DNA of 51,665 nt, from NCBI GenBank assembly GCA_017412765.1, contig JAFPWN010000038.1:1-51665 (forward strand), given 5' to 3'. The stretch is from Oscillospiraceae bacterium. GTDB taxonomy: Bacteria > Bacillota > Clostridia > Oscillospirales > Oscillospiraceae. Below are positions 1 to 51,665 of this stretch, in pieces. The notes below the pieces were generated by a model. The model ran no database searches and was not told the DNA's origin. It worked only from the letters and a program-made list of their open reading frames with translations. Both the position numbers and the translations under genes were made by a program. Every line of letters begins with the position of its first letter. Position 1 is the first letter of the stretch.

Positions 1-29
1 AAATCTCCGGCTTTTTCAGCCGGAGATTT
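1..29 (-). terminator. Rho-independent terminator behind uxaB (edge of window)
   Basis: A perfect 12-bp stem (1-12 with 18-29) closes a 5-nt loop about 30 nt downstream of the minus-strand uxaB stop. On the minus strand the stem ends in TTT, and any remaining T tract lies outside the window. A neighbouring plus-strand use cannot be excluded. Confidence 0.75.
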
Positions 30-58
30 ATTATGCGGTTATTTTGCGGTTCCTCAAA

Positions 59-1552
59 TTAAAGGCAGGTCTTGTAGGCAGCGACGGCGCCTTCCTCGCG
101 GATGAGCTTGAGGTTAGCTACGGTAGCCGCTTCGAAGCCGGGGACCTTGGTGAGATCCTGACCCCACATACGCTCGTCGGTCATGACGGCGTGTACGAGA
201 TCCTCGACGGAGTCCTCCTTGTGCTCATCGTAGAACTCGAGCACCCAGCGATCGTCACTCACGACGTAGGTGTTGCCGGCGGGACGGCGGCAGACGAGAC
301 CGGTGTCGCTTAGACCCTGAATATCGTTGGAATAGAAGGCGATGTAAGCGGCGAAGCTCATGGTGAGGCACTTGGGAAGCTCACCCTTGAGGTCAATGTA
401 CTCGAGGAAGCTCGGCATGTTTCTTGCGCGCCACTTTGAGGTGGAGTTGAGGGAGATGCTCATAAGCTCGTGGTTGACGAACGGGTTGTTGAAGCGATCC
501 TGAACAGCCGCGGCAAAGGACTCGAGGTCGGCCTTGTCGAGCGGGAGGGTCGGGATGACCTCATCATAGAGCATCTTGTTCATGTAGCCGCGGATGGTAT
601 CATTGTGCATGCAGTCGCGGACGATATCGTAGCCGCCGAGATAAGCGCCGAGAACGAAGCCGGTGTGGGCGCCGTTAAGGATGCGGACCTTGCGCTTCTT
701 GTAGGGGGTTACGTCGGGGACTACCGGGCAGTTAAGACCGGCCTTCTTGAACGGAAGCTTGTCCTCAAGCCACGCCGGGCCCTCGATGTTCCATACGCCG
801 AATACCTCGCCAACGTCGGTGAGGGGATCGGAGTAGCCGTTCTCCTCCTCAAGGCGCTGAACCTCCTTCGGATCGCGGATGCGGCCGGGAACGATGCGGT
901 CAACGAGGGTGGAGCAGAAGGTGCAGTCCTCATTAACGTACTTCTTGAAGCCTTCCTCAAGACCCCACTGATCGGCGTACTGATTGACACACTTCAGAAG
1001 CTCCTTGCCGTTGTTGTCGATAAGCTCGCAGGAGAGGATAACAAGACCGGATTTGCCGGCCTTCCAGCGCTTGTAGAGCACCTGAGTGAGCTTGCCGGGG
1101 AAGGAGGAAGCGGGCTTGTCGTTAAGCTTGCAGGCGGGATCGTAGACGATGCCGGCCTCGGTGGTGTTGGAAACGACGTACTCGAGATCGTCGGAAACGG
1201 CGACCTTGTACATCTCCTCGAGATCCGCGGAGTCATACGGATTGAGGCAGCGGGATACGGAGGAGATGACTCTCTTGCGATCGACCTTCTCACCGTTTTC
1301 CATGCCGCGGAGATAAAGGGTGTAAAGACCCTCCTGATCGTTTATAAACTGAGCGAGGCCTCCGGCGATGGGCTGAACGAGGACGCACTTGCCGTTCCAT
1401 CCCGCCTTTTCGTTGGAAACGTCGAACCAGTAGTTTACAAATGCGCGAAGGAAGTTGCCCTCGCCGAACTGGAGAACCTTTTCGGGCGCGGATTCAAGGA
1501 TGTATCCGTCATATCCGGAGTCTTTAAGAACCTGATAATTTAACTTGTCCAT
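59..1552 (-). CDS. uxaB: Tagaturonate reductase (altronate oxidoreductase, UxaB-like)
   Basis: This 497-aa cytosolic NAD-dependent enzyme belongs to the mannitol dehydrogenase / polyol-dehydrogenase family. UxaB interconverts D-tagaturonate and D-altronate in galacturonate catabolism. The N-terminal nucleotide-binding segment has the family pattern QFGEGNFLRAFV (residues ~28-39). The C-terminal catalytic half has KVRILNGAHT (~288-297), which contains the substrate-site Lys/Asn/His cluster. The length fits UxaB (about 480-500 aa). The ATG is preceded by AAGGAGG at normal spacing and by a good promoter. It stands alone here: no uxaA, uxaC or kdg genes are visible, so the rest of the pathway must lie elsewhere or left of the window. 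Fructuronate or mannitol-phosphate activity is the main alternative. Confidence 0.88.
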   Translation of the reverse strand: MDKLNYQVLKDSGYDGYILESAPEKVLQFGEGNFLRAFVNYWFDVSNEKAGWNGKCVLVQPIAGGLAQFINDQEGLYTLYLRGMENGEKVDRKRVISSVSRCLNPYDSADLEEMYKVAVSDDLEYVVSNTTEAGIVYDPACKLNDKPASSFPGKLTQVLYKRWKAGKSGLVILSCELIDNNGKELLKCVNQYADQWGLEEGFKKYVNEDCTFCSTLVDRIVPGRIRDPKEVQRLEEENGYSDPLTDVGEVFGVWNIEGPAWLEDKLPFKKAGLNCPVVPDVTPYKKRKVRILNGAHTGFVLGAYLGGYDIVRDCMHNDTIRGYMNKMLYDEVIPTLPLDKADLESFAAAVQDRFNNPFVNHELMSISLNSTSKWRARNMPSFLEYIDLKGELPKCLTMSFAAYIAFYSNDIQGLSDTGLVCRRPAGNTYVVSDDRWVLEFYDEHKEDSVEDLVHAVMTDERMWGQDLTKVPGFEAATVANLKLIREEGAVAAYKTCL

Positions 1553-1582
1553 GGGTATCGGCCTCCTTATAAAGTTTATTAC

Positions 1583-1611
1583 ATTTTAACAAATGCAGCG
1601 CGAAATTTCAA
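1583..1611 (-). promoter_or_regulatory. Predicted sigma-A promoter of uxaB
   Basis: Read on the minus strand: -35 TTGAAA (1606-1611), 17-nt spacer, -10 TAAAAT (1583-1588). Transcription would start near 1576, giving a short leader that carries the AAGGAGG ribosome-binding site. It is back to back with the promoter of the cation transporter. Confidence 0.7.
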
Positions 1612-1632
1612 TAGATTAGCAGGCATTATTTA

Positions 1633-1661
1633 TTGACTAAACGGACAATGAGGCATATAAT
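1633..1661 (+). promoter_or_regulatory. Predicted sigma-A promoter of the CDF transporter gene
   Basis: -35 TTGACT (1633-1638), 17-nt spacer and a perfect -10 TATAAT (1656-1661). The predicted start is near 1668, about 27 nt before the TTG start codon. Confidence 0.75.
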
Positions 1662-1694
1662 TTTAGCTGCAATTATTATGTGAGGTGAAACAGA

Positions 1695-2795
1695 TTGGAC
1701 CGCGAAAAAGTAATAGTCAGAACAAGCATTATCGGCATACTTGCAAATCTCTTCCTCGTCGCCTTCAAGGCAGCGGTCGGACTGCTCTCCGGCTCGATCG
1801 CAGTCCTGCTCGACGCGGTAAACAACCTCTCCGACGCGCTGAGCAGCGTTATTACGATTGTCGGAACGAAGCTCGCGGCGAAGAAGCCCGATAAAAAGCA
1901 CCCGCTTGGCTACGGAAGGATAGAGTATCTTACGGCGATGATAGTCGCCGCTATCGTGCTCTACGCCGGTATTACATCGCTCGTTGAGAGCGTAAAGAGC
2001 ATCTTTTCCGGCGATACGCCCGAGTACAGCGTAGTTTCGCTCGTGATAATCGCTGCGGCGGTGGTTGTAAAGCTCCTTCTCGGCGCTTTCGTAAAGCGCG
2101 AGGGAAAGAGAGTGAACTCCGGCTCGCTCATAGCCTCCGGCTCGGACGCGACCTTCGACGCCGTGCTCTCCGCTTCGGTTCTCGCAAGCGCGCTGATATT
2201 CACGTTCACCGGCTTCTCGCTTGAGGCGTGGGTCGGACTTGTCATCTCCGGCTTTATCATCAAGAGCGGTATCGAGATGCTGACCGAAACGCTCGACGAT
2301 ATCCTCGGCAAGCGCACAGACCCCGAGACTTCGCGCGCGATAAAGGACACGGTCAGGAGCGTTGAGGGCGTTCAGGGCGCCTACGACCTGTTCCTCAACT
2401 CCTACGGCCCGGATACGGTGATAGGCTCCGTGCATATCGAGGTGCCGGACACCATGACAGCCGACGAGATCGACGCACTGGAGCGCGCCGTCTATGAAAA
2501 GGTATTCTGCGAGCACGGCGTCGCTCTCACGGGAATCGGGATATACTCCGTAAACACGAAAAACGACGAGGCTAAGCGTATGCGCACTGAGGTAAACCGC
2601 ATCGTTCTGAGCCATGAGGGAGTTTTGCAGACTCACGGCTTCTACGTGGACGCAAACGCAAAGACGGTAAATCTCGATATACTCATCGGCTTTGAGGTTG
2701 ACGACCGCCGCGCGCTCTTTGAGGAGATACGCGCAGAGCTTCAGAAGGCTTATCCGGACTACGCTTTCACCCTTGCGATGGATCTTGACGTGTGA
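1695..2795 (+). CDS. Cation diffusion facilitator (CDF) family metal exporter
   Basis: A 366-aa inner-membrane divalent metal/proton antiporter of the CDF family. The first ~200 residues contain the hydrophobic helices. The metal-site motif of helix 2 reads DAVNNLSD (residues 40-47), so the His of the zinc-type HxxxD motif is Asn. Helix 5 carries SDATFD, a DxxxD site. This pattern suggests Mn or Fe rather than Zn, but that is inference. The cytosolic part is long and looks like two consecutive ferredoxin-like ZT_dimer domains (~205-280 and ~290-366). The start is TTG, chosen because GAGGTG lies 7 nt upstream and the N-terminus MDREKVIVRTS fits the family. It is a single-gene unit ending before a terminator at 2941. 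Confidence 0.85.
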   Translation: MDREKVIVRTSIIGILANLFLVAFKAAVGLLSGSIAVLLDAVNNLSDALSSVITIVGTKLAAKKPDKKHPLGYGRIEYLTAMIVAAIVLYAGITSLVESVKSIFSGDTPEYSVVSLVIIAAAVVVKLLLGAFVKREGKRVNSGSLIASGSDATFDAVLSASVLASALIFTFTGFSLEAWVGLVISGFIIKSGIEMLTETLDDILGKRTDPETSRAIKDTVRSVEGVQGAYDLFLNSYGPDTVIGSVHIEVPDTMTADEIDALERAVYEKVFCEHGVALTGIGIYSVNTKNDEAKRMRTEVNRIVLSHEGVLQTHGFYVDANAKTVNLDILIGFEVDDRRALFEEIRAELQKAYPDYAFTLAMDLDV

Positions 2796-2940
2796 TGCTG
2801 TTCGTTATAATTTCCCGCGCCTATTATACGTCATGCTGCGCTGCGATCGGCGCCTTGACTGACGAAAAATAAGTTTGCGCCGCGGCTGATGCGATTAATT
2901 GAAGAATAGTATAATTTCTCGGAACATGGTGACAAAAACT

Positions 2941-2971
2941 CTCCCTTGCTTGTTGCAAAGGGAGTTTTTTT
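2941..2971 (+). terminator. Rho-independent terminator
   Basis: Stem CTCCCTTGC (2941-2949) pairs with GCAAAGGGAG (2955-2964) with one bulged A, followed by seven T (2965-2971). It lies 145 nt downstream of the CDF stop. The DNA between holds a TATAAT at 2910-2915 with a poor -35, and nothing else I can support. Confidence 0.75.
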
Positions 2972-2980
2972 GTGGTACAC

Positions 2981-2986
2981 TATAAT
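2981..2986 (+). promoter_or_regulatory. Probable -10 element of the c-di-GMP signalling operon
   Basis: A perfect TATAAT lies directly behind the terminator T tract, 35 nt before the ATG of the REC-GGDEF-EAL gene. No convincing -35 hexamer sits 16-18 nt upstream, so this is either a weak or activator-dependent promoter. Confidence 0.45.
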
Positions 2987-3021
2987 AAATATATATTTAC
3001 GTTCAAAAGGGATGTGAGCAA

Positions 3022-4716
3022 ATGCCTGCACGTGACAGCGAACATTCTAAAAGGCGTGTCATCGTAATCGATGACCAGGAAATAAACCGTGAGCTGTTAG
3101 GCATGATACTTGAGGACGATTATGACGTTATTTACGCTGAAAACGGCGAGGTGGGACTTCACTTCATAAGAGAGAATATAAATACTCTTTCGCTCGTGCT
3201 CCTCGACCTTGTTATGCCGGTTATGGATGGCTTTGCCGTGCTTGAGACAATGCGCTCCGAACCCGAGCTGCACCGCCTGCCGATCGTGGTTCTGACCGCG
3301 GAGAAGAGCGCGGAGCTGAGGAGCCTTAAGCTCGGAGCCGCCGATTTTATTACAAAACCGTTCGACGCGCCGGAGGTTATCCGCGCGAGAGTCGCGAGGA
3401 TCATTGAGCTCAGCGAGGGCAGGAGCCTCATTCGCGCAGCCGAGCGCGATGAGCTGACCGGCCTTTTCAACGAGCGCTTCTTCTATGAATACTGCAGCCG
3501 CCTCGAGCGCTATAATCCCACCTGGGAGATGGACGCCGTCGTCGTCGATATCCGCCGCTTCAACCTCGTGAACGAGGTGCACGGCCGCGACTTCGGCAAT
3601 AAGGTTCTGAAGCAGCTTGCCGCGAGCATCAAGCGCAATATCGAGCATGAGGGCGGTATTGCCTGCCGCCTTGAGGCCGACATATTCTTCCTGTTCTGCC
3701 GCAGAAGAGAGGATTATAATCCGCTTCTGGAAAGGCTCAGTGAGGACGTCAACCGCGAGGTCGAAAATGCCCACGTTCGTCTCAGAATGGGCGTCTGCAT
3801 AATGGGCGGCCGCGAGGTCGCGCCGGAGCGCCGCTTTGCCAGAGCCAAGCTCGCCTGCAACCGCCTGCGCGGAAAATACTCCAAGGGCGTAAACGTCTAT
3901 GATAAGGAATTCCATGACAAGGAAATGCATTACGAGAGCTTCCTCAATGACTTTCAGAGCGCTCTCGAGGAAAAGCAGTTCCTCGTATTCTATCAGCCGA
4001 AGTATAACATCGAGGGAGACAAGCCCGTATTGACGAGCGCCGAGGCGCTCGTGCGCTGGCGCCATCCCGAGAGCGGAATGGTCAGCCCCGGCGAGTTCAT
4101 ACCGCTTTTCGAGTCGAACGGACTTATCCAGCTCGTTGACTACTACGTATGGCGCGAGAGCGCCGCGCAGATACGCCGCTGGCGCGAGGAGCTCGGCATC
4201 TCGATCCCGATCTCAATTAACCTTTCGAGGGTGGATATGTATGATCCGGAGCTTGAGAACAAGCTCCTCGACCTGCTGAAAGAGAATGATCTCAAGCCTG
4301 AGGAGCTGCTCCTGGAGATCACCGAGAGCGCGTACACCGATGACGCGAGGACGATCATCAAAGTCGTCGAATCCCTGCGCAATCACGGCTTCAAGATCGA
4401 GATGGACGATTTCGGCAGCGGCTATTCCTCGCTGAATATGCTCTCGACTCTGCCTATCGACGTTCTCAAGATGGATATGAAGTTCATTCAGAACGTGCGC
4501 GAGGGCAGCAAGAACTTCCGCATGGTAGAGCTTGTGCTCGATATCGCTGAGTACCTCGGCGTTCCGGTGGTTGCGGAGGGCGTTGAGACCGAGGAGCAGG
4601 TGAGGCTCCTTAAAAACGCCGGCTGCAGCATAATCCAGGGCTATTACTTCTCTAAGCCGGTGGATGCCAAGACCTTTGAAAAATTCCTGCTTGAAAAAAA
4701 GGAGGCTCTTAAATGA
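3022..4716 (+). CDS. Response regulator with degenerate GGDEF and EAL domains (c-di-GMP phosphodiesterase)
   Basis: 564 aa, cytosolic. Residues ~12-130 form a receiver domain with the acidic pair D17/D18, phospho-acceptor D62 (LLDLVMP) and conserved K112. Residues ~138-295 form a GGDEF-like domain whose active-site loop reads RLEAD (216-220) instead of GGDEF, so cyclase activity is unlikely. Residues ~310-560 form an EAL domain with the signature AEALVRW (E341) and the metal and catalytic motifs SINLSR, LEITES, DDFGSGYSSL, LKMD and AEGVET, so c-di-GMP hydrolysis is expected. The degenerate GGDEF could bind GTP or act structurally. No sensor kinase gene is in the window. The gene ends with a 4-nt ATGA overlap onto the HPt gene. 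Confidence 0.9.
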   Translation: MPARDSEHSKRRVIVIDDQEINRELLGMILEDDYDVIYAENGEVGLHFIRENINTLSLVLLDLVMPVMDGFAVLETMRSEPELHRLPIVVLTAEKSAELRSLKLGAADFITKPFDAPEVIRARVARIIELSEGRSLIRAAERDELTGLFNERFFYEYCSRLERYNPTWEMDAVVVDIRRFNLVNEVHGRDFGNKVLKQLAASIKRNIEHEGGIACRLEADIFFLFCRRREDYNPLLERLSEDVNREVENAHVRLRMGVCIMGGREVAPERRFARAKLACNRLRGKYSKGVNVYDKEFHDKEMHYESFLNDFQSALEEKQFLVFYQPKYNIEGDKPVLTSAEALVRWRHPESGMVSPGEFIPLFESNGLIQLVDYYVWRESAAQIRRWREELGISIPISINLSRVDMYDPELENKLLDLLKENDLKPEELLLEITESAYTDDARTIIKVVESLRNHGFKIEMDDFGSGYSSLNMLSTLPIDVLKMDMKFIQNVREGSKNFRMVELVLDIAEYLGVPVVAEGVETEEQVRLLKNAGCSIIQGYYFSKPVDAKTFEKFLLEKKEALK

Positions 4717-5081
4717 CAGTACAGGAGCTCTATGAAAAAATCGGCGGCAACTTTGACGCCGCAAAGAAAATACTTCCCTCCGAGGCGCTTATCGGCCGCT
4801 TTGTCGTCAAGCTCCTAAAGGACGGCAGTATGCAGAAGCTGAGAGACGGAGTCGCCGCGGGTGACGGGAAAGCAATATTCGAGGGCGCGCACGCGCTCAA
4901 GGGCGTGACCGCAAATCTCGGTCTGCAGAATATCTCAGACCTTGCGGCTGAGATCGCAGACGAATTTCGCACCGGCAGAGAGCGCTCTCTTTCCGATGAG
5001 GAGCTTCAGGCAAAGCTTGATGAGCTGAACGCGAAATTCGACGCCGCGAGCGAGGAGATCGCGAAGTTCCAGGCTCAGTAA
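4713..5081 (+). CDS. Histidine phosphotransfer (HPt) domain protein
   Basis: A 122-aa single-domain protein. The helical bundle carries the phospho-accepting motif AHALKGVTANLG, with H60 as the likely phosphorylated residue. HPt proteins relay phosphate between hybrid kinases and receiver domains, and the obvious partner is the receiver domain of the preceding gene, which it overlaps by 4 nt. A strong AAGGAGG lies just upstream inside the previous gene. The C-terminal third (about residues 85-122) is rich in Glu and Ala and is predicted helical. No histidine kinase is adjacent, so the phosphate source is unknown. Confidence 0.85.
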   Translation: MTVQELYEKIGGNFDAAKKILPSEALIGRFVVKLLKDGSMQKLRDGVAAGDGKAIFEGAHALKGVTANLGLQNISDLAAEIADEFRTGRERSLSDEELQAKLDELNAKFDAASEEIAKFQAQ

Positions 5082-5082
5082 A

Positions 5083-5889
5083 ATGATAAGAGAACAGCGG
5101 ATAACCTCGATAGAGGAGCTGACGGAGCTTCTCACAGAGCAGGAGTACCGCGCGGATATCCGCCGCAACCGCTCCGAATTTGTCTACCGCGGTATGCCGA
5201 ACGCGTCCTTCCGCCTCGAAACGAGCCTGCGGCGCAACTGCAAGGAGCTGCAAGCGAAGCTTGAGCCGGCGATACTCAAAAATTTCGCAAAGTACGCGGT
5301 TATGGAGGATCCGAAGGTCTACGGTAACGTCTGGAGGCAGATGATTCTGGGGCAGCACCACGGTCTGCCGACCCGCCTGCTCGACTGGACGCAGTCGGCG
5401 CTTGTGGCGCTCCACTTTGCCGTGACCGAGGAGAACCTCGAGAAGATGGACAAGCGCGATTCGCTCGTCTGGCGTATTGACGTCAAGGAGCTTCACTCGC
5501 ATCTGCCCGAAAAGTACCGGCTCGTTGCCGACAAATACGAGGCGGATATTTTCTCGGTCGATATGCTGCGCGAAATATGCGAAACCGTTAATGAATACGA
5601 CCGCGATATGGGCTCGGGAGCCATGCTCGTCCTCGAGCCGCCGTCCATATCGGCGCGAATAGTCAATCAGTATTCGTTTTTCTCCGTAACGCCGATGGGC
5701 ATGGAGAATATGGAGGAGTTTCTCGATAAAAACACCGAGAACACCGTGAAATTCATCATCGACAAGTCCCTGCGCTGGCGCATACGCGATATGCTCGATA
5801 CGCTGAATATGTCAGAGCGTATCGTCTATCCCGGGCTTGACGGGCTGTCGAAATGGATAGCGCGCCACTACTTCGTTAAGAATAATTAA
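5083..5889 (+). CDS. FRG-domain protein
   Basis: 268 aa. The N-terminal half has the FRG family landmarks: FVYRG (residues 33-37, the F-x-R-G motif) and GQHHGLPTRLLDWT (90-103). FRG is a domain of unknown biochemical activity found in many bacteria. There is no signal peptide or membrane helix. The ATG sits one nucleotide after the stop of the HPt gene, so translation is very likely coupled and the protein is part of the same signalling unit. The region after ~residue 150 contains no motif I recognise. It could be an effector of the phosphorelay or of c-di-GMP, but nothing in the sequence settles this. Confidence 0.8.
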   Translation: MIREQRITSIEELTELLTEQEYRADIRRNRSEFVYRGMPNASFRLETSLRRNCKELQAKLEPAILKNFAKYAVMEDPKVYGNVWRQMILGQHHGLPTRLLDWTQSALVALHFAVTEENLEKMDKRDSLVWRIDVKELHSHLPEKYRLVADKYEADIFSVDMLREICETVNEYDRDMGSGAMLVLEPPSISARIVNQYSFFSVTPMGMENMEEFLDKNTENTVKFIIDKSLRWRIRDMLDTLNMSERIVYPGLDGLSKWIARHYFVKNN

Positions 5890-5900
5890 ATCAGCATAAA

Positions 5901-5930
5901 AAAGAGCTCAGCCAGCCGGCTGAGCTCTTT
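5901..5930. terminator. Bidirectional Rho-independent terminator
   Basis: A perfect 13-bp stem (5901-5913 with 5918-5930) and 4-nt loop lie between the convergent FRG gene (stop 5889) and the repeat lipoprotein (stop 5942). It is flanked by an A-rich run on the left and a T-rich run on the right, so it can terminate both transcripts. Confidence 0.85.
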
Positions 5931-5941
5931 AATTTTCTTTT

Positions 5942-7381
5942 TTACTTTACGGTGACGGAGGTGATGTGCGGGTTTACGCCCTCGTACCAGTAGAGGAAGC
6001 CCTCCATATCGACGGTATCGCCGACCTTGAGATTCTTTACCGCCTCATAGACCTCGGTGCCGGGGCCGCAGAGGTAGCTCTCAACGGTGAAGGTGTAGGT
6101 GTGGCCGTTAACGCTTACGTCGAAGTAGAGGTCGCTGCCATCTTCACCGGAGCCGTCCCAACCGTACATGAACGCCTTGTCGCCGTTTACCGGCTCGACC
6201 TTCATGCCCTTGAACGATACAAACTCGTTCTGATGCGCTATAAGCTCCTCGGTGCCGAGAAGAGCGGTGACGTCGGTCGGCTCAGCAATATAGTTGCCGT
6301 TGGAGAACGGGGAAATCGCGGCGTCAACGATCTCGACCTCGCCGCTCCACTCGCTCTTGTAGCCGGAGACGGCGATCTTCGTGCCGGGAACGAGGAATTT
6401 TGCGGTCGCCTCGTCGCACGCGGCGTTGTAGATGAAGTAAGCGCCGTCGGGGCTCTGGGCGTAGATGGTGAGCTTGCCGTCCCACCACGACTGGGTTGCC
6501 TGAACGTAGGTGATGACGGAAACGGGGGAGTCGAGCTCGGCGAGAAGGTAATCCGCGTGGCTCATGTATTCGCTCTTAGTGACGGAGGTGATGTGGGGAT
6601 TCGCGCCGTTGTACCAGTAGAGGTAGCCGACCATGTCGATCACATCGCCGACTCTGAGACCCTTGACAGCCTCGTAGACGTCGGTGCCGGAGCCGGTGAG
6701 ATAGCTCTCGACGGTGAAGTTGTAGGTAACGCCGTTTACGCTGGCGTTGAAGTAGAGGTCGCTGCCCTCCTGACCGGAGCCGTCCCAGTTGTAGAGGAAC
6801 GCCGCGCCGTCGTCGCCGATCGGCTCAACGGTCATGGTGAGGAAGGAAACGTACTCGTTCTGATGGTCGATGAGAGAGGGATCGCCGAGAAGCTCGGTGA
6901 CGTCCTCGGGATTGGCGTAGTACGGCTCGCCGTCGAGTATCTCGAAGGTGCCGTCCACGATCTCGACCTCGCCGGACCACTCGCTCTTTACGCCCTCAAC
7001 GGCGATTTTGGTGCCGGGAACGAGCTTCGCCGCGTCCTCCTCGGAGCAGGCGGCGTTATAGATGAAGTAGGCGCCGTCCGGGCTCTGGGCGTAGATGGTG
7101 ATCTTACCGTCCCACCAGGACTGGGTCGCCTGAACGTAGGTCTCGATCTTGACGTCGGAGTCAAGCGGAGCGGCGACGTACTCATCGTGAGTCATGACGT
7201 CGGCGATGGGCTCAGTGGGGGTGAGATCAGCGCTGGTGGAGGGGGTTGCGGGAGTATCCTGCTTCTGGGTTTCGCTTGGGGTAATGTTTGCGCCGGAAGT
7301 GACGGGCTTATTGTCGGTTCCGCAGGCGGCAAGGGCAAAAACCATACAGAGCGCAAGGATAAGTGCTAAAGTTTTTTTCAT
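5942..7381 (-). CDS. Lipoprotein with two tandem ~205-residue repeats
   Basis: 479 aa. The signal peptide ends in the lipobox LAAC (Cys20), so the mature protein should be anchored to the outer face of the membrane. A Thr/Pro/Ser-rich linker (~21-62) follows. Residues 63-268 and 273-477 are two copies of one domain, sharing stretches such as TYVQATQSWWDGK and AQSPDGAYFIYN, KSEWSGEVEIVD, and NPHITSVT at each end. Each copy is predicted mostly beta. The pattern of paired short strands with GTKIAV and VGD-VIDM/VDM segments resembles OB-fold-like domains, an inference without a named family hit. It lies 59 nt downstream of the sugar-binding protein gene but has its own promoter, so it can be expressed with or apart from the importer. 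Function unknown; carbohydrate or ligand binding at the surface is possible. Confidence 0.75.
   Translation of the reverse strand: MKKTLALILALCMVFALAACGTDNKPVTSGANITPSETQKQDTPATPSTSADLTPTEPIADVMTHDEYVAAPLDSDVKIETYVQATQSWWDGKITIYAQSPDGAYFIYNAACSEEDAAKLVPGTKIAVEGVKSEWSGEVEIVDGTFEILDGEPYYANPEDVTELLGDPSLIDHQNEYVSFLTMTVEPIGDDGAAFLYNWDGSGQEGSDLYFNASVNGVTYNFTVESYLTGSGTDVYEAVKGLRVGDVIDMVGYLYWYNGANPHITSVTKSEYMSHADYLLAELDSPVSVITYVQATQSWWDGKLTIYAQSPDGAYFIYNAACDEATAKFLVPGTKIAVSGYKSEWSGEVEIVDAAISPFSNGNYIAEPTDVTALLGTEELIAHQNEFVSFKGMKVEPVNGDKAFMYGWDGSGEDGSDLYFDVSVNGHTYTFTVESYLCGPGTEVYEAVKNLKVGDTVDMEGFLYWYEGVNPHITSVTVK
5951..6565 (-). repeat. Second repeat unit of the lipoprotein gene
   Basis: Encodes residues 273-477, the C-terminal copy of the duplicated domain. 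It aligns with 6578-7195 at a period of 210 residues. Many stretches of 8-14 residues are identical, indicating an internal tandem duplication. Confidence 0.85.
6578..7195 (-). repeat. First repeat unit of the lipoprotein gene
   Basis: Encodes residues 63-268, the N-terminal copy of the duplicated domain. Main differences from copy 2 are in the segment before HQNE and in the loop before NWDGSG / GWDGSG. Confidence 0.85.
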
Positions 7382-7416
7382 TACTGAATTTCCTCCTGAG
7401 AGATTATTGCAAGCTC

Positions 7417-7444
7417 ATTATAACCGTTTATCTGAAAAAATCAA
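7417..7444 (-). promoter_or_regulatory. Predicted promoter of the repeat lipoprotein, overlapping the upstream stop codon
   Basis: On the minus strand: -35 TTGATT (7439-7444), 16-nt spacer, -10 TATAAT (7417-7422). The TGA inside the -35 is the stop codon of the sugar-binding protein. AGGAGG precedes the lipoprotein ATG by 9 nt. Confidence 0.65.
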
Positions 7445-9018
7445 CTGTTTTCGCGTTTCTTAATTATTCTGATGAGATAAACCGCGCCGATACCGACCCA
7501 GACAGCGGCGAGCGCGCCCAAAAGCACCTTCGATTCAGTCGGCAGCGGCTGAAGAGCCGTGGACTGCCCCGCCTCGATGGAGTCAAGGCGGTAAAGGCTC
7601 GTCATATCGGCGTAAAGCTCGTCGATAAACTGATCGTCCACGGTCTTGCCGCGGCGCATACCCTTCGTGACCTCCTCGATCATCTGACCTGCGGCGTCGC
7701 GCAGGGAGGCGGAGCCGTTAAAAACCGGAGTCGTAAAGGTGTTTGCGGTGTGGCTCTGCAGGAGCTTTGCCGCGTCGATCTTGACGTAGTAATGCTCTGT
7801 ATCGGATCCGCGCAGGGAGAGATACTCAACGTAGCTCGGGTCAGACTGCGCCTTCAGCGTTACGGGGAGATATCCCTCGGTCTCGGAGTAGGCGATCTGG
7901 ACTTCGTTCGTGATGAGATACTGCAAAAACAGCCAGCTTGCGAGCACCTCCTGCGGGTCGTCCTTGTTGAATATGCAGGCGGAGGGGCCCTGACTCATCA
8001 TCTGCGGGTGAGAAACGTCGTACTGAGGGATCTCCATTACGACTGTTTCAAAATCGACGAGATTTTCCTTCGGAATGTCGATATTCGGAGCGTCGGTTCC
8101 CATCCACGTCGCGCCGGCGGTGGAATCGACGGCGAAGATGCACTGTCCGGCGTTGAGGAAGTTGCCGGGGTAGCTGGAGATTTTAAATGTGGAGAAGGCG
8201 CGCGTTCCGGCGTGCTCCGCGATCTCGAGGAGCAGGGAGCGGGTAGTGTCGTTGAAGATGAGCACCTCGCCCGCGGCTGTGGAGTAATCCGCGCCCTTCT
8301 GACGGAGCATGCTTATCATCATGTTGTCGGTGGATTTGTAGATAAACGGTATCATGACCTTCTGCCCGTTTACCTTGAAAACGCCGTCGGCGTCCTTTTC
8401 CATCGCCTTTTCGCTGACCTCCCACACAAAATCCCAGGTGAGCATATCGGGCAGCGTGTAGCCGAGCTTTTCGACGAGCGTCTTGTTCACGTAGCACGCC
8501 TCGGTGGAGCGCATGAACGGCAGCGCGTAGCAAACGCCGTCGATGTAGCACTCGGAGAGAAACTGCGGCACGATCTCGCTGACTGTCGGCGCGTCGAACT
8601 TGACCTCGCTGCCGCCGAGACCGTATTTAGCGTTCACCATCAGCTCATCGAGCGGGACTACGACCTCGGAGCCGGTTTTATAGGTTGCGATATGGTCGGG
8701 GTAGGTGATGCAGATGTTCGGGGTAGTGTTCGTCGCGATATTCGTTATTACGTCCTGATATATCCTGCCGTAGTCGGTGTAGAGGCGGAGATTGACCTCG
8801 ATGTTGGGGTAGAGCGCCTCAAAATCCTCGATCGCCTTCTGATAGATGGCGGTCTGATACTTGTTAGTATCGTTCTTTGCCCAGAAATTCAGATCAAAGT
8901 GACGCGAGGAGTCAAATTCCTCGGGCGGCACGAAGCTCTCCCGGCTGACGTTGCCGTGGCAGGCGCTGAGAGAGAGAACTACGGCGAGAGCGATAAGGAG
9001 CGAAAGAGCCTTTTTCAT
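7441..9018 (-). CDS. Sugar ABC transporter substrate-binding lipoprotein with C-terminal membrane helix
   Basis: 525 aa, family 1 (MalE/UgpB-like) extracellular solute-binding protein. A signal peptide ends in LSAC (Cys20). The body shows the usual pattern: FWAKNDTN near the start, then DFEALYPNIEVNL, PDHIATYKTGSEVVPLDEL-like hinge segments and a late QGPSACIF...WLFLQYLITN segment. Unusually, the last ~29 residues form a hydrophobic helix followed by RIIKKRENS, a second potential anchor with a cytosolic positive tail. The start was placed at the ATG at 9018, giving the signal peptide and a 4-nt ATGA overlap with the upstream permease; the frame stays open further upstream but without a signal. 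It is the last gene of the importer operon. Substrate unknown, probably a sugar or glycerol-phosphate-like compound. Confidence 0.85.
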   Translation of the reverse strand: MKKALSLLIALAVVLSLSACHGNVSRESFVPPEEFDSSRHFDLNFWAKNDTNKYQTAIYQKAIEDFEALYPNIEVNLRLYTDYGRIYQDVITNIATNTTPNICITYPDHIATYKTGSEVVVPLDELMVNAKYGLGGSEVKFDAPTVSEIVPQFLSECYIDGVCYALPFMRSTEACYVNKTLVEKLGYTLPDMLTWDFVWEVSEKAMEKDADGVFKVNGQKVMIPFIYKSTDNMMISMLRQKGADYSTAAGEVLIFNDTTRSLLLEIAEHAGTRAFSTFKISSYPGNFLNAGQCIFAVDSTAGATWMGTDAPNIDIPKENLVDFETVVMEIPQYDVSHPQMMSQGPSACIFNKDDPQEVLASWLFLQYLITNEVQIAYSETEGYLPVTLKAQSDPSYVEYLSLRGSDTEHYYVKIDAAKLLQSHTANTFTTPVFNGSASLRDAAGQMIEEVTKGMRRGKTVDDQFIDELYADMTSLYRLDSIEAGQSTALQPLPTESKVLLGALAAVWVGIGAVYLIRIIKKRENS

Positions 9019-9851
9019 CCCTTTGTGCCTCCCCTCGAAACGCCGGCCATTATCTTCTTCCGGAAGATGAGGAAGAGGATTATGAGCGGCAGGCTGATTA
9101 CGACCACTGCCGCCATCATCGCGGGTATGTTCTCGCGGCCGAAGCCGTTTTCGCGTATCTCCTGGATACCGTTCGATACGAGGAAATACGCCTCGTCGTC
9201 GGTAATGAGGCGCGGCCAGACGTAGCTGTTCCAGCACTCGATGACCTTGAGTATCGTGATAGTCACGATAGTGGGCTGCGAGATCGGTATCATGACCTTG
9301 ACGAGGTACTTGAAGTCGCTCGTTCCGTCGACCTTCGCCGCCTTATACAGCTCGTCGGGGATCTCAGCGAAGTTCTCTTTTAAAAGGTAGATATAGAATA
9401 TGCTCGTTATGCTCGGGAGAATGAGGCCGAGGAAGGTGTTTCGCATACCGAGGGAGGTTATAGTCTGAAAGTTTGTGATGATAACAAGCTCGTTCGGTAT
9501 CATCATAAGGCTCAGAAACAGCGTAAACACCAGATCCTTGCCCTTGAATTCAAGCCTTGCGAACGCAAAAGCGGCGAGGATCACGACAACGAGCATCACG
9601 GCGGTCGTGATTATCGTAAAGATCAGCGTGTTGAGGAAGTATTTTGCGAGCGGCACCTGAGTGAACGCCGCGACGTAGTTTTCAAGGGTGGGGGAGAGGG
9701 TAAAAAACTGCGGAACGTACTCGCCGTTGTAGCTTGAATAGCTCTTGATGCTCGTCAGCACCATCCAATAGAACGGGAAGATGACCATTATCGCCCATAT
9801 CGTCAGGAAAATATAAATGAGCACCTTGCCGACGGAAACCTTGTTTTTCAT
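9015..9851 (-). CDS. Sugar ABC transporter permease (MalG/UgpE family)
   Basis: 278 aa with six predicted membrane helices. The cytoplasmic EAA loop, which docks onto the ATPase, reads EIPDELYKAAKVDGTSDF in the second half, the classic form for carbohydrate uptake permeases. The N-terminal helix is followed by the typical short SIKS motif and an extracytoplasmic segment. Its start follows the preceding permease by 12 nt with a GGAGG in between, and its stop overlaps the binding protein start by 4 nt. It forms the translocation channel with the permease at 9864-10751. Confidence 0.92.
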   Translation of the reverse strand: MKNKVSVGKVLIYIFLTIWAIMVIFPFYWMVLTSIKSYSSYNGEYVPQFFTLSPTLENYVAAFTQVPLAKYFLNTLIFTIITTAVMLVVVILAAFAFARLEFKGKDLVFTLFLSLMMIPNELVIITNFQTITSLGMRNTFLGLILPSITSIFYIYLLKENFAEIPDELYKAAKVDGTSDFKYLVKVMIPISQPTIVTITILKVIECWNSYVWPRLITDDEAYFLVSNGIQEIRENGFGRENIPAMMAAVVVISLPLIILFLIFRKKIMAGVSRGGTKG

Positions 9852-9863
9852 ATTTCCGCCTCC

Positions 9864-10751
9864 TTAATAGTGAGCGTTCTTCTTGGAAACAAGAAGATTG
9901 ACTGTTGTGATCGTGAGAACTATGGCAAACAGCACCAGCGCCGCCGCCGAGGCGTAGCTCGGGTAGCCGCCGGAGTCGCCGTAGAGCATATCGTAGACGT
10001 AGCCGACGATGGTGTTCATTCCCGCGGCGTTGAGATTCGTGCCGAAAAGCGCGACCGCGTCGGAATACGCCTTGAACGCGCCGATGAAGCCGGTTATCAC
10101 GAGATAGAAGATCATCGGGCTGATCATCGGAAGCGTGATCTTCGTGAAAACGCGCCAGGACGGGGTAGCGTCCACCTGCGCGACCTTATAATAGTCGCGG
10201 TTGACGGAGGCGAGCGCGCTTGTGAGAATGAGGATCTTGAACGGCATTACGATCCAGATCGTGTAGAAGCAGAGAACGAACATCTTCGCCCAGTACGGGC
10301 CGTCGATGAAATCAACGCTCCTGCCCCCGAAGAAGTTGATGAGGAGATTTACAAGACCCTCGGAATACGCCGTCGGCTTGAAGAGTATCATAAAAACGAG
10401 GCCGACCGCCAGCGTATTCGTGACGTAGGGGAGAAAGTATATGGTCTGGAAGAGATCCTGAAGCTTTTTGATGGAGCTGAGACCGAGCGAGATGAGAAGC
10501 GCAAGCCCCGTCGAGAGCGGAACGGTGATTACGACGAGAATCAGCGTGTTTTTCACCGCCTGCAAAAAGTACGGATCGCGCAGAACGTAGTTGAAGTTGA
10601 AGAGTCCGACCCCGAAATACGTCTGCGAGGCTGAGTTGTAGCCCTCCTCGACCGAGTAGATAAAGACGTCGATGAGCGGGTAGACCATAAAGACCGCCAA
10701 AAATACTATCGCGGGCAGCAGGTACAGCCAGCCCTTGAGGTTGTTTTTCAT
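9864..10751 (-). CDS. Sugar ABC transporter permease (MalF/UgpA family)
   Basis: 295 aa, six predicted helices, beginning with a short cytoplasmic tail and the helix YLLPAIVFLAVFMVYPL that is characteristic of UgpA/LacF-type permeases. The EAA loop region contains NRDYYKVAQVDATPSW, the Asp/Gly-rich coupling helix. It starts with a 4-nt overlap on the ATPase stop codon. No large extra domain is present, unlike MalF of enteric bacteria. Confidence 0.92.
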   Translation of the reverse strand: MKNNLKGWLYLLPAIVFLAVFMVYPLIDVFIYSVEEGYNSASQTYFGVGLFNFNYVLRDPYFLQAVKNTLILVVITVPLSTGLALLISLGLSSIKKLQDLFQTIYFLPYVTNTLAVGLVFMILFKPTAYSEGLVNLLINFFGGRSVDFIDGPYWAKMFVLCFYTIWIVMPFKILILTSALASVNRDYYKVAQVDATPSWRVFTKITLPMISPMIFYLVITGFIGAFKAYSDAVALFGTNLNAAGMNTIVGYVYDMLYGDSGGYPSYASAAALVLFAIVLTITTVNLLVSKKNAHY

Positions 10752-11848
10752 TTTGCCACCTCATAGTACACGCGCTCGCCGGTCTTAGCGTCGAAAAGAT
10801 GCACCTTTGCGGGTTTAAGGTCAAAGCGCACCGTTCTGCCGCTCTTTACCTTGTCCTCGGAGGGGATTATCGAGCGCACCGATACGCCCTCCATGCACTT
10901 GTGGGTCGAAACGACCGAGGTGTCGCGGCCCATGACCTCAACTCTCGTGAGGTCGCAGGTGAAGCGGCCGTTTTCGTTCAGCACGAAGCCCTCGGGCCTG
11001 ATGCCGACAGTTATATCGCCGTCCGGCACGCCCTTTATATCGAGCACCGCCTCGGAACCGATCATCAGCCTGCCGGCCTTTACGCTGCCGCGGAATACGT
11101 TTATCGGCGGCGTGCCGAGAAACTTTGCGACAAATAGGTTCTTCGGATCGTCGTAGACCTCCTGCGGCGCGCCTATCTGACGGACAACGCCCTTTTCCAT
11201 GACTACGATCATATCGGAGATGCTCATCGCCTCCTCCTGATCGTGAGTTACGAAGACTGTCGTGATGCCGGTCTCGTTCTGTATGCGACGCAGCTCCTCA
11301 CGGGTCTGAAGCCTAAGACGCGCGTCGAGGTTGGAGAGCGGCTCGTCGAGCAGCAGAACGCGCGGCATTTTGACGAGCGCGCGGGCGATCGCAACGCGCT
11401 GCTGCTGACCGCCGGACATCTGCGCCGGCTTGCGTTCCATAAGACCGTCGATCTGCACGAGCTTCGCCGCCTCGAGAGCGCGGCGATCCATCTCCTCGTT
11501 CGTGAGCTTGTCCTTCCCGCGGAAGTTTTCAAGCGGGAAGCGGATATTCTCGCGCACCGTGAGGTGAGGGTAGAGAGCGTAATTCTGGAAAACGAGCCCG
11601 ACGCCGCGCTTTTCAGGCGGCAGACCGGTCACGTCTGTGTCACCGAAATAGATTTTTCCGTCCGTCGGGGTCTCAAGTCCGCTTATGAGGTTCAGCGTCG
11701 TCGATTTGCCGCAGCCCGAGGGGCCGAGCAGACCGATGAGCTTACCGTCCGGTATTTCAAAGGTAAAATCGTCCACCGCGCGGACGGGCTTGCCACCCTT
11801 TGTGCGGGAAGGATAGATCTTCGTGAGATGGCTGAGAACAACTTTCAT
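10748..11848 (-). CDS. ABC transporter ATPase, UgpC/MsmK/MalK type
   Basis: 366 aa. Walker A GPSGCGKS (residues 42-49), Q-loop VFQNYALYPH, signature MSGGQQQR, Walker B LLLDEP and H-loop VTHDQ are all intact. Residues ~240-366 form the C-terminal regulatory domain typical of MalK/UgpC, often of the TOBE type. The start at 11848 is chosen because GGAGGG lies upstream and the protein begins MKVVLSHLTK; an upstream extension of the frame has no ribosome-binding site. It is the first gene of a four-gene operon (ATPase, permease, permease, binding protein), an order in which the binding protein is distal. One such ATPase often serves several sugar importers in Firmicutes. Confidence 0.92.
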   Translation of the reverse strand: MKVVLSHLTKIYPSRTKGGKPVRAVDDFTFEIPDGKLIGLLGPSGCGKSTTLNLISGLETPTDGKIYFGDTDVTGLPPEKRGVGLVFQNYALYPHLTVRENIRFPLENFRGKDKLTNEEMDRRALEAAKLVQIDGLMERKPAQMSGGQQQRVAIARALVKMPRVLLLDEPLSNLDARLRLQTREELRRIQNETGITTVFVTHDQEEAMSISDMIVVMEKGVVRQIGAPQEVYDDPKNLFVAKFLGTPPINVFRGSVKAGRLMIGSEAVLDIKGVPDGDITVGIRPEGFVLNENGRFTCDLTRVEVMGRDTSVVSTHKCMEGVSVRSIIPSEDKVKSGRTVRFDLKPAKVHLFDAKTGERVYYEVAK

Positions 11849-11882
11849 ACTTATACCACCCTCCGGTGCAAAAATATACATT

Positions 11883-11911
11883 ATTATATAATACAGCGCA
11901 TAAAAAAGCAA
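11883..11911 (-). promoter_or_regulatory. Predicted sigma-A promoter of the sugar importer operon
   Basis: On the minus strand: -35 TTGCTT (11906-11911), 17-nt spacer, -10 TATAAT (11883-11888). The predicted start near 11876 gives a ~28-nt leader carrying GGAGGG. Confidence 0.75.
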
Positions 11912-12053
11912 TAAAAAAGCCGAACATGTGACTTGAAATGAGATTAAATGAACGAAGAATCTGCAATATGACAAATATTTTTTCACTTAACGGACATTTT
12001 TTGTGTATATACGACAAAAGTTTAAAGACAGCTTAATTGTAGCCTAAAAAAGC

Positions 12054-12082
12054 TTGATTTTTCAAAAACGATATGTTAAAAT
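12054..12082 (+). promoter_or_regulatory. Predicted sigma-A promoter of peptide importer 1
   Basis: -35 TTGATT (12054-12059), 17-nt spacer, -10 TAAAAT (12077-12082). The predicted start near 12089 leaves a ~168-nt untranslated leader before the binding protein ATG. Confidence 0.65.
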
Positions 12083-12088
12083 TCGGTT

Positions 12089-12256
12089 TATCGTAGGGAA
12101 GGGTATATTTTCAGCCATTATTTGAAAGTGCCGGGAAAATAAATTGCATTTTCTTTTCTTAGGCAACGGATAAAACCGGCAAAGCCCGCCTTACTTATTC
12201 AGTAATTATTCGCTCTATGCGTTTAATGGAAATTTTATTTTGGAGGAAATGGAAAC
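12089..12256 (+). promoter_or_regulatory. Long leader RNA with alternative stems
   Basis: The leader can form at least three mutually overlapping pairings: TGCCGG (12129-12134) with CCGGCA (12176-12181), GAAAAT (12135-12140) with ATTTTC (12148-12153), and TTGC with GCAA inside the first. The ribosome-binding site TGGAGGAAA lies at the 3' end. I recognise no known riboswitch consensus. A regulatory role is inference from length and pairing only. Confidence 0.35.
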
Positions 12257-12331
12257 ATGAGTAAGAAACTTACCAAGGTCATTGCTCTTGCACTGGCGCT
12301 CGTAATGGTACTCGCTCTCGCTGCCTGCGGC
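12241..12331 (+). repeat. 5' cassette shared with the second peptide-binding protein gene (copy 1)
   Basis: Ribosome-binding site plus signal-peptide codons. It matches 21351-21441 at 84 of 91 positions, including an unbroken 30-nt identity that begins at TGGAGGAAAT and covers the ATG and the codons for MSKK. Confidence 0.9.
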
Positions 12332-14485
12332 AACAACACCACCACGCCCGCAACCAACAACGAGACCCCCACTACCAATAACGACACCCCCGCAACCAAC
12401 AATGACACCCCCGCAACCAACAATGACACCCCCGCCACCACCCCCGATGAGCCGGATCCCGTAGAGGAAGAGCCTGCTTACCTCACCTTCGGCGAGGGCA
12501 CCTATGAGCGCGGCGACGACGAAGAGATCTATGACTGGGCTCTCGGCGGATACGCTGCTCTCCTCGACGAGGCAAAGGCCGCTTCCAGCATCAGCGAGAG
12601 ATTTGTTATCTTCGCTAAGGCTGAGGCTTACCTCCTCGACTCCGCTGTCATGATCCCGACCACCACCCAGGGCGGCGCCTACACCATCAGCCGTGTAGCT
12701 CCCCGTACCGTTCCTTATGTCCAGTGGGGCAACGATGACGATCGTCTCTTCGGCATGGTCATCTCCGATGAGTTCCTCACCCCGGCTGAGAGAGCTGATC
12801 TCTTTGCTATGTGGGACGAGGCTGTAGCTGCTCAGGATGCTTCCAAGTATGATCCTGCTGCTTACCTCGTAAGCAAGGGCCACACCATCCAGAACACCTA
12901 CGCTACCACCTTCCAGACTGCTCCTGTCACCATCGACTGGCTTAACACCTCTTCCCAGTCCGATACCGAGATCACCGTTAACTGCGTTGACGGCCTTGTT
13001 CAGTACGACGGCCTCAACATCATGAACGGCGCTCTTGCTGACAGCTGGACTGTTTCCGACGATGGTCTCACCTACACCTTCCACATCCGTGAGGGCGCTA
13101 AGTGGTACACCACCGAGGGCAAGGAGTATGCTGACGTTACCGCGGGCGACTTCGTTGCCGGCTTCCATCACATGCTCGACACCCAGGCCGGTCTTGAGTG
13201 GCTCGTTGAGGGCGTTGTAGCAGGTGCTTCCGAGTACCTCGCCGGCGGCTCCTTCGACGCTGTTGGCTACAAGGCAGTTGATGATCACACCCTCGAGATC
13301 ACCCTTGAGGCTCCGACCAGCTACTTCCTCACCATGCTCACCTACAGCTGCTTCCTTCCGATCTGCGACAGCTTCTATCAGGCACACGGCGGCGTTTACG
13401 GCATTGACGCTTTCGCTGCTGCTTCCGCTGACACCAACACCTATACCTACGGCAAGTCCGAGGACGTTGCTTCCCAGGTTTACTGCGGACCCTTCCTTCT
13501 TCAGAAGCTCCAGCAGGATTCCGAGATCGTCATTGTAAAGAACCCCAACTACTACAACGCAGACAAGGTTACCCTCGAGTCTGTCCGTTGGGTCTATGAT
13601 AACGGCGAGAACCCCCTCCAGACCTATGCTGACGTCGTTTCCGGCGTATATGCCGGCACCGGCCTCTCCGCTTCCACCGGCACCCTCGACGCTGCCAAGG
13701 AAGACGGCAACTATGACAAGTACGCTTACATCTCCGAGACCACTTCCACCTCTTACTTCGGCGGTCTCAACCTCAACCGCGGTACCTTCCAGCTCGAGGG
13801 CGGCGCTGTTGCTTCCCCGAAGACCGAGCAGGAGAAGATCGACACCGCAGTTGCACTCTCCAACAAGAACTTCCGCAAGGCTCTTCAGCACGCCTTCGAC
13901 AAGAAGACCTACAACGGCGTAAGCCGCGGCGCTGACCTTGCTGAGACCAACCTCCGCAACATGTACACTCACCCCGAGTTCGTTTCCATCACCGAGGATG
14001 TTACCTATGACGGTCACACCTTCGCTGCCGGTACCTTCTATGGCGATATCGTCCAGGCCTTCGTTGACGATCTCGGCTGCAAGATCACTGTTAAGGACCA
14101 GGTAGACGGCTGGTACAATGCTGACGCTGCCAAGGAGTACCTCGAGGCTGCCAAGGCTGAGCTCGGCGACGCCGTTACCTTCCCGATCAAGATCGACGTT
14201 GTTTACTACTCCGCTTCCGACGCCAACACCGCTCAGGCCAATGCTTACAAGGCAAAGGTTGAGGAGACCCTCGGCGCTGAGAACGTAGTCGTCAACCTCG
14301 TTGAGGCCACCACCTCCGCTGACTACTATGCTTCCGGTTACCGTGCATCCAACGGCGAGGCCGGCAACTTCGATATGTTCTACGGCTCCGGTTGGGGTCC
14401 TGACTACGGTGATCCTTCCACCTACCTCGACACCTTCCTCGGCGAGGGCGCTGGTTACATGACCAAGGTCATCGGCCTCTTCTAA
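12257..14485 (+). CDS. Peptide-type substrate-binding lipoprotein, apparently circularly permuted (system 1)
   Basis: 742 aa. Signal peptide and lipobox LAAC (Cys24), then four heptads of the type ATNNDTP (32-59). Residues 215-742 follow the SBP_bac_5 (OppA/DppA) order: NGALADSWTVSDDGLTYTF and HIREGAKW near the beginning, then VKNPNYYN, NFRKALQHAFDKK, and WGPDYGDPSTYLD just before the stop. The usual final ~120-residue segment is absent there. It is found instead at residues ~74-190: SERFVIFAKAEAYLLDSAVMIP followed by SRVAPRTVPY matches the canonical C-terminal 'R..lf.eAE..L...a..iP' element. All parts are thus present once, in rotated order. The gene uses strongly biased codons (GCT, ACC, TTC, GAC), suggesting high expression. 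It is followed by a hairpin and then oppB. Ligand unknown; oligopeptides are the default for the family. Confidence 0.85.
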   Translation: MSKKLTKVIALALALVMVLALAACGNNTTTPATNNETPTTNNDTPATNNDTPATNNDTPATTPDEPDPVEEEPAYLTFGEGTYERGDDEEIYDWALGGYAALLDEAKAASSISERFVIFAKAEAYLLDSAVMIPTTTQGGAYTISRVAPRTVPYVQWGNDDDRLFGMVISDEFLTPAERADLFAMWDEAVAAQDASKYDPAAYLVSKGHTIQNTYATTFQTAPVTIDWLNTSSQSDTEITVNCVDGLVQYDGLNIMNGALADSWTVSDDGLTYTFHIREGAKWYTTEGKEYADVTAGDFVAGFHHMLDTQAGLEWLVEGVVAGASEYLAGGSFDAVGYKAVDDHTLEITLEAPTSYFLTMLTYSCFLPICDSFYQAHGGVYGIDAFAAASADTNTYTYGKSEDVASQVYCGPFLLQKLQQDSEIVIVKNPNYYNADKVTLESVRWVYDNGENPLQTYADVVSGVYAGTGLSASTGTLDAAKEDGNYDKYAYISETTSTSYFGGLNLNRGTFQLEGGAVASPKTEQEKIDTAVALSNKNFRKALQHAFDKKTYNGVSRGADLAETNLRNMYTHPEFVSITEDVTYDGHTFAAGTFYGDIVQAFVDDLGCKITVKDQVDGWYNADAAKEYLEAAKAELGDAVTFPIKIDVVYYSASDANTAQANAYKAKVEETLGAENVVVNLVEATTSADYYASGYRASNGEAGNFDMFYGSGWGPDYGDPSTYLDTFLGEGAGYMTKVIGLF
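12350..12433 (+). repeat. Four 21-nt tandem repeats encoding a Thr/Asn/Pro linker
   Basis: Four in-frame copies encode A/T-TNN-E/D-TP heptads just behind the lipidated Cys. Copies 3 and 4 are almost identical in DNA. It is likely a flexible spacer between the membrane and the binding domain, and slippage could change copy number in steps of seven residues. Confidence 0.9.
12497..12826 (+). other. Displaced C-terminal-type segment of the SBP_bac_5 fold
   Basis: Encodes residues ~81-190. The order YDWALGGYAALLDEA, then the ERF...AEAYLL...IP element, then SRV...PY and a closing TPAERADLFAMWDEA helix is what normally closes an OppA-type domain. Here it precedes the canonical N-terminal part, which starts near codon 215 (12899). 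Confidence 0.7.
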
Positions 14486-14515
14486 TTTCCGCATTTAAGG
14501 TTTCAGTTTAAGATG

Positions 14516-14553
14516 ATACATAGCTGGACCTCGGTCCAGCTATGTATTGTTTT
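14516..14553 (+). terminator. Terminator-like hairpin between binding protein and oppB (system 1)
   Basis: A perfect 15-bp stem (14516-14530 with 14533-14547) with a minimal loop is followed by TGTTTT. It sits 31 nt behind the binding protein stop. Since permease genes follow without a clear new promoter, it probably allows partial read-through, keeping membrane components below the binding protein. Confidence 0.7.
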
Positions 14554-14580
14554 CATATCTGCCGTTTTTCGTTCTCCGGA

Positions 14581-14644
14581 GTGGAAAGTTAAGCTTTTTC
14601 TTCAAGAAGCTGCTTTCTTTTGAAGACGGAGCTTAACTTTTCAC
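14581..14644 (+). promoter_or_regulatory. Long imperfect hairpin in the oppB leader (system 1)
   Basis: GTGGAAAGTTAAGCT (14581-14595) pairs with 14630-14644 at 14 of 15 positions. Inside, TCTTCAA (14599-14605) pairs with TTGAAGA (14620-14626). No T tract follows, so it is not a terminator. It may stabilise a processed oppB-F transcript or act as a regulator of read-through. An analogous hairpin occurs at 23999-24042 in system 2. Confidence 0.6.
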
Positions 14645-14670
14645 ACATCGCTCACCCCCATCCTAAAAAG

Positions 14671-14719
14671 AAGGAGGAAGTGGCTTTCGTTTTTATAACT
14701 TTAGCCATTTAAATTAGTA
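14671..14719 (+). promoter_or_regulatory. Remote Shine-Dalgarno with bridging hairpin ahead of oppB (system 1)
   Basis: A strong AAGGAGG (14671-14677) lies 42 nt before the ATG at 14720, too far for direct use. The intervening DNA can pair AAGTGGCT (14678-14685) with AGCCATTT (14703-14710), eight pairs including one G-U. Folding would leave 9 nt between the base of the stem and the ATG. No closer ribosome-binding site is present. Confidence 0.5.
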
Positions 14720-16303
14720 ATGAGAAAATACATGCTCAAGCGCATACTGTTTTCGATATTCTCCCTTCTCGTCGTTATAGCCGTCGTAATGGTGCTCGTT
14801 TTCTCACTCATTGAGCGCAGCGTCATTTTCCAGACCGATGACACGTGGAACAAGAAGTCGAACAACGACCGCATCATCTATGAGTACACGCAGTACTCAA
14901 AGTATCAGTATCTGAACTACGTTGACTTCACGACCTACGTCGGAAATATCTACGCCGAAAAGCTCGGTCCGAACTACGGCACCGATCCCGATTTCATAAA
15001 GGACTCGAAGTCCGTTCAGTACGCCACAACCTACCTTGACAACGAGCTTGTGCAGAAGTTCATCAAGGAGTACAAGGACAAGGGCTATGAGATCCGCTAC
15101 CTTGAGCCGATAAAATTCAAGAGCGGCAAGACCAAGCCCGGCGGAAACGGCTACTTGATTGCCATTCAGGAGAAGAACGTCCTTCTCCGCCTGTGGGATT
15201 ACATCATCCATTTCATCACCGTTGAAACGACGAACGACGTTCAGGATCCGAATCTCAAAGAGCGCAATATCCGCTTCGAGGCCGACCCGTACGGCGGACC
15301 GTTTGCCTTAGTCGGCTCGGGAACGACGCATAAGTACCTCTTGTACTTCAATAACCGCTTCCCGTTCATCCATCAGAACTGGCTGCACATCAACCTCGGC
15401 ACCTCCTATACCACCTACCGCGGTCAGGAGATCACCGACGTTATCAATAACCCGACAGGCGACCTCATAACCTCGCGTCAGCAGTATCCGGCGCTTCTCG
15501 GCTCCGATGAGTTTGAGGAAACCGCGATCGACTTCCACTCCGTTACTTATAATAAGGGCACTATCTCCGACTTCGAGAAGAGCCTCTTCACTGACGGCTA
15601 CACCGTTTATAAGTACACCCGCGGCGGTCTCAGCATGATCGAAAACTCCTTCGTCATCGGACTTATCGCAGTCGTGATCGCCTATGCTCTCGGTCTGCCT
15701 CTCGGCATGCTCATGGCGCGCCGCAAGGACAGGCTCGGAGATAAGATCGGAAACGCATACATTATCTTCATTATGGCAGTTCCGAGCCTCGCGTACATCT
15801 TTATGTTCGCAGCAATCGGAACGAGCGTCTTTAACCTGCCGTACAAGTTCGCAAACGCGGAGGTCAAGGTACTCGCCTACGTTCTGCCGATACTCTCACT
15901 CTCTGCCCGTGACGTCGCAAACCTCATGAAGTGGATGCGCCGCTACATGATCGACCAGATGAACTCCGACTACGTCAAGTTCGCCCGCGCCGAGGGTCTT
16001 TCCGAGAGAGAGATCTACAATATCCACATTTCCAAGAACGCGATGATCTACCTTGTCCACGGTATCCCCGCGACCATCCTCGGTTGCCTCACAGGAGCCA
16101 TTATCACAGAGCGCGTCTACTCCGTTCCCGGTATCGGCAACCTTCTGACCACCGCTCTCAACCGCCACGACAACGGCGTTATCGTCGCCTGCACGGTCTT
16201 CTATACCGCGCTTTCCATCATCTCGCTCATACTCGGCGACCTCCTGCTCGCCGCCTACGATCCGCGAATCAGCCTTAACGAGGATAAAGGAGGTGGACGC
16301 TGA
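14720..16303 (+). CDS. oppB: Peptide ABC transporter permease OppB/DppB with large extracytoplasmic insertion (system 1)
   Basis: 527 aa, against ~305-320 for ordinary OppB. Residues 1-30 form the first membrane helix. Residues ~35-300 are a hydrophilic, Tyr-rich extracytoplasmic domain. Residues ~305-515 hold the remaining helices, with the coupling (EAA) loop around KFARAEGLSEREIYNIHISKNA and the family motif ERVYSVPGIGNLL near the end. Long OppB loops are known in some Firmicutes, where they may contact the binding protein; that role is inference here. The stop overlaps the next ATG by one base (TGATG). The start ATG is the only one that includes the full first helix. Confidence 0.88.
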   Translation: MRKYMLKRILFSIFSLLVVIAVVMVLVFSLIERSVIFQTDDTWNKKSNNDRIIYEYTQYSKYQYLNYVDFTTYVGNIYAEKLGPNYGTDPDFIKDSKSVQYATTYLDNELVQKFIKEYKDKGYEIRYLEPIKFKSGKTKPGGNGYLIAIQEKNVLLRLWDYIIHFITVETTNDVQDPNLKERNIRFEADPYGGPFALVGSGTTHKYLLYFNNRFPFIHQNWLHINLGTSYTTYRGQEITDVINNPTGDLITSRQQYPALLGSDEFEETAIDFHSVTYNKGTISDFEKSLFTDGYTVYKYTRGGLSMIENSFVIGLIAVVIAYALGLPLGMLMARRKDRLGDKIGNAYIIFIMAVPSLAYIFMFAAIGTSVFNLPYKFANAEVKVLAYVLPILSLSARDVANLMKWMRRYMIDQMNSDYVKFARAEGLSEREIYNIHISKNAMIYLVHGIPATILGCLTGAIITERVYSVPGIGNLLTTALNRHDNGVIVACTVFYTALSIISLILGDLLLAAYDPRISLNEDKGGGR

Positions 16304-17262
16304 TGCCGAAGAAGAATAATATCAATCAGGACGAGCTGTTCCGCTTTATTGACAGCGATACGATATCCTCGGAGAAGATCACGGCTCCGCGTTACAGCTA
16401 CTGGAAGAGCGTTTTCCGCGTTTTCTTCCGCAAAAAGATCAATATTTTCCTCATTTTTGCTATGGCGTTCATCCTGCTCTCCGCGTTCATTCTGCCGAAC
16501 TTCTGGTACTATGACTACATGGAGAACGTCACCGACCCCACGACCTTCAACCTCAATCCCGCGCAGGCGATGGAGCGCTTCGGCGGAGACATAAAGTGGG
16601 TGCTCGGCACCGGCCCGTACGGTAACTCCATCATGTACGGTATCGTCTCCTCCGCGAGAACGAGCCTTCTGCTTGCGATCATCTGCGCCGCCATCAATAT
16701 GGTGGTCGGAATCATCGTCGGCGCGATCTGGGGCTACTCCAAGAGAGTCGATCAGGTCATGCTCGTCGTCTACAACATCGTTGCGAACGTTCCGTACCTG
16801 CTTCTCGTTTCCGTTCTCGTCTACGTCATCGGCTCCGGCTTCTGGAGCTTCGTGTGCGCGCTGACGATCACCGGCTGGCTCGGAATCGCCTACTTCTTCC
16901 GCACGCAGGTCATGATCATCCGCGACAGAGAGTATTCTCTCGCGTCCCGCTGCCTCGGCACGCCTGTTCTCCGTGTTATCAACAAGAACATCCTGCCGTT
17001 CCTCACGAGCGTTATCGTGACCCTGCTCGCAACCGAGCTTCCGAGCTACATCTCCATGGAGGTGTTCCTCTCCTTCATCGGCGTAGGTCTTTCCGCCGAG
17101 GTCCCGAGCCTTGGCCGAATGATCAGCCAGGCGCAGACCGCGTTCCTCTCATATCCGTGGGAGTTCTGGCCGCCGGTCGCAATCGCTTCGGCAATCACCA
17201 TTATTCTCTACGTTCTCGGTCAGAACCTGGCTGACGCCTCTGACCCGCGTACCCACATGTAA
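16303..17262 (+). CDS. oppC: Peptide ABC transporter permease OppC/DppC (system 1)
   Basis: 319 aa, normal length. A cytoplasmic N-terminal tail (~1-45) precedes the first helix (IFLIFAMAFILLSAFI). The usual GTDxxGRD motif before the second helix is replaced by GTGPYGNSIMYG, but the following SARTSLLLAI matches. The coupling loop is LASRCLGTPVLRVINKNILP. The C-terminal portion has EVFLSFIGVGLSAEVPSLGRMI, a hallmark of OppC. The GGAGGTGG upstream and one-base overlap show translation coupled to oppB. It pairs with OppB to form the channel. Confidence 0.9.
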   Translation: MPKKNNINQDELFRFIDSDTISSEKITAPRYSYWKSVFRVFFRKKINIFLIFAMAFILLSAFILPNFWYYDYMENVTDPTTFNLNPAQAMERFGGDIKWVLGTGPYGNSIMYGIVSSARTSLLLAIICAAINMVVGIIVGAIWGYSKRVDQVMLVVYNIVANVPYLLLVSVLVYVIGSGFWSFVCALTITGWLGIAYFFRTQVMIIRDREYSLASRCLGTPVLRVINKNILPFLTSVIVTLLATELPSYISMEVFLSFIGVGLSAEVPSLGRMISQAQTAFLSYPWEFWPPVAIASAITIILYVLGQNLADASDPRTHM

Positions 17263-17274
17263 GGAGGAGAGACT

Positions 17275-19071
17275 ATGTCAGAACAGAATGAAAAAAAGGT
17301 CCTCCTCTCCCTTAAGGACGTCGTAGTCAAGTTCAACGTCCGCGGAAGGATACTTACCGCTATCCGTAACGTAAGCCTTGACATCTATGAAAACGAATCC
17401 CTCGCCATCGTCGGCGAGTCCGGCTCCGGAAAATCCGTTCTCACAAAGACCTTCGCCGGTATGCTCGAGACTAACGGCTTTATCCCGCAGGGCAGCATAA
17501 TCTTTTCCGACGACTCCCTCTCCGAGACAAACGTCAAAATCGAGGGCAGAAACGAGCACGTTTTCAACTACTCCATCAATATGCTCAACTCCCTTTCGCC
17601 CCTTGAGCGCGGCGCAAAGGAGTACCTCGCTATCGTCGAGAAGAAGAACGCGATCAAGTATGCCCAGAGCATGACTCCCGACGAGGAAGCCGACTACAAC
17701 CTGAGAATCAAGGAGCTTGCGGACGACATCGTCGATTCCAACAACTATCTCTGGACTCTCGATAAGAAGGCGGACGCCGCCGAATATCAGAAAACCAGCG
17801 ATAAGATCAAGAATCTCGGCGTTGAGAAGGCAAACCTTGAAAAGGAGAAGGCGGAGCTTATCAAAAAGCGCGCCGCCGAATACAAGGCGGACTCCGCAAG
17901 GCAGGCAAAGGATCAGAAGGAGCTTCACGATCTTGAGGAGCTCAGAGCGAAGAAGATCGCAAAAGAGGACAAGGCGGGCAACCCGCACGGACTGTCCGAC
18001 GAGATTCTCGAGCGCAATAAGCTCATCGCATACGAGATCGTCCTCTCCATCGGCCGCTATCCCTTCTACAGTCAGATAAAGCATCTTCTGAAGCTCAAAA
18101 AGGCATTCAAAACCGCCATGGAGATCGGAGCTAATCTTGATTCCTCTAAGGTAAAGAACGATATCTTTGATACCACCACCTTCCGCGTCGCCTTCCGCGA
18201 CTACAACGAGGAGACGAAGAACGTCCACGGCTACGCCATCATCGACTGCGCCAAGGTCAAGTTCACGAAGGACTGGCAGCAGATCCGCGGCTGCCGCATC
18301 GCAACCGTTTTCCAGGACCCGATGACCTCGCTGAACCCGGTAATCACCATCGGAAAGCAGATCCAGACCGTTATTCTGAAGCACCAGAAGTGCTCCAAGA
18401 GCGAGGCTTACGAGCGCACTATCGACATCATGGGCAAGGTCGGCATCCCCGACCCCGAAAAGCGCTTCAACGACTATCCCTTTGAGTATTCCGGCGGTAT
18501 GCGCCAGAGGATCGTTATCGCGATCGCGCTCTCCTGCCAGCCGAAGATACTCATCTGCGATGAGCCGACGACCGCTCTCGACGTTACCATTCAGGCGCAG
18601 ATCATACGCCTTATCAAGGATCTTCAGCACGAGCTCGGCTTCACAACCGTCTACATCACCCACGACCTCGGCGTTGTTGCAAACGTCGCTGAGCGCGTCG
18701 CGGTGCTCTACGGCGGTCAGATCGTGGAGCTCGGCACGGTCGAGGATATATTCTACGATCCGCGCCACCCCTACACCTGGGCGCTTCTCAGCTCGCTTCC
18801 GCAGCTGAGCGAAAAGGGCACCGACCTCTTCTCAATCCCCGGAACGCCGCCCTCTCTCTATAACAAGATTGTCGGCGACGCGTTTGCGCCGAGATCCAAG
18901 TACGCCATGGCGATCGATATGGTCGAGGAGCCGCCGATGTTCAAGGTCAGCGACACCCACTATGCCAAGACGTGGCTGCTCGATCCGAGAGCGCCTAAGC
19001 AGGAAATTCCGGAGAATATCCAGAATCTCCACGAAAAGATGAAGAAAACCCACGTAAATTTTGATGATTAA
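17275..19071 (+). CDS. oppD: Peptide ABC transporter ATPase OppD/DppD with ~250-residue insertion (system 1)
   Basis: 598 aa, against ~330-350 for ordinary OppD. Walker A GESGSGKS (47-54), Q-loop [11 protein letters not shown] (345-355), signature YSGGMRQR (405-412), Walker B ILICDEP (425-431) and H-loop H463 are all intact. Between Walker A and the Q-loop, residues ~81-332 are an extra domain. Its middle (~165-230) is rich in Lys, Glu and Ala with heptad-like spacing and is probably coiled coil. The C-terminal oligopeptide/dipeptide segment (GTPPSL, then HYAKTWLL near 562-569) lacks the usual Fe-S type cysteines. The second system's OppD has a comparable insertion at a different point. The insert's role is unknown. 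Confidence 0.9.
17515..18270 (+). other. Coiled-coil-rich insertion in OppD of system 1
   Basis: Encodes residues ~81-332 between Walker A and the Q-loop, where ordinary OppD proteins have about 20-25 residues. Composition is strongly Lys/Glu/Ala with few Gly or Pro. It has no Walker or signature copy of its own, so it is not a second ATPase domain. Confidence 0.8.
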
Positions 19072-19082
19072 GGAGGCGGAAC

Positions 19083-20027
19083 ATGGATAATAACGAAAAA
19101 CAGGTTCTGCTCTCCATTCAGAATCTCGACGTAGTTTTCGGACGCGGCAAAAAGGCTTTCAAGGCTGTTGACAATGTGTCCTTCGACATCTACAAGGGCG
19201 AAACGCTCTCTCTCGTCGGCGAGTCCGGCTCCGGCAAGACCACCATCGGCAGAGCCATCGTCCGCATAAACCCCTGCTCCGCCGGCGCCATCTACTACGA
19301 CGGTAAGAAGATCTCCGGCAAGCTCAGCCGCAAGGACGACCGCGAGGTCATCCGCAAGATCCAGATGATTTTCCAGGATCCCGCGGCATCCCTCAACGAG
19401 CGCGCGACCATTGAGTACATCATCTCCGAGGGCCTTTACAACTTCCACCTTTTCAAGGATGAGAAGGACAGGATCGCAAAGGTTGAGAACGTAATCCGCG
19501 AGGTCGGACTTCTTCCGGAGCACCTTACCCGCTATCCGCACGAGTTCTCCGGTGGTCAGCGCCAGCGCGTCGGCATTGCGAGAAGCATCGTCATGGAGCC
19601 GGAGTTCATCGTCGCTGACGAGCCTATCTCCGCTCTCGACGTTTCCATTCGCGCGCAGGTTCTGAACCTGCTTAAGAAGTTCCAGGTAGAGCGCGGCCTC
19701 ACCTATCTCTTTATCGCCCACGATCTGTCAATCGTAAGATTCATCTCCGACAGGATCGTCGTTATTTACAAGGGCAGAATAATGGAGATAGCGGAGACTG
19801 AGGAGCTTTTCAGCTACCCGCTGCACCCCTACACGAAGTCGCTTATCTCAGCTATTCCTATTCCCGATCCTATAATCGAGAAGGAGAAAAAGCTCTTCGT
19901 TTACGAGCCTGAGAAGATGCACGATTACTCAAAGGAGCAGCCCAGCCTTGTGGATATCGGAAACGGCCACATGGTTTTCGGCTCCCCGAGCGAGATCGAA
20001 AAGTATAAGGCTCAGCGCTTCGGATAA
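19083..20027 (+). CDS. oppF: Peptide ABC transporter ATPase OppF/DppF (system 1)
   Basis: 314 aa, normal length. Walker A GESGSGKT (46-53), Q-loop [11 protein letters not shown], signature FSGGQRQR, Walker B FIVADEP and H-loop IAHDLS are intact. It is expected to form a heterodimer with OppD that drives peptide import. The gene starts 11 nt after oppD with AAGGAGG and ends before a terminator at 20042, closing the operon. There is no insertion here, in contrast to OppF of system 2. Confidence 0.93.
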
Positions 20028-20041
20028 TAAATAAAGGAATC

Positions 20042-20074
20042 GGGCGTGAGGCAAAAAGCCGCACGCCCATTTTC
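20042..20074 (+). terminator. Terminator of peptide importer operon 1
   Basis: GGGCGTG (20042-20048) pairs with CACGCCC (20062-20068), continued inside by GGC/GCC, and is followed by ATTTTC. It ends only 7 nt before the next ATG. Confidence 0.65.
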
Positions 20075-20080
20075 AAAACT

Positions 20081-21202
20081 ATGAAAGCTAAAAAGCCATA
20101 CGAGGAGATAACCGTCTCCTCAAAGCACCTGCCGCTGCGCATCGCACTCTTTGCGCTCGCAATCGTCATTGCCGCCGGATCGATCGGCTTCGGAGTAAGT
20201 CAGCTCGGCAGAAAAGACCCGGGCTGGTACACGATAAATGCCGCAGCCGACTCTGACGCGGTCATGTACGCAAACGGCATAAGATTTGAATACTACATGG
20301 ACGGCTCGTCCGATATGATAAAGGCGGCTCTGCGCCTTATCGAGGAGCAGTATTCAGCGGCGCTCGCAAAGGCGTACAAGGAGACCGATCCCGCGACAGT
20401 TTATCCCGGAATCGGCAATCTCGCCGCGCTGAACGCGGGGGAGAGCGTGAAATGCTCGCCGGAGCTGTTCGCGATACTGAAGGACGCCTACGCGAAAACG
20501 CTTGAGGGGCGCGGCTTCAATATGTTTGCCGGCGCCTATTACGCGGAGTGGAACAGCATAATCTACTCAAACGACCCCGACTCATACGACCCCGCGAACA
20601 ATGAGAATGAGCGCGCGCGGCTTGAGGCGATCGGCAGCGCTGTCAACGACCTCGACAACTTCACTCTGACGCTCGACGAAGCGACGCTGACCGCCTCGCT
20701 CACCGTCTCGGACTCATACAAGGCGCTCGCTTCGGAACTTGAGATAGAGGCGGGGGCGCTCGATCTGAATCTTCTGCGCGACGCATATATGCTCAGCGCT
20801 GTGAAGGCGGAGCTTGAATCGGAGGACTGGCACCGCGGCTACTTTGCGACGGAGAGCGGACTCGGAGTTTATCTGTCTGAGTGCGACGGCGGCAGGATCG
20901 ACGTTTTCGGCGCGGGTGAGGAAGCCGTAGGAGCAATCAACGTCGCCGCCGGCGACTCTCTTTCGATGTTCCGCGCCTTCGGATATTATGAGGCGGCAGG
21001 GGAGCTGAGAAGCCCGTATTACACCGCCAACGGCTCCTTCGGCTCGCCGCTCACGCAGGTCATTACGCTCGATGAGGGCGGAAGCGCCGTTGACTGCGCC
21101 TATCACAACGTAAAAATGCTCGATTCGCGCTCGCCGGAGAAGGGGAGCTATACCGTTCTCTATACGCTGAGCGGTGAGGAAGTCCTCAGAGCGGCTGAAT
21201 AA
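20081..21202 (+). CDS. Membrane-anchored extracytoplasmic protein, possibly a degenerate ApbE-like fold
   Basis: 373 aa. A short cytoplasmic tail is followed by one membrane helix (~20-42) and a large exported domain; there is no lipobox. The segment LNAGESVKCSPELFAILKDA and the following FNMFAGAY resemble the 'in..a.....vs.el..ll..a......G.f.p..g' element of ApbE flavin transferases. SPYYTANGSFGSPLTQVITL could correspond to the ApbE 'H.idP.tG' region, with the catalytic residues absent. This is a weak structural guess, and no activity is claimed. The ATG has no Shine-Dalgarno and lies immediately behind a terminator hairpin, so expression would be low or depend on read-through. A terminator follows at 21209. 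Confidence 0.55.
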   Translation: MKAKKPYEEITVSSKHLPLRIALFALAIVIAAGSIGFGVSQLGRKDPGWYTINAAADSDAVMYANGIRFEYYMDGSSDMIKAALRLIEEQYSAALAKAYKETDPATVYPGIGNLAALNAGESVKCSPELFAILKDAYAKTLEGRGFNMFAGAYYAEWNSIIYSNDPDSYDPANNENERARLEAIGSAVNDLDNFTLTLDEATLTASLTVSDSYKALASELEIEAGALDLNLLRDAYMLSAVKAELESEDWHRGYFATESGLGVYLSECDGGRIDVFGAGEEAVGAINVAAGDSLSMFRAFGYYEAAGELRSPYYTANGSFGSPLTQVITLDEGGSAVDCAYHNVKMLDSRSPEKGSYTVLYTLSGEEVLRAAE

Positions 21203-21208
21203 TTATTC

Positions 21209-21236
21209 ACTCCTCCGCATTAAGCGGAGGAGTTTT
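21209..21236 (+). terminator. Rho-independent terminator
   Basis: A perfect 10-bp stem ACTCCTCCGC (21209-21218) with 21224-21233, loop ATTAA, followed by TTT. It separates the orphan gene from the second peptide importer. Confidence 0.8.
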
Positions 21237-21258
21237 GCGCATACAGGGCAATTTGTCC

Positions 21259-21287
21259 TTGCATAAGAGCAGACTTTGTGATAAAAT
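21259..21287 (+). promoter_or_regulatory. Predicted sigma-A promoter of peptide importer 2
   Basis: -35 TTGCAT (21259-21264), 17-nt spacer, -10 TAAAAT (21282-21287). The leader would be about 73 nt, much shorter than that of system 1. Confidence 0.7.
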
Positions 21288-21350
21288 AAACTTTAACCGC
21301 ATTGAAGCGCTGAAATTGTTAAAAAACGCCGAGTGCGTTAAAATTTTTAT

Positions 21351-21441
21351 TGGAGGAAATGGAAACATGAGTAAGAAACTCACCAAGGTCATCGCTCTTG
21401 CGCTGGCGCTCGTTATGGTGTTCGCTCTTGCTGCCTGCGGC
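21351..21441 (+). repeat. 5' cassette shared with the first peptide-binding protein gene (copy 2)
   Basis: Pairs with 12241-12331 (84 of 91 identical). The conserved part includes non-coding bases around the ribosome-binding site, so protein-level selection alone does not explain it. Confidence 0.9.
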
Positions 21442-23916
21442 GGTACCACTACCACCACGCCGGAGCAGAACGAGACTCCGAAAAACGACACCCCCGCGAC
21501 GAACGATACCCCCGCAACCAACAACGACACCCCCGCGACTGAGGACACCCCGGCTGCCCCGCTTACCTACACCTATCAGGATTCCGTAAGCACCATGGCG
21601 ACCAACTGGAATCCCCACACCTATCAGACTACTGATGACAGCTATCCTGCCGACTTCCTTCGCGCCGGTCTTTACAGCTTCATCTACAACGATGAGCTTC
21701 ACCCCCTCGAGGGCAAGGATCCCTACACCGGCTACGTTATCGTTCCCGAGATGGCGGCTGATATGCCCGTTGACGTCACCGAGCAGGTAAAGGCTGAGCA
21801 CCCCGAATTCGGCATCCCCGAGTCCGCGACCGCCGGCTATGCCTACACCATCGACCTCAATCCGCTCGCTACGTGGGAGGACGGTACCCCCATCAACGCT
21901 GATACATACGTCTACTCCATGAAGAAGCTCCTCGATCCGGCACTTCTCAACTACCGCGCCGCTGACTACTATGCACAGGGTCTCTCCATCGCGGGCGCTG
22001 AGAACTATGCCAATCAGGGCAAGCTCGAGTACGGCGCGATCGGAGTTACCACCACCGAGTACCTCGCAAACGGCGGCGCCGTCGAGGATCTCTACGTCGA
22101 CGCTTACGATTTCTGGAATGCGGACGCCTCTTATCTTGACGAGGCGGGCAACGCCCTTCAGCAGTACGTCTCCGTACTTGACGAGACAGTTTACGGCGCG
22201 AACGTAGACGACGCCTTCAGCGGCAAGCAGCTCTATGATGAGTATCTCGGCGCAGGCGCAGCCTACGAGGCATATTCTCCCGATGAGCTCTACACCGTAA
22301 CCGGCCAGTACGCCACCGGCCTTGACTACGACAGCACCGTCGGCCTTTACAAGTCCGGCGAGTATCAGATCACCATCGTATTCGCAAAGAGCCTCGCAGG
22401 CTTCAACCTCCTCTACAACCTCGGCTCCAACTGGATCGTCAAGGAAGACCTCTATGAGGCAAACCTCAAGGAGTCTGAGGGCGTATGGAGCTCCACCTAC
22501 AACACCAGCGTAGAGACCACCTCTTCCTACGGTCCCTACAAGATGACCGTTTATCAGGCGGACAAGTTCATGAAGTTCGAGAAGAACGAGAACTGGTACG
22601 GCTGGACTGACGGCAAGCACGTCTACGTCGATCCCGAGGACGGCGAGACTTATCCGATGTATCAGACCACCGCTATCGAGTGCGAGGTCGTTCCTGAGGC
22701 TGAGACCAACAAGCTTATGTTCCTCAAGGGCGAGCTTATGGGCTACGGTCTCCAGGCCGAGGACTTCGCCACCTACCGCAACTCCGATTACGTTTACTTC
22801 ACCCCGGATGAGACCATATTCTTCCTCATCCTCAACGGCTATAAGGATGCCATCGAGGGCCGCGAGAAGGCTGAAGATTTTGACACCGCCACCCGCGATC
22901 TCCAGATGCTCCTGAACCTCAACTTCCGCAAGGCTATCGCCGTTACCTATGATAAGGAGCTTTTCGCATCCACCGTTTCCCCGGCTCGTTCCGGCGGCTA
23001 CGCTATCATCGGCAACGCTTACGTCTATGATCCCGAGACCGGCGCTATGTACCGCGATACCGATCAGGCAAAGCAGGCTCTCTGCGACTTCTACTCCGTT
23101 GATCTCGCAGCCTTCAACGGCGACCTCGACGCTGCCGTCGCCTCCATCACCGGTTACGATCCCGAGACCGCAAAGACCCTCTTCGGCGAGGCGTTCACCG
23201 AGGGACTTGAGGCGGGCTACATCACCGACGCCGACAATGACGGCAAGTGCGATCAGGCCATCGTTATCGAGTACTCCCTCTCTTCCGATTCCGACTTCAT
23301 GACCAAGACCATCGACTACCTCAACGAGAAGATGAACGAGGTCACCGCCGGCACTCCGTTCGAGGGCAAGGTGAGCTTCACAAAGTCCGCGCCTTACGGC
23401 AACGACTGGTCCAACAAGCTTAAGGCAGGTCTTGCCGACACCGCTCTTGCCGGTTGGTCCGGCTCCAGAATGGATCCGTTCAGCCTTACCGATCTCTACG
23501 TCAACCCGAGCTATCAGTACGATGCAGGCTGGTTTGACGCCACCAAGGTCGATCTCACTCTCACCATCGAGGGCGAGGAGCTCACCATGAACCTCCGCGA
23601 CTGGTCTGACGCTCTTAACGGCGCCACCGTTACCGCTCCGAACGGCAAGGATTACTGCTTCGGCGACGGTATCGCAGACGTTGAGACCCGCCTCACCATC
23701 CTTGCCGCGATCGAGGGCAAGGTCCTCGGTACCTACGACTACATCCCGATGCTCCAGAACGCCTCCGCTGCGCTTCTCTCCAAGCAGGTGTTCTACGTCG
23801 TCGAGGATTGGAACCCGATCATGGGCCGCGGCGGCATCACCTATATGAAGTATAACTACGACGACGCCGCCTGGGCTGAGTACGTAGCTTCTCAGGGCGG
23901 CACTCTTACCTATTAA
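21367..23916 (+). CDS. Peptide-type substrate-binding lipoprotein (system 2)
   Basis: 849 aa, much longer than the usual ~550 of the SBP_bac_5 family. The lipobox LAAC is followed by a Thr/Pro/Asn linker with NDTPAT units. The order of elements is canonical: YTYQDSVSTMATNWNPHT near the N-terminus, then WEDGTPINADTYVYSMKKLLDP, NENWYGW, NLNFRKAIAVTYDKELF, and at the C-terminus ETRLTILAAIEGKVLGTYDYIP, which is where the related segment of the system 1 protein is missing. Extra length comes from inserts around residues 240-340 and 560-630; the latter contains DADNDGKCD (621-629), an EF-hand-type DxDxDGxxD loop. The start at 21367 is set by TGGAGGAAA and the signal peptide; the open frame before it is not supported. 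Confidence 0.87.
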   Translation: MSKKLTKVIALALALVMVFALAACGGTTTTTPEQNETPKNDTPATNDTPATNNDTPATEDTPAAPLTYTYQDSVSTMATNWNPHTYQTTDDSYPADFLRAGLYSFIYNDELHPLEGKDPYTGYVIVPEMAADMPVDVTEQVKAEHPEFGIPESATAGYAYTIDLNPLATWEDGTPINADTYVYSMKKLLDPALLNYRAADYYAQGLSIAGAENYANQGKLEYGAIGVTTTEYLANGGAVEDLYVDAYDFWNADASYLDEAGNALQQYVSVLDETVYGANVDDAFSGKQLYDEYLGAGAAYEAYSPDELYTVTGQYATGLDYDSTVGLYKSGEYQITIVFAKSLAGFNLLYNLGSNWIVKEDLYEANLKESEGVWSSTYNTSVETTSSYGPYKMTVYQADKFMKFEKNENWYGWTDGKHVYVDPEDGETYPMYQTTAIECEVVPEAETNKLMFLKGELMGYGLQAEDFATYRNSDYVYFTPDETIFFLILNGYKDAIEGREKAEDFDTATRDLQMLLNLNFRKAIAVTYDKELFASTVSPARSGGYAIIGNAYVYDPETGAMYRDTDQAKQALCDFYSVDLAAFNGDLDAAVASITGYDPETAKTLFGEAFTEGLEAGYITDADNDGKCDQAIVIEYSLSSDSDFMTKTIDYLNEKMNEVTAGTPFEGKVSFTKSAPYGNDWSNKLKAGLADTALAGWSGSRMDPFSLTDLYVNPSYQYDAGWFDATKVDLTLTIEGEELTMNLRDWSDALNGATVTAPNGKDYCFGDGIADVETRLTILAAIEGKVLGTYDYIPMLQNASAALLSKQVFYVVEDWNPIMGRGGITYMKYNYDDAAWAEYVASQGGTLTY

Positions 23917-23936
23917 TTTTTGAATATTCAAAAATT
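23915..23936 (+). repeat. Perfect 22-bp palindrome over the binding protein stop codon
   Basis: An A/T-rich self-complementary sequence centred on GAATATTC begins at the last two bases of the TAA stop of the system 2 binding protein. It could be a weak hairpin or a protein site. It is followed by a T-rich stretch (23941-23950). Confidence 0.6.
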
Positions 23937-23947
23937 ACGGTATTTTT

Positions 23948-23990
23948 ATAGTTGCAGGGGCCTAAAAACCCCTGCAACTATTCCCGTTTT
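23948..23990 (+). terminator. Terminator-like hairpin between binding protein and oppB (system 2)
   Basis: A perfect 13-bp stem (23948-23960 with 23969-23981) and 8-nt loop are followed by TCCCGTTTT. As in system 1 it lies shortly behind the binding protein gene and before oppB with no new promoter visible, which fits an attenuating terminator. Confidence 0.65.
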
Positions 23991-23998
23991 CAGCGACC

Positions 23999-24042
23999 GG
24001 TTTTTGCGAAAGAGCCGGAAGCTCCGACCTTTCGCAAAAACC
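23999..24042 (+). promoter_or_regulatory. Long hairpin in the oppB leader (system 2)
   Basis: GGTTTTTGCGAAAG (23999-24012) pairs perfectly with 24029-24042, and CGGA/TCCG extends the stem inside. No T tract follows. Its position matches the hairpin at 14581-14644 in system 1 although the sequences differ. Confidence 0.6.
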
Positions 24043-24070
24043 AGTCAGAATGTTCCACCGGAGGTAAACT

Positions 24071-25024
24071 ATGGGCAAATACGTTGTGCAGAGAATTGCG
24101 CTTATGCTCTTCACTCTGCTGATAATCACCCTTATATGCTTCGTTCTGGTGCGTATGCTGCCGCCCGCTGAGCTTCCGCTCAACGACCCGCACACCGCAG
24201 TTATCGAGGCAAGGCGCGAGGCGCAGGGCTACAACAAGCCGTATCTCGTGCAGTTCGGCATCTTCCTTCGCAATATCTTCACAAAATTCGACTGGGGTCT
24301 CAGCGATAAGCTGTACTTCGGTCAGAACGTCGCGGATATCTTCCTTCAGAAGCTGCCAGCCACCGTTTTCACAAATCTCTACTCCATAATCCTCAGCATA
24401 CCCATCGGAATCGGACTCGGTATCTGGGCGGCGCTCAAGAAGAACACGTGGATTGACTACTTCATCTCTACCGTCACGATGGTTGTCATATCCGTGCCGA
24501 GCTTCGTCTTTGCGTTCATCATCCAGTACGTTCTGAGCTATAAGCTCGGCTGGTTCCCGTTCCTCATGAAAGCCGGCACCGACTGGCTGAGCTGGGATAT
24601 GTTCGTTTCCATGCTGCCCGCGGTCATGAGCCTCTCGTTCGGCGTTATCGCAGGCTTCACGAGAACGACCCGCGCCGAGCTTACCGAGGTGCTGACGAGC
24701 GAGTTTATGCTGCTCGCCCGCACTAAGGGACTGACAAAGGCGCAGGCGACCATACGCCACGCGCTCAAAAACTGCGCCGTAGTCATCGTCCCCGCGATCT
24801 TCGGTGAGTTTATCGGCATTATGTCCGGCTCGCTCGTAATCGAGAAGATCTTTGCCATCCCCGGCGTCGGAAACCTCTACCTCAACGCAATAAACGCGCG
24901 CGACTACAACATATTCATGCTCGACTCCTGCTTCTATACCGCCGTCGGACTTGCCGCCGGCATCGTCGTCGATATAAGCTACGGCTTCATCGACCCGAGA
25001 ATCAGAATGGGCAGCAAAAAGTAA
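24071..25024 (+). CDS. oppB: Peptide ABC transporter permease OppB/DppB (system 2)
   Basis: 317 aa, ordinary OppB length, without the insertion seen in system 1. The first helix (IALMLFTLLIITLICFVLVRML) is followed by a short extracytoplasmic segment. The coupling loop is around LLARTKGLTKAQATIRHALKN, and EKIFAIPGVGNLYLNAI is the family motif near the C-terminus. The ribosome-binding site CGGAGGT lies 7 nt upstream of the ATG. With OppC (25044) it forms the channel. Confidence 0.92.
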   Translation: MGKYVVQRIALMLFTLLIITLICFVLVRMLPPAELPLNDPHTAVIEARREAQGYNKPYLVQFGIFLRNIFTKFDWGLSDKLYFGQNVADIFLQKLPATVFTNLYSIILSIPIGIGLGIWAALKKNTWIDYFISTVTMVVISVPSFVFAFIIQYVLSYKLGWFPFLMKAGTDWLSWDMFVSMLPAVMSLSFGVIAGFTRTTRAELTEVLTSEFMLLARTKGLTKAQATIRHALKNCAVVIVPAIFGEFIGIMSGSLVIEKIFAIPGVGNLYLNAINARDYNIFMLDSCFYTAVGLAAGIVVDISYGFIDPRIRMGSKK

Positions 25025-25043
25025 GAGAAAGGAGAATTTTTAC

Positions 25044-26567
25044 ATGGAATATGAGCACATTCCGGCTGAAAAGTTCGCCTTTACTCAGATGGACGCCAGC
25101 CTGCACGATACGAAGCTCGAGACTAAATCCCGCAGCTACCTTGCGGACGCATTTCTGCGCTTCCGCAAGAACAAATCCTCCGTCGTCGCGGCGATAATTA
25201 TCGCGTTTCTGCTTATTTTTGCGATCCTCAGCCCGCTGATCTCGCCTTATACGATCGAGCAGAAGGACAAGTTCTACCAGTCCTACGGCCCCTTCGTGCG
25301 CCAGATAGCCGATATGAAGCTCGGCATTTTCGACGGCGCCACGATCCGCCCGAGCCAGAACGAGAAGAGTATGCTCTACTGGCGCGGCATCGCGGAGGAG
25401 ACCGGCATGGATCCGCTTCTCAAAATAGTCGAAACGACGACCACGAAGGTGCTCTACCGCGGCAAGGAGCGCGATGAGTATACCTACACTATCGAAACGA
25501 ACCAGTACTACGAAAAAGGCATAATCTACCTCGTGCTTAGCTATGACGAGTTCGAGCGCATTCAGGCGTGGCAGGATGAGACGGGCATTCAGGTCATCTA
25601 TCCCTACGTCGATCCCGCCGATATCCACGGCATTACCGACCACCCGAATATCTGGTACAAGGTCGATAAGTCCGGCGCAGCGCAGCCCGATAAGGACGGA
25701 AATCTCGTACCCGTCTATTCCACCAAAACCCAGAACACCGGCGCAGAGTACCACTCCCTGAGGATCGCCGGTGACGACGGAAGCTACGTCTATTCCACCG
25801 CCAAGAGCGGAGCGGTACAGTGCCGCGTCTGCTACTACAACTATTATCAGTATCTCTACGGCCACGAGCCGATGTACCTCATGGGCACGAACTCCATGGG
25901 CCAGGATCTCTTCATGGCGATAGGCGTCGGCGCGAGATTTTCGATAATCTTCGCAATCTGCGTTTCCGCGATCAACCTCTTCCTCGGCGCAATCTACGGC
26001 GCTGTCGAGGGCTATTACGGCGGCGCGATCGATATGACGATGGAGAGAATATCCGATATACTCTCCGGCATACCCTTCGTCGTTGCTACGACGCTCTTCC
26101 AGCTCCACCTTGCGCAGAAGGTCGGCGTTGTGCCTTCGTTCCTCTTTGCCTACGTAGTGACGGGCTGGATCGGCATGGCTGCGCTGACGCGCAAGCAGTT
26201 CTACCGCTTCAAGGGTCAGGAGTTCATCCTCGCCGCACGCACGCTCGGCGCGTCCGACGGCAGACTGATGTTCAAGCACATCTTCCCGAACTCGATCGGC
26301 ACTATCATCACGAGCGTCGCTCTCGTTATCCCCGGAGTCATCAGCTCCGAGACCCAGCTCACCTACCTCGGGATCATCAATCTATCCGACTTTGCCGGCA
26401 CCAGCATCGGCACGCTTATGAGCCAGGGGCAGGTCGCCATGACGAGCGCGCCACACGCGATATTCTTCCCGTCGCTGTTCGTTTCACTGCTTCTTATTTC
26501 GTTCAACCTCTTCGGAAACGGCCTGCGCGACGCCTTTAACCCGACTACGAGAGGGGAGGATGACTGA
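25044..26567 (+). CDS. oppC: Peptide ABC transporter permease OppC/DppC with large extracytoplasmic insertion (system 2)
   Basis: 507 aa, against ~290-320 for ordinary OppC. The first helix is at ~47-65. Residues ~72-276 are an extra extracytoplasmic domain rich in Tyr and charged residues. The canonical OppC sequence resumes with LMGTNSMGQDLFMAIGVGAR (279-298), a variant of GTDxxGRDxFSRxxxGAR. The coupling loop is LAARTLGASDGRLMFKHIFP, and the C-terminal half has the usual helices. This is the reverse of system 1, where OppB carries the extra domain. The stop overlaps the next ATG by one base. Confidence 0.9.
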   Translation: MEYEHIPAEKFAFTQMDASLHDTKLETKSRSYLADAFLRFRKNKSSVVAAIIIAFLLIFAILSPLISPYTIEQKDKFYQSYGPFVRQIADMKLGIFDGATIRPSQNEKSMLYWRGIAEETGMDPLLKIVETTTTKVLYRGKERDEYTYTIETNQYYEKGIIYLVLSYDEFERIQAWQDETGIQVIYPYVDPADIHGITDHPNIWYKVDKSGAAQPDKDGNLVPVYSTKTQNTGAEYHSLRIAGDDGSYVYSTAKSGAVQCRVCYYNYYQYLYGHEPMYLMGTNSMGQDLFMAIGVGARFSIIFAICVSAINLFLGAIYGAVEGYYGGAIDMTMERISDILSGIPFVVATTLFQLHLAQKVGVVPSFLFAYVVTGWIGMAALTRKQFYRFKGQEFILAARTLGASDGRLMFKHIFPNSIGTIITSVALVIPGVISSETQLTYLGIINLSDFAGTSIGTLMSQGQVAMTSAPHAIFFPSLFVSLLLISFNLFGNGLRDAFNPTTRGEDD

Positions 26568-28723
26568 TGGAAAATAAGCTTTCAGTGCGCGATCTGCGCG
26601 TTTCCTTCCGCACAACGAACGGCAAGGTGCAGGCTGTGCGAGGCATCAGCTTCGACCTTGCGAAGGGTGAAACTCTCGCCATCGTCGGTGAGTCCGGCTC
26701 CGGAAAGAGCGTAACGAGCAAGGCGATACTCGGCATACAGGCGGCAAACGCCATCACCGAGTCCGGCGAGATCATCTACGACGGCAAGGATCTCCTCAAG
26801 ATCAGCGAGGAGGACTTCCACAAGATACGCGGCGACAAGATCTCGATGATATTCCAGGACCCGATGAGCTCGCTGAACCCGATAGTCAAGATCGGAAAGC
26901 AGCTCACCGAGGCGATGATCCTCAAGGGCAAAGCCCGCCAGAAGGAGAGCCGCGCAAACTTCAATACTTATCTCAAAAACCTCGATAAGCGCACCGGCGA
27001 AGCGCTCGGCGACGAGGCGAAAAAGGCAAAATTCTCCAAGCAGTGCAAGGATTTCGATACCTTTGAGTTCCGCCACGTCAAGCTCGAGGGCGAGTTCAAC
27101 CGCGCGAAGGAGGCCGCAGTCGAGGGCAGCGAGGATATTGAGCTTCTTGCGTTTGAGCTTGAAAAGAACGCCGCAAAGGACGTCACTTTCCGCGTGAATA
27201 CTATCTGCTCGCGCGCCAAGGCGTCGCTTCACGAGTACGTCGTCGCGCATGACAAGGCGGAAGAGCTTATGAGCCTTGCCGAGAGCGTCAAAAAGGCGGC
27301 TCCCGCCGCGGCCAAGGGCGGCGACACTGCCGCGATCACAGCAGACCTCAACAAGATGAAGGCAATTTTTGACGATGCGATCGCAAAGCCCGCGCCGGAT
27401 TTCTTCCGCATGGGCTACTACATCGTTTTCTCCGGAAAGAGCCTGCCAGATATGCCCGTTCCGCAGATGAACGAGGAGCTTCTCCGCTATCTCGACGATA
27501 ATTTCATGAAGGAGTTTATCTCCTCGGCTGAAAAGGGTATCCGCCGCTCCGCCGACGTTTCCTACGAAAAAATGGAGCGCGCGATCGCCGTCCTCAAGGA
27601 GAAGAGAAGCGTTTTCGAGCGCGAAAGCCTCGATAAAAAAGAGGCTTATGCCGCGCACAAGGCGATGACCTCCGCGGTTGAGGCGACGATCGACCACCTG
27701 AAGCTCGTCAAGGACAGCTTTTCATACACCTTCGGGCCGAGCGTTAAGAGCGAGCTTGAGCGCTATTTCGGCGCTATCTCCAAAAACGCCGAGGCTATAC
27801 GCCGCCACGATAAGCAGCAGCGCAAGTATGATCGCTTGGTTGAGAAGGGCAAGACGCCGGACTGGAAGGTTGCGGAGGCGTCCATCACCGATATGGAGCT
27901 TGTCAAGGCAAATATAATCCACATCATCGACCGGCTTGCGGAGCATTATGCCGAGCTTCTTGCCGAGCGAAAGAACCGCGACTATGCCGCGGAGACCATC
28001 GCCGCCATCGACTACCTCAAGGAGAACGCCACCGGCGTCGCCGCGAAGGTCACGAAGCGCATAGCAAAGGACAGAGCGATAAAGCTTATGGACGAGGTCG
28101 GCATAGCAGAGCCGCGCAAGAGGTACAATCAGTACCCGTTCGAGTTCTCCGGAGGTATGCGCCAGAGAATAGTTATCGCCATCGCCCTTGCCGCAAATCC
28201 GGATATTCTGATCTGCGACGAGCCGACGACGGCGCTCGACGTGACAATTCAGGCGCAGATACTTGAGCTTATAAACAAGCTCAAAAAGGAGCGCGACCTC
28301 TCGATAATCTTCATCACCCACGACCTCGGCGTCGTCGCCAATATGGCGGATAGAGTCGCCGTTATGTACGCGGGCAAGATAGTGGAGTACGGCACCGCCG
28401 AGGAGATCTTCTACGATCCGCGCCACCCGTACACCTGGGCGCTTCTCAGCTCCATGCCAGACCTCGATACGAAGGAAAAGCTGGAGTCCATCCCCGGAAC
28501 GCCGCCGAATATGATCTATCCGCCGAAGGGCGACGCCTTTGCCGCGCGCAACAAGTACGCGATGCAGATAGACTTCGAGGCTCAGCCGCCGCTGTTCAGG
28601 GTCACGGATACGCACTATGCCGCGACGTGGCTGCTGCACCCGGACGCTCCGAAAATCGAGCGGCCGAAGATAATCTCAGAACGCATTGAGAGAATGAAGG
28701 AAAAGAGAGGTGAGTCGAAATGA
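26567..28723 (+). CDS. oppD: Peptide ABC transporter ATPase OppD/DppD with ~370-residue insertion (system 2)
   Basis: 718 aa, about twice the ordinary length. Walker A GESGSGKS (41-48), Q-loop [11 protein letters not shown] (95-105), signature FSGGMRQR (527-534), Walker B ILICDEP (547-553) and H-loop H585 are intact. The extra ~370 residues (about 122-495) lie after the Q-loop and before the signature, that is within the helical subdomain, whereas the system 1 insertion precedes the Q-loop. The insert is Lys/Glu/Ala-rich, mostly helical, with likely coiled-coil stretches (~330-365, ~395-425). The helical subdomain faces the permease, so it may change coupling or provide a docking platform (inference). 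The C-terminal HYAATWLL element matches system 1. Confidence 0.9.
26930..28051 (+). other. Insertion in OppD of system 2
   Basis: Encodes residues ~122-495, between the Q-loop segment (QLTEAM) and the [13 protein letters not shown] helix that leads to the signature. It contains no nucleotide-binding motifs and no membrane helix. I see no sequence resemblance to the system 1 insertion beyond composition. Confidence 0.8.
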
Positions 28724-29778
28724 GCGAAAAAGAAGTTCTTCTCGACGTACAGCACCTCGGAATGTACTTCGGAAGCGGCGCCGGCGCGCTCAGAGCCGTC
28801 GATGACGTTTCGTTTCAGATCCGCAGGGGCGAGGTTTTCGGACTTGTAGGCGAGTCCGGCTGCGGAAAAACGACGACCGGCCGCACAATAATCCGACTCT
28901 ACAACGCCTCCTCCGGCAGCGTGTATTTTGACGGCGTACGCATCGTCGCAGGCACCGCGAGCTATTACGAGGAGATCGATTCCGTCAGGGAAAAGCTCAA
29001 AAAGGGCGAGATCGACAAGGCGTCCGCCGATAAGCGCATCGCCGAGCTAAAGGAGGAGATCGCCTCCGCGAAGCGCGATCACAAGGCGGCGAAAAAAGAC
29101 CTCGTAACACAGATACAGATGATATTCCAGGACCCGATCGCCTCGCTGAATCCGCGAATGACGGTACGCGAGATAATCGCAGAGGGTCTTATAATCCGCG
29201 GCGAGAAGGATAAAAAGGTCATCGACGAGAAGGTCTATGAGATGCTCGAGCTTGTCGGACTTGTCCGCGAGCACGCCTCGCGCTATCCGCACGAGTTCTC
29301 CGGCGGTCAGCGCCAGAGGATCGGAATAGCCCGCGCGGTCATCATGAACCCTGAGCTGCTCATCGCCGACGAGCCGGTCTCCGCGCTCGACGTTTCGATC
29401 CAGGCGCAGGTAATAAACCTGTTAAACGAGCTTCGTGAGCGCCTCGGACTTACGATACTCTTCATCGCCCACGACCTCAGCGTTGTCAAATACTTCTCCG
29501 ACCGCATCGGAGTAATGTACTTCGGCAAGATGGTCGAGATGGCGTCGTCCGACGAGCTGTTCGCGCATCCGATCCACCCGTACACGCGCTCGCTGCTCTC
29601 CGCGATCCCGCTGCCCGACCCGATCTATGAGAAGAGCCGCAAGAGGATCGTCTACAATCCGCTCGCCGAGCACGATTACTCCGCTCAGAAGCCGACCTTC
29701 CGCGAGATAATCCCCGGTCACTTCGTAAGCTGCAATGACGCCGAGGAAGCAAAGTACAGGAAGGAATTTAACCTGTGA
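28720..29778 (+). CDS. oppF: Peptide ABC transporter ATPase OppF/DppF with short coiled-coil insertion (system 2)
   Basis: 352 aa. Walker A GESGCGKT (44-51), Q-loop IFQDPIASLNP (135-145), signature FSGGQRQR, Walker B LLIADEP and H-loop IAHDLS are intact. About 45-50 extra residues (80-128) between Walker A and the Q-loop are highly charged (EKLKKGEIDK, then AELKEEIASAKRD) and probably form a helical hairpin. The ATG overlaps oppD by 4 nt (ATGA). The stop overlaps the GTG of the next gene by 4 nt, so the small membrane protein is translated from the same message. Confidence 0.92.
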   Translation: MSEKEVLLDVQHLGMYFGSGAGALRAVDDVSFQIRRGEVFGLVGESGCGKTTTGRTIIRLYNASSGSVYFDGVRIVAGTASYYEEIDSVREKLKKGEIDKASADKRIAELKEEIASAKRDHKAAKKDLVTQIQMIFQDPIASLNPRMTVREIIAEGLIIRGEKDKKVIDEKVYEMLELVGLVREHASRYPHEFSGGQRQRIGIARAVIMNPELLIADEPVSALDVSIQAQVINLLNELRERLGLTILFIAHDLSVVKYFSDRIGVMYFGKMVEMASSDELFAHPIHPYTRSLLSAIPLPDPIYEKSRKRIVYNPLAEHDYSAQKPTFREIIPGHFVSCNDAEEAKYRKEFNL

Positions 29779-30185
29779 GACCGGAAAAGCGCGCAAAACT
29801 CATAAAATACGCTCTCGCTGTGGCGTTTGCCGCCGCGGGCGTCATTATAATGCTCATCAGAACTCCGATAACAGCCGAGATGAGCTCCGCCGAGCGGTGG
29901 AGAGTGCTGTGCGATGCCTTTTTTGTGCCGGGTGTGCTGATGCTGAGCGCCGGCGCGCTCGTATGGGTGTCGAATTTCGGAGTTTTCAACGGAATAAGCT
30001 ACGCATTTCGCTACGTTGTGCGTATGTTTCTGCCGCACTCCGGAAAGCGCGACGAGAGCTACGGCGATTACGTCCGCGCGCGCGCCGAGCGCGGCGGAAT
30101 CAGGGGCTACGGCTTCATTCTTATCGTCGGAGCGGTGTTTTTCGGCGTTTCACTCGTTTTTCTCGCACTTTTTTACCTTAATTGA
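29775..30185 (+). CDS. Small membrane protein, DUF3899-like
   Basis: 136 aa with three hydrophobic helices (~10-28, ~48-68, ~112-133). The middle helix and following loop (PGVLMLSAGALVWVSNFGVF) and the later DESYGDYVRAR match the pattern of DUF3899 proteins, a family of unknown function in Firmicutes. The start is GTG, set by the 4-nt GTGA overlap with oppF. Coupling to oppF suggests association with the importer operon, but many such proteins occur in other contexts. Confidence 0.75.
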   Translation: MRPEKRAKLIKYALAVAFAAAGVIIMLIRTPITAEMSSAERWRVLCDAFFVPGVLMLSAGALVWVSNFGVFNGISYAFRYVVRMFLPHSGKRDESYGDYVRARAERGGIRGYGFILIVGAVFFGVSLVFLALFYLN

Positions 30186-30200
30186 CAGGCGGGATGCCTT

Positions 30201-30983
30201 ATGAAAAAGCCAAAATTAGTATTCTGCGATATCGACGGCACGCTCATTCCCTACGGCTACGGCGGACTGCCTGAGGAAACTTATTCCGTAGTCCGCGCGC
30301 TCAGGGAGCGGGGGATAGGCTTCGTTCTGAACTCCGGGCGGCAGTACCACTCAATGCGCGTGCTGTTCAGCGAGATGCCGGACGATATCTATTACGTCGG
30401 TGAAAACGGCGGCGTCGTATATGACCGAGGCCCCGAGGAGCCGACGCCGATCCTGCGCTATAATGAGATCGACCGCGATCTTGCGCTCGGTATCGCGCAC
30501 TCCATCGAGGCGATAGACGGCTCGACCTGCGTTGCGAACGATATTTACACATCCTACTGCCTCAAGAGCTCGACCGAGCTCATAAGCGTTCTGCGCGACG
30601 GGCTGTCGAATAAGCTCGATCTCATCGACGACTGGGACGAGATCCGCGGTCCGATCGCTTCGATGGCGGCATACTGCCCGCATAATCTCGGAGAAGCTGA
30701 GAGCGTGCTGCGTCCGATGTGGGGAGATAAGATACACATGGCGTGCGCCGGCCCGACGTGGTGGGATTTCAACAACGCCAACAAGGGCGACGGCCTCATC
30801 GCGCTCTGCCAGGCGCTCGGAGTCGATCCAGCCGAAACCGTCGCCTTCGGTGATAACTGGAACGACGTGCCGATGCTCGAGGCGGCGGGAACCGGATATA
30901 TTATGTCAACCAGCTTCGACGAGCTTCGGGCGCTCTTCCCGAACTGCGACAACGTGCTTGAAAAGCTGAAGGAATATCTGTAA
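30201..30983 (+). CDS. HAD-superfamily Cof-type phosphatase
   Basis: 260 aa, cytosolic. Motif I is FCDIDGT (nucleophile D10, acid D12), motif II LNSGR, and motif IV VAFGDNWNDVPML, as in Cof/YbiV-type sugar-phosphate or flavin-phosphate phosphatases with a type IIB cap (~residues 90-190). The usual motif III Lys lies in the NKGDGLIAL segment. It starts 15 nt after the DUF3899-like gene, so it is probably the last gene of the system 2 operon. Substrate cannot be predicted. Confidence 0.88.
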   Translation: MKKPKLVFCDIDGTLIPYGYGGLPEETYSVVRALRERGIGFVLNSGRQYHSMRVLFSEMPDDIYYVGENGGVVYDRGPEEPTPILRYNEIDRDLALGIAHSIEAIDGSTCVANDIYTSYCLKSSTELISVLRDGLSNKLDLIDDWDEIRGPIASMAAYCPHNLGEAESVLRPMWGDKIHMACAGPTWWDFNNANKGDGLIALCQALGVDPAETVAFGDNWNDVPMLEAAGTGYIMSTSFDELRALFPNCDNVLEKLKEYL

Positions 30984-31004
30984 TTCGCTGTTTATGGTAA
31001 AGAA

Positions 31005-31038
31005 TTCTGCGTTAAGGTGAGGTATAATAGACGCAGAA
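31005..31038 (+). promoter_or_regulatory. Promoter with inverted repeat ahead of the XRE regulator
   Basis: TATAAT (31023-31028) lies between the arms of an 8-bp perfect inverted repeat: TTCTGCGT (31005-31012) and ACGCAGAA (31031-31038). The left arm covers the region next to the expected -35, and the right arm covers the expected start site. A -35 hexamer is not evident. This is a plausible autoregulatory operator for the XRE protein encoded 13 nt downstream. Confidence 0.55.
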
Positions 31039-31050
31039 AGAGGCGGTTTT

Positions 31051-31545
31051 ATGGATACAGTAAAAATCGGCGCATTTATCGCGTCACTCAGAAAGGAAAA
31101 GAATTTTACGCAGGAGGCACTCGGAGAGAGGCTCGGCGTGACGAACAAGACGGTATCACGCTGGGAAACGGGAACGTATCTGCCGCCGGTCGAGGCGCTC
31201 GTCGAATTGAGTGAGCTTTTTGGCGTAACCATAAATGAGCTTCTCAGCGGAAAAAGGCTTGAGAGCGGAGAATATGCCGCCTCTGCCGAGGAAAATCTCA
31301 AATCGGCGATCGCGCAATCGGGCTTCACTCTGGCAGAAAAAACAGAGTATTTCAAAATGAAATGGCTAAAAGAGCACATGGCGCTTCTCATTTTTATCGG
31401 CGTATGTACAAATGCTGCCCTTTGCGCGGGCTTTTTCACACATAGCCCGATAATTATCGCGGCGGCTGTCGTTTTGGGCGTGATTGAGTACGGCTATTTG
31501 AACAATAAGATGATGACCTACGTCGAGGCGCGAGCCTTTGACTAG
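31051..31545 (+). CDS. XRE-family transcriptional regulator with two membrane helices
   Basis: 164 aa. Residues ~6-62 are a helix-turn-helix of the XRE/Cro type (FTQEALGERLGVTNKTVSRWETG), followed by the SELFGVTINELLSGKR segment seen in many Clostridia. Residues ~105-123 and ~126-145 are hydrophobic helices, so the regulator is probably tethered to the membrane and may read envelope state. It is monocistronic with its own promoter. The inverted repeat at 31005-31038 is a candidate binding site. Target genes unknown. Confidence 0.87.
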   Translation: MDTVKIGAFIASLRKEKNFTQEALGERLGVTNKTVSRWETGTYLPPVEALVELSELFGVTINELLSGKRLESGEYAASAEENLKSAIAQSGFTLAEKTEYFKMKWLKEHMALLIFIGVCTNAALCAGFFTHSPIIIAAAVVLGVIEYGYLNNKMMTYVEARAFD

Positions 31546-31548
31546 CAA

Positions 31549-31575
31549 AAAAGCTCCCCAGATCGGGGAGCTTTT
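31549..31575. terminator. Bidirectional Rho-independent terminator
   Basis: A perfect 11-bp stem (31549-31559 with 31565-31575) with A-run on the left and TTTT on the right lies between the convergent XRE gene and aspS. Confidence 0.88.
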
Positions 31576-31588
31576 GTTGTATATTGAT

Positions 31589-33361
31589 TTATTCAACCGG
31601 TACGCACTTGATGTGTAGCTCCTCAAGCTGCTTGTCGGTGACAACGCTCGGCGCGTCCATCATGACATCCTGCGCGTTCTTGTTCATCGGGAACGGGATG
31701 ACCTCGCGTATGGTCTCAACGCCCGCGAGAAGCATGACCATGCGGTCAACTCCGGGCGCGACGCCTGCGTGGGGAGGAGCACCGTAGCAGAAGGCGTTGT
31801 ACATAGCGGGGAACTTCGCCTTGACGTCCTCTTCACCGAGACGGACAAACTCAAATGCCTTGACCATGATCTCCGGGTCGTGGTTACGAACAGCGCCGGA
31901 GCTGAGCTCGATGCCGTTGCAGACGATATCGTACTGATCCGCCTCGATCGTGAGCGGGTCGATCTCGCCGCGCTCAGCCTTGAGAAGCGTCTCAAGACCG
32001 CCCTTCGGCATACTGAACGGGTTGTGGCAGAACTCGAGCTCGCCGCTCTCCTCACCAATCTCGTACATCGGGAAGTCGACGATCCAGCAGAACTCGTAGC
32101 GCTCCTTGTCCATGTGACCGGGAACGTTTGCGCCGAAGGTTTTGATCGCAACGCCGGCAGCCTTCTGAGCGAGGCTCTTTTTGCCTGCGGAGAGAATAAC
32201 AAGGGTGTTCGGCTCGAGATTGAGCTTCGCGCTGAGGGCGTCCTTCTTATCGGCTACGAACTTGGCGACGCCGCCGGCGATAGCGCCGGTCTCATCGACC
32301 TTGAACCAGTAGCTCTTGACGCCCGCCTGAACCTCGCAGTCAGCGAGAAGCTTGTCGATCTGCTTGCGGGTGAGGGCGCAGTTTGTGATATCGACGGCCT
32401 TGATCTCGCCGGATGCGAACGGCTCGAAGCCGCAGCCGGAAAGCTCGGCGGTGACGTCCTTCGCGGTGAGGTCGATGCGCAGGTCGGGCTTGTCGGAGCC
32501 GTAGGTCTCGAGCGCGTCGAGGTACTTTACGCGGCGGAAGGGGGGCTTGGAGGCGATATCGTATTTGCCGAACTTAGCGAAGATCGGAGGCAGAACGTCC
32601 TCGATAACGGCGAAAACGTCCTCCTGCGTGGCGAATGCCATCTCCATATCGAGCTGATAGAACTCGCCGGGGCTGCGGTCGCCGCGCGCGTCCTCATCGC
32701 GGAAGCAGGGCGCGATCTGGAAATACTTATCGAAGCCGGAGGTCATGAGCAGCTGCTTGAACTGCTGCGGCGCCTGCGGCAGAGCGTAGAACTTGCCGGG
32801 GTGCTTGCGGGCGGGTACGAGATAGTCGCGCGCGCCCTCGGGGCTTGAAACGGTGAGTATCGGGGTGGTGATCTCGAGGAAGCCGTGCTCGGTCATCGCC
32901 TGGCGGAGCGCCGCGACGACGTTGCAGCGCATTACGATCTTGTCCTTGACGTCGGGATTGCGAAGATCGAGATAGCGGTACTTGAGGCGCTGCTGCTCAT
33001 CCGCCTCGCGGGAACGGTTTATCTCAAAGGGCAGCTCATTGTAGCGGCACTTGCCGAGAACGGTGATCTTGTCGGGAACGACCTCAATATCGCCGGTCGC
33101 CTGCTTCGGATTCTTGGAGCTTCTCTCGCGGACGACGCCCTCGACCTGGATCGTGGACTCCTTATTTATGCCCTTGACGGCTGCGATCATATCCTCAGAC
33201 TCGCAGACGATCTGCGTAGTGCCGTAAAAGTCGCGCATAACGACGAACGCAAGATTTGCGCTCACCATACGGACGTTTTCCATCCAGCCGGAGAGCGTGA
33301 CGCGCTCGCCGACGTTCTCAAACCTCAGCTCTCCGAGGTTGTGTGTTCTGTAATAAGACAT
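31589..33361 (-). CDS. aspS: Aspartyl-tRNA synthetase
   Basis: 590 aa, the bacterial-type length. An N-terminal OB-fold anticodon-binding domain (~1-105) is followed by the class II core. Motif 2 is seen in FRDEDARGDRSPGEF and motif 3 in GVAPGVDRMVMLL; the bacterial GAD insertion lies between them. It charges tRNA-Asp. The start is the ATG at 33361, 10 nt after GGAGG; an in-frame TTG at 33370 is too close to that site. It begins 5 nt after the hisS stop, so the two synthetases are co-transcribed. Confidence 0.96.
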   Translation of the reverse strand: MSYYRTHNLGELRFENVGERVTLSGWMENVRMVSANLAFVVMRDFYGTTQIVCESEDMIAAVKGINKESTIQVEGVVRERSSKNPKQATGDIEVVPDKITVLGKCRYNELPFEINRSREADEQQRLKYRYLDLRNPDVKDKIVMRCNVVAALRQAMTEHGFLEITTPILTVSSPEGARDYLVPARKHPGKFYALPQAPQQFKQLLMTSGFDKYFQIAPCFRDEDARGDRSPGEFYQLDMEMAFATQEDVFAVIEDVLPPIFAKFGKYDIASKPPFRRVKYLDALETYGSDKPDLRIDLTAKDVTAELSGCGFEPFASGEIKAVDITNCALTRKQIDKLLADCEVQAGVKSYWFKVDETGAIAGGVAKFVADKKDALSAKLNLEPNTLVILSAGKKSLAQKAAGVAIKTFGANVPGHMDKERYEFCWIVDFPMYEIGEESGELEFCHNPFSMPKGGLETLLKAERGEIDPLTIEADQYDIVCNGIELSSGAVRNHDPEIMVKAFEFVRLGEEDVKAKFPAMYNAFCYGAPPHAGVAPGVDRMVMLLAGVETIREVIPFPMNKNAQDVMMDAPSVVTDKQLEELHIKCVPVE

Positions 33362-33366
33362 TGGTT

Positions 33367-34725
33367 TCAACCCTCCATAATTATCGAACCGGTGAAGCGC
33401 TCACCGAGTTTTGCCTTGATGTAGTCCGCTGCGTTCTCACGCGGCAGAGTTTCCTGCCTGCCGGTGGCGAGATCCTTGACGGCGACTGTGCCGGCATTTA
33501 TCTCGTCCTCGCCGAGGAAAACGGCGTATGGAATGCCGGTTTTTGAGGCATAGGTTATCTTCTGCTTGAACTTTTTATCCTCAAAATAGACCTGCGCGCG
33601 GATACCGCTCTCGCGGAGCGCGGTCGCGCACTCTACGGCGGCGGAGAGATCGTCCGTCATCGGGATAACGAGCGCGTCGGCCGGAGCGGTGTTCAGATCG
33701 TTATTGAGAAGCCCGCAGTCGTCGAGCACGAAAAATAGGCGCGTGAGCCCTATGGCGACGCCGACGCCGGGAAGAGCCTTGTCTGTGTAGTAGCCAGCGA
33801 GGTTATCGTATCTTCCACCGGCACAAATCGCGCCGATCTCGGGGTAATCGAGCATCGTCGTTTCGTAAACGGTGCCGGTGTAGTAGTCGAGGCCGCGCGC
33901 GATCGTGAGATCGACGCGGAAATTCTCCTCCGGAACGCCGAAGGCGGCAAGATAGCGGCATACCTCGCGCAGCTCGTCGAGCCCGAGGTCGAAAACCTCG
34001 TTTTTCCCTCTGTAAGCCTCAAGCGCGCCGAGTACCTCGGCGTTCGTGCCCCTGATGGCGATGAATTTCAGAATATCGTCCGCATTCTCCTCGCTCACAC
34101 CGAAATCCTCGCAGAGTATGGTCTTGACCTTCTCCGCGCCGATCTTGTCGAGCTTGTCCACGGTGCGCATAATGTCGCCGGACTTTTCGGAAAGACCGAG
34201 AAGCGCGTAAAAGCCGTTCAGTATCTTGCGGTTATTGACGCGGATAACGAAGCGCCTGAGTCCGAGCTCGTTGAAAACGCGGTAGATGACGCTCGGTATC
34301 TCAGCCTCGTTCATAATGCTGAGCTTACCGTCACCGATGACGTCGATATCAGCCTGGTAAAACTCGCGGAAGCGGCCTCGCTGGGCGCGCTCACCGCGGT
34401 AGACCTTGCCGATCTGAAAGCGGCGGAAGGGGAAGGACAGCTCGGAATAGTGCATCGCAACGTATTTTGCAAGCGGGACTGTGAGATCGAAGCGCAGGCT
34501 CAGGTCGCTGTCGCCCTTCTGAAAGCGGTAGATCTGCTTTTCGGTCTCACCGCCGCCCTTTGCTAAAAGAACGTCGCTCGCCTCGATTATCGGGGTATCG
34601 AGCGGGGTGAAGCCGTAGAGAGAGTAGACTCTTCGCAAAACCTCAGCGATCTTCTCAAACTGCTGCTGCTGAGCCGGAAGCAGCTCCATAAACCCGGAAA
34701 GGGTGCGGGGTGTTACGTTTGGCAT
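33367..34725 (-). CDS. hisS: Histidyl-tRNA synthetase
   Basis: 452 aa class II synthetase. Motif 2 region FRRFQIGKVYRGERAQRGR, the histidine-A element GLDYYTGTVYE (ARGLDYYTG) and motif 3 region ALPGVGVAIGLTRL are present, followed by a C-terminal anticodon-binding domain (~residues 350-452). The start at 34725 is supported by AGGAG 7 nt upstream. The gene order hisS-aspS is common in Clostridia. I see no T-box leader. Confidence 0.94.
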   Translation of the reverse strand: MPNVTPRTLSGFMELLPAQQQQFEKIAEVLRRVYSLYGFTPLDTPIIEASDVLLAKGGGETEKQIYRFQKGDSDLSLRFDLTVPLAKYVAMHYSELSFPFRRFQIGKVYRGERAQRGRFREFYQADIDVIGDGKLSIMNEAEIPSVIYRVFNELGLRRFVIRVNNRKILNGFYALLGLSEKSGDIMRTVDKLDKIGAEKVKTILCEDFGVSEENADDILKFIAIRGTNAEVLGALEAYRGKNEVFDLGLDELREVCRYLAAFGVPEENFRVDLTIARGLDYYTGTVYETTMLDYPEIGAICAGGRYDNLAGYYTDKALPGVGVAIGLTRLFFVLDDCGLLNNDLNTAPADALVIPMTDDLSAAVECATALRESGIRAQVYFEDKKFKQKITYASKTGIPYAVFLGEDEINAGTVAVKDLATGRQETLPRENAADYIKAKLGERFTGSIIMEG

Positions 34726-34749
34726 TGGAATTCTCCTAAAAGTAAGCAT

Positions 34750-34774
34750 AAGGACGGGTCAAAAACCCGTCCTT
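34750..34774. repeat. Inverted repeat at the hisS transcription start
   Basis: AAGGACGGGT (34750-34759) and its perfect complement (34765-34774) flank a CAAAA loop. It lies immediately downstream of the -10 box. No T run follows on either strand, so it is more likely an operator or 5'-end hairpin than a terminator. Confidence 0.5.
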
Positions 34775-34775
34775 C

Positions 34776-34803
34776 ATTATATCACATAAAGTCGGTTTTT
34801 CAA
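34776..34803 (-). promoter_or_regulatory. Predicted sigma-A promoter of hisS-aspS
   Basis: On the minus strand: -35 TTGAAA (34798-34803), 16-nt spacer, -10 TATAAT (34776-34781). The predicted start (~34769) falls inside the inverted repeat at 34750-34774. Confidence 0.7.
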
Positions 34804-34815
34804 GTAAAACCGGCG

Positions 34816-34834
34816 CTTTTTGGCGCAAAAAGCC
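34816..34834 (-). terminator. Possible terminator behind the methylglyoxal-synthase-like gene
   Basis: On the minus strand GCTTTTTG pairs with CAAAAAGC around a CGC loop, followed by GCCGGTTTT. It lies ~40 nt downstream of the minus-strand stop at 34876. The T tract is interrupted, so the call is tentative. Confidence 0.4.
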
Positions 34835-34875
34835 ACAGACACACAGAATGTGCCGGCATATTCTGAAAACGGCTG

Positions 34876-35274
34876 TTATTTCTTCGGGTTGACGATGTCG
34901 CGCCAGTCAAGAAGACCGTCCTGAAGACCGCGGATAAGCACCTCGGCGGTGGCGACGTTCGTCGCAAAGGGGACGTTCATCTGATCGCAGAGGCGGCAGA
35001 GGTAGCTGACCTCGGCAGCCTGCTCCTCGCCGGGATCCTCGAAAAAGAGGACGAGATCGAGCTCGTTATAGGTGATCCTCGCGCCGATCTGCTGAGCTCC
35101 GCCCTGCTGGCAGGAGTGATAAAGCGTTACGGGCAGGCCGGTTGCCTCGGAAACAAGTCTTCCGGTGGAGTTAGTTGCACAAATCGAGTGGTTTGCAAGG
35201 ATACCGCAGTATGCGATGCAGAACTGCACCATGAGTTCCTTTTTCCTGTCGTGAGCCATGATTGCAATGTTCAT
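34876..35274 (-). CDS. Methylglyoxal-synthase-like protein lacking catalytic Asp
   Basis: 132 aa, MGS-like domain. MNIAIMAHD at the N-terminus and PFATNVATAEVLI near the end identify the family, which converts dihydroxyacetone phosphate to methylglyoxal. The catalytic motif GGDQQ (Asp71 in E. coli) is here GGAQQ with A60. The DP...PHDPD loop that supplies His98 and Asp101 is DPGEEQAAEVS, and the phosphate-binding GTTG is NSTG. Standard catalysis is therefore unlikely; a binding or regulatory role is inference. The ATG at 35274 matches the family N-terminus; an in-frame GTG at 35283 would add three residues. It follows minD by 16 nt and occupies the place where Clostridia usually carry mgsA beside min genes. 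Confidence 0.8.
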   Translation of the reverse strand: MNIAIMAHDRKKELMVQFCIAYCGILANHSICATNSTGRLVSEATGLPVTLYHSCQQGGAQQIGARITYNELDLVLFFEDPGEEQAAEVSYLCRLCDQMNVPFATNVATAEVLIRGLQDGLLDWRDIVNPKK

Positions 35275-35290
35275 TTTTAACACCAGCCTT

Positions 35291-36031
35291 TCATATTTTT
35301 CCGATATAGACTCGCTCGCCGCAGATCCGGCGGGCTATTCTTTCGTACTGATCGAAGGCGTACCTCGCGCCGTAGCGCATTATGGGAACGCCGAGATTTG
35401 CGGCGACCGGTATCGCCTCGTCCTCGCTGACTACGCCGATGAGCTGAGCGCCGACGGAGTCGATTATATCGTCCACCGACGACCTTATGCGGCGGAAGTG
35501 GCGCTTCTGAACGCGGTTAACGAGAAGCCTTACGTTTTCGATCCCGCGCTCCTTGAGAGCGTTTACGGTTTTCTGCCCGTCGCGCAGGCTCGTAGTGTCC
35601 GCCGTCGCAACAACTATGCCCATATCTGCGGGCGAAGCGGCGAGCCGGAAGCCGGCGCCGAGACCGGCGGGGGAGTCGAAAAGAATGAAATCGTAATCCT
35701 CCGCGGCGGAGTCAAAAAGTCTGTTGAACTCCGCTTCGTCAATATCTCCGGGCGCCATGTCGCTCGGAGCGGAGAGAAAGTCGAGGTTCGAGATGCCCGG
35801 ATGGTGCATGATGGCGTCCTTCAGCTCAACTCTGCCCGCCATCGCGTCGTAAAAGTCGAAGAGTACCTCGTCCTGAACGCCGAGAGCAAGGTCGAGATTG
35901 CGAAGCCCGACGTCGCAGTCCACGCATAAAACGCGCTTTCCCATGATCGCAAGCGCTTCACTGATCGCTGCGGTGGAGCTTGTCTTGCCGGTGCCGCCCT
36001 TTCCGGAGGTGATAACGATTTTTACGCCCAT
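35291..36031 (-). CDS. minD: MinD-like septum-site ATPase without C-terminal targeting helix
   Basis: 246 aa. The deviant Walker A KGGTGKT has signature Lys K11; DCDVGLRNLDLALG (38-51) is the MinD-specific segment, and FILFDSPAGLG is switch II. MinD is a peripheral membrane ATPase that recruits MinC and positions division. The protein ends ...ARRICGERVYIGKI, where MinD proteins normally continue for ~15-20 residues into an amphipathic membrane-targeting helix. Neither minC nor minE is adjacent. The start at 36031 has AGGAAGG 5 nt upstream; longer frames exist but have no ribosome-binding site. It is transcribed from its own promoter, separately from the PBP2 operon. Confidence 0.85.
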   Translation of the reverse strand: MGVKIVITSGKGGTGKTSSTAAISEALAIMGKRVLCVDCDVGLRNLDLALGVQDEVLFDFYDAMAGRVELKDAIMHHPGISNLDFLSAPSDMAPGDIDEAEFNRLFDSAAEDYDFILFDSPAGLGAGFRLAASPADMGIVVATADTTSLRDGQKTVNALKERGIENVRLLVNRVQKRHFRRIRSSVDDIIDSVGAQLIGVVSEDEAIPVAANLGVPIMRYGARYAFDQYERIARRICGERVYIGKI

Positions 36032-36092
36032 CTTAACCTTCCTCATCTTTGCCGCAGAGTGCCACAAATTAACGTCACACTCTGACATAATC

Positions 36093-36121
36093 ATTTTACA
36101 TTATTGTCTGAACAAAATCAA
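36093..36121 (-). promoter_or_regulatory. Predicted sigma-A promoter of minD and the MGS-like gene
   Basis: On the minus strand: -35 TTGATT (36116-36121), 17-nt spacer, -10 TAAAAT (36093-36098). Leader about 55 nt. Confidence 0.7.
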
Positions 36122-36171
36122 GTGCAAATGACGAATATTTCTATACAAATTCGGATGTATTTGTCGGATTA

Positions 36172-38208
36172 TTACCTTACGGGTGTGTTCTCGTAGGGGA
36201 CCGTCTCGCGCTCGGAGACGGTGGAGAAGTATGCTGTGAGTATATCCTTGGCAATAGCGGTCAGGCTCGAACCGGAGCCGCCCTTTTCAACGACGACCGC
36301 GATGGCGATCTCGGGAGCGTCGGCGGGAGCGTAGCAAACGAAAACCGCGTTGTTTACGGAGGTGTTGTCCGACTGAACGGTACCGGTCTTGCAGGCGACG
36401 GAGATCGGAAAGCCGCGGAACGCGCTTCGCGCGGTGCCGGTCTTTGCAACTGCCTCCATACCCTTCTGAATGACGGGAAAATAACCCTCGCTGTCATCTA
36501 TGACGTGAACGATCTCGGGCTGTCTGTCAACGAGCGTCGCGGAGTAATCCGCGGTTGTGACGTAGTCGAGGATAGTTGCGGAATAGCGGGTGCCGCCGGT
36601 GGCGATTGTGGCGCAGTAGTTTGCGATCTGAAGGGGACTGAACTGGTTGATGCTCTGACCGATTCCGGCCTGAAGAGTATCCGCGTCGTACCAGCCGTCG
36701 TTAAGGATCTCGCGCTTCGATTCGCGCGATGCTACGACGCCGATGTTCTCGTCAAGCTCGATTCCGCTCTCCTGACCGAAGCCGAATTCCTTTGCGGTGT
36801 TGGCGATGGCGGTGATACCTGTATCGTCCGCGACCTGATAGAAGAAGTAGTTGCAGCTGTTTTCAAGCGCGCCGACTACGTCGAGATTACCGTGGCTGCC
36901 GGGGTATACCCAGCAGCGCGGTGTGTAGAAGTATTCCTTGTACTCGGTAAATTCTCCCTCGTCGTAAATGCGCGTCTCGGGGGTTATCTTGTGCATATTG
37001 AGCCCCGCGAGGGCAGTTACCATCTTAAACGTCGAGCCGGGCTCGTAGGTTCCCTGAACGGCGCGGTTCCACATCGAAACGTCGTAATCCGGGTAGGATG
37101 CCATGCTCAGCACCTCGCCGGTGCCGACCTTGATGACGACGGCTGCGCCGCCCTCGGCGTGCTCAAGCGTGCGAGGCTCGCGGTTTTCCTCGATCGCCTT
37201 CTCAAGCTCCTCGGCGTCGCGGTCTGCGTTCAGCTGGGCGATGCCGGTGCTGAGCGCGTCCTCAGTGGACTTCTGGAGCGAGGAATCGATCGTCAGATAG
37301 ACGTTGCAGCCCGCCTTCGGCTCGGAGATCACCTCGATATCCGTTACGTTGCCGTTTTTATCGCGGTAGGTGCGCACCTTGCCGTCAACGCCGCGGAGAT
37401 ATTCCTCAAAGGCGCTTTCAGCGCCGCTCTTGCCGACGATGGAATTCAGCGTATAGCCAACGTCGGGGTGAGCCTCGAGATATTCCTTGGAGATATATCC
37501 GACAGAGCCGAGAACGTGGCGCGCGTAGTCAGTGTGGTACTCGCGCTTTGTGGATGCGGTCACGGAAACGGGGCTGAGGCGCTGCTCCTTGATGTTGGTC
37601 ACAAAGTCCACGGGAACGTCGCTTGCAAAAACGTAATCCGTGGTGTTTATCACGATTCGCAGCTCAAGCTCGTAGCGCACGCCGATTATCCTTCGCGCAT
37701 CCTCGGAGGAGGTGGTGAAGCTTATATCGTAGTGATCGCGCATCCAGCTCATAAGCTCCGGCGCGGAGATATCAGGGTCAACGTGGTAGCGCTCGAGAAA
37801 TTTCTGAAGGCGCGACTCCTGCCGCTCTGTTCTAAGAGCGGTGTACTGAAACGGCGCAGACATCGTAACGGGGAAGGAGTCGTTGTATTCGACGCCGTTA
37901 TCGAGCGCGGCGCGCACGAGGCGCAGCACTATATCGTTTCGCGCATCAAGATCCTCCTCGAGCAGCCGCGAACGGCTCAGAGTTACGGAATATACCGTTC
38001 TGTCCGAGGCGAGGAGCGTTCCGTTGCGGTCAAGTATCGCGCCGCGCGCCGAGGATATGGTTTCGACCGTGGCGACAGAGCCTGCCGACTGTATAACGTA
38101 GCTCTCCGCGTCCACGACCGTGATGTAATAGAGAACGTAGATAAAGCCGGCGGCCATGGCGAATATGAGCAGGAATATGAATGCGATCCGGGTAAATTTC
38201 AGAGTCAC
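36172..38208 (-). CDS. mrdA: Penicillin-binding protein 2 (elongasome transpeptidase)
   Basis: 678 aa class B PBP. One N-terminal membrane helix (~8-30) anchors an extracytoplasmic dimerisation region and a transpeptidase domain. Active-site motifs are SxxK at S392-K395 (PGSTFKM), SxN at S451-N453 (ENSCNYF) and KTG at 607-609 (ACKTGT). It crosslinks lateral-wall peptidoglycan together with MreC/MreD and a RodA not in this window. It starts with GTG one base after the mreD stop, with AGGAT upstream, so translation is coupled. A Glu-rich segment (~330-352) before the active site is an insertion typical of Clostridial PBP2. Confidence 0.93.
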   Translation of the reverse strand: MTLKFTRIAFIFLLIFAMAAGFIYVLYYITVVDAESYVIQSAGSVATVETISSARGAILDRNGTLLASDRTVYSVTLSRSRLLEEDLDARNDIVLRLVRAALDNGVEYNDSFPVTMSAPFQYTALRTERQESRLQKFLERYHVDPDISAPELMSWMRDHYDISFTTSSEDARRIIGVRYELELRIVINTTDYVFASDVPVDFVTNIKEQRLSPVSVTASTKREYHTDYARHVLGSVGYISKEYLEAHPDVGYTLNSIVGKSGAESAFEEYLRGVDGKVRTYRDKNGNVTDIEVISEPKAGCNVYLTIDSSLQKSTEDALSTGIAQLNADRDAEELEKAIEENREPRTLEHAEGGAAVVIKVGTGEVLSMASYPDYDVSMWNRAVQGTYEPGSTFKMVTALAGLNMHKITPETRIYDEGEFTEYKEYFYTPRCWVYPGSHGNLDVVGALENSCNYFFYQVADDTGITAIANTAKEFGFGQESGIELDENIGVVASRESKREILNDGWYDADTLQAGIGQSINQFSPLQIANYCATIATGGTRYSATILDYVTTADYSATLVDRQPEIVHVIDDSEGYFPVIQKGMEAVAKTGTARSAFRGFPISVACKTGTVQSDNTSVNNAVFVCYAPADAPEIAIAVVVEKGGSGSSLTAIAKDILTAYFSTVSERETVPYENTPVR

Positions 38209-38209
38209 G

Positions 38210-38710
38210 TCATTCTATCCTTTCGATTGAGCGGGTAATGAGATAAACGGGAACGGCAAAAACAAAGCTGAAAAGCGCCTCAAAGAGCGCGACCCAAAGC
38301 ATAGGAACGATGCCGGAGCCGAGCGCGAAAAGCGCCTTTATCAGCTCCGTAACGCCGGATACGGCGAGAGCCAGAATGCTCATGAGAATGTAGGCCGGAA
38401 AGCGCTTTATGAGAAGCGTGTCGCAGAGGTAGCCGATGAAAAGCCCGAGAAAGCAGAAAACGAGGGTGTAGACAATCGTCGGCTCGTTGAACGATATATC
38501 CATTAGCATACCGGCAAAAAGACCGATTGCTCCGCCGGTAACTACGCCGCCGCAGACTCCCGCGGAGGCGACGATGAGCGGCAGAAGCTGAGCCTTTACG
38601 CCGAAGATCGGAGCTCTCGGCAATATCGCCGCCTGAATAATAAACAGCATAAGCAGAAACGGAACGTAAGCCAGAGCGCGAAGAAAGCCCTTTTTTCTCA
38701 GAGTATTCAT
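38210..38710 (-). CDS. mreD: Rod-shape-determining protein MreD
   Basis: 166 aa integral membrane protein with about five helices and very few soluble residues, as in the MreD family. It belongs to the elongasome with MreC and PBP2. Its ATG overlaps the mreC stop by one base and its stop is one base before the PBP2 GTG, the standard tight order mreC-mreD-pbp2. mreB is not in the window. Confidence 0.9.
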   Translation of the reverse strand: MNTLRKKGFLRALAYVPFLLMLFIIQAAILPRAPIFGVKAQLLPLIVASAGVCGGVVTGGAIGLFAGMLMDISFNEPTIVYTLVFCFLGLFIGYLCDTLLIKRFPAYILMSILALAVSGVTELIKALFALGSGIVPMLWVALFEALFSFVFAVPVYLITRSIERIE

Positions 38711-39555
38711 CAGTTTACCTCGAAGCTTTTGATAACGTAGACGTTTGCAAGCGTCGAAAATTCGGCGCTCGGCTTGACTGCGGCGGCGTAATCGTTTCCG
38801 CTGGGGTTGTCGAGAACGCTGTCAACGTAGCCGATGATGAGACCGGAGGGTATCTCGCCGCCGCGCCCGGTGGTCACAACGAGGTCGCCGTAGACTACGT
38901 TTGAGCCGAATTCGAGGTAGCCGAGGCGGCACTTCCCATCGCGGAAGAGGTTGAAATCGCCCTCCACGACGCCTGTGTCGTCGCTCGAATAGAGTCTTGC
39001 GCCGATGCTCATAGTCGTATCGAGCACGGTAGTTACGGTTGCGCTCGTCGCGGCGACGCTCGTAACCGTGCCGATAAGATAGCCGCCGGAGGAGATAACT
39101 GCGTTTCCGACGGCGATGCCGGAGTTTGCGCCGCGGTTGACCGTGAAGCTCGAGGCGAAGTTTGAGCTTGTCCAGCTGATGAGAGTCACCGCCTCGAGGT
39201 CGAAATCCTCGTCGGAGTGGCGGCTCGTAAATTCGAGAAGCTCTCTCAGGCGGTCGTTCTCCTCGCTGACCTCGCTGTACTCGCGGTACTGCTCCTCAAG
39301 ATCAGCGACGCGCGCGCGCAGACGCTCGTTCTCTGCGGAGAGCTCATCATAGCGGTAGAGATAGCCGTAGATATTCTCAAGCGTGCCGACGATGCTCGTC
39401 ATAACGCTTTTGACCGGCGTGAATACCGGCTCGGAGAGGATCGTCGCAAGGTCGGCTCTGCCGCTCGTAATGCCGATGCTGATGGCGGCAACGAGCGCGA
39501 TCAGAACCGCGACGGCGGCGATGATTATGCCCTTTTTCGTAATATTGTCCTTCAA
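38710..39555 (-). CDS. mreC: Rod-shape-determining protein MreC
   Basis: 281 aa bitopic protein. One membrane helix (~8-28) is followed by a coiled coil (~60-96, NERLRARVADLEEQY region) and the beta-rich MreC core (~105-278) with GANSGIAVGNAV and the closing GRGGEIPSGLIIGYV motif. It scaffolds the cell-wall elongation complex outside the membrane. The start is TTG with GAGG 9 nt upstream; no ATG fits. It begins 5 nt behind maf. Confidence 0.92.
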   Translation of the reverse strand: MKDNITKKGIIIAAVAVLIALVAAISIGITSGRADLATILSEPVFTPVKSVMTSIVGTLENIYGYLYRYDELSAENERLRARVADLEEQYREYSEVSEENDRLRELLEFTSRHSDEDFDLEAVTLISWTSSNFASSFTVNRGANSGIAVGNAVISSGGYLIGTVTSVAATSATVTTVLDTTMSIGARLYSSDDTGVVEGDFNLFRDGKCRLGYLEFGSNVVYGDLVVTTGRGGEIPSGLIIGYVDSVLDNPSGNDYAAAVKPSAEFSTLANVYVIKSFEVN

Positions 39556-39560
39556 AGCAG

Positions 39561-40145
39561 TTACCTCTTGATAATATCCGAAAGTGAGAAGCCGGCGCTC
39601 TCTATAAGACGCACGAGGCGGTGGACGGGCAGACCCATCACGTTAAAGAAGTCGCCCTCGATGCCCTCTATGAGCGCCGCGCCCTTGCCCTGAGCGCCGT
39701 ACGCGCCGGCCTTGTCCATCGGCTCGCCGGTCGAAACGTACCAGGCTATATCGGACTCGGAGAGGGGAGCGAAGGTGACCTTCGTGCGCTCGTGAGCAAC
39801 GTATTTTCTGCCGCCGAAGATAAGAGCGATGCCGGTGTAGACCTCATGGGTGCGGCCGGAGAGACGCGAGAGCATTGCCTTCGCCTCCTCCTCGCTGCGC
39901 GGCTTGCCCAGAAGCTCGCCGTCGATGTAAACGAGGGTGTCCGCGGCGATAATGAGGTCGCCGGAGGAGCATTTTCCCGCGGTGTCGAGAGCCTTCTCCG
40001 CTGCGATGCGCTCAACCGCCTCGCCGGGGCTGAGCGCCGGGTCGGGCTTTGCCTCGCCCTGCGCGGGTATGACGGCAAATTCCATGCCGAGCTCCGTGAG
40101 AAGCTGGATCCTTCGCGGTGATTTTGACGCCAAAATGATTTGCAA
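39561..40145 (-). CDS. maf: Maf-family nucleoside triphosphate pyrophosphatase
   Basis: 194 aa. N-terminal ILASKSPRRIQLL is the Maf signature, with IIAADTLVYIDGELLGKP in the middle and an NVMGLPVHRLVRLI C-terminus. Maf/YhdE proteins hydrolyse non-canonical or pyrimidine NTPs and are traditionally linked to septum formation, often beside mre genes as here. The start is TTG with AAAGGA 9 nt upstream, which gives the usual N-terminus. It begins 13 nt behind the U32 peptidase gene. Confidence 0.93.
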   Translation of the reverse strand: MQIILASKSPRRIQLLTELGMEFAVIPAQGEAKPDPALSPGEAVERIAAEKALDTAGKCSSGDLIIAADTLVYIDGELLGKPRSEEEAKAMLSRLSGRTHEVYTGIALIFGGRKYVAHERTKVTFAPLSESDIAWYVSTGEPMDKAGAYGAQGKGAALIEGIEGDFFNVMGLPVHRLVRLIESAGFSLSDIIKR

Positions 40146-40158
40146 TAGTATCAGTCCT

Positions 40159-42213
40159 TTAATATAGTCCGCGCCAGTACACGGGCGGGTCGCTCTTTCC
40201 GATGTCGAGATACCGCTCGCAGACGGCGTTTACCTCGTCCGGCGACTCTGTCGTGAAGCTGAGACGCACGCCCCAGAGACCTGAGGCGATATATTCGTGC
40301 TCGCGGGTCGCGAGATATAGCTTTTTGCCGGAATATACGGTGCTGCGGCCGCCGTAGGATGGGAGAACGGGCATCGGATAGCCGTTTTCGTCGTCAATGC
40401 CGATGGTCAGCTCGTTTCCCTCGACACCCGTGACGTAGCGCGGGAAGGGAACGGCGGAGCAGACAACGGGAAGCCTGCCGTAGACTATAAGCTCCGCGGG
40501 CGAGAGCTTCTGCATGGCGCTGATCTCCTCGCTCGTAAGCTCTGGAGAGAGCGCGACCGAGGCAAAATGCAGGCTTGAAAGCGCAGTAAGACTCGCCTCG
40601 CTGTCGGCGCCTATCGTAAAGTCGCCGCGCACCGTAAAGCCGAGCTTTTTAAGCCCGAGCGCCTGCCCGAAGGACGCCGCAAGCGCCTCGGTGATCCCAA
40701 GCTCGCGGGCGTATCTGAGCATTTCCGCAATCTCCGCGCGCTCTGTGTCGAATATTACGGCGGGCAGGCTCACGCAGACCGAAACGCCCTCTTTTTCTAT
40801 AAACGGCGCAAGCGCCGAGGCTGAGCCCCTGAGCTTTTCGAGCGGGAAGTAGATAACGGGCGGAGCAAGCTCCAGAAGCCTCGGGGTAAGCTGCGCCTTT
40901 GACTGCACCGATACCGTCAGAACAGGCGGCTCAGTGATCCTCTCTGCGCGCTCCTTCGGCAAAACTGCCGCGCCGTGCCTTGCCGGTGCCTCCTCGCGCT
41001 TAACCATAAGCTCCGAGAGCAGCTTGTCGCGCGCGTCTGCTATAACGCTCTGGTGCAGGTATGTACCGCGCTGTATCGCGCACTTCACGCCCGAGCAGAG
41101 AAACGGCGTACCGCCGGTCTTGTACAGCTCTGTCTGAAGCGCGACCTGAGTAAAATCCTCGCTGAATGCCGGCACAGCGGAGCCGGCTTCGACATACGCG
41201 CTGTTTCCGAGGTCGTCCTCAGCCGTGAGCTTCAGCGGCCCGCCGAGCTCGACGGAGGCGGTGAAATATACGGGAACGCGCTGAAATTCGCGCCTGAGAT
41301 AGCTCTTTCGCACCTCGTTGAGAAGCTGCGGATCCTCGCTTGCCGAGGGCAGCTCCGTCGGCGCGGAGATGTTGAACTTTCCGGTGTAAAAGCCGTCGAA
41401 CAGCCCGATCGCGGGCTCTATATCGCCGAGAAGCTCAAATTCGCCCCCGGCAGGCTCGACGCCGCTGACGGCTCTGCGATATATTCCCGTAAGGATAGCG
41501 GCGTACTCCGGTCTTCTTCCGCGGCAATCGACGCTTATGCAGCCGACGCCGAGAGAAATTAGCTCGGAAACGTGCCGAAAAAGGTATATATCCGGCATAA
41601 CGAAGGGCTTTACCGCCCTTGCGCCTGCGGTAAAATCGCCGTAAACAGCCCTGCTGACAGTGCCGCGCCGCTCGCTTCCGGCGCCGGACACAGCGCCGAG
41701 GAGGTTAAGCCCCTCGAAGCCGGGCTTCATCGGGCAGTGCGCCATGATCTCGGTCTCGACCATCGCGGCGGAGAGCATGGATTTTATATCCTCGCGCCCG
41801 ACCTCTGAGGCGATCGAAATACGGTGCAGACCCATCGCGGAGGCGACGAGCATACAGCCGGAGGAGTGGACGTTCATAAGTCTGCCGCCGAAAATGCTCG
41901 CGTCGGGCAGAGAGCGGCGAAGGGCGAGTATCAGCCCCGGATCGGAGGCGACTACGCCGTCCGCGCCGTTTTTCCACGCATCGACTGCGGCGTTGACCGC
42001 GTCCGCGAGAGAATCGTCCGACGGGAAAAAATCGAGAAGAGCATATATTTTAACGCCTCTTACGCGGCAGAAGCGGGCGGCGCCCGCAAAATCGCCGCGG
42101 CTGACACCGCCGACCGGCGGAACGGCGAGGGTAACGTATATTTCGTCGGCGCCGGACTGAACTGCGGCGGAAACCGCCTCCGGAGTATCGACGTAAGATA
42201 TGAGCTTTGCCAT
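40159..42213 (-). CDS. U32-family peptidase-like protein (divergent)
   Basis: 684 aa. The N-terminal half (~1-290) is a TIM-barrel-like U32 domain: YVDTPEAVSAAVQSGADEIYV at the start, GADGVVASDPGLI, and SEVGREDIKSMLSAAMVETEIMAHCP. In typical U32 proteins this last region continues with a cysteine-rich GxC.[LM]S motif; here it is MKPGFEGLNLLG, so the family cysteines are mostly missing. The C-terminal half (~430-684) resembles a second, weaker barrel-like domain. Known U32 relatives act in collagen or RNA-hydroxylation pathways; no specific activity is proposed. The ATG at 42213 gives the family N-terminus; an in-frame TTG at 42219 has better spacing (6 nt) from AAGGAG and is an alternative start. 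First gene of the operon leading to mreC. Confidence 0.8.
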   Translation of the reverse strand: MAKLISYVDTPEAVSAAVQSGADEIYVTLAVPPVGGVSRGDFAGAARFCRVRGVKIYALLDFFPSDDSLADAVNAAVDAWKNGADGVVASDPGLILALRRSLPDASIFGGRLMNVHSSGCMLVASAMGLHRISIASEVGREDIKSMLSAAMVETEIMAHCPMKPGFEGLNLLGAVSGAGSERRGTVSRAVYGDFTAGARAVKPFVMPDIYLFRHVSELISLGVGCISVDCRGRRPEYAAILTGIYRRAVSGVEPAGGEFELLGDIEPAIGLFDGFYTGKFNISAPTELPSASEDPQLLNEVRKSYLRREFQRVPVYFTASVELGGPLKLTAEDDLGNSAYVEAGSAVPAFSEDFTQVALQTELYKTGGTPFLCSGVKCAIQRGTYLHQSVIADARDKLLSELMVKREEAPARHGAAVLPKERAERITEPPVLTVSVQSKAQLTPRLLELAPPVIYFPLEKLRGSASALAPFIEKEGVSVCVSLPAVIFDTERAEIAEMLRYARELGITEALAASFGQALGLKKLGFTVRGDFTIGADSEASLTALSSLHFASVALSPELTSEEISAMQKLSPAELIVYGRLPVVCSAVPFPRYVTGVEGNELTIGIDDENGYPMPVLPSYGGRSTVYSGKKLYLATREHEYIASGLWGVRLSFTTESPDEVNAVCERYLDIGKSDPPVYWRGLY

Positions 42214-42257
42214 CGGCAAACGTATCTCCTTGCATAACAATTCCAGTATAATAAACT

Positions 42258-42286
42258 ATTATACCATCTTCACAATTATTTTTAAA
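42258..42286 (-). promoter_or_regulatory. Predicted promoter of the U32-maf-mreCD-PBP2 operon
   Basis: On the minus strand: -35 TTTAAA (42281-42286), 17-nt spacer, -10 TATAAT (42258-42263). Its -35 is only 7 nt from the -35 of the divergent birA promoter, so the two polymerases would compete or share regulators. Confidence 0.6.
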
Positions 42287-42293
42287 GTATAAT

Positions 42294-42322
42294 TTGCTAA
42301 AGCGCGGGATTTTTGATATAAT
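42294..42322 (+). promoter_or_regulatory. Predicted sigma-A promoter of birA
   Basis: -35 TTGCTA (42294-42299), 17-nt spacer, -10 TATAAT (42317-42322). The leader is about 18 nt and consists essentially of the ribosome-binding site. Confidence 0.75.
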
Positions 42323-42346
42323 GCCGGAGTAAAAGGAGTGATATAC

Positions 42347-43099
42347 GTGCCGAACGCCGAACTCGCCGCGTCGATAATGGAGAGCGAGGGATACCCCTGC
42401 TCTGTCGCGGCTTATGAAACTATTGATTCTACAAACCTCGAGCTGAAGCGGCGGATCGCAGCGGGCTGCGCTCTTCCGCAGCTTGTGATCGCCGACGGTC
42501 AGACCGCCGGCCGCGGCAGACTCGGCAGAAGCTTTGAGTCGCCCGGCGGGAGCGGAGTCTACTTTTCGCTCGCGTTCCGCGCGGAAGGCGACCTTGAGAA
42601 CACCACCCTCGTCACTACTGCCGCCGCCGTCGCCGTGCGCGAGGCGATCGAGCGCGAAACGGGGCTCGGCTGCGGCATAAAGTGGGTAAACGATCTGTAT
42701 CTCGGCGGAAAAAAGGTCTGCGGCATACTTGCGGAAGCCGTCGGCGGCTGCGTTATCGTCGGTATCGGTATCAATATTACCACGGAATTTACGGGAGAAC
42801 TGTCGGAAAAGGCGGCTTCCCTCGGAAAAGAGTGCAGCCACGAGGCGCTCGCAGCCCTCTCGGGCGCCGGAATACTGCGCTTTCTCGCCGGAAAAATGCC
42901 GGATATGATAGAAAAATACAGGAAAAACAGCATCGTTCTCGGAAAAAAGATTACGTATTTCTCCGCCTCCGAGCCTCCGAAAAGAGCGCGCGCGAGGGAC
43001 GTGGACTCTCGCGGCGGACTTATAGTTGAATTTGAAAACGGTGGGGAAGAAACGCTGAGAACGGGAGAAATATCCATAAGAATGGAGGATTACGAATGA
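42347..43099 (+). CDS. birA: Biotin-[acetyl-CoA-carboxylase] ligase, class I (no DNA-binding domain)
   Basis: 250 aa. The catalytic loop is GRGRLGRSFESPGG and the Lys motif KWVNDLYLGGKKVCGILAE, as in biotin protein ligases, followed by a C-terminal SH3-like cap. It attaches biotin to carrier-protein lysines through biotinyl-AMP. There is no N-terminal helix-turn-helix, so it should not act as a repressor, unlike E. coli BirA. The GTG at 42347 is the start because AAAAGGAG lies 8 nt upstream; an earlier in-frame GTG at 42338 overlaps that ribosome-binding site. The end overlaps the next gene by 4 nt. Confidence 0.9.
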   Translation: MPNAELAASIMESEGYPCSVAAYETIDSTNLELKRRIAAGCALPQLVIADGQTAGRGRLGRSFESPGGSGVYFSLAFRAEGDLENTTLVTTAAAVAVREAIERETGLGCGIKWVNDLYLGGKKVCGILAEAVGGCVIVGIGINITTEFTGELSEKAASLGKECSHEALAALSGAGILRFLAGKMPDMIEKYRKNSIVLGKKITYFSASEPPKRARARDVDSRGGLIVEFENGGEETLRTGEISIRMEDYE

Positions 43100-44115
43100 G
43101 ATATCCCAAGTTTTTAACTGAAAGTGGGAAAATAAGACTTGTCGCGCCGTCCTACGGCTGCACCTTTGAGCCCTATATCACGCGCCTGGACAGCGCGGAA
43201 AAGAAGTTCCGGGATATGGGCTATGAGATAGTCGAGGCGCCGCACGTCCGGCTTTGCGAGGACTTCGGGCGCTCCGGCCCGGAGGAGGCGCTCGGAAAGG
43301 AGCTTACGGAGGCGTTTCTTGACGAAGACTGCGCGGCAGTGCTGAGCGTAGGCGGCGGCGAGACGATGTGCGAAACGGTGCCTCACATCGACTTCGAGGC
43401 GATCGGAAAAGCCGCGCCGAAGTGGTACATGGGCTTTTCCGACAACACAAACTACACGTTTCTGTCGGCAACGCTTGCCGACACCGCGGCGATCTACGGC
43501 CCCTGCTTCGGCTCCTTCGGCTTTACGCCGCCGGACGAGGGCACGGCCGACGCTCTGGAGCTTATCCGCGGCAGAAAGCTCGCTTTCTCGGGCTATCCGA
43601 TGTGGGAAAAGTGCGGACTTGAGACCGAGGACCCTCTCGCTCCGCTCAACCTCACGGTGAAGACGGAGTACGCCGCGCTGAATTACTCGGGCGGCAGAAT
43701 ACGCGGCAGACTCTTAGGCGGCTGCGGGGATATACTTTTCACACTGCTCGGCACGCGCTTTGACAGGGTGCGCGAGTTTAACGATCGATACAAGGATGAC
43801 GGAACTTTGTGGTTTATCGAGTTCTGCGACCACCACCCGATGGACGTGCGCCGCGCGCTGTGGGCGATGCGCGAGGCCGGGTGGTTCGACACCGCAACGG
43901 GCTTTATTATAGGCAGACCGGTGCACATTGACGAGGTTCAGCAAGGGCTCGATATGCACACTGCCGTCGAGGGCGCGATAGGCAGGCTCGGCGTACCGAT
44001 AATTCTCGACGCAGACCTCGGCCATCTGCCGCCGGCGATGCCGGTCATCACCGGCGCCGTCGGTGAAGCGGAGCTGTCGGGCGGCGTATTCACGCTGAGC
44101 CATACACTGATATAA
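43096..44115 (+). CDS. S66-family LD-carboxypeptidase-like protein
   Basis: 339 aa, cytosolic. S66 enzymes (LdcA, MccF) use a Ser-Glu-His triad: the nucleophile elbow is YMGFSDNT (S115), the Glu is in LWFIEFCDHH and the His in DADLGHLPPAMP. All three are intact. The usual roles are trimming the terminal D-Ala of muropeptide tetrapeptides during wall recycling, or microcin C7-type immunity; wall recycling fits the wall-synthesis neighbourhood. The ATGA overlap with birA shows coupling. Confidence 0.9.
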   Translation: MRYPKFLTESGKIRLVAPSYGCTFEPYITRLDSAEKKFRDMGYEIVEAPHVRLCEDFGRSGPEEALGKELTEAFLDEDCAAVLSVGGGETMCETVPHIDFEAIGKAAPKWYMGFSDNTNYTFLSATLADTAAIYGPCFGSFGFTPPDEGTADALELIRGRKLAFSGYPMWEKCGLETEDPLAPLNLTVKTEYAALNYSGGRIRGRLLGGCGDILFTLLGTRFDRVREFNDRYKDDGTLWFIEFCDHHPMDVRRALWAMREAGWFDTATGFIIGRPVHIDEVQQGLDMHTAVEGAIGRLGVPIILDADLGHLPPAMPVITGAVGEAELSGGVFTLSHTLI

Positions 44116-44120
44116 ATAAT

Positions 44121-44149
44121 TTGCATTATAGCGTTCGCTATGCTATAAT
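44121..44149 (+). promoter_or_regulatory. Predicted sigma-A promoter of the recJ operon with palindromic spacer
   Basis: -35 TTGCAT (44121-44126), 17-nt spacer, -10 TATAAT (44144-44149). The spacer contains ATAGCG-TT-CGCTAT (44128-44141), a perfect inverted repeat that could be an operator. Confidence 0.75.
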
Positions 44150-44181
44150 AAATTGTTAAGCATAAAAAGTGAGGTGAGAGC

Positions 44182-45885
44182 ATGACAAAACCAAAATGGT
44201 CGGTGGCGGGGTATGACCGCGAAGAGGCGGTGCGCCTGACTCGAAGCGGCATAAATCCGCTCATAAGCGTGCTTCTCTCCTCGCGCGGCGCGACGACGAA
44301 GGAGAAGATCGAGGCTCTCACAAGCTCAGAGCTGTCCGCCATCTCCGATCCGTTTCTGATGGCGGATATGGACAAGGCGGCGGAGAGAGTGCGCCGCGCC
44401 ATAGAAAATCACGAGCACGTCGCCGTCTACGGCGATTACGACGTTGACGGCATAACCTCGTCCTGCATCGTCGCGGATTATCTCCGCTCGCGCGGGGTCG
44501 TCTGCGATATATACATACCTGAGCGCCTCGAGGAGGGCTACGGCGTCAAGGATACGGCGCTGGAGACGATCGCGGAAAAGGGCGTCAGTCTCGTGATCAC
44601 CGTTGACTGCGGCATAACAGCCGCTGAGAACAAGCGCTTTGCCGCCTCGAAGGGCATGGATATGGTCATCACCGACCACCACGAGGTCTCGGGCGAGCGC
44701 CCGACAAGCCCGGTCGTTGATCCGAAGAGACCGGACTGCCCGTCGCCGGCGAAGATGCTGGCGGGAGTCGGCGTCGCCTTCAAGCTCATCTGCGCCGTGG
44801 ACGGCGTGGAGAACACCGAGAGCCTTCTGAACCGCTACGCCGACCTCGTCGCCGTCGGAACTATCGCCGACGTTATGCCGATGATCGGCGAGAACAGAGT
44901 ATTTGTAAAGCGCGGGCTTCAACTCGTGCGCGATGGGGCGCGTCCGGGTCTCAGCGAGCTTATCAACGCCGCCGGCGCGAACCGCAGAAAGATGACGGTC
45001 ACCGGCATCGGCTACACCCTCGCGCCGAGGATCAACGCCGCCGGCAGACTTGGCGGCACTGACGTCGCCGTAGACCTGCTGCTGTCAGAAAATTCAAAGG
45101 AGGCGGAGGAGCTTGCAAAGCAGCTCTGCTTCCTCAACACCGAGCGCCGCAGGATCGAGGCGGAGATGGTCGACGAGGCTTCGGAAATGCTCGAAAAGCA
45201 GCCGCCGATGGACAGACCGATAGTCCTCATGAGCGAGGGCTGGCACCAGGGCGTCGCCGGAATCGTAGCGAGCCGCATCGCGGAAAAATACAATCTGCCC
45301 GCGATCATGGTCTGCGTAAAGGACGGGATCGGGCGCGGCAGCTGCCGCAGCGCCGGAGGCTACAATATTTTCGAGGCTCTCGGCGCGAATAAGGATATAC
45401 TTCTCTCGTTCGGAGGCCACGAGCTTGCCGCGGGGATCACGATCAGCGCGGATAAGGTCGATGAGCTGAGAGCAAGACTCGGAGAAGCCTACGTCGCCGC
45501 CTCGGACGAGATCCCGGAGCCGACGCTTGCTATCGACTTCGAGGTGATAAAGCCGGAGCTCCTGAGCGTCTCCAACGTCACGGCGCTCGATGAGCTCGAG
45601 CCGTTCGGCACGGGCAATCCCTCGCCGGTGCTGTGCATGACGAATATGACCGTCGAGGCGGTAGTTCCGCTCAGCGGCGGCAAGCATACGAAGCTCAGGC
45701 TTGAAAAGTCCGGCTCCGTATTTGACGGGCTGTTTTTCGGCAAAACGCCGCAGGAGCTGGAGGTAAAGCCCGGCGACAGAGTTGACGTCGCTTTCAATCC
45801 GCAGATAAACGAGTTCCGCGGCAAGAGAACGGTGCAGCTCAATCTTATCGACGCAGTTAAAAACCGGGGTGAAGAAAATGGCTGA
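44182..45885 (+). CDS. recJ: Single-stranded-DNA exonuclease RecJ
   Basis: 567 aa. DHH phosphoesterase motifs are YGDYDVDG (83-90), ITVDCG and TDHHE. The DHHA1 part follows with GWHQGVAGIVASRIAEKYNLP and the glycine-rich SFGGHELAAG, then an OB-fold (~455-565). RecJ degrades 5' single-stranded DNA in recombination and repair and needs Mn or Mg. The ATG is preceded by GAGGTGAGAG. The C-terminus overlaps the rel start by 8 nt. First gene of a six-gene operon. Confidence 0.95.
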   Translation: MTKPKWSVAGYDREEAVRLTRSGINPLISVLLSSRGATTKEKIEALTSSELSAISDPFLMADMDKAAERVRRAIENHEHVAVYGDYDVDGITSSCIVADYLRSRGVVCDIYIPERLEEGYGVKDTALETIAEKGVSLVITVDCGITAAENKRFAASKGMDMVITDHHEVSGERPTSPVVDPKRPDCPSPAKMLAGVGVAFKLICAVDGVENTESLLNRYADLVAVGTIADVMPMIGENRVFVKRGLQLVRDGARPGLSELINAAGANRRKMTVTGIGYTLAPRINAAGRLGGTDVAVDLLLSENSKEAEELAKQLCFLNTERRRIEAEMVDEASEMLEKQPPMDRPIVLMSEGWHQGVAGIVASRIAEKYNLPAIMVCVKDGIGRGSCRSAGGYNIFEALGANKDILLSFGGHELAAGITISADKVDELRARLGEAYVAASDEIPEPTLAIDFEVIKPELLSVSNVTALDELEPFGTGNPSPVLCMTNMTVEAVVPLSGGKHTKLRLEKSGSVFDGLFFGKTPQELEVKPGDRVDVAFNPQINEFRGKRTVQLNLIDAVKNRGEENG

Positions 45886-48112
45886 AGAACTGAAAAAGGT
45901 CATCTCTCCCAAGGGCGGCGAGCAGCCGCGCATGGGCAAGGAGGGCGCCGACGACTGTTATGAGGAGCTCCTCCAGGCCATTAAAAGACACAATCAGATA
46001 AAAAATATCGACAGGATACGCGCGGCGTACGACTTTGCCTACGCCGCTCACGACGGGCAGAAGCGCAAGGACGGCACGCTGTACATCACCCATCCGCTGA
46101 AGGTCGCCGCGATCGTCGCGGATATGGGACTTGACGAGGACTCGGTCGTTGCCGCGATCCTGCACGACGTTATCGAGGACACCTCGGTAACACACGAGGA
46201 TATCTCAAAAAAATTCTCCTCCGAGGTCGCGGATATCGTCGAGGGCGTAACAAAGCTCACGCGAGTGACCTATACGACGAAGGAAGAGGAGCAGATGGAG
46301 AACCTTCGCAAGATGTTTCTTGCGATGGCGAAGGACATCCGCGTTATCCTCATTAAAATTGCCGACCGCCTGCACAATATGCGCACTATGAACTATCAGT
46401 CCGCAGTAAAGCAGCGCGAAAAGAGCCTTGAAACGATGGAGATCTACGCGCCCATCGCTCACCGCCTCGGTATGCAGAAGATAAAGCTCGAATTGGAGGA
46501 TCTGGCGCTCATTTACCTCGACCCCATCGGCTACGCGGAGATCGAAAAGTCCCTCTCTGAGCGCGGAGGCAAATACAGCGGCTTCATGGAGCGCACCGAG
46601 AGCATAATAAAAAACCGCCTTTCCGAAGTCGGCATAAAATGCACAGTCCAGAAGCGCATCAAGGATATCTACTCCATCTACCGCAAGATGTACGGTCAGA
46701 ACAAGGAGCTCAGCGAGGTCATGGACGTCTACGCCTTCCGCGTGATAGTAGACGATATAGCCGAGTGCTATAACGTCCTCGGCTGTATCCACGAGCTGTT
46801 CAAGCCGATCCCGGGCCGCTTCAAGGACTATATCGGCACGCCGAAGCCCAATATGTACCAGTCCCTGCACACGACCGTCATCGGCACCGAGGGCATACCC
46901 TTCGAGGTGCAGATACGCACGTGGGAGATGCACGAAACTGCGGAATACGGAATCGCCGCGCACTGGAAGTACAAGGAGGGCATTTCCGGAAAATCGGACG
47001 AGGAGAAGTTCGCATGGATCAGAAACCTCCTCGAGAGCCAGCAGGATTCCGACGCGCAGGACTTCTTTTCCTCGCTTAAAACGGATATGTTCTCCGACGA
47101 GGTCTACGTTTTCACGCCGAACGGCGACGTTAAAAATCTGCCTGCCGGATCGACGCCGATAGACTTTGCGTATTCAATACACTCCGCAGTCGGCAACCGT
47201 ATGTCGATAGCGAAGGTCAACGGGCGCATCGTTCCGTTCACCCACGAATTGCAGTCGGGCGACATCGTCGAGGTCATAACCTCGCAGAGCGCCAAGGGCC
47301 CGAGCCGCGACTGGCTCAATATCGTAAAATCCTCCGAGGCGCGCAACAAGATCCGCCAGTGGTTCAAAAAGGAGCGAAGAGACGAGAATATCCAGACCGG
47401 CAAGGCGGCTTTTGAGCAGGAGATGCGCAGAATGGGCATTCCGCTCTCCGTTCTCTCCGACGATAACGTCATCGGCGTTATCCTCAAGCGCTTTTCCTAT
47501 GCCTCGGTAGACGATATGTACGCCGCCGTCGGCTACGGCGGACTCAGCGCGCAGAAAACCGTCAACCGCATCTCCGACGAGCTGAAAATGCTCGAGAAGC
47601 AGAATGCCGAGGCGGCCGCGGAATTTGAGTGGATACCCTCCGAGGGCTCGCATCCGGTTCACGGCATCATCGTCGAGGGCGTCGATAACCTGCTCGTGAA
47701 GTTCTCGCACTGCTGTATGCCCGTTCCGGGCGACGCGATAGCCGGCTTCATCACCCGGGGCTACGGCGTTTCGATCCACCGCACAGACTGCAAGAACTAT
47801 CAGCAGTCCGCCGCGCGCGCCGATACCGGCGACCGCTGGATAAGAGTCGCATGGGCAAAGGAGATAGGCGAGAAGTACCAGACCGGCGTGGCGATCACCG
47901 CAAACGACCGCGACGGACTTATCATGGACATCGCCCAGGTGCTGAACTCCATGAAGATAAAGATGAACTCGCTCACCGCGCGCGATATGGGCGGCGGCGT
48001 GGCGACGGTTTACATAACTCTTGAAGTTTCCAACAAGGACGAGCTTGCGACCGCCATGGCGAAGATCATGAGCGTCAAGAGCGTCAAGGAAGTCGTAAGG
48101 CAGGGCAACTGA
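45878..48112 (+). CDS. rel: Bifunctional (p)ppGpp synthetase/hydrolase (Rel)
   Basis: 744 aa, full-length RSH protein. The hydrolase HD domain (~50-200) has THP (H72) and HDVIED (96-101) intact. The synthetase domain (~235-355) carries the RFKD motif of bifunctional enzymes in PGRFKDYI and [14 protein letters not shown] (~400-462), helical/zinc-finger-type ([10 protein letters not shown]) and C-terminal ACT (~670-744) domains follow. It governs the stringent response on the ribosome. The ATG at 45878 is preferred with GGGGTG ahead; a GTG at 45869 would add three residues. Overlap with recJ and near-abutment with dtd show co-expression. Confidence 0.96.
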
Positions 48113-48114
48113 TT

Positions 48115-48552
48115 ATGAGGGCAGTAGTAACGAGAGTTTCCTCCGCCTCGGTCACAATAGAGGGCAGGGTAAACGGCAAAATCGAAAAGGGCTATCTCGT
48201 GCTTCTCGGCGTTGGGCTGAACGATACCGGGGAAACGTCGAAAAGGCTCGCGCAGAAGATAGCGAACCTCAGAGTTTTTGAGGATGAGAACGGCAAGATG
48301 AACCTCTCGCTCGCGCAGGTGGGCGGCAGCGTGCTTTGCGTTAGCCAGTTCACGCTCTACGCCGACACGTCGAGCCGCAGACCGGGCTTTACGAACGCCG
48401 CGCGGCCCGATAAGGCCATTCCGCTTTACGAGCTTTTTATGGCGGAGCTTCGCGCCCTCGGCTTTGAGGTACAGCACGGCGAATTCGGCGCCGATATGCT
48501 GGTCGAGAGCGTAAACGACGGCCCTGTGACCATACTTTTTGACCTGGAGTGA
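48115..48552 (+). CDS. dtd: D-aminoacyl-tRNA deacylase
   Basis: 145 aa. Signature SQFTLYAD (the catalytic-pocket SQFTLY) and NDGPVTI (Gly-cisPro chirality selector) are both present. Dtd removes D-amino acids, and glycine, from mischarged tRNA. It starts two bases after the rel stop and its end abuts the hydrolase gene. The order rel-dtd is usual in Clostridia. Confidence 0.96.
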
Positions 48553-48557
48553 TCATT

Positions 48558-49160
48558 ATGCTCATAAAAACGCTGACAGTCGGGCAGATGGAGGAAAACT
48601 GCTACGTCGTTACGGACGAGGACAGCCTTCTCTGCGCTGTTATCGACCCGGGCGACGAGTCGAACACCATTCTTGATTATATCGAAGAAAACCACCTCAC
48701 GCCGGTGGCGATACTGCTTACTCACGGCCACTTTGACCACACCGGAGCTGTGGAGACGATACGCGAGGAGACCGGCGCGCCGGTTTACATAAACCGTGAA
48801 GATACCTCCGAGCAGTATGAGGATTACCGCTGGAAGCCGATAGATGGCGCGCGGTATATAACGGACGGGCAGATCATCGAGGTCGGAAAGCTCAGATTCC
48901 GCGTTCTCGAAACCTCCGGTCACTCAAAGGGCAGCGTCACATTCCGCTGTGAGGACGCGCTTTTTACGGGGGACACGCTCTTTCGCGGCAGCGCCGGCAG
49001 AACAGACCTGCCCGGCGGCGATTATGACCGCCTTATGGCGTCCCTGCGCCGCCTTGCCGATATTCCCGGCGACCTTGAGGTTTATCCCGGGCACGAGGCG
49101 CCCTCGACGCTCAATATCGAGCGCGCGACAAATTACTATATGAGATTGAGCAAAGAATGA
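48558..49160 (+). CDS. Metallo-beta-lactamase-fold hydrolase (glyoxalase II-like)
   Basis: 200 aa. The metal motif THGHFDH (55-61) and the later TSGHSKGS, FTGDTLF and YPGHEAPS supply the remaining ligands, as in YcbL/glyoxalase II-like hydrolases. Two Zn or Fe ions are expected. The ATG at 48558 is 8 nt behind GGAG; a GTG at 48549 overlaps the dtd stop and is less likely. The stop overlaps hemZ by 4 nt. The substrate is unknown, probably a thioester such as a glutathione-like or lactoyl conjugate. Confidence 0.92.
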   Translation: MLIKTLTVGQMEENCYVVTDEDSLLCAVIDPGDESNTILDYIEENHLTPVAILLTHGHFDHTGAVETIREETGAPVYINREDTSEQYEDYRWKPIDGARYITDGQIIEVGKLRFRVLETSGHSKGSVTFRCEDALFTGDTLFRGSAGRTDLPGGDYDRLMASLRRLADIPGDLEVYPGHEAPSTLNIERATNYYMRLSKE

Positions 49161-50620
49161 AGCTGACACTTGTAAATCACGATTACCGCTATGCCGCCGA
49201 GCAGATAATGATGAGCGTTTTTCCTATGGAAAAACCTGAGGAAAGCTCGGAAAATGAGGCGAAGATCAGCCTTAACGAGGGCAAAAAGTTTGCGACCGCA
49301 TTCTGCGCGATCCGCTATAAGGGAGAGTGCGCGACAGGCAGCGCGAGGGTCGCGGCGGGGGAGCTTTCGACTAAGCTCAAGCGCGATTCGCTTCTCCAGA
49401 CCTGCGTAAAGCTCGCGTTCTACCGCGCGGCGGTAAAAATCGTTCCGAAGCCCGTATGGGGCTCGATAACCGGCATAAGACCGGGAACAATATTCACAAA
49501 ATACCTCGAGAGCGGTATGACGGAGGCTCAGGCAAAGCGCGAGATGGTGCGGTATTACGACCTCTCGCCGGAGCGGGCGGGCTTTCTCGCGGACACCTCG
49601 CGCGTATCGCTCGAGCTGAAGGCGTCGCTCAGACCGAACGATATAGCGCTCTACGTCGGCATACCGTTTTGTCCGACGAGGTGCGCCTACTGCAGCTTCG
49701 TGAGCGCATCGGTCGGCAAGAGCATGGCGCTGATTCCGCCGTTTCTTGACGCTCTCCGGCGCGAAATTGAGCGTTTAGGCGAGATAGTGCGCGAGCTTGG
49801 GCTGAATCCAATAGCCCTGTATATCGGAGGCGGCACGCCGACGACGCTCTCCGCCGAGGAGCTTACACAGCTTTTCGGGTGGCTCAGAGAGAGCTTCGAC
49901 TTAAGTAATCTCAGAGAGTTCTCAGTCGAGGCGGGCAGACCGGACACGATAACGCCGGACAAGCTCGACGCCATGGAGAGAGCGGGCGTGACCCGCATAA
50001 GCGTAAACCCGCAGTCGCTCTCGGACAATGTGCTGAGGGCGATAGGCAGAAGCCACAGCGCCGATATGGTGCGCGAGGCTTACAGAACTGCGCGCGAGCG
50101 CTTCTCGGGCGAGATAAATATGGACACTATCGCGGGACTGCCCGCCGACAGCGCCGAGTCCTTCAAGGCTACGCTCGACGAGCTTATTTCGATGGCGCCG
50201 GAGAATATAACCGTCCACACCCTCGCGCTGAAAAAGGGCTCGCGCATAACGCTTGAGGGCTCGGCGATACCCGATAAGGCGGAGGTCGGCAGAATGCTCG
50301 ACTACGCTGCAAAGGCGCTCACTGAGGCGGGTTACAGGCCCTACTATCTTTACAGGCAGAAATTTATGTCCGGCGGGTTTGAGAATATCGGCTGGGCAAG
50401 GGATAATAAAATAAGTCCGTACAACGTGCTTATAATGGAGGAGCTATGCACTATCCTTGCCGCGGGAGGCGGCGCGAGCACGAAGCTCGTGGATCCGGAA
50501 AGGGGCAGAATCGAGCGCATTTTCGATTATAAGTACCCGAAGGAGTACGTAGAGGGAATAGAAAAGACCCTCGCGGACAAGGAGAAGATCGCAGCTTTTT
50601 ATCAGGATGTGAAAAGATGA
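49157..50620 (+). CDS. hemZ: Coproporphyrinogen III dehydrogenase-like radical SAM protein HemZ
   Basis: 487 aa. The radical-SAM cluster motif is FCPTRCAYCSF (C172, C176, C179), followed by YIGGGTPTTL and SVEAGRPDTI, as in HemN/HemZ. The N-terminal ~160 residues are the HemZ-specific extension. HemZ is placed in anaerobic tetrapyrrole synthesis, but no other heme genes are in the window, and many Clostridial HemZ-like proteins occur in organisms lacking heme pathways, so the annotated activity is uncertain. It overlaps both neighbours by 4 nt. Confidence 0.88.
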   Translation: MKLTLVNHDYRYAAEQIMMSVFPMEKPEESSENEAKISLNEGKKFATAFCAIRYKGECATGSARVAAGELSTKLKRDSLLQTCVKLAFYRAAVKIVPKPVWGSITGIRPGTIFTKYLESGMTEAQAKREMVRYYDLSPERAGFLADTSRVSLELKASLRPNDIALYVGIPFCPTRCAYCSFVSASVGKSMALIPPFLDALRREIERLGEIVRELGLNPIALYIGGGTPTTLSAEELTQLFGWLRESFDLSNLREFSVEAGRPDTITPDKLDAMERAGVTRISVNPQSLSDNVLRAIGRSHSADMVREAYRTARERFSGEINMDTIAGLPADSAESFKATLDELISMAPENITVHTLALKKGSRITLEGSAIPDKAEVGRMLDYAAKALTEAGYRPYYLYRQKFMSGGFENIGWARDNKISPYNVLIMEELCTILAAGGGASTKLVDPERGRIERIFDYKYPKEYVEGIEKTLADKEKIAAFYQDVKR

Positions 50621-51549
50621 ATGTTAACGTACTTGAACTAAATGAAAAAGTCCGCAGCGATCCGATGGCTTTTGCAGAGGAGTGCGAGGCGGATTACGAC
50701 GAGCGCATAAAGCGCGCGGCAGGCGCGATAATCGAGAATATGCACCGCAGTCCGATAGTCCTGCTCTCAGGCCCCTCCGGCGCGGGCAAGACCACTACGG
50801 CGATGAAGATAGAGTTCTATCTCGACCGCCTCGGCATCGAAACGCACACAGTTTCGATGGATAACTACTACAAGACGATGAATCAGAAGACCGCGCCGAG
50901 AACGCCCGAGGGCGATATAGACTTTGAGAGCCCCGAGCTTATAGATATGGAGCTTCTGAACGAGCATTTCGATATGCTCGCAAATCACAAGGAGATAAAA
51001 ATCCCGTACTTCATGTTCTCGCGTCAGAAGCGCAGCGCGAGCAAGTGGAAGCCGATGAGGCTTAATGACAACGAGGTTGCGATCTTCGAGGGCATACACG
51101 CGCTCAACGACGTTTTTACCGACAAGAATCCGGACGCCTTCGGACTGTATATCTCGCCTGAAACGCACTACACTCTCGGCGGCGGCGAGATTGCCCCGAG
51201 CCTGACGAGGCTCGTTCGCAGAGTCGTGCGCGACAACAATTTCCGCGGCGCGGACGCGGAGATGACTCTCTCGATGTGGAAAAACGTGATGCGCGGCGAA
51301 AAGAGCTTCATCGACCCCTATATCTGCAAGGCGAAGCTGAGGCTCGACTCGTCCATCGGCTATGAGCTTGCCGTTATGCGCGACTACGCCCTTCCGCTTC
51401 TCGATTCACTCAGCCCCGACATCGCGGGCTACGATGAGATCGAGGAAATGCTGCCCGTTCTGCGCGCGATAGCGCCGATGGACAGCGACTGCTGTCCGAT
51501 AGGCTCGCTCCTGCGTGAATTTATCGGCGGCGGCATTTACGAATATTAA
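50617..51549 (+). CDS. Uridine-kinase / phosphoribulokinase family P-loop kinase
   Basis: 310 aa. Walker A GPSGAGKTT (52-60) with VSMDNYYK and IFEGIHALND is the uridine kinase (Udk) pattern, including the DNYY nucleoside-site residues. An N-terminal ~45-residue helical extension precedes the kinase core. Larger Clostridial relatives carry a TGS domain, absent here. It would phosphorylate uridine or cytidine, though substrate identity in this subfamily is not fixed by sequence. Last gene of the recJ operon, followed by a terminator. Confidence 0.85.
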   Translation: MNVNVLELNEKVRSDPMAFAEECEADYDERIKRAAGAIIENMHRSPIVLLSGPSGAGKTTTAMKIEFYLDRLGIETHTVSMDNYYKTMNQKTAPRTPEGDIDFESPELIDMELLNEHFDMLANHKEIKIPYFMFSRQKRSASKWKPMRLNDNEVAIFEGIHALNDVFTDKNPDAFGLYISPETHYTLGGGEIAPSLTRLVRRVVRDNNFRGADAEMTLSMWKNVMRGEKSFIDPYICKAKLRLDSSIGYELAVMRDYALPLLDSLSPDIAGYDEIEEMLPVLRAIAPMDSDCCPIGSLLREFIGGGIYEY

Positions 51550-51557
51550 GGGAAACG

Positions 51558-51584
51558 GCTGTGAGGTTTTCTCACAGCACTTTT
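51558..51584 (+). terminator. Terminator of the recJ-rel-hemZ operon
   Basis: A perfect 8-bp stem GCTGTGAG (51558-51565) with CTCACAGC (51571-51578), followed by ACTTTT. It lies 9 nt after the last stop codon. Confidence 0.8.
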
Positions 51585-51634
51585 CAGACTGTAGACAAAA
51601 AGGAAAAAGCGTTGGATAGAGGAGGCGGGGATCT

Positions 51635-51664
51635 GTGAAGGGGCCGGCCGAGAGGCCCCTTCAC
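51635..51664. repeat. GC-rich inverted repeat at the window edge
   Basis: A perfect 11-bp stem (51635-51645 with 51654-51664) closes an 8-nt loop. GAGGAGG stands upstream (51619-51625). Whether this is a terminator, a leader hairpin or the start of a gene cannot be told because the window ends. Confidence 0.5.
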
Positions 51665-51665
51665 G

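Follow-up and report, generated by a model that had tools for sequence, protein, structure and literature searches.

Circular permutation of binding proteins is a well-known device in protein engineering. A natural counterpart is TpMglB-2 (Tp0684), a circularly permuted glucose-binding lipoprotein which its authors class as "Type Ic / Cluster Bc", using the label "c" for the permuted subclass and proposing that the permutation is an adaptation to tethering (PMC4990184). The routes to such a chain described in another article are duplication with partial loss, and also fission and fusion (PMC3320104). For oligopeptide binding, the closest described proteins are AmiA, AliB, AliC and AliD of the pneumococcal Ami system. 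The structural account (PMC11192437) assigns AliD residues 29-63, 191-296 and 583-617 to Domain I, 64-190 to Domain II, 297-582 to Domain III and 622-652 to helix alpha19; W498 and D501 of AliD hold the amino end of the peptide, while E524 and T528 of AmiA line the pocket for its second residue. Among the papers listed as pairing permutation with binding proteins or transporters, none describes in its title or opening abstract a permuted protein of the OppA class, subscription papers being mostly outside that scope.

The locus described here lies in a window (the whole stretch of DNA analysed) of 51,665 nucleotides, where the open reading frame at 12257..14485 encodes a circularly permuted oligopeptide-binding lipoprotein of the SBP_bac_5 / AmiA-Ali type, 742 aa long; all features given below are on the forward strand. 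In our view the protein is very probably an AmiA/Ali-type oligopeptide-binding protein whose chain was circularly permuted in nature, most simply by one event that was fixed and then spread among gut Bacillota and Spirochaetota. Sequence, phylogeny, synteny, a confident model and coevolution all support the natural permutation put forward in the preliminary description. The segment that formerly ended the chain now comes first, the old termini are joined through about 20 residues, and the new end falls at a single conserved position, 26 residues beyond the WGPD Asp.

Reading the translation, together with a pattern census of relatives, places a signal peptide and lipobox with Cys24 at 12257..12328, followed by an Asn/Thr/Pro-rich low-complexity tether at residues ~25-82 (12329..12502), visible in the translation and in the low pLDDT at protein residues 60-71. 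The displaced C-terminal segment comes next, at residues ~84-192 (12506..12832; phmmer, hhalign and the NF043077 match), then the join of the old C-terminus to the old N-terminus at residues ~193-211 (12833..12889; phmmer and AlphaFold2), and finally the core at residues 212-742 (12890..14482), comprising Domains I, II and most of III with the W713/D716 site. SBP_bac_5 (PF00496) is the only Pfam family above threshold in the protein, covering residues 258-732 and profile positions 4-365 of 368 (E 3.9e-48, 164.9 bits against a cut-off of 32.4). Pfam and phmmer bear out the earlier statement that the core runs in its usual order up to residue 742 (residues ~211-742). The chain does not stop just after STYLD, as had been stated, since it extends 17 residues past that motif in a conserved tail (...GYMTKVIGLF).

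In a phmmer search of all PDB chains, AmiA, AliC, AliB and AliD are the four best sequences, and the alignments to AmiA, AliC and AliB each contain the core and the segment in reversed order. For AmiA (8a42), residues 212-727 align to chain positions 13-497 (270.7 bits) and residues 91-180 to positions 519-612 (21.5 bits, i-E 4.9e-4). The corresponding pairs are 212-729 to 11-494 and 86-190 to 509-617 (40.0 bits, i-E 1.3e-9) for AliC (8qlh), and 210-736 to 4-497 and 96-186 to 515-606 (20.0 bits, i-E 0.0014) for AliB (8qlj). The canonical order, with the closing segment at the C-terminus, is absent from the 742-aa protein. These three chains uphold the proposal that a C-terminal segment precedes the core, although its suggested start at residue 74 was too early, homology beginning at ~84-91. 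The internal control is visible in the translation, where the binding protein of the second system (21367-23916) carries ETRLTILAAIEGKVLGTYDYIP near its C-terminus; stronger controls come from the segment HMM, whose match falls after the core in 43 ORFs (35 distinct).

The segment itself holds the end of Domain III (two helices), the last piece of Domain I and the terminal helix, by limits transferred from PMC11192437. Against the canonical closing segment, hhalign gives a probability of 99.5% (E 2.4e-22), and the segment matches positions 788-886 of NF043077 (E 6.5e-7); a Pfam scan of the segment alone returned a weak, sub-threshold DUF6253 match (E 4e-4; 20.6 bits, cut-off 25). The extra terminal helix of the AmiA/Ali type (alpha19) is present at model residues 117-133, equated by position in the phmmer alignments. 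A basic outer face on this helix was not found, the computed quantity being net charge alone over a stretch of up to 30 residues, with a mean of -3.5 in 101 permuted ORFs and -2.4 in 27 canonical ones, many of them shorter. The motif PYVQWGNDDDR at residues 153-163 (12713-12745) is strongly conserved in the permuted clade, with W157, G158 and D160 invariant in 84 permuted rows; the QWGNDDDR loop has a block pLDDT of 72, below that of the preceding strands, and the motif is perhaps ligand-linked.

The position of the new C-terminus is closely kept, with 93 of 125 permuted ORFs ending 26 residues after the Asp of WGPD and the others 23-32 residues after it (counts not de-duplicated). Model residue 683 (protein residue 742) falls on AmiA 533 and AliD 526 in the VIA alignments, and by phmmer residue 91 falls on AmiA chain position 519, about entry residue 540 by a constant offset; taken together, these positions mean that hardly any sequence was lost or doubled at the cut. 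The canonical protein L203 continues past the break point (...GYYLKAMGLG-EVGEDGK...) into the segment. From the published domain limits, the break would lie inside Domain III, in lobe 2, and within about 10 residues in sequence of the second-residue pocket. The signal peptide, tether and lipid would therefore sit on lobe 2 and not on Domain I of lobe 1, from which the tether exits in canonical proteins, and the lipid tether would be close in sequence to the second-residue subsite. The W-x-x-D peptide-amine motif is present, with W713 and D716 invariant in 84 rows, and at this predicted site the peptide would be bound by its free amino end through both residues.

To describe the fold, AlphaFold2 was run on 84 permuted proteins and gave a model with mean pLDDT 92.4 and pTM 0.88, in which residues 1-12 (protein 60-71) fall below a pLDDT of 50. 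The join region is ordered, with a short helix at protein residues 200-206, and the two segment strands are formed in the full model with block pLDDT of 94 and 96. Modelled alone, the segment reaches a pTM of 0.47 with its strands unassigned, and a structure search of this segment-only model found no significant fold match; in the prediction the segment is not an autonomous domain. AliD, AmiA, AliC and AliB ranked first in both Foldseek and VIA, with alignments starting at model residue ~140 and a core identity of 31-36%, and the titles among the matches listed (50 Foldseek, 50 VIA) are peptide-, nickel-, heme/glutathione- and opine-binding proteins. The AliC rows have an rmsd of 28 because the AliC crystal is a domain-swapped dimer. 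Since both alignments are sequential, the segment cannot be included alongside the core, so its placement rests on model confidence, strand formation and a shallow coevolution signal. The mean-field coevolution analysis drew on 115 permuted proteins (Neff 72), with domain limits mapped by hand and the final helix grouped with Domains I and II. Between segment and core it couples residues 89 and 742 most strongly; these are the two new ends, although 742 is the last column, where the alignment is least sure. Among the top 100 pairs, 63 join parts of one canonical domain and 37 misfit, against a base rate of 42%, and shifted labelings all score below 63 (highest 58); the analysis is shallow and several top pairs fall on the same few columns. 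The segment-core coevolution leans toward the canonical domains, and the model suggests that the protein folds into the usual two-lobed Venus-flytrap.

Many bacteria of the gut and rumen carry the permuted form. From 103 relatives found in GTDB genomes, 80 loci were retained. The segment precedes the core in all 77 whose sequence includes the 5' portion of the gene, whereas L115, L116 and L118 begin inside the core at a contig end. By their labels these relatives span deer, goat, sheep, water buffalo, horse and other samples, and Clostridia, Lachnospiraceae, Oscillospiraceae, Erysipelotrichaceae, Bacilli and Spirochaetales, among others. The permuted form occurs in 13 of 34 genomes drawn from the genus, 11 of 200 from the family, 23 of 394 from the order, 5 of 391 from the class and 2 of 398 from the phylum, draws that overlap, each include the window's own genome and differ in E-value limits; in the family and phylum draws the call relied on query span and on how the HMMs classed each locus, and one family positive, G133, is cut by a contig start. 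Segment and core HMMs applied to 224 loci, with distinct counts given since loci overlap between scans, sorted the core-bearing ORFs into 128 permuted (115 distinct), 43 canonical (35 distinct) and 30 without a segment match.

Among distinct permuted proteins whose leader can be read, a loose pattern finds a lipobox-like Cys in 93 of 111, leaving 18 without, and 4 further proteins are cut; the pattern missed a Cys in L080, one of the 18, and possibly miscounted L074 as positive. Members without a lipobox include L066, L081, L084 and L108. In several such members the segment stands almost directly after the signal peptide, which would put the N-terminus of the mature protein right at the break. 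A stricter pattern places the Cys 6-107 residues (median 50) before the segment in 91 permuted proteins and 8-140 residues (median 24) before the core in 29 canonical ones. The permuted proteins thus tend to hang on longer tethers than the canonical ones, which weakens any claim of a fixed orientation. In the lipoprotein members the anchor would have moved to the other face (lobe 2), in a geometry that may be loose given the long tether and the 18 of 111 proteins without a lipobox. Between signal peptide and core, two canonical proteins, L161 and L163, have an extra stretch of ~120 residues that contains an internal repeat; we take this stretch to resemble a copper amine oxidase N-terminal domain.

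Downstream of the 742-aa ORF there is no second copy of the segment; by eye, a hairpin follows the stop codon, namely a terminator-like 15-bp perfect inverted repeat with a 2-nt loop and then a T-rich run (14516..14547), which separates the binding-protein gene from the permease genes. These encode an OppB/AmiC-like permease of 527 aa with the permease domain only at residues 325-518 (14720..16303) and an OppC-like permease (16303..17262), followed by an OppD-like ATPase in which ~230 residues are inserted between Walker A and Q-loop (17275..19071) and an OppF-like ATPase (19083..20027). A relative of this OppB (OppB1) lies within 900 bp in all 72 loci with at least 2.5 kb downstream, the other 8 of the 80 having less sequence, and three canonical sisters (L180-L182) head the same operon order. 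The protein is most likely a working peptide-binding protein of the OppBCDF importer, to which, as encoded downstream, it would deliver the bound peptide. The OppD insertion is common to other permuted-protein operons: the Walker A to Q-loop spacing is 283-284 in L186-L188 versus 51 in L180, L182, L189 and L191, and in L181 and L190, where the spacing was not cleanly measured, the tblastn layout leaves no room for an insertion. The OppD of the window (OppD1) matches NF043079, by name a mollicute OppD, nearly end to end at 691 bits (cut-off 740). This profile and its companion NF043077 are presumably those of minimal mycoplasma syn3 genes. NF043077 is canonical (core start 39-136, core end 661-737, segment 788-886 of 896), and since the OppD of NF043079 has the insertion while its companion OppA is canonical, the insertion is separate from the permutation. 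Beyond OppF, 20081-21202 encodes a 373-aa protein with an N-terminal hydrophobic stretch and an ApbE-like look by eye; it matched no Pfam (best E 0.058) or NCBIfam family and has relatives at 26% in two other permuted operons (L187 and L188). A second complete Opp system stands directly after the first at 21235-29778, where an SBP_bac_5 protein is followed, by eye, by OppB-, OppC-, OppD- and OppF-like ORFs.

In an unrooted tree of the core, built from 29 permuted and 27 canonical sequences, all permuted proteins fall on one side of a single branch (100/98; 200 of 200 bootstraps). The neighbours of this clade are L132-L134, whose bacterial family is the same, and L152; the remaining 23 canonical proteins lie further out. 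If the root falls at any point among the canonical proteins, a single permutation is the simplest history. Copies from spirochaetes, Erysipelotrichaceae and Bacilli fall among or beside those of Clostridia, a mixed placement which suggests horizontal transfer of the permuted gene between lineages. Tandem duplication followed by partial loss may have produced the permutation; among the 201 core-bearing ORFs of the 224 loci, the segment and core HMMs showed none that carries the segment at both ends, as an intermediate would.

It is also important to consider whether the segment shares the history of the core. A permuted chimera, in which recombination brought in the N-terminal piece from a second, paralogous binding protein and the chain's own C-terminal piece disappeared, seems to us rather unlikely but deserves real weight. 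In the segment tree the permuted rows again form one clade (100/99), on a stem of 0.85 changes per column versus 0.23 for the core, and they do not group with L132-L134, the core-tree sisters, among basal forks that lack resolution. Tandem binding-protein genes exist (G008, contig 68), and the authors of the TpMglB-2 study raised a like origin for its permuted portion (PMC4990184). Against this, an AU test on the segment does not reject the core-tree sister grouping (p-AU 0.47), with 106 columns and hence little power either way.

Of the two remaining explanations, we regard the weightier as very improbable. In it the displaced segment is an extra domain serving some purpose other than a structural one, and the core functions with no closing segment, as might be read from the QWGNDDDR stretch, conserved in the permuted clade and absent from the canonical rows read, and from the weak match to DUF6253. 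The homology of the segment to the closing segment by hhalign and NF043077, its one-for-one complement to the core at the cut, strands that form only in the context of the full chain and coevolution consistent with the canonical domains all argue otherwise. An assembly or annotation artefact, with two gene pieces joined wrongly, can practically be dismissed: the window does come from a 74-contig assembly, and a misjoin is conceivable in that the lipoprotein leader is 80% alike over residues 1-69 to that of the second system's protein, but the same order recurs in all 77 informative relatives from many separate assemblies, host animals and projects, down to 52% identity, and the C-terminus is conserved across permuted ORFs. 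The search of related genomes that had been called for thus speaks against a misassembly.

Returning to the natural permutant, what appears new against the literature covered is the permutation in the OppA class, permutation being known already in other binding-protein classes (TpMglB-2). We regard the protein as a real, conserved and widespread permutant that is worth a structure, and the family as a natural test of binding-protein folding and tethering. Within one bacterial family, operons of the same gene order begin with either a permuted or a canonical protein, and such natural pairs allow the effects of chain ends and tether point on capture and docking to be tested. For annotation, the Pfam model spans only residues 258-732, which leaves the displaced segment unlabelled above threshold. 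More speculatively, and at less than even probability, a single ancient permutation may have founded a large, overlooked OppA-type subfamily with its tether on lobe 2, in which altered hanging or permease docking was advantageous and was passed between phyla in the gut.

Compared with known systems, the protein shares with AmiA and the Ali proteins (PMC11192437) a homologous core, the W-x-x-D motif, a closing segment with terminal helix and a partner importer of two permeases and two ATPases. It differs from them in its rotated chain, with the break inside Domain III and the terminal helix internal, and in that the stretch equated with this helix is acidic, whereas the AmiA/Ali helix has a basic outer face. 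The mollicute pair resembles the window in the OppD insertion (NF043079) and differs in its canonical OppA profile (NF043077). Glycine betaine-binding and molybdate-binding proteins and CysB are likewise ligand-binding proteins related by circular permutation, but they are different families with <24% identity, recognized by structure and outside the peptide-binding class (PMC2395249). TpMglB-2 is alike as a natural permutation of a tethered ABC binding protein that Spirochaetes and Gram-positives share; its own fold is the Cluster B sugar-binding one, and it is unlike in its moved part, which consists of N-lobe strands near the C-terminus (PMC4990184).
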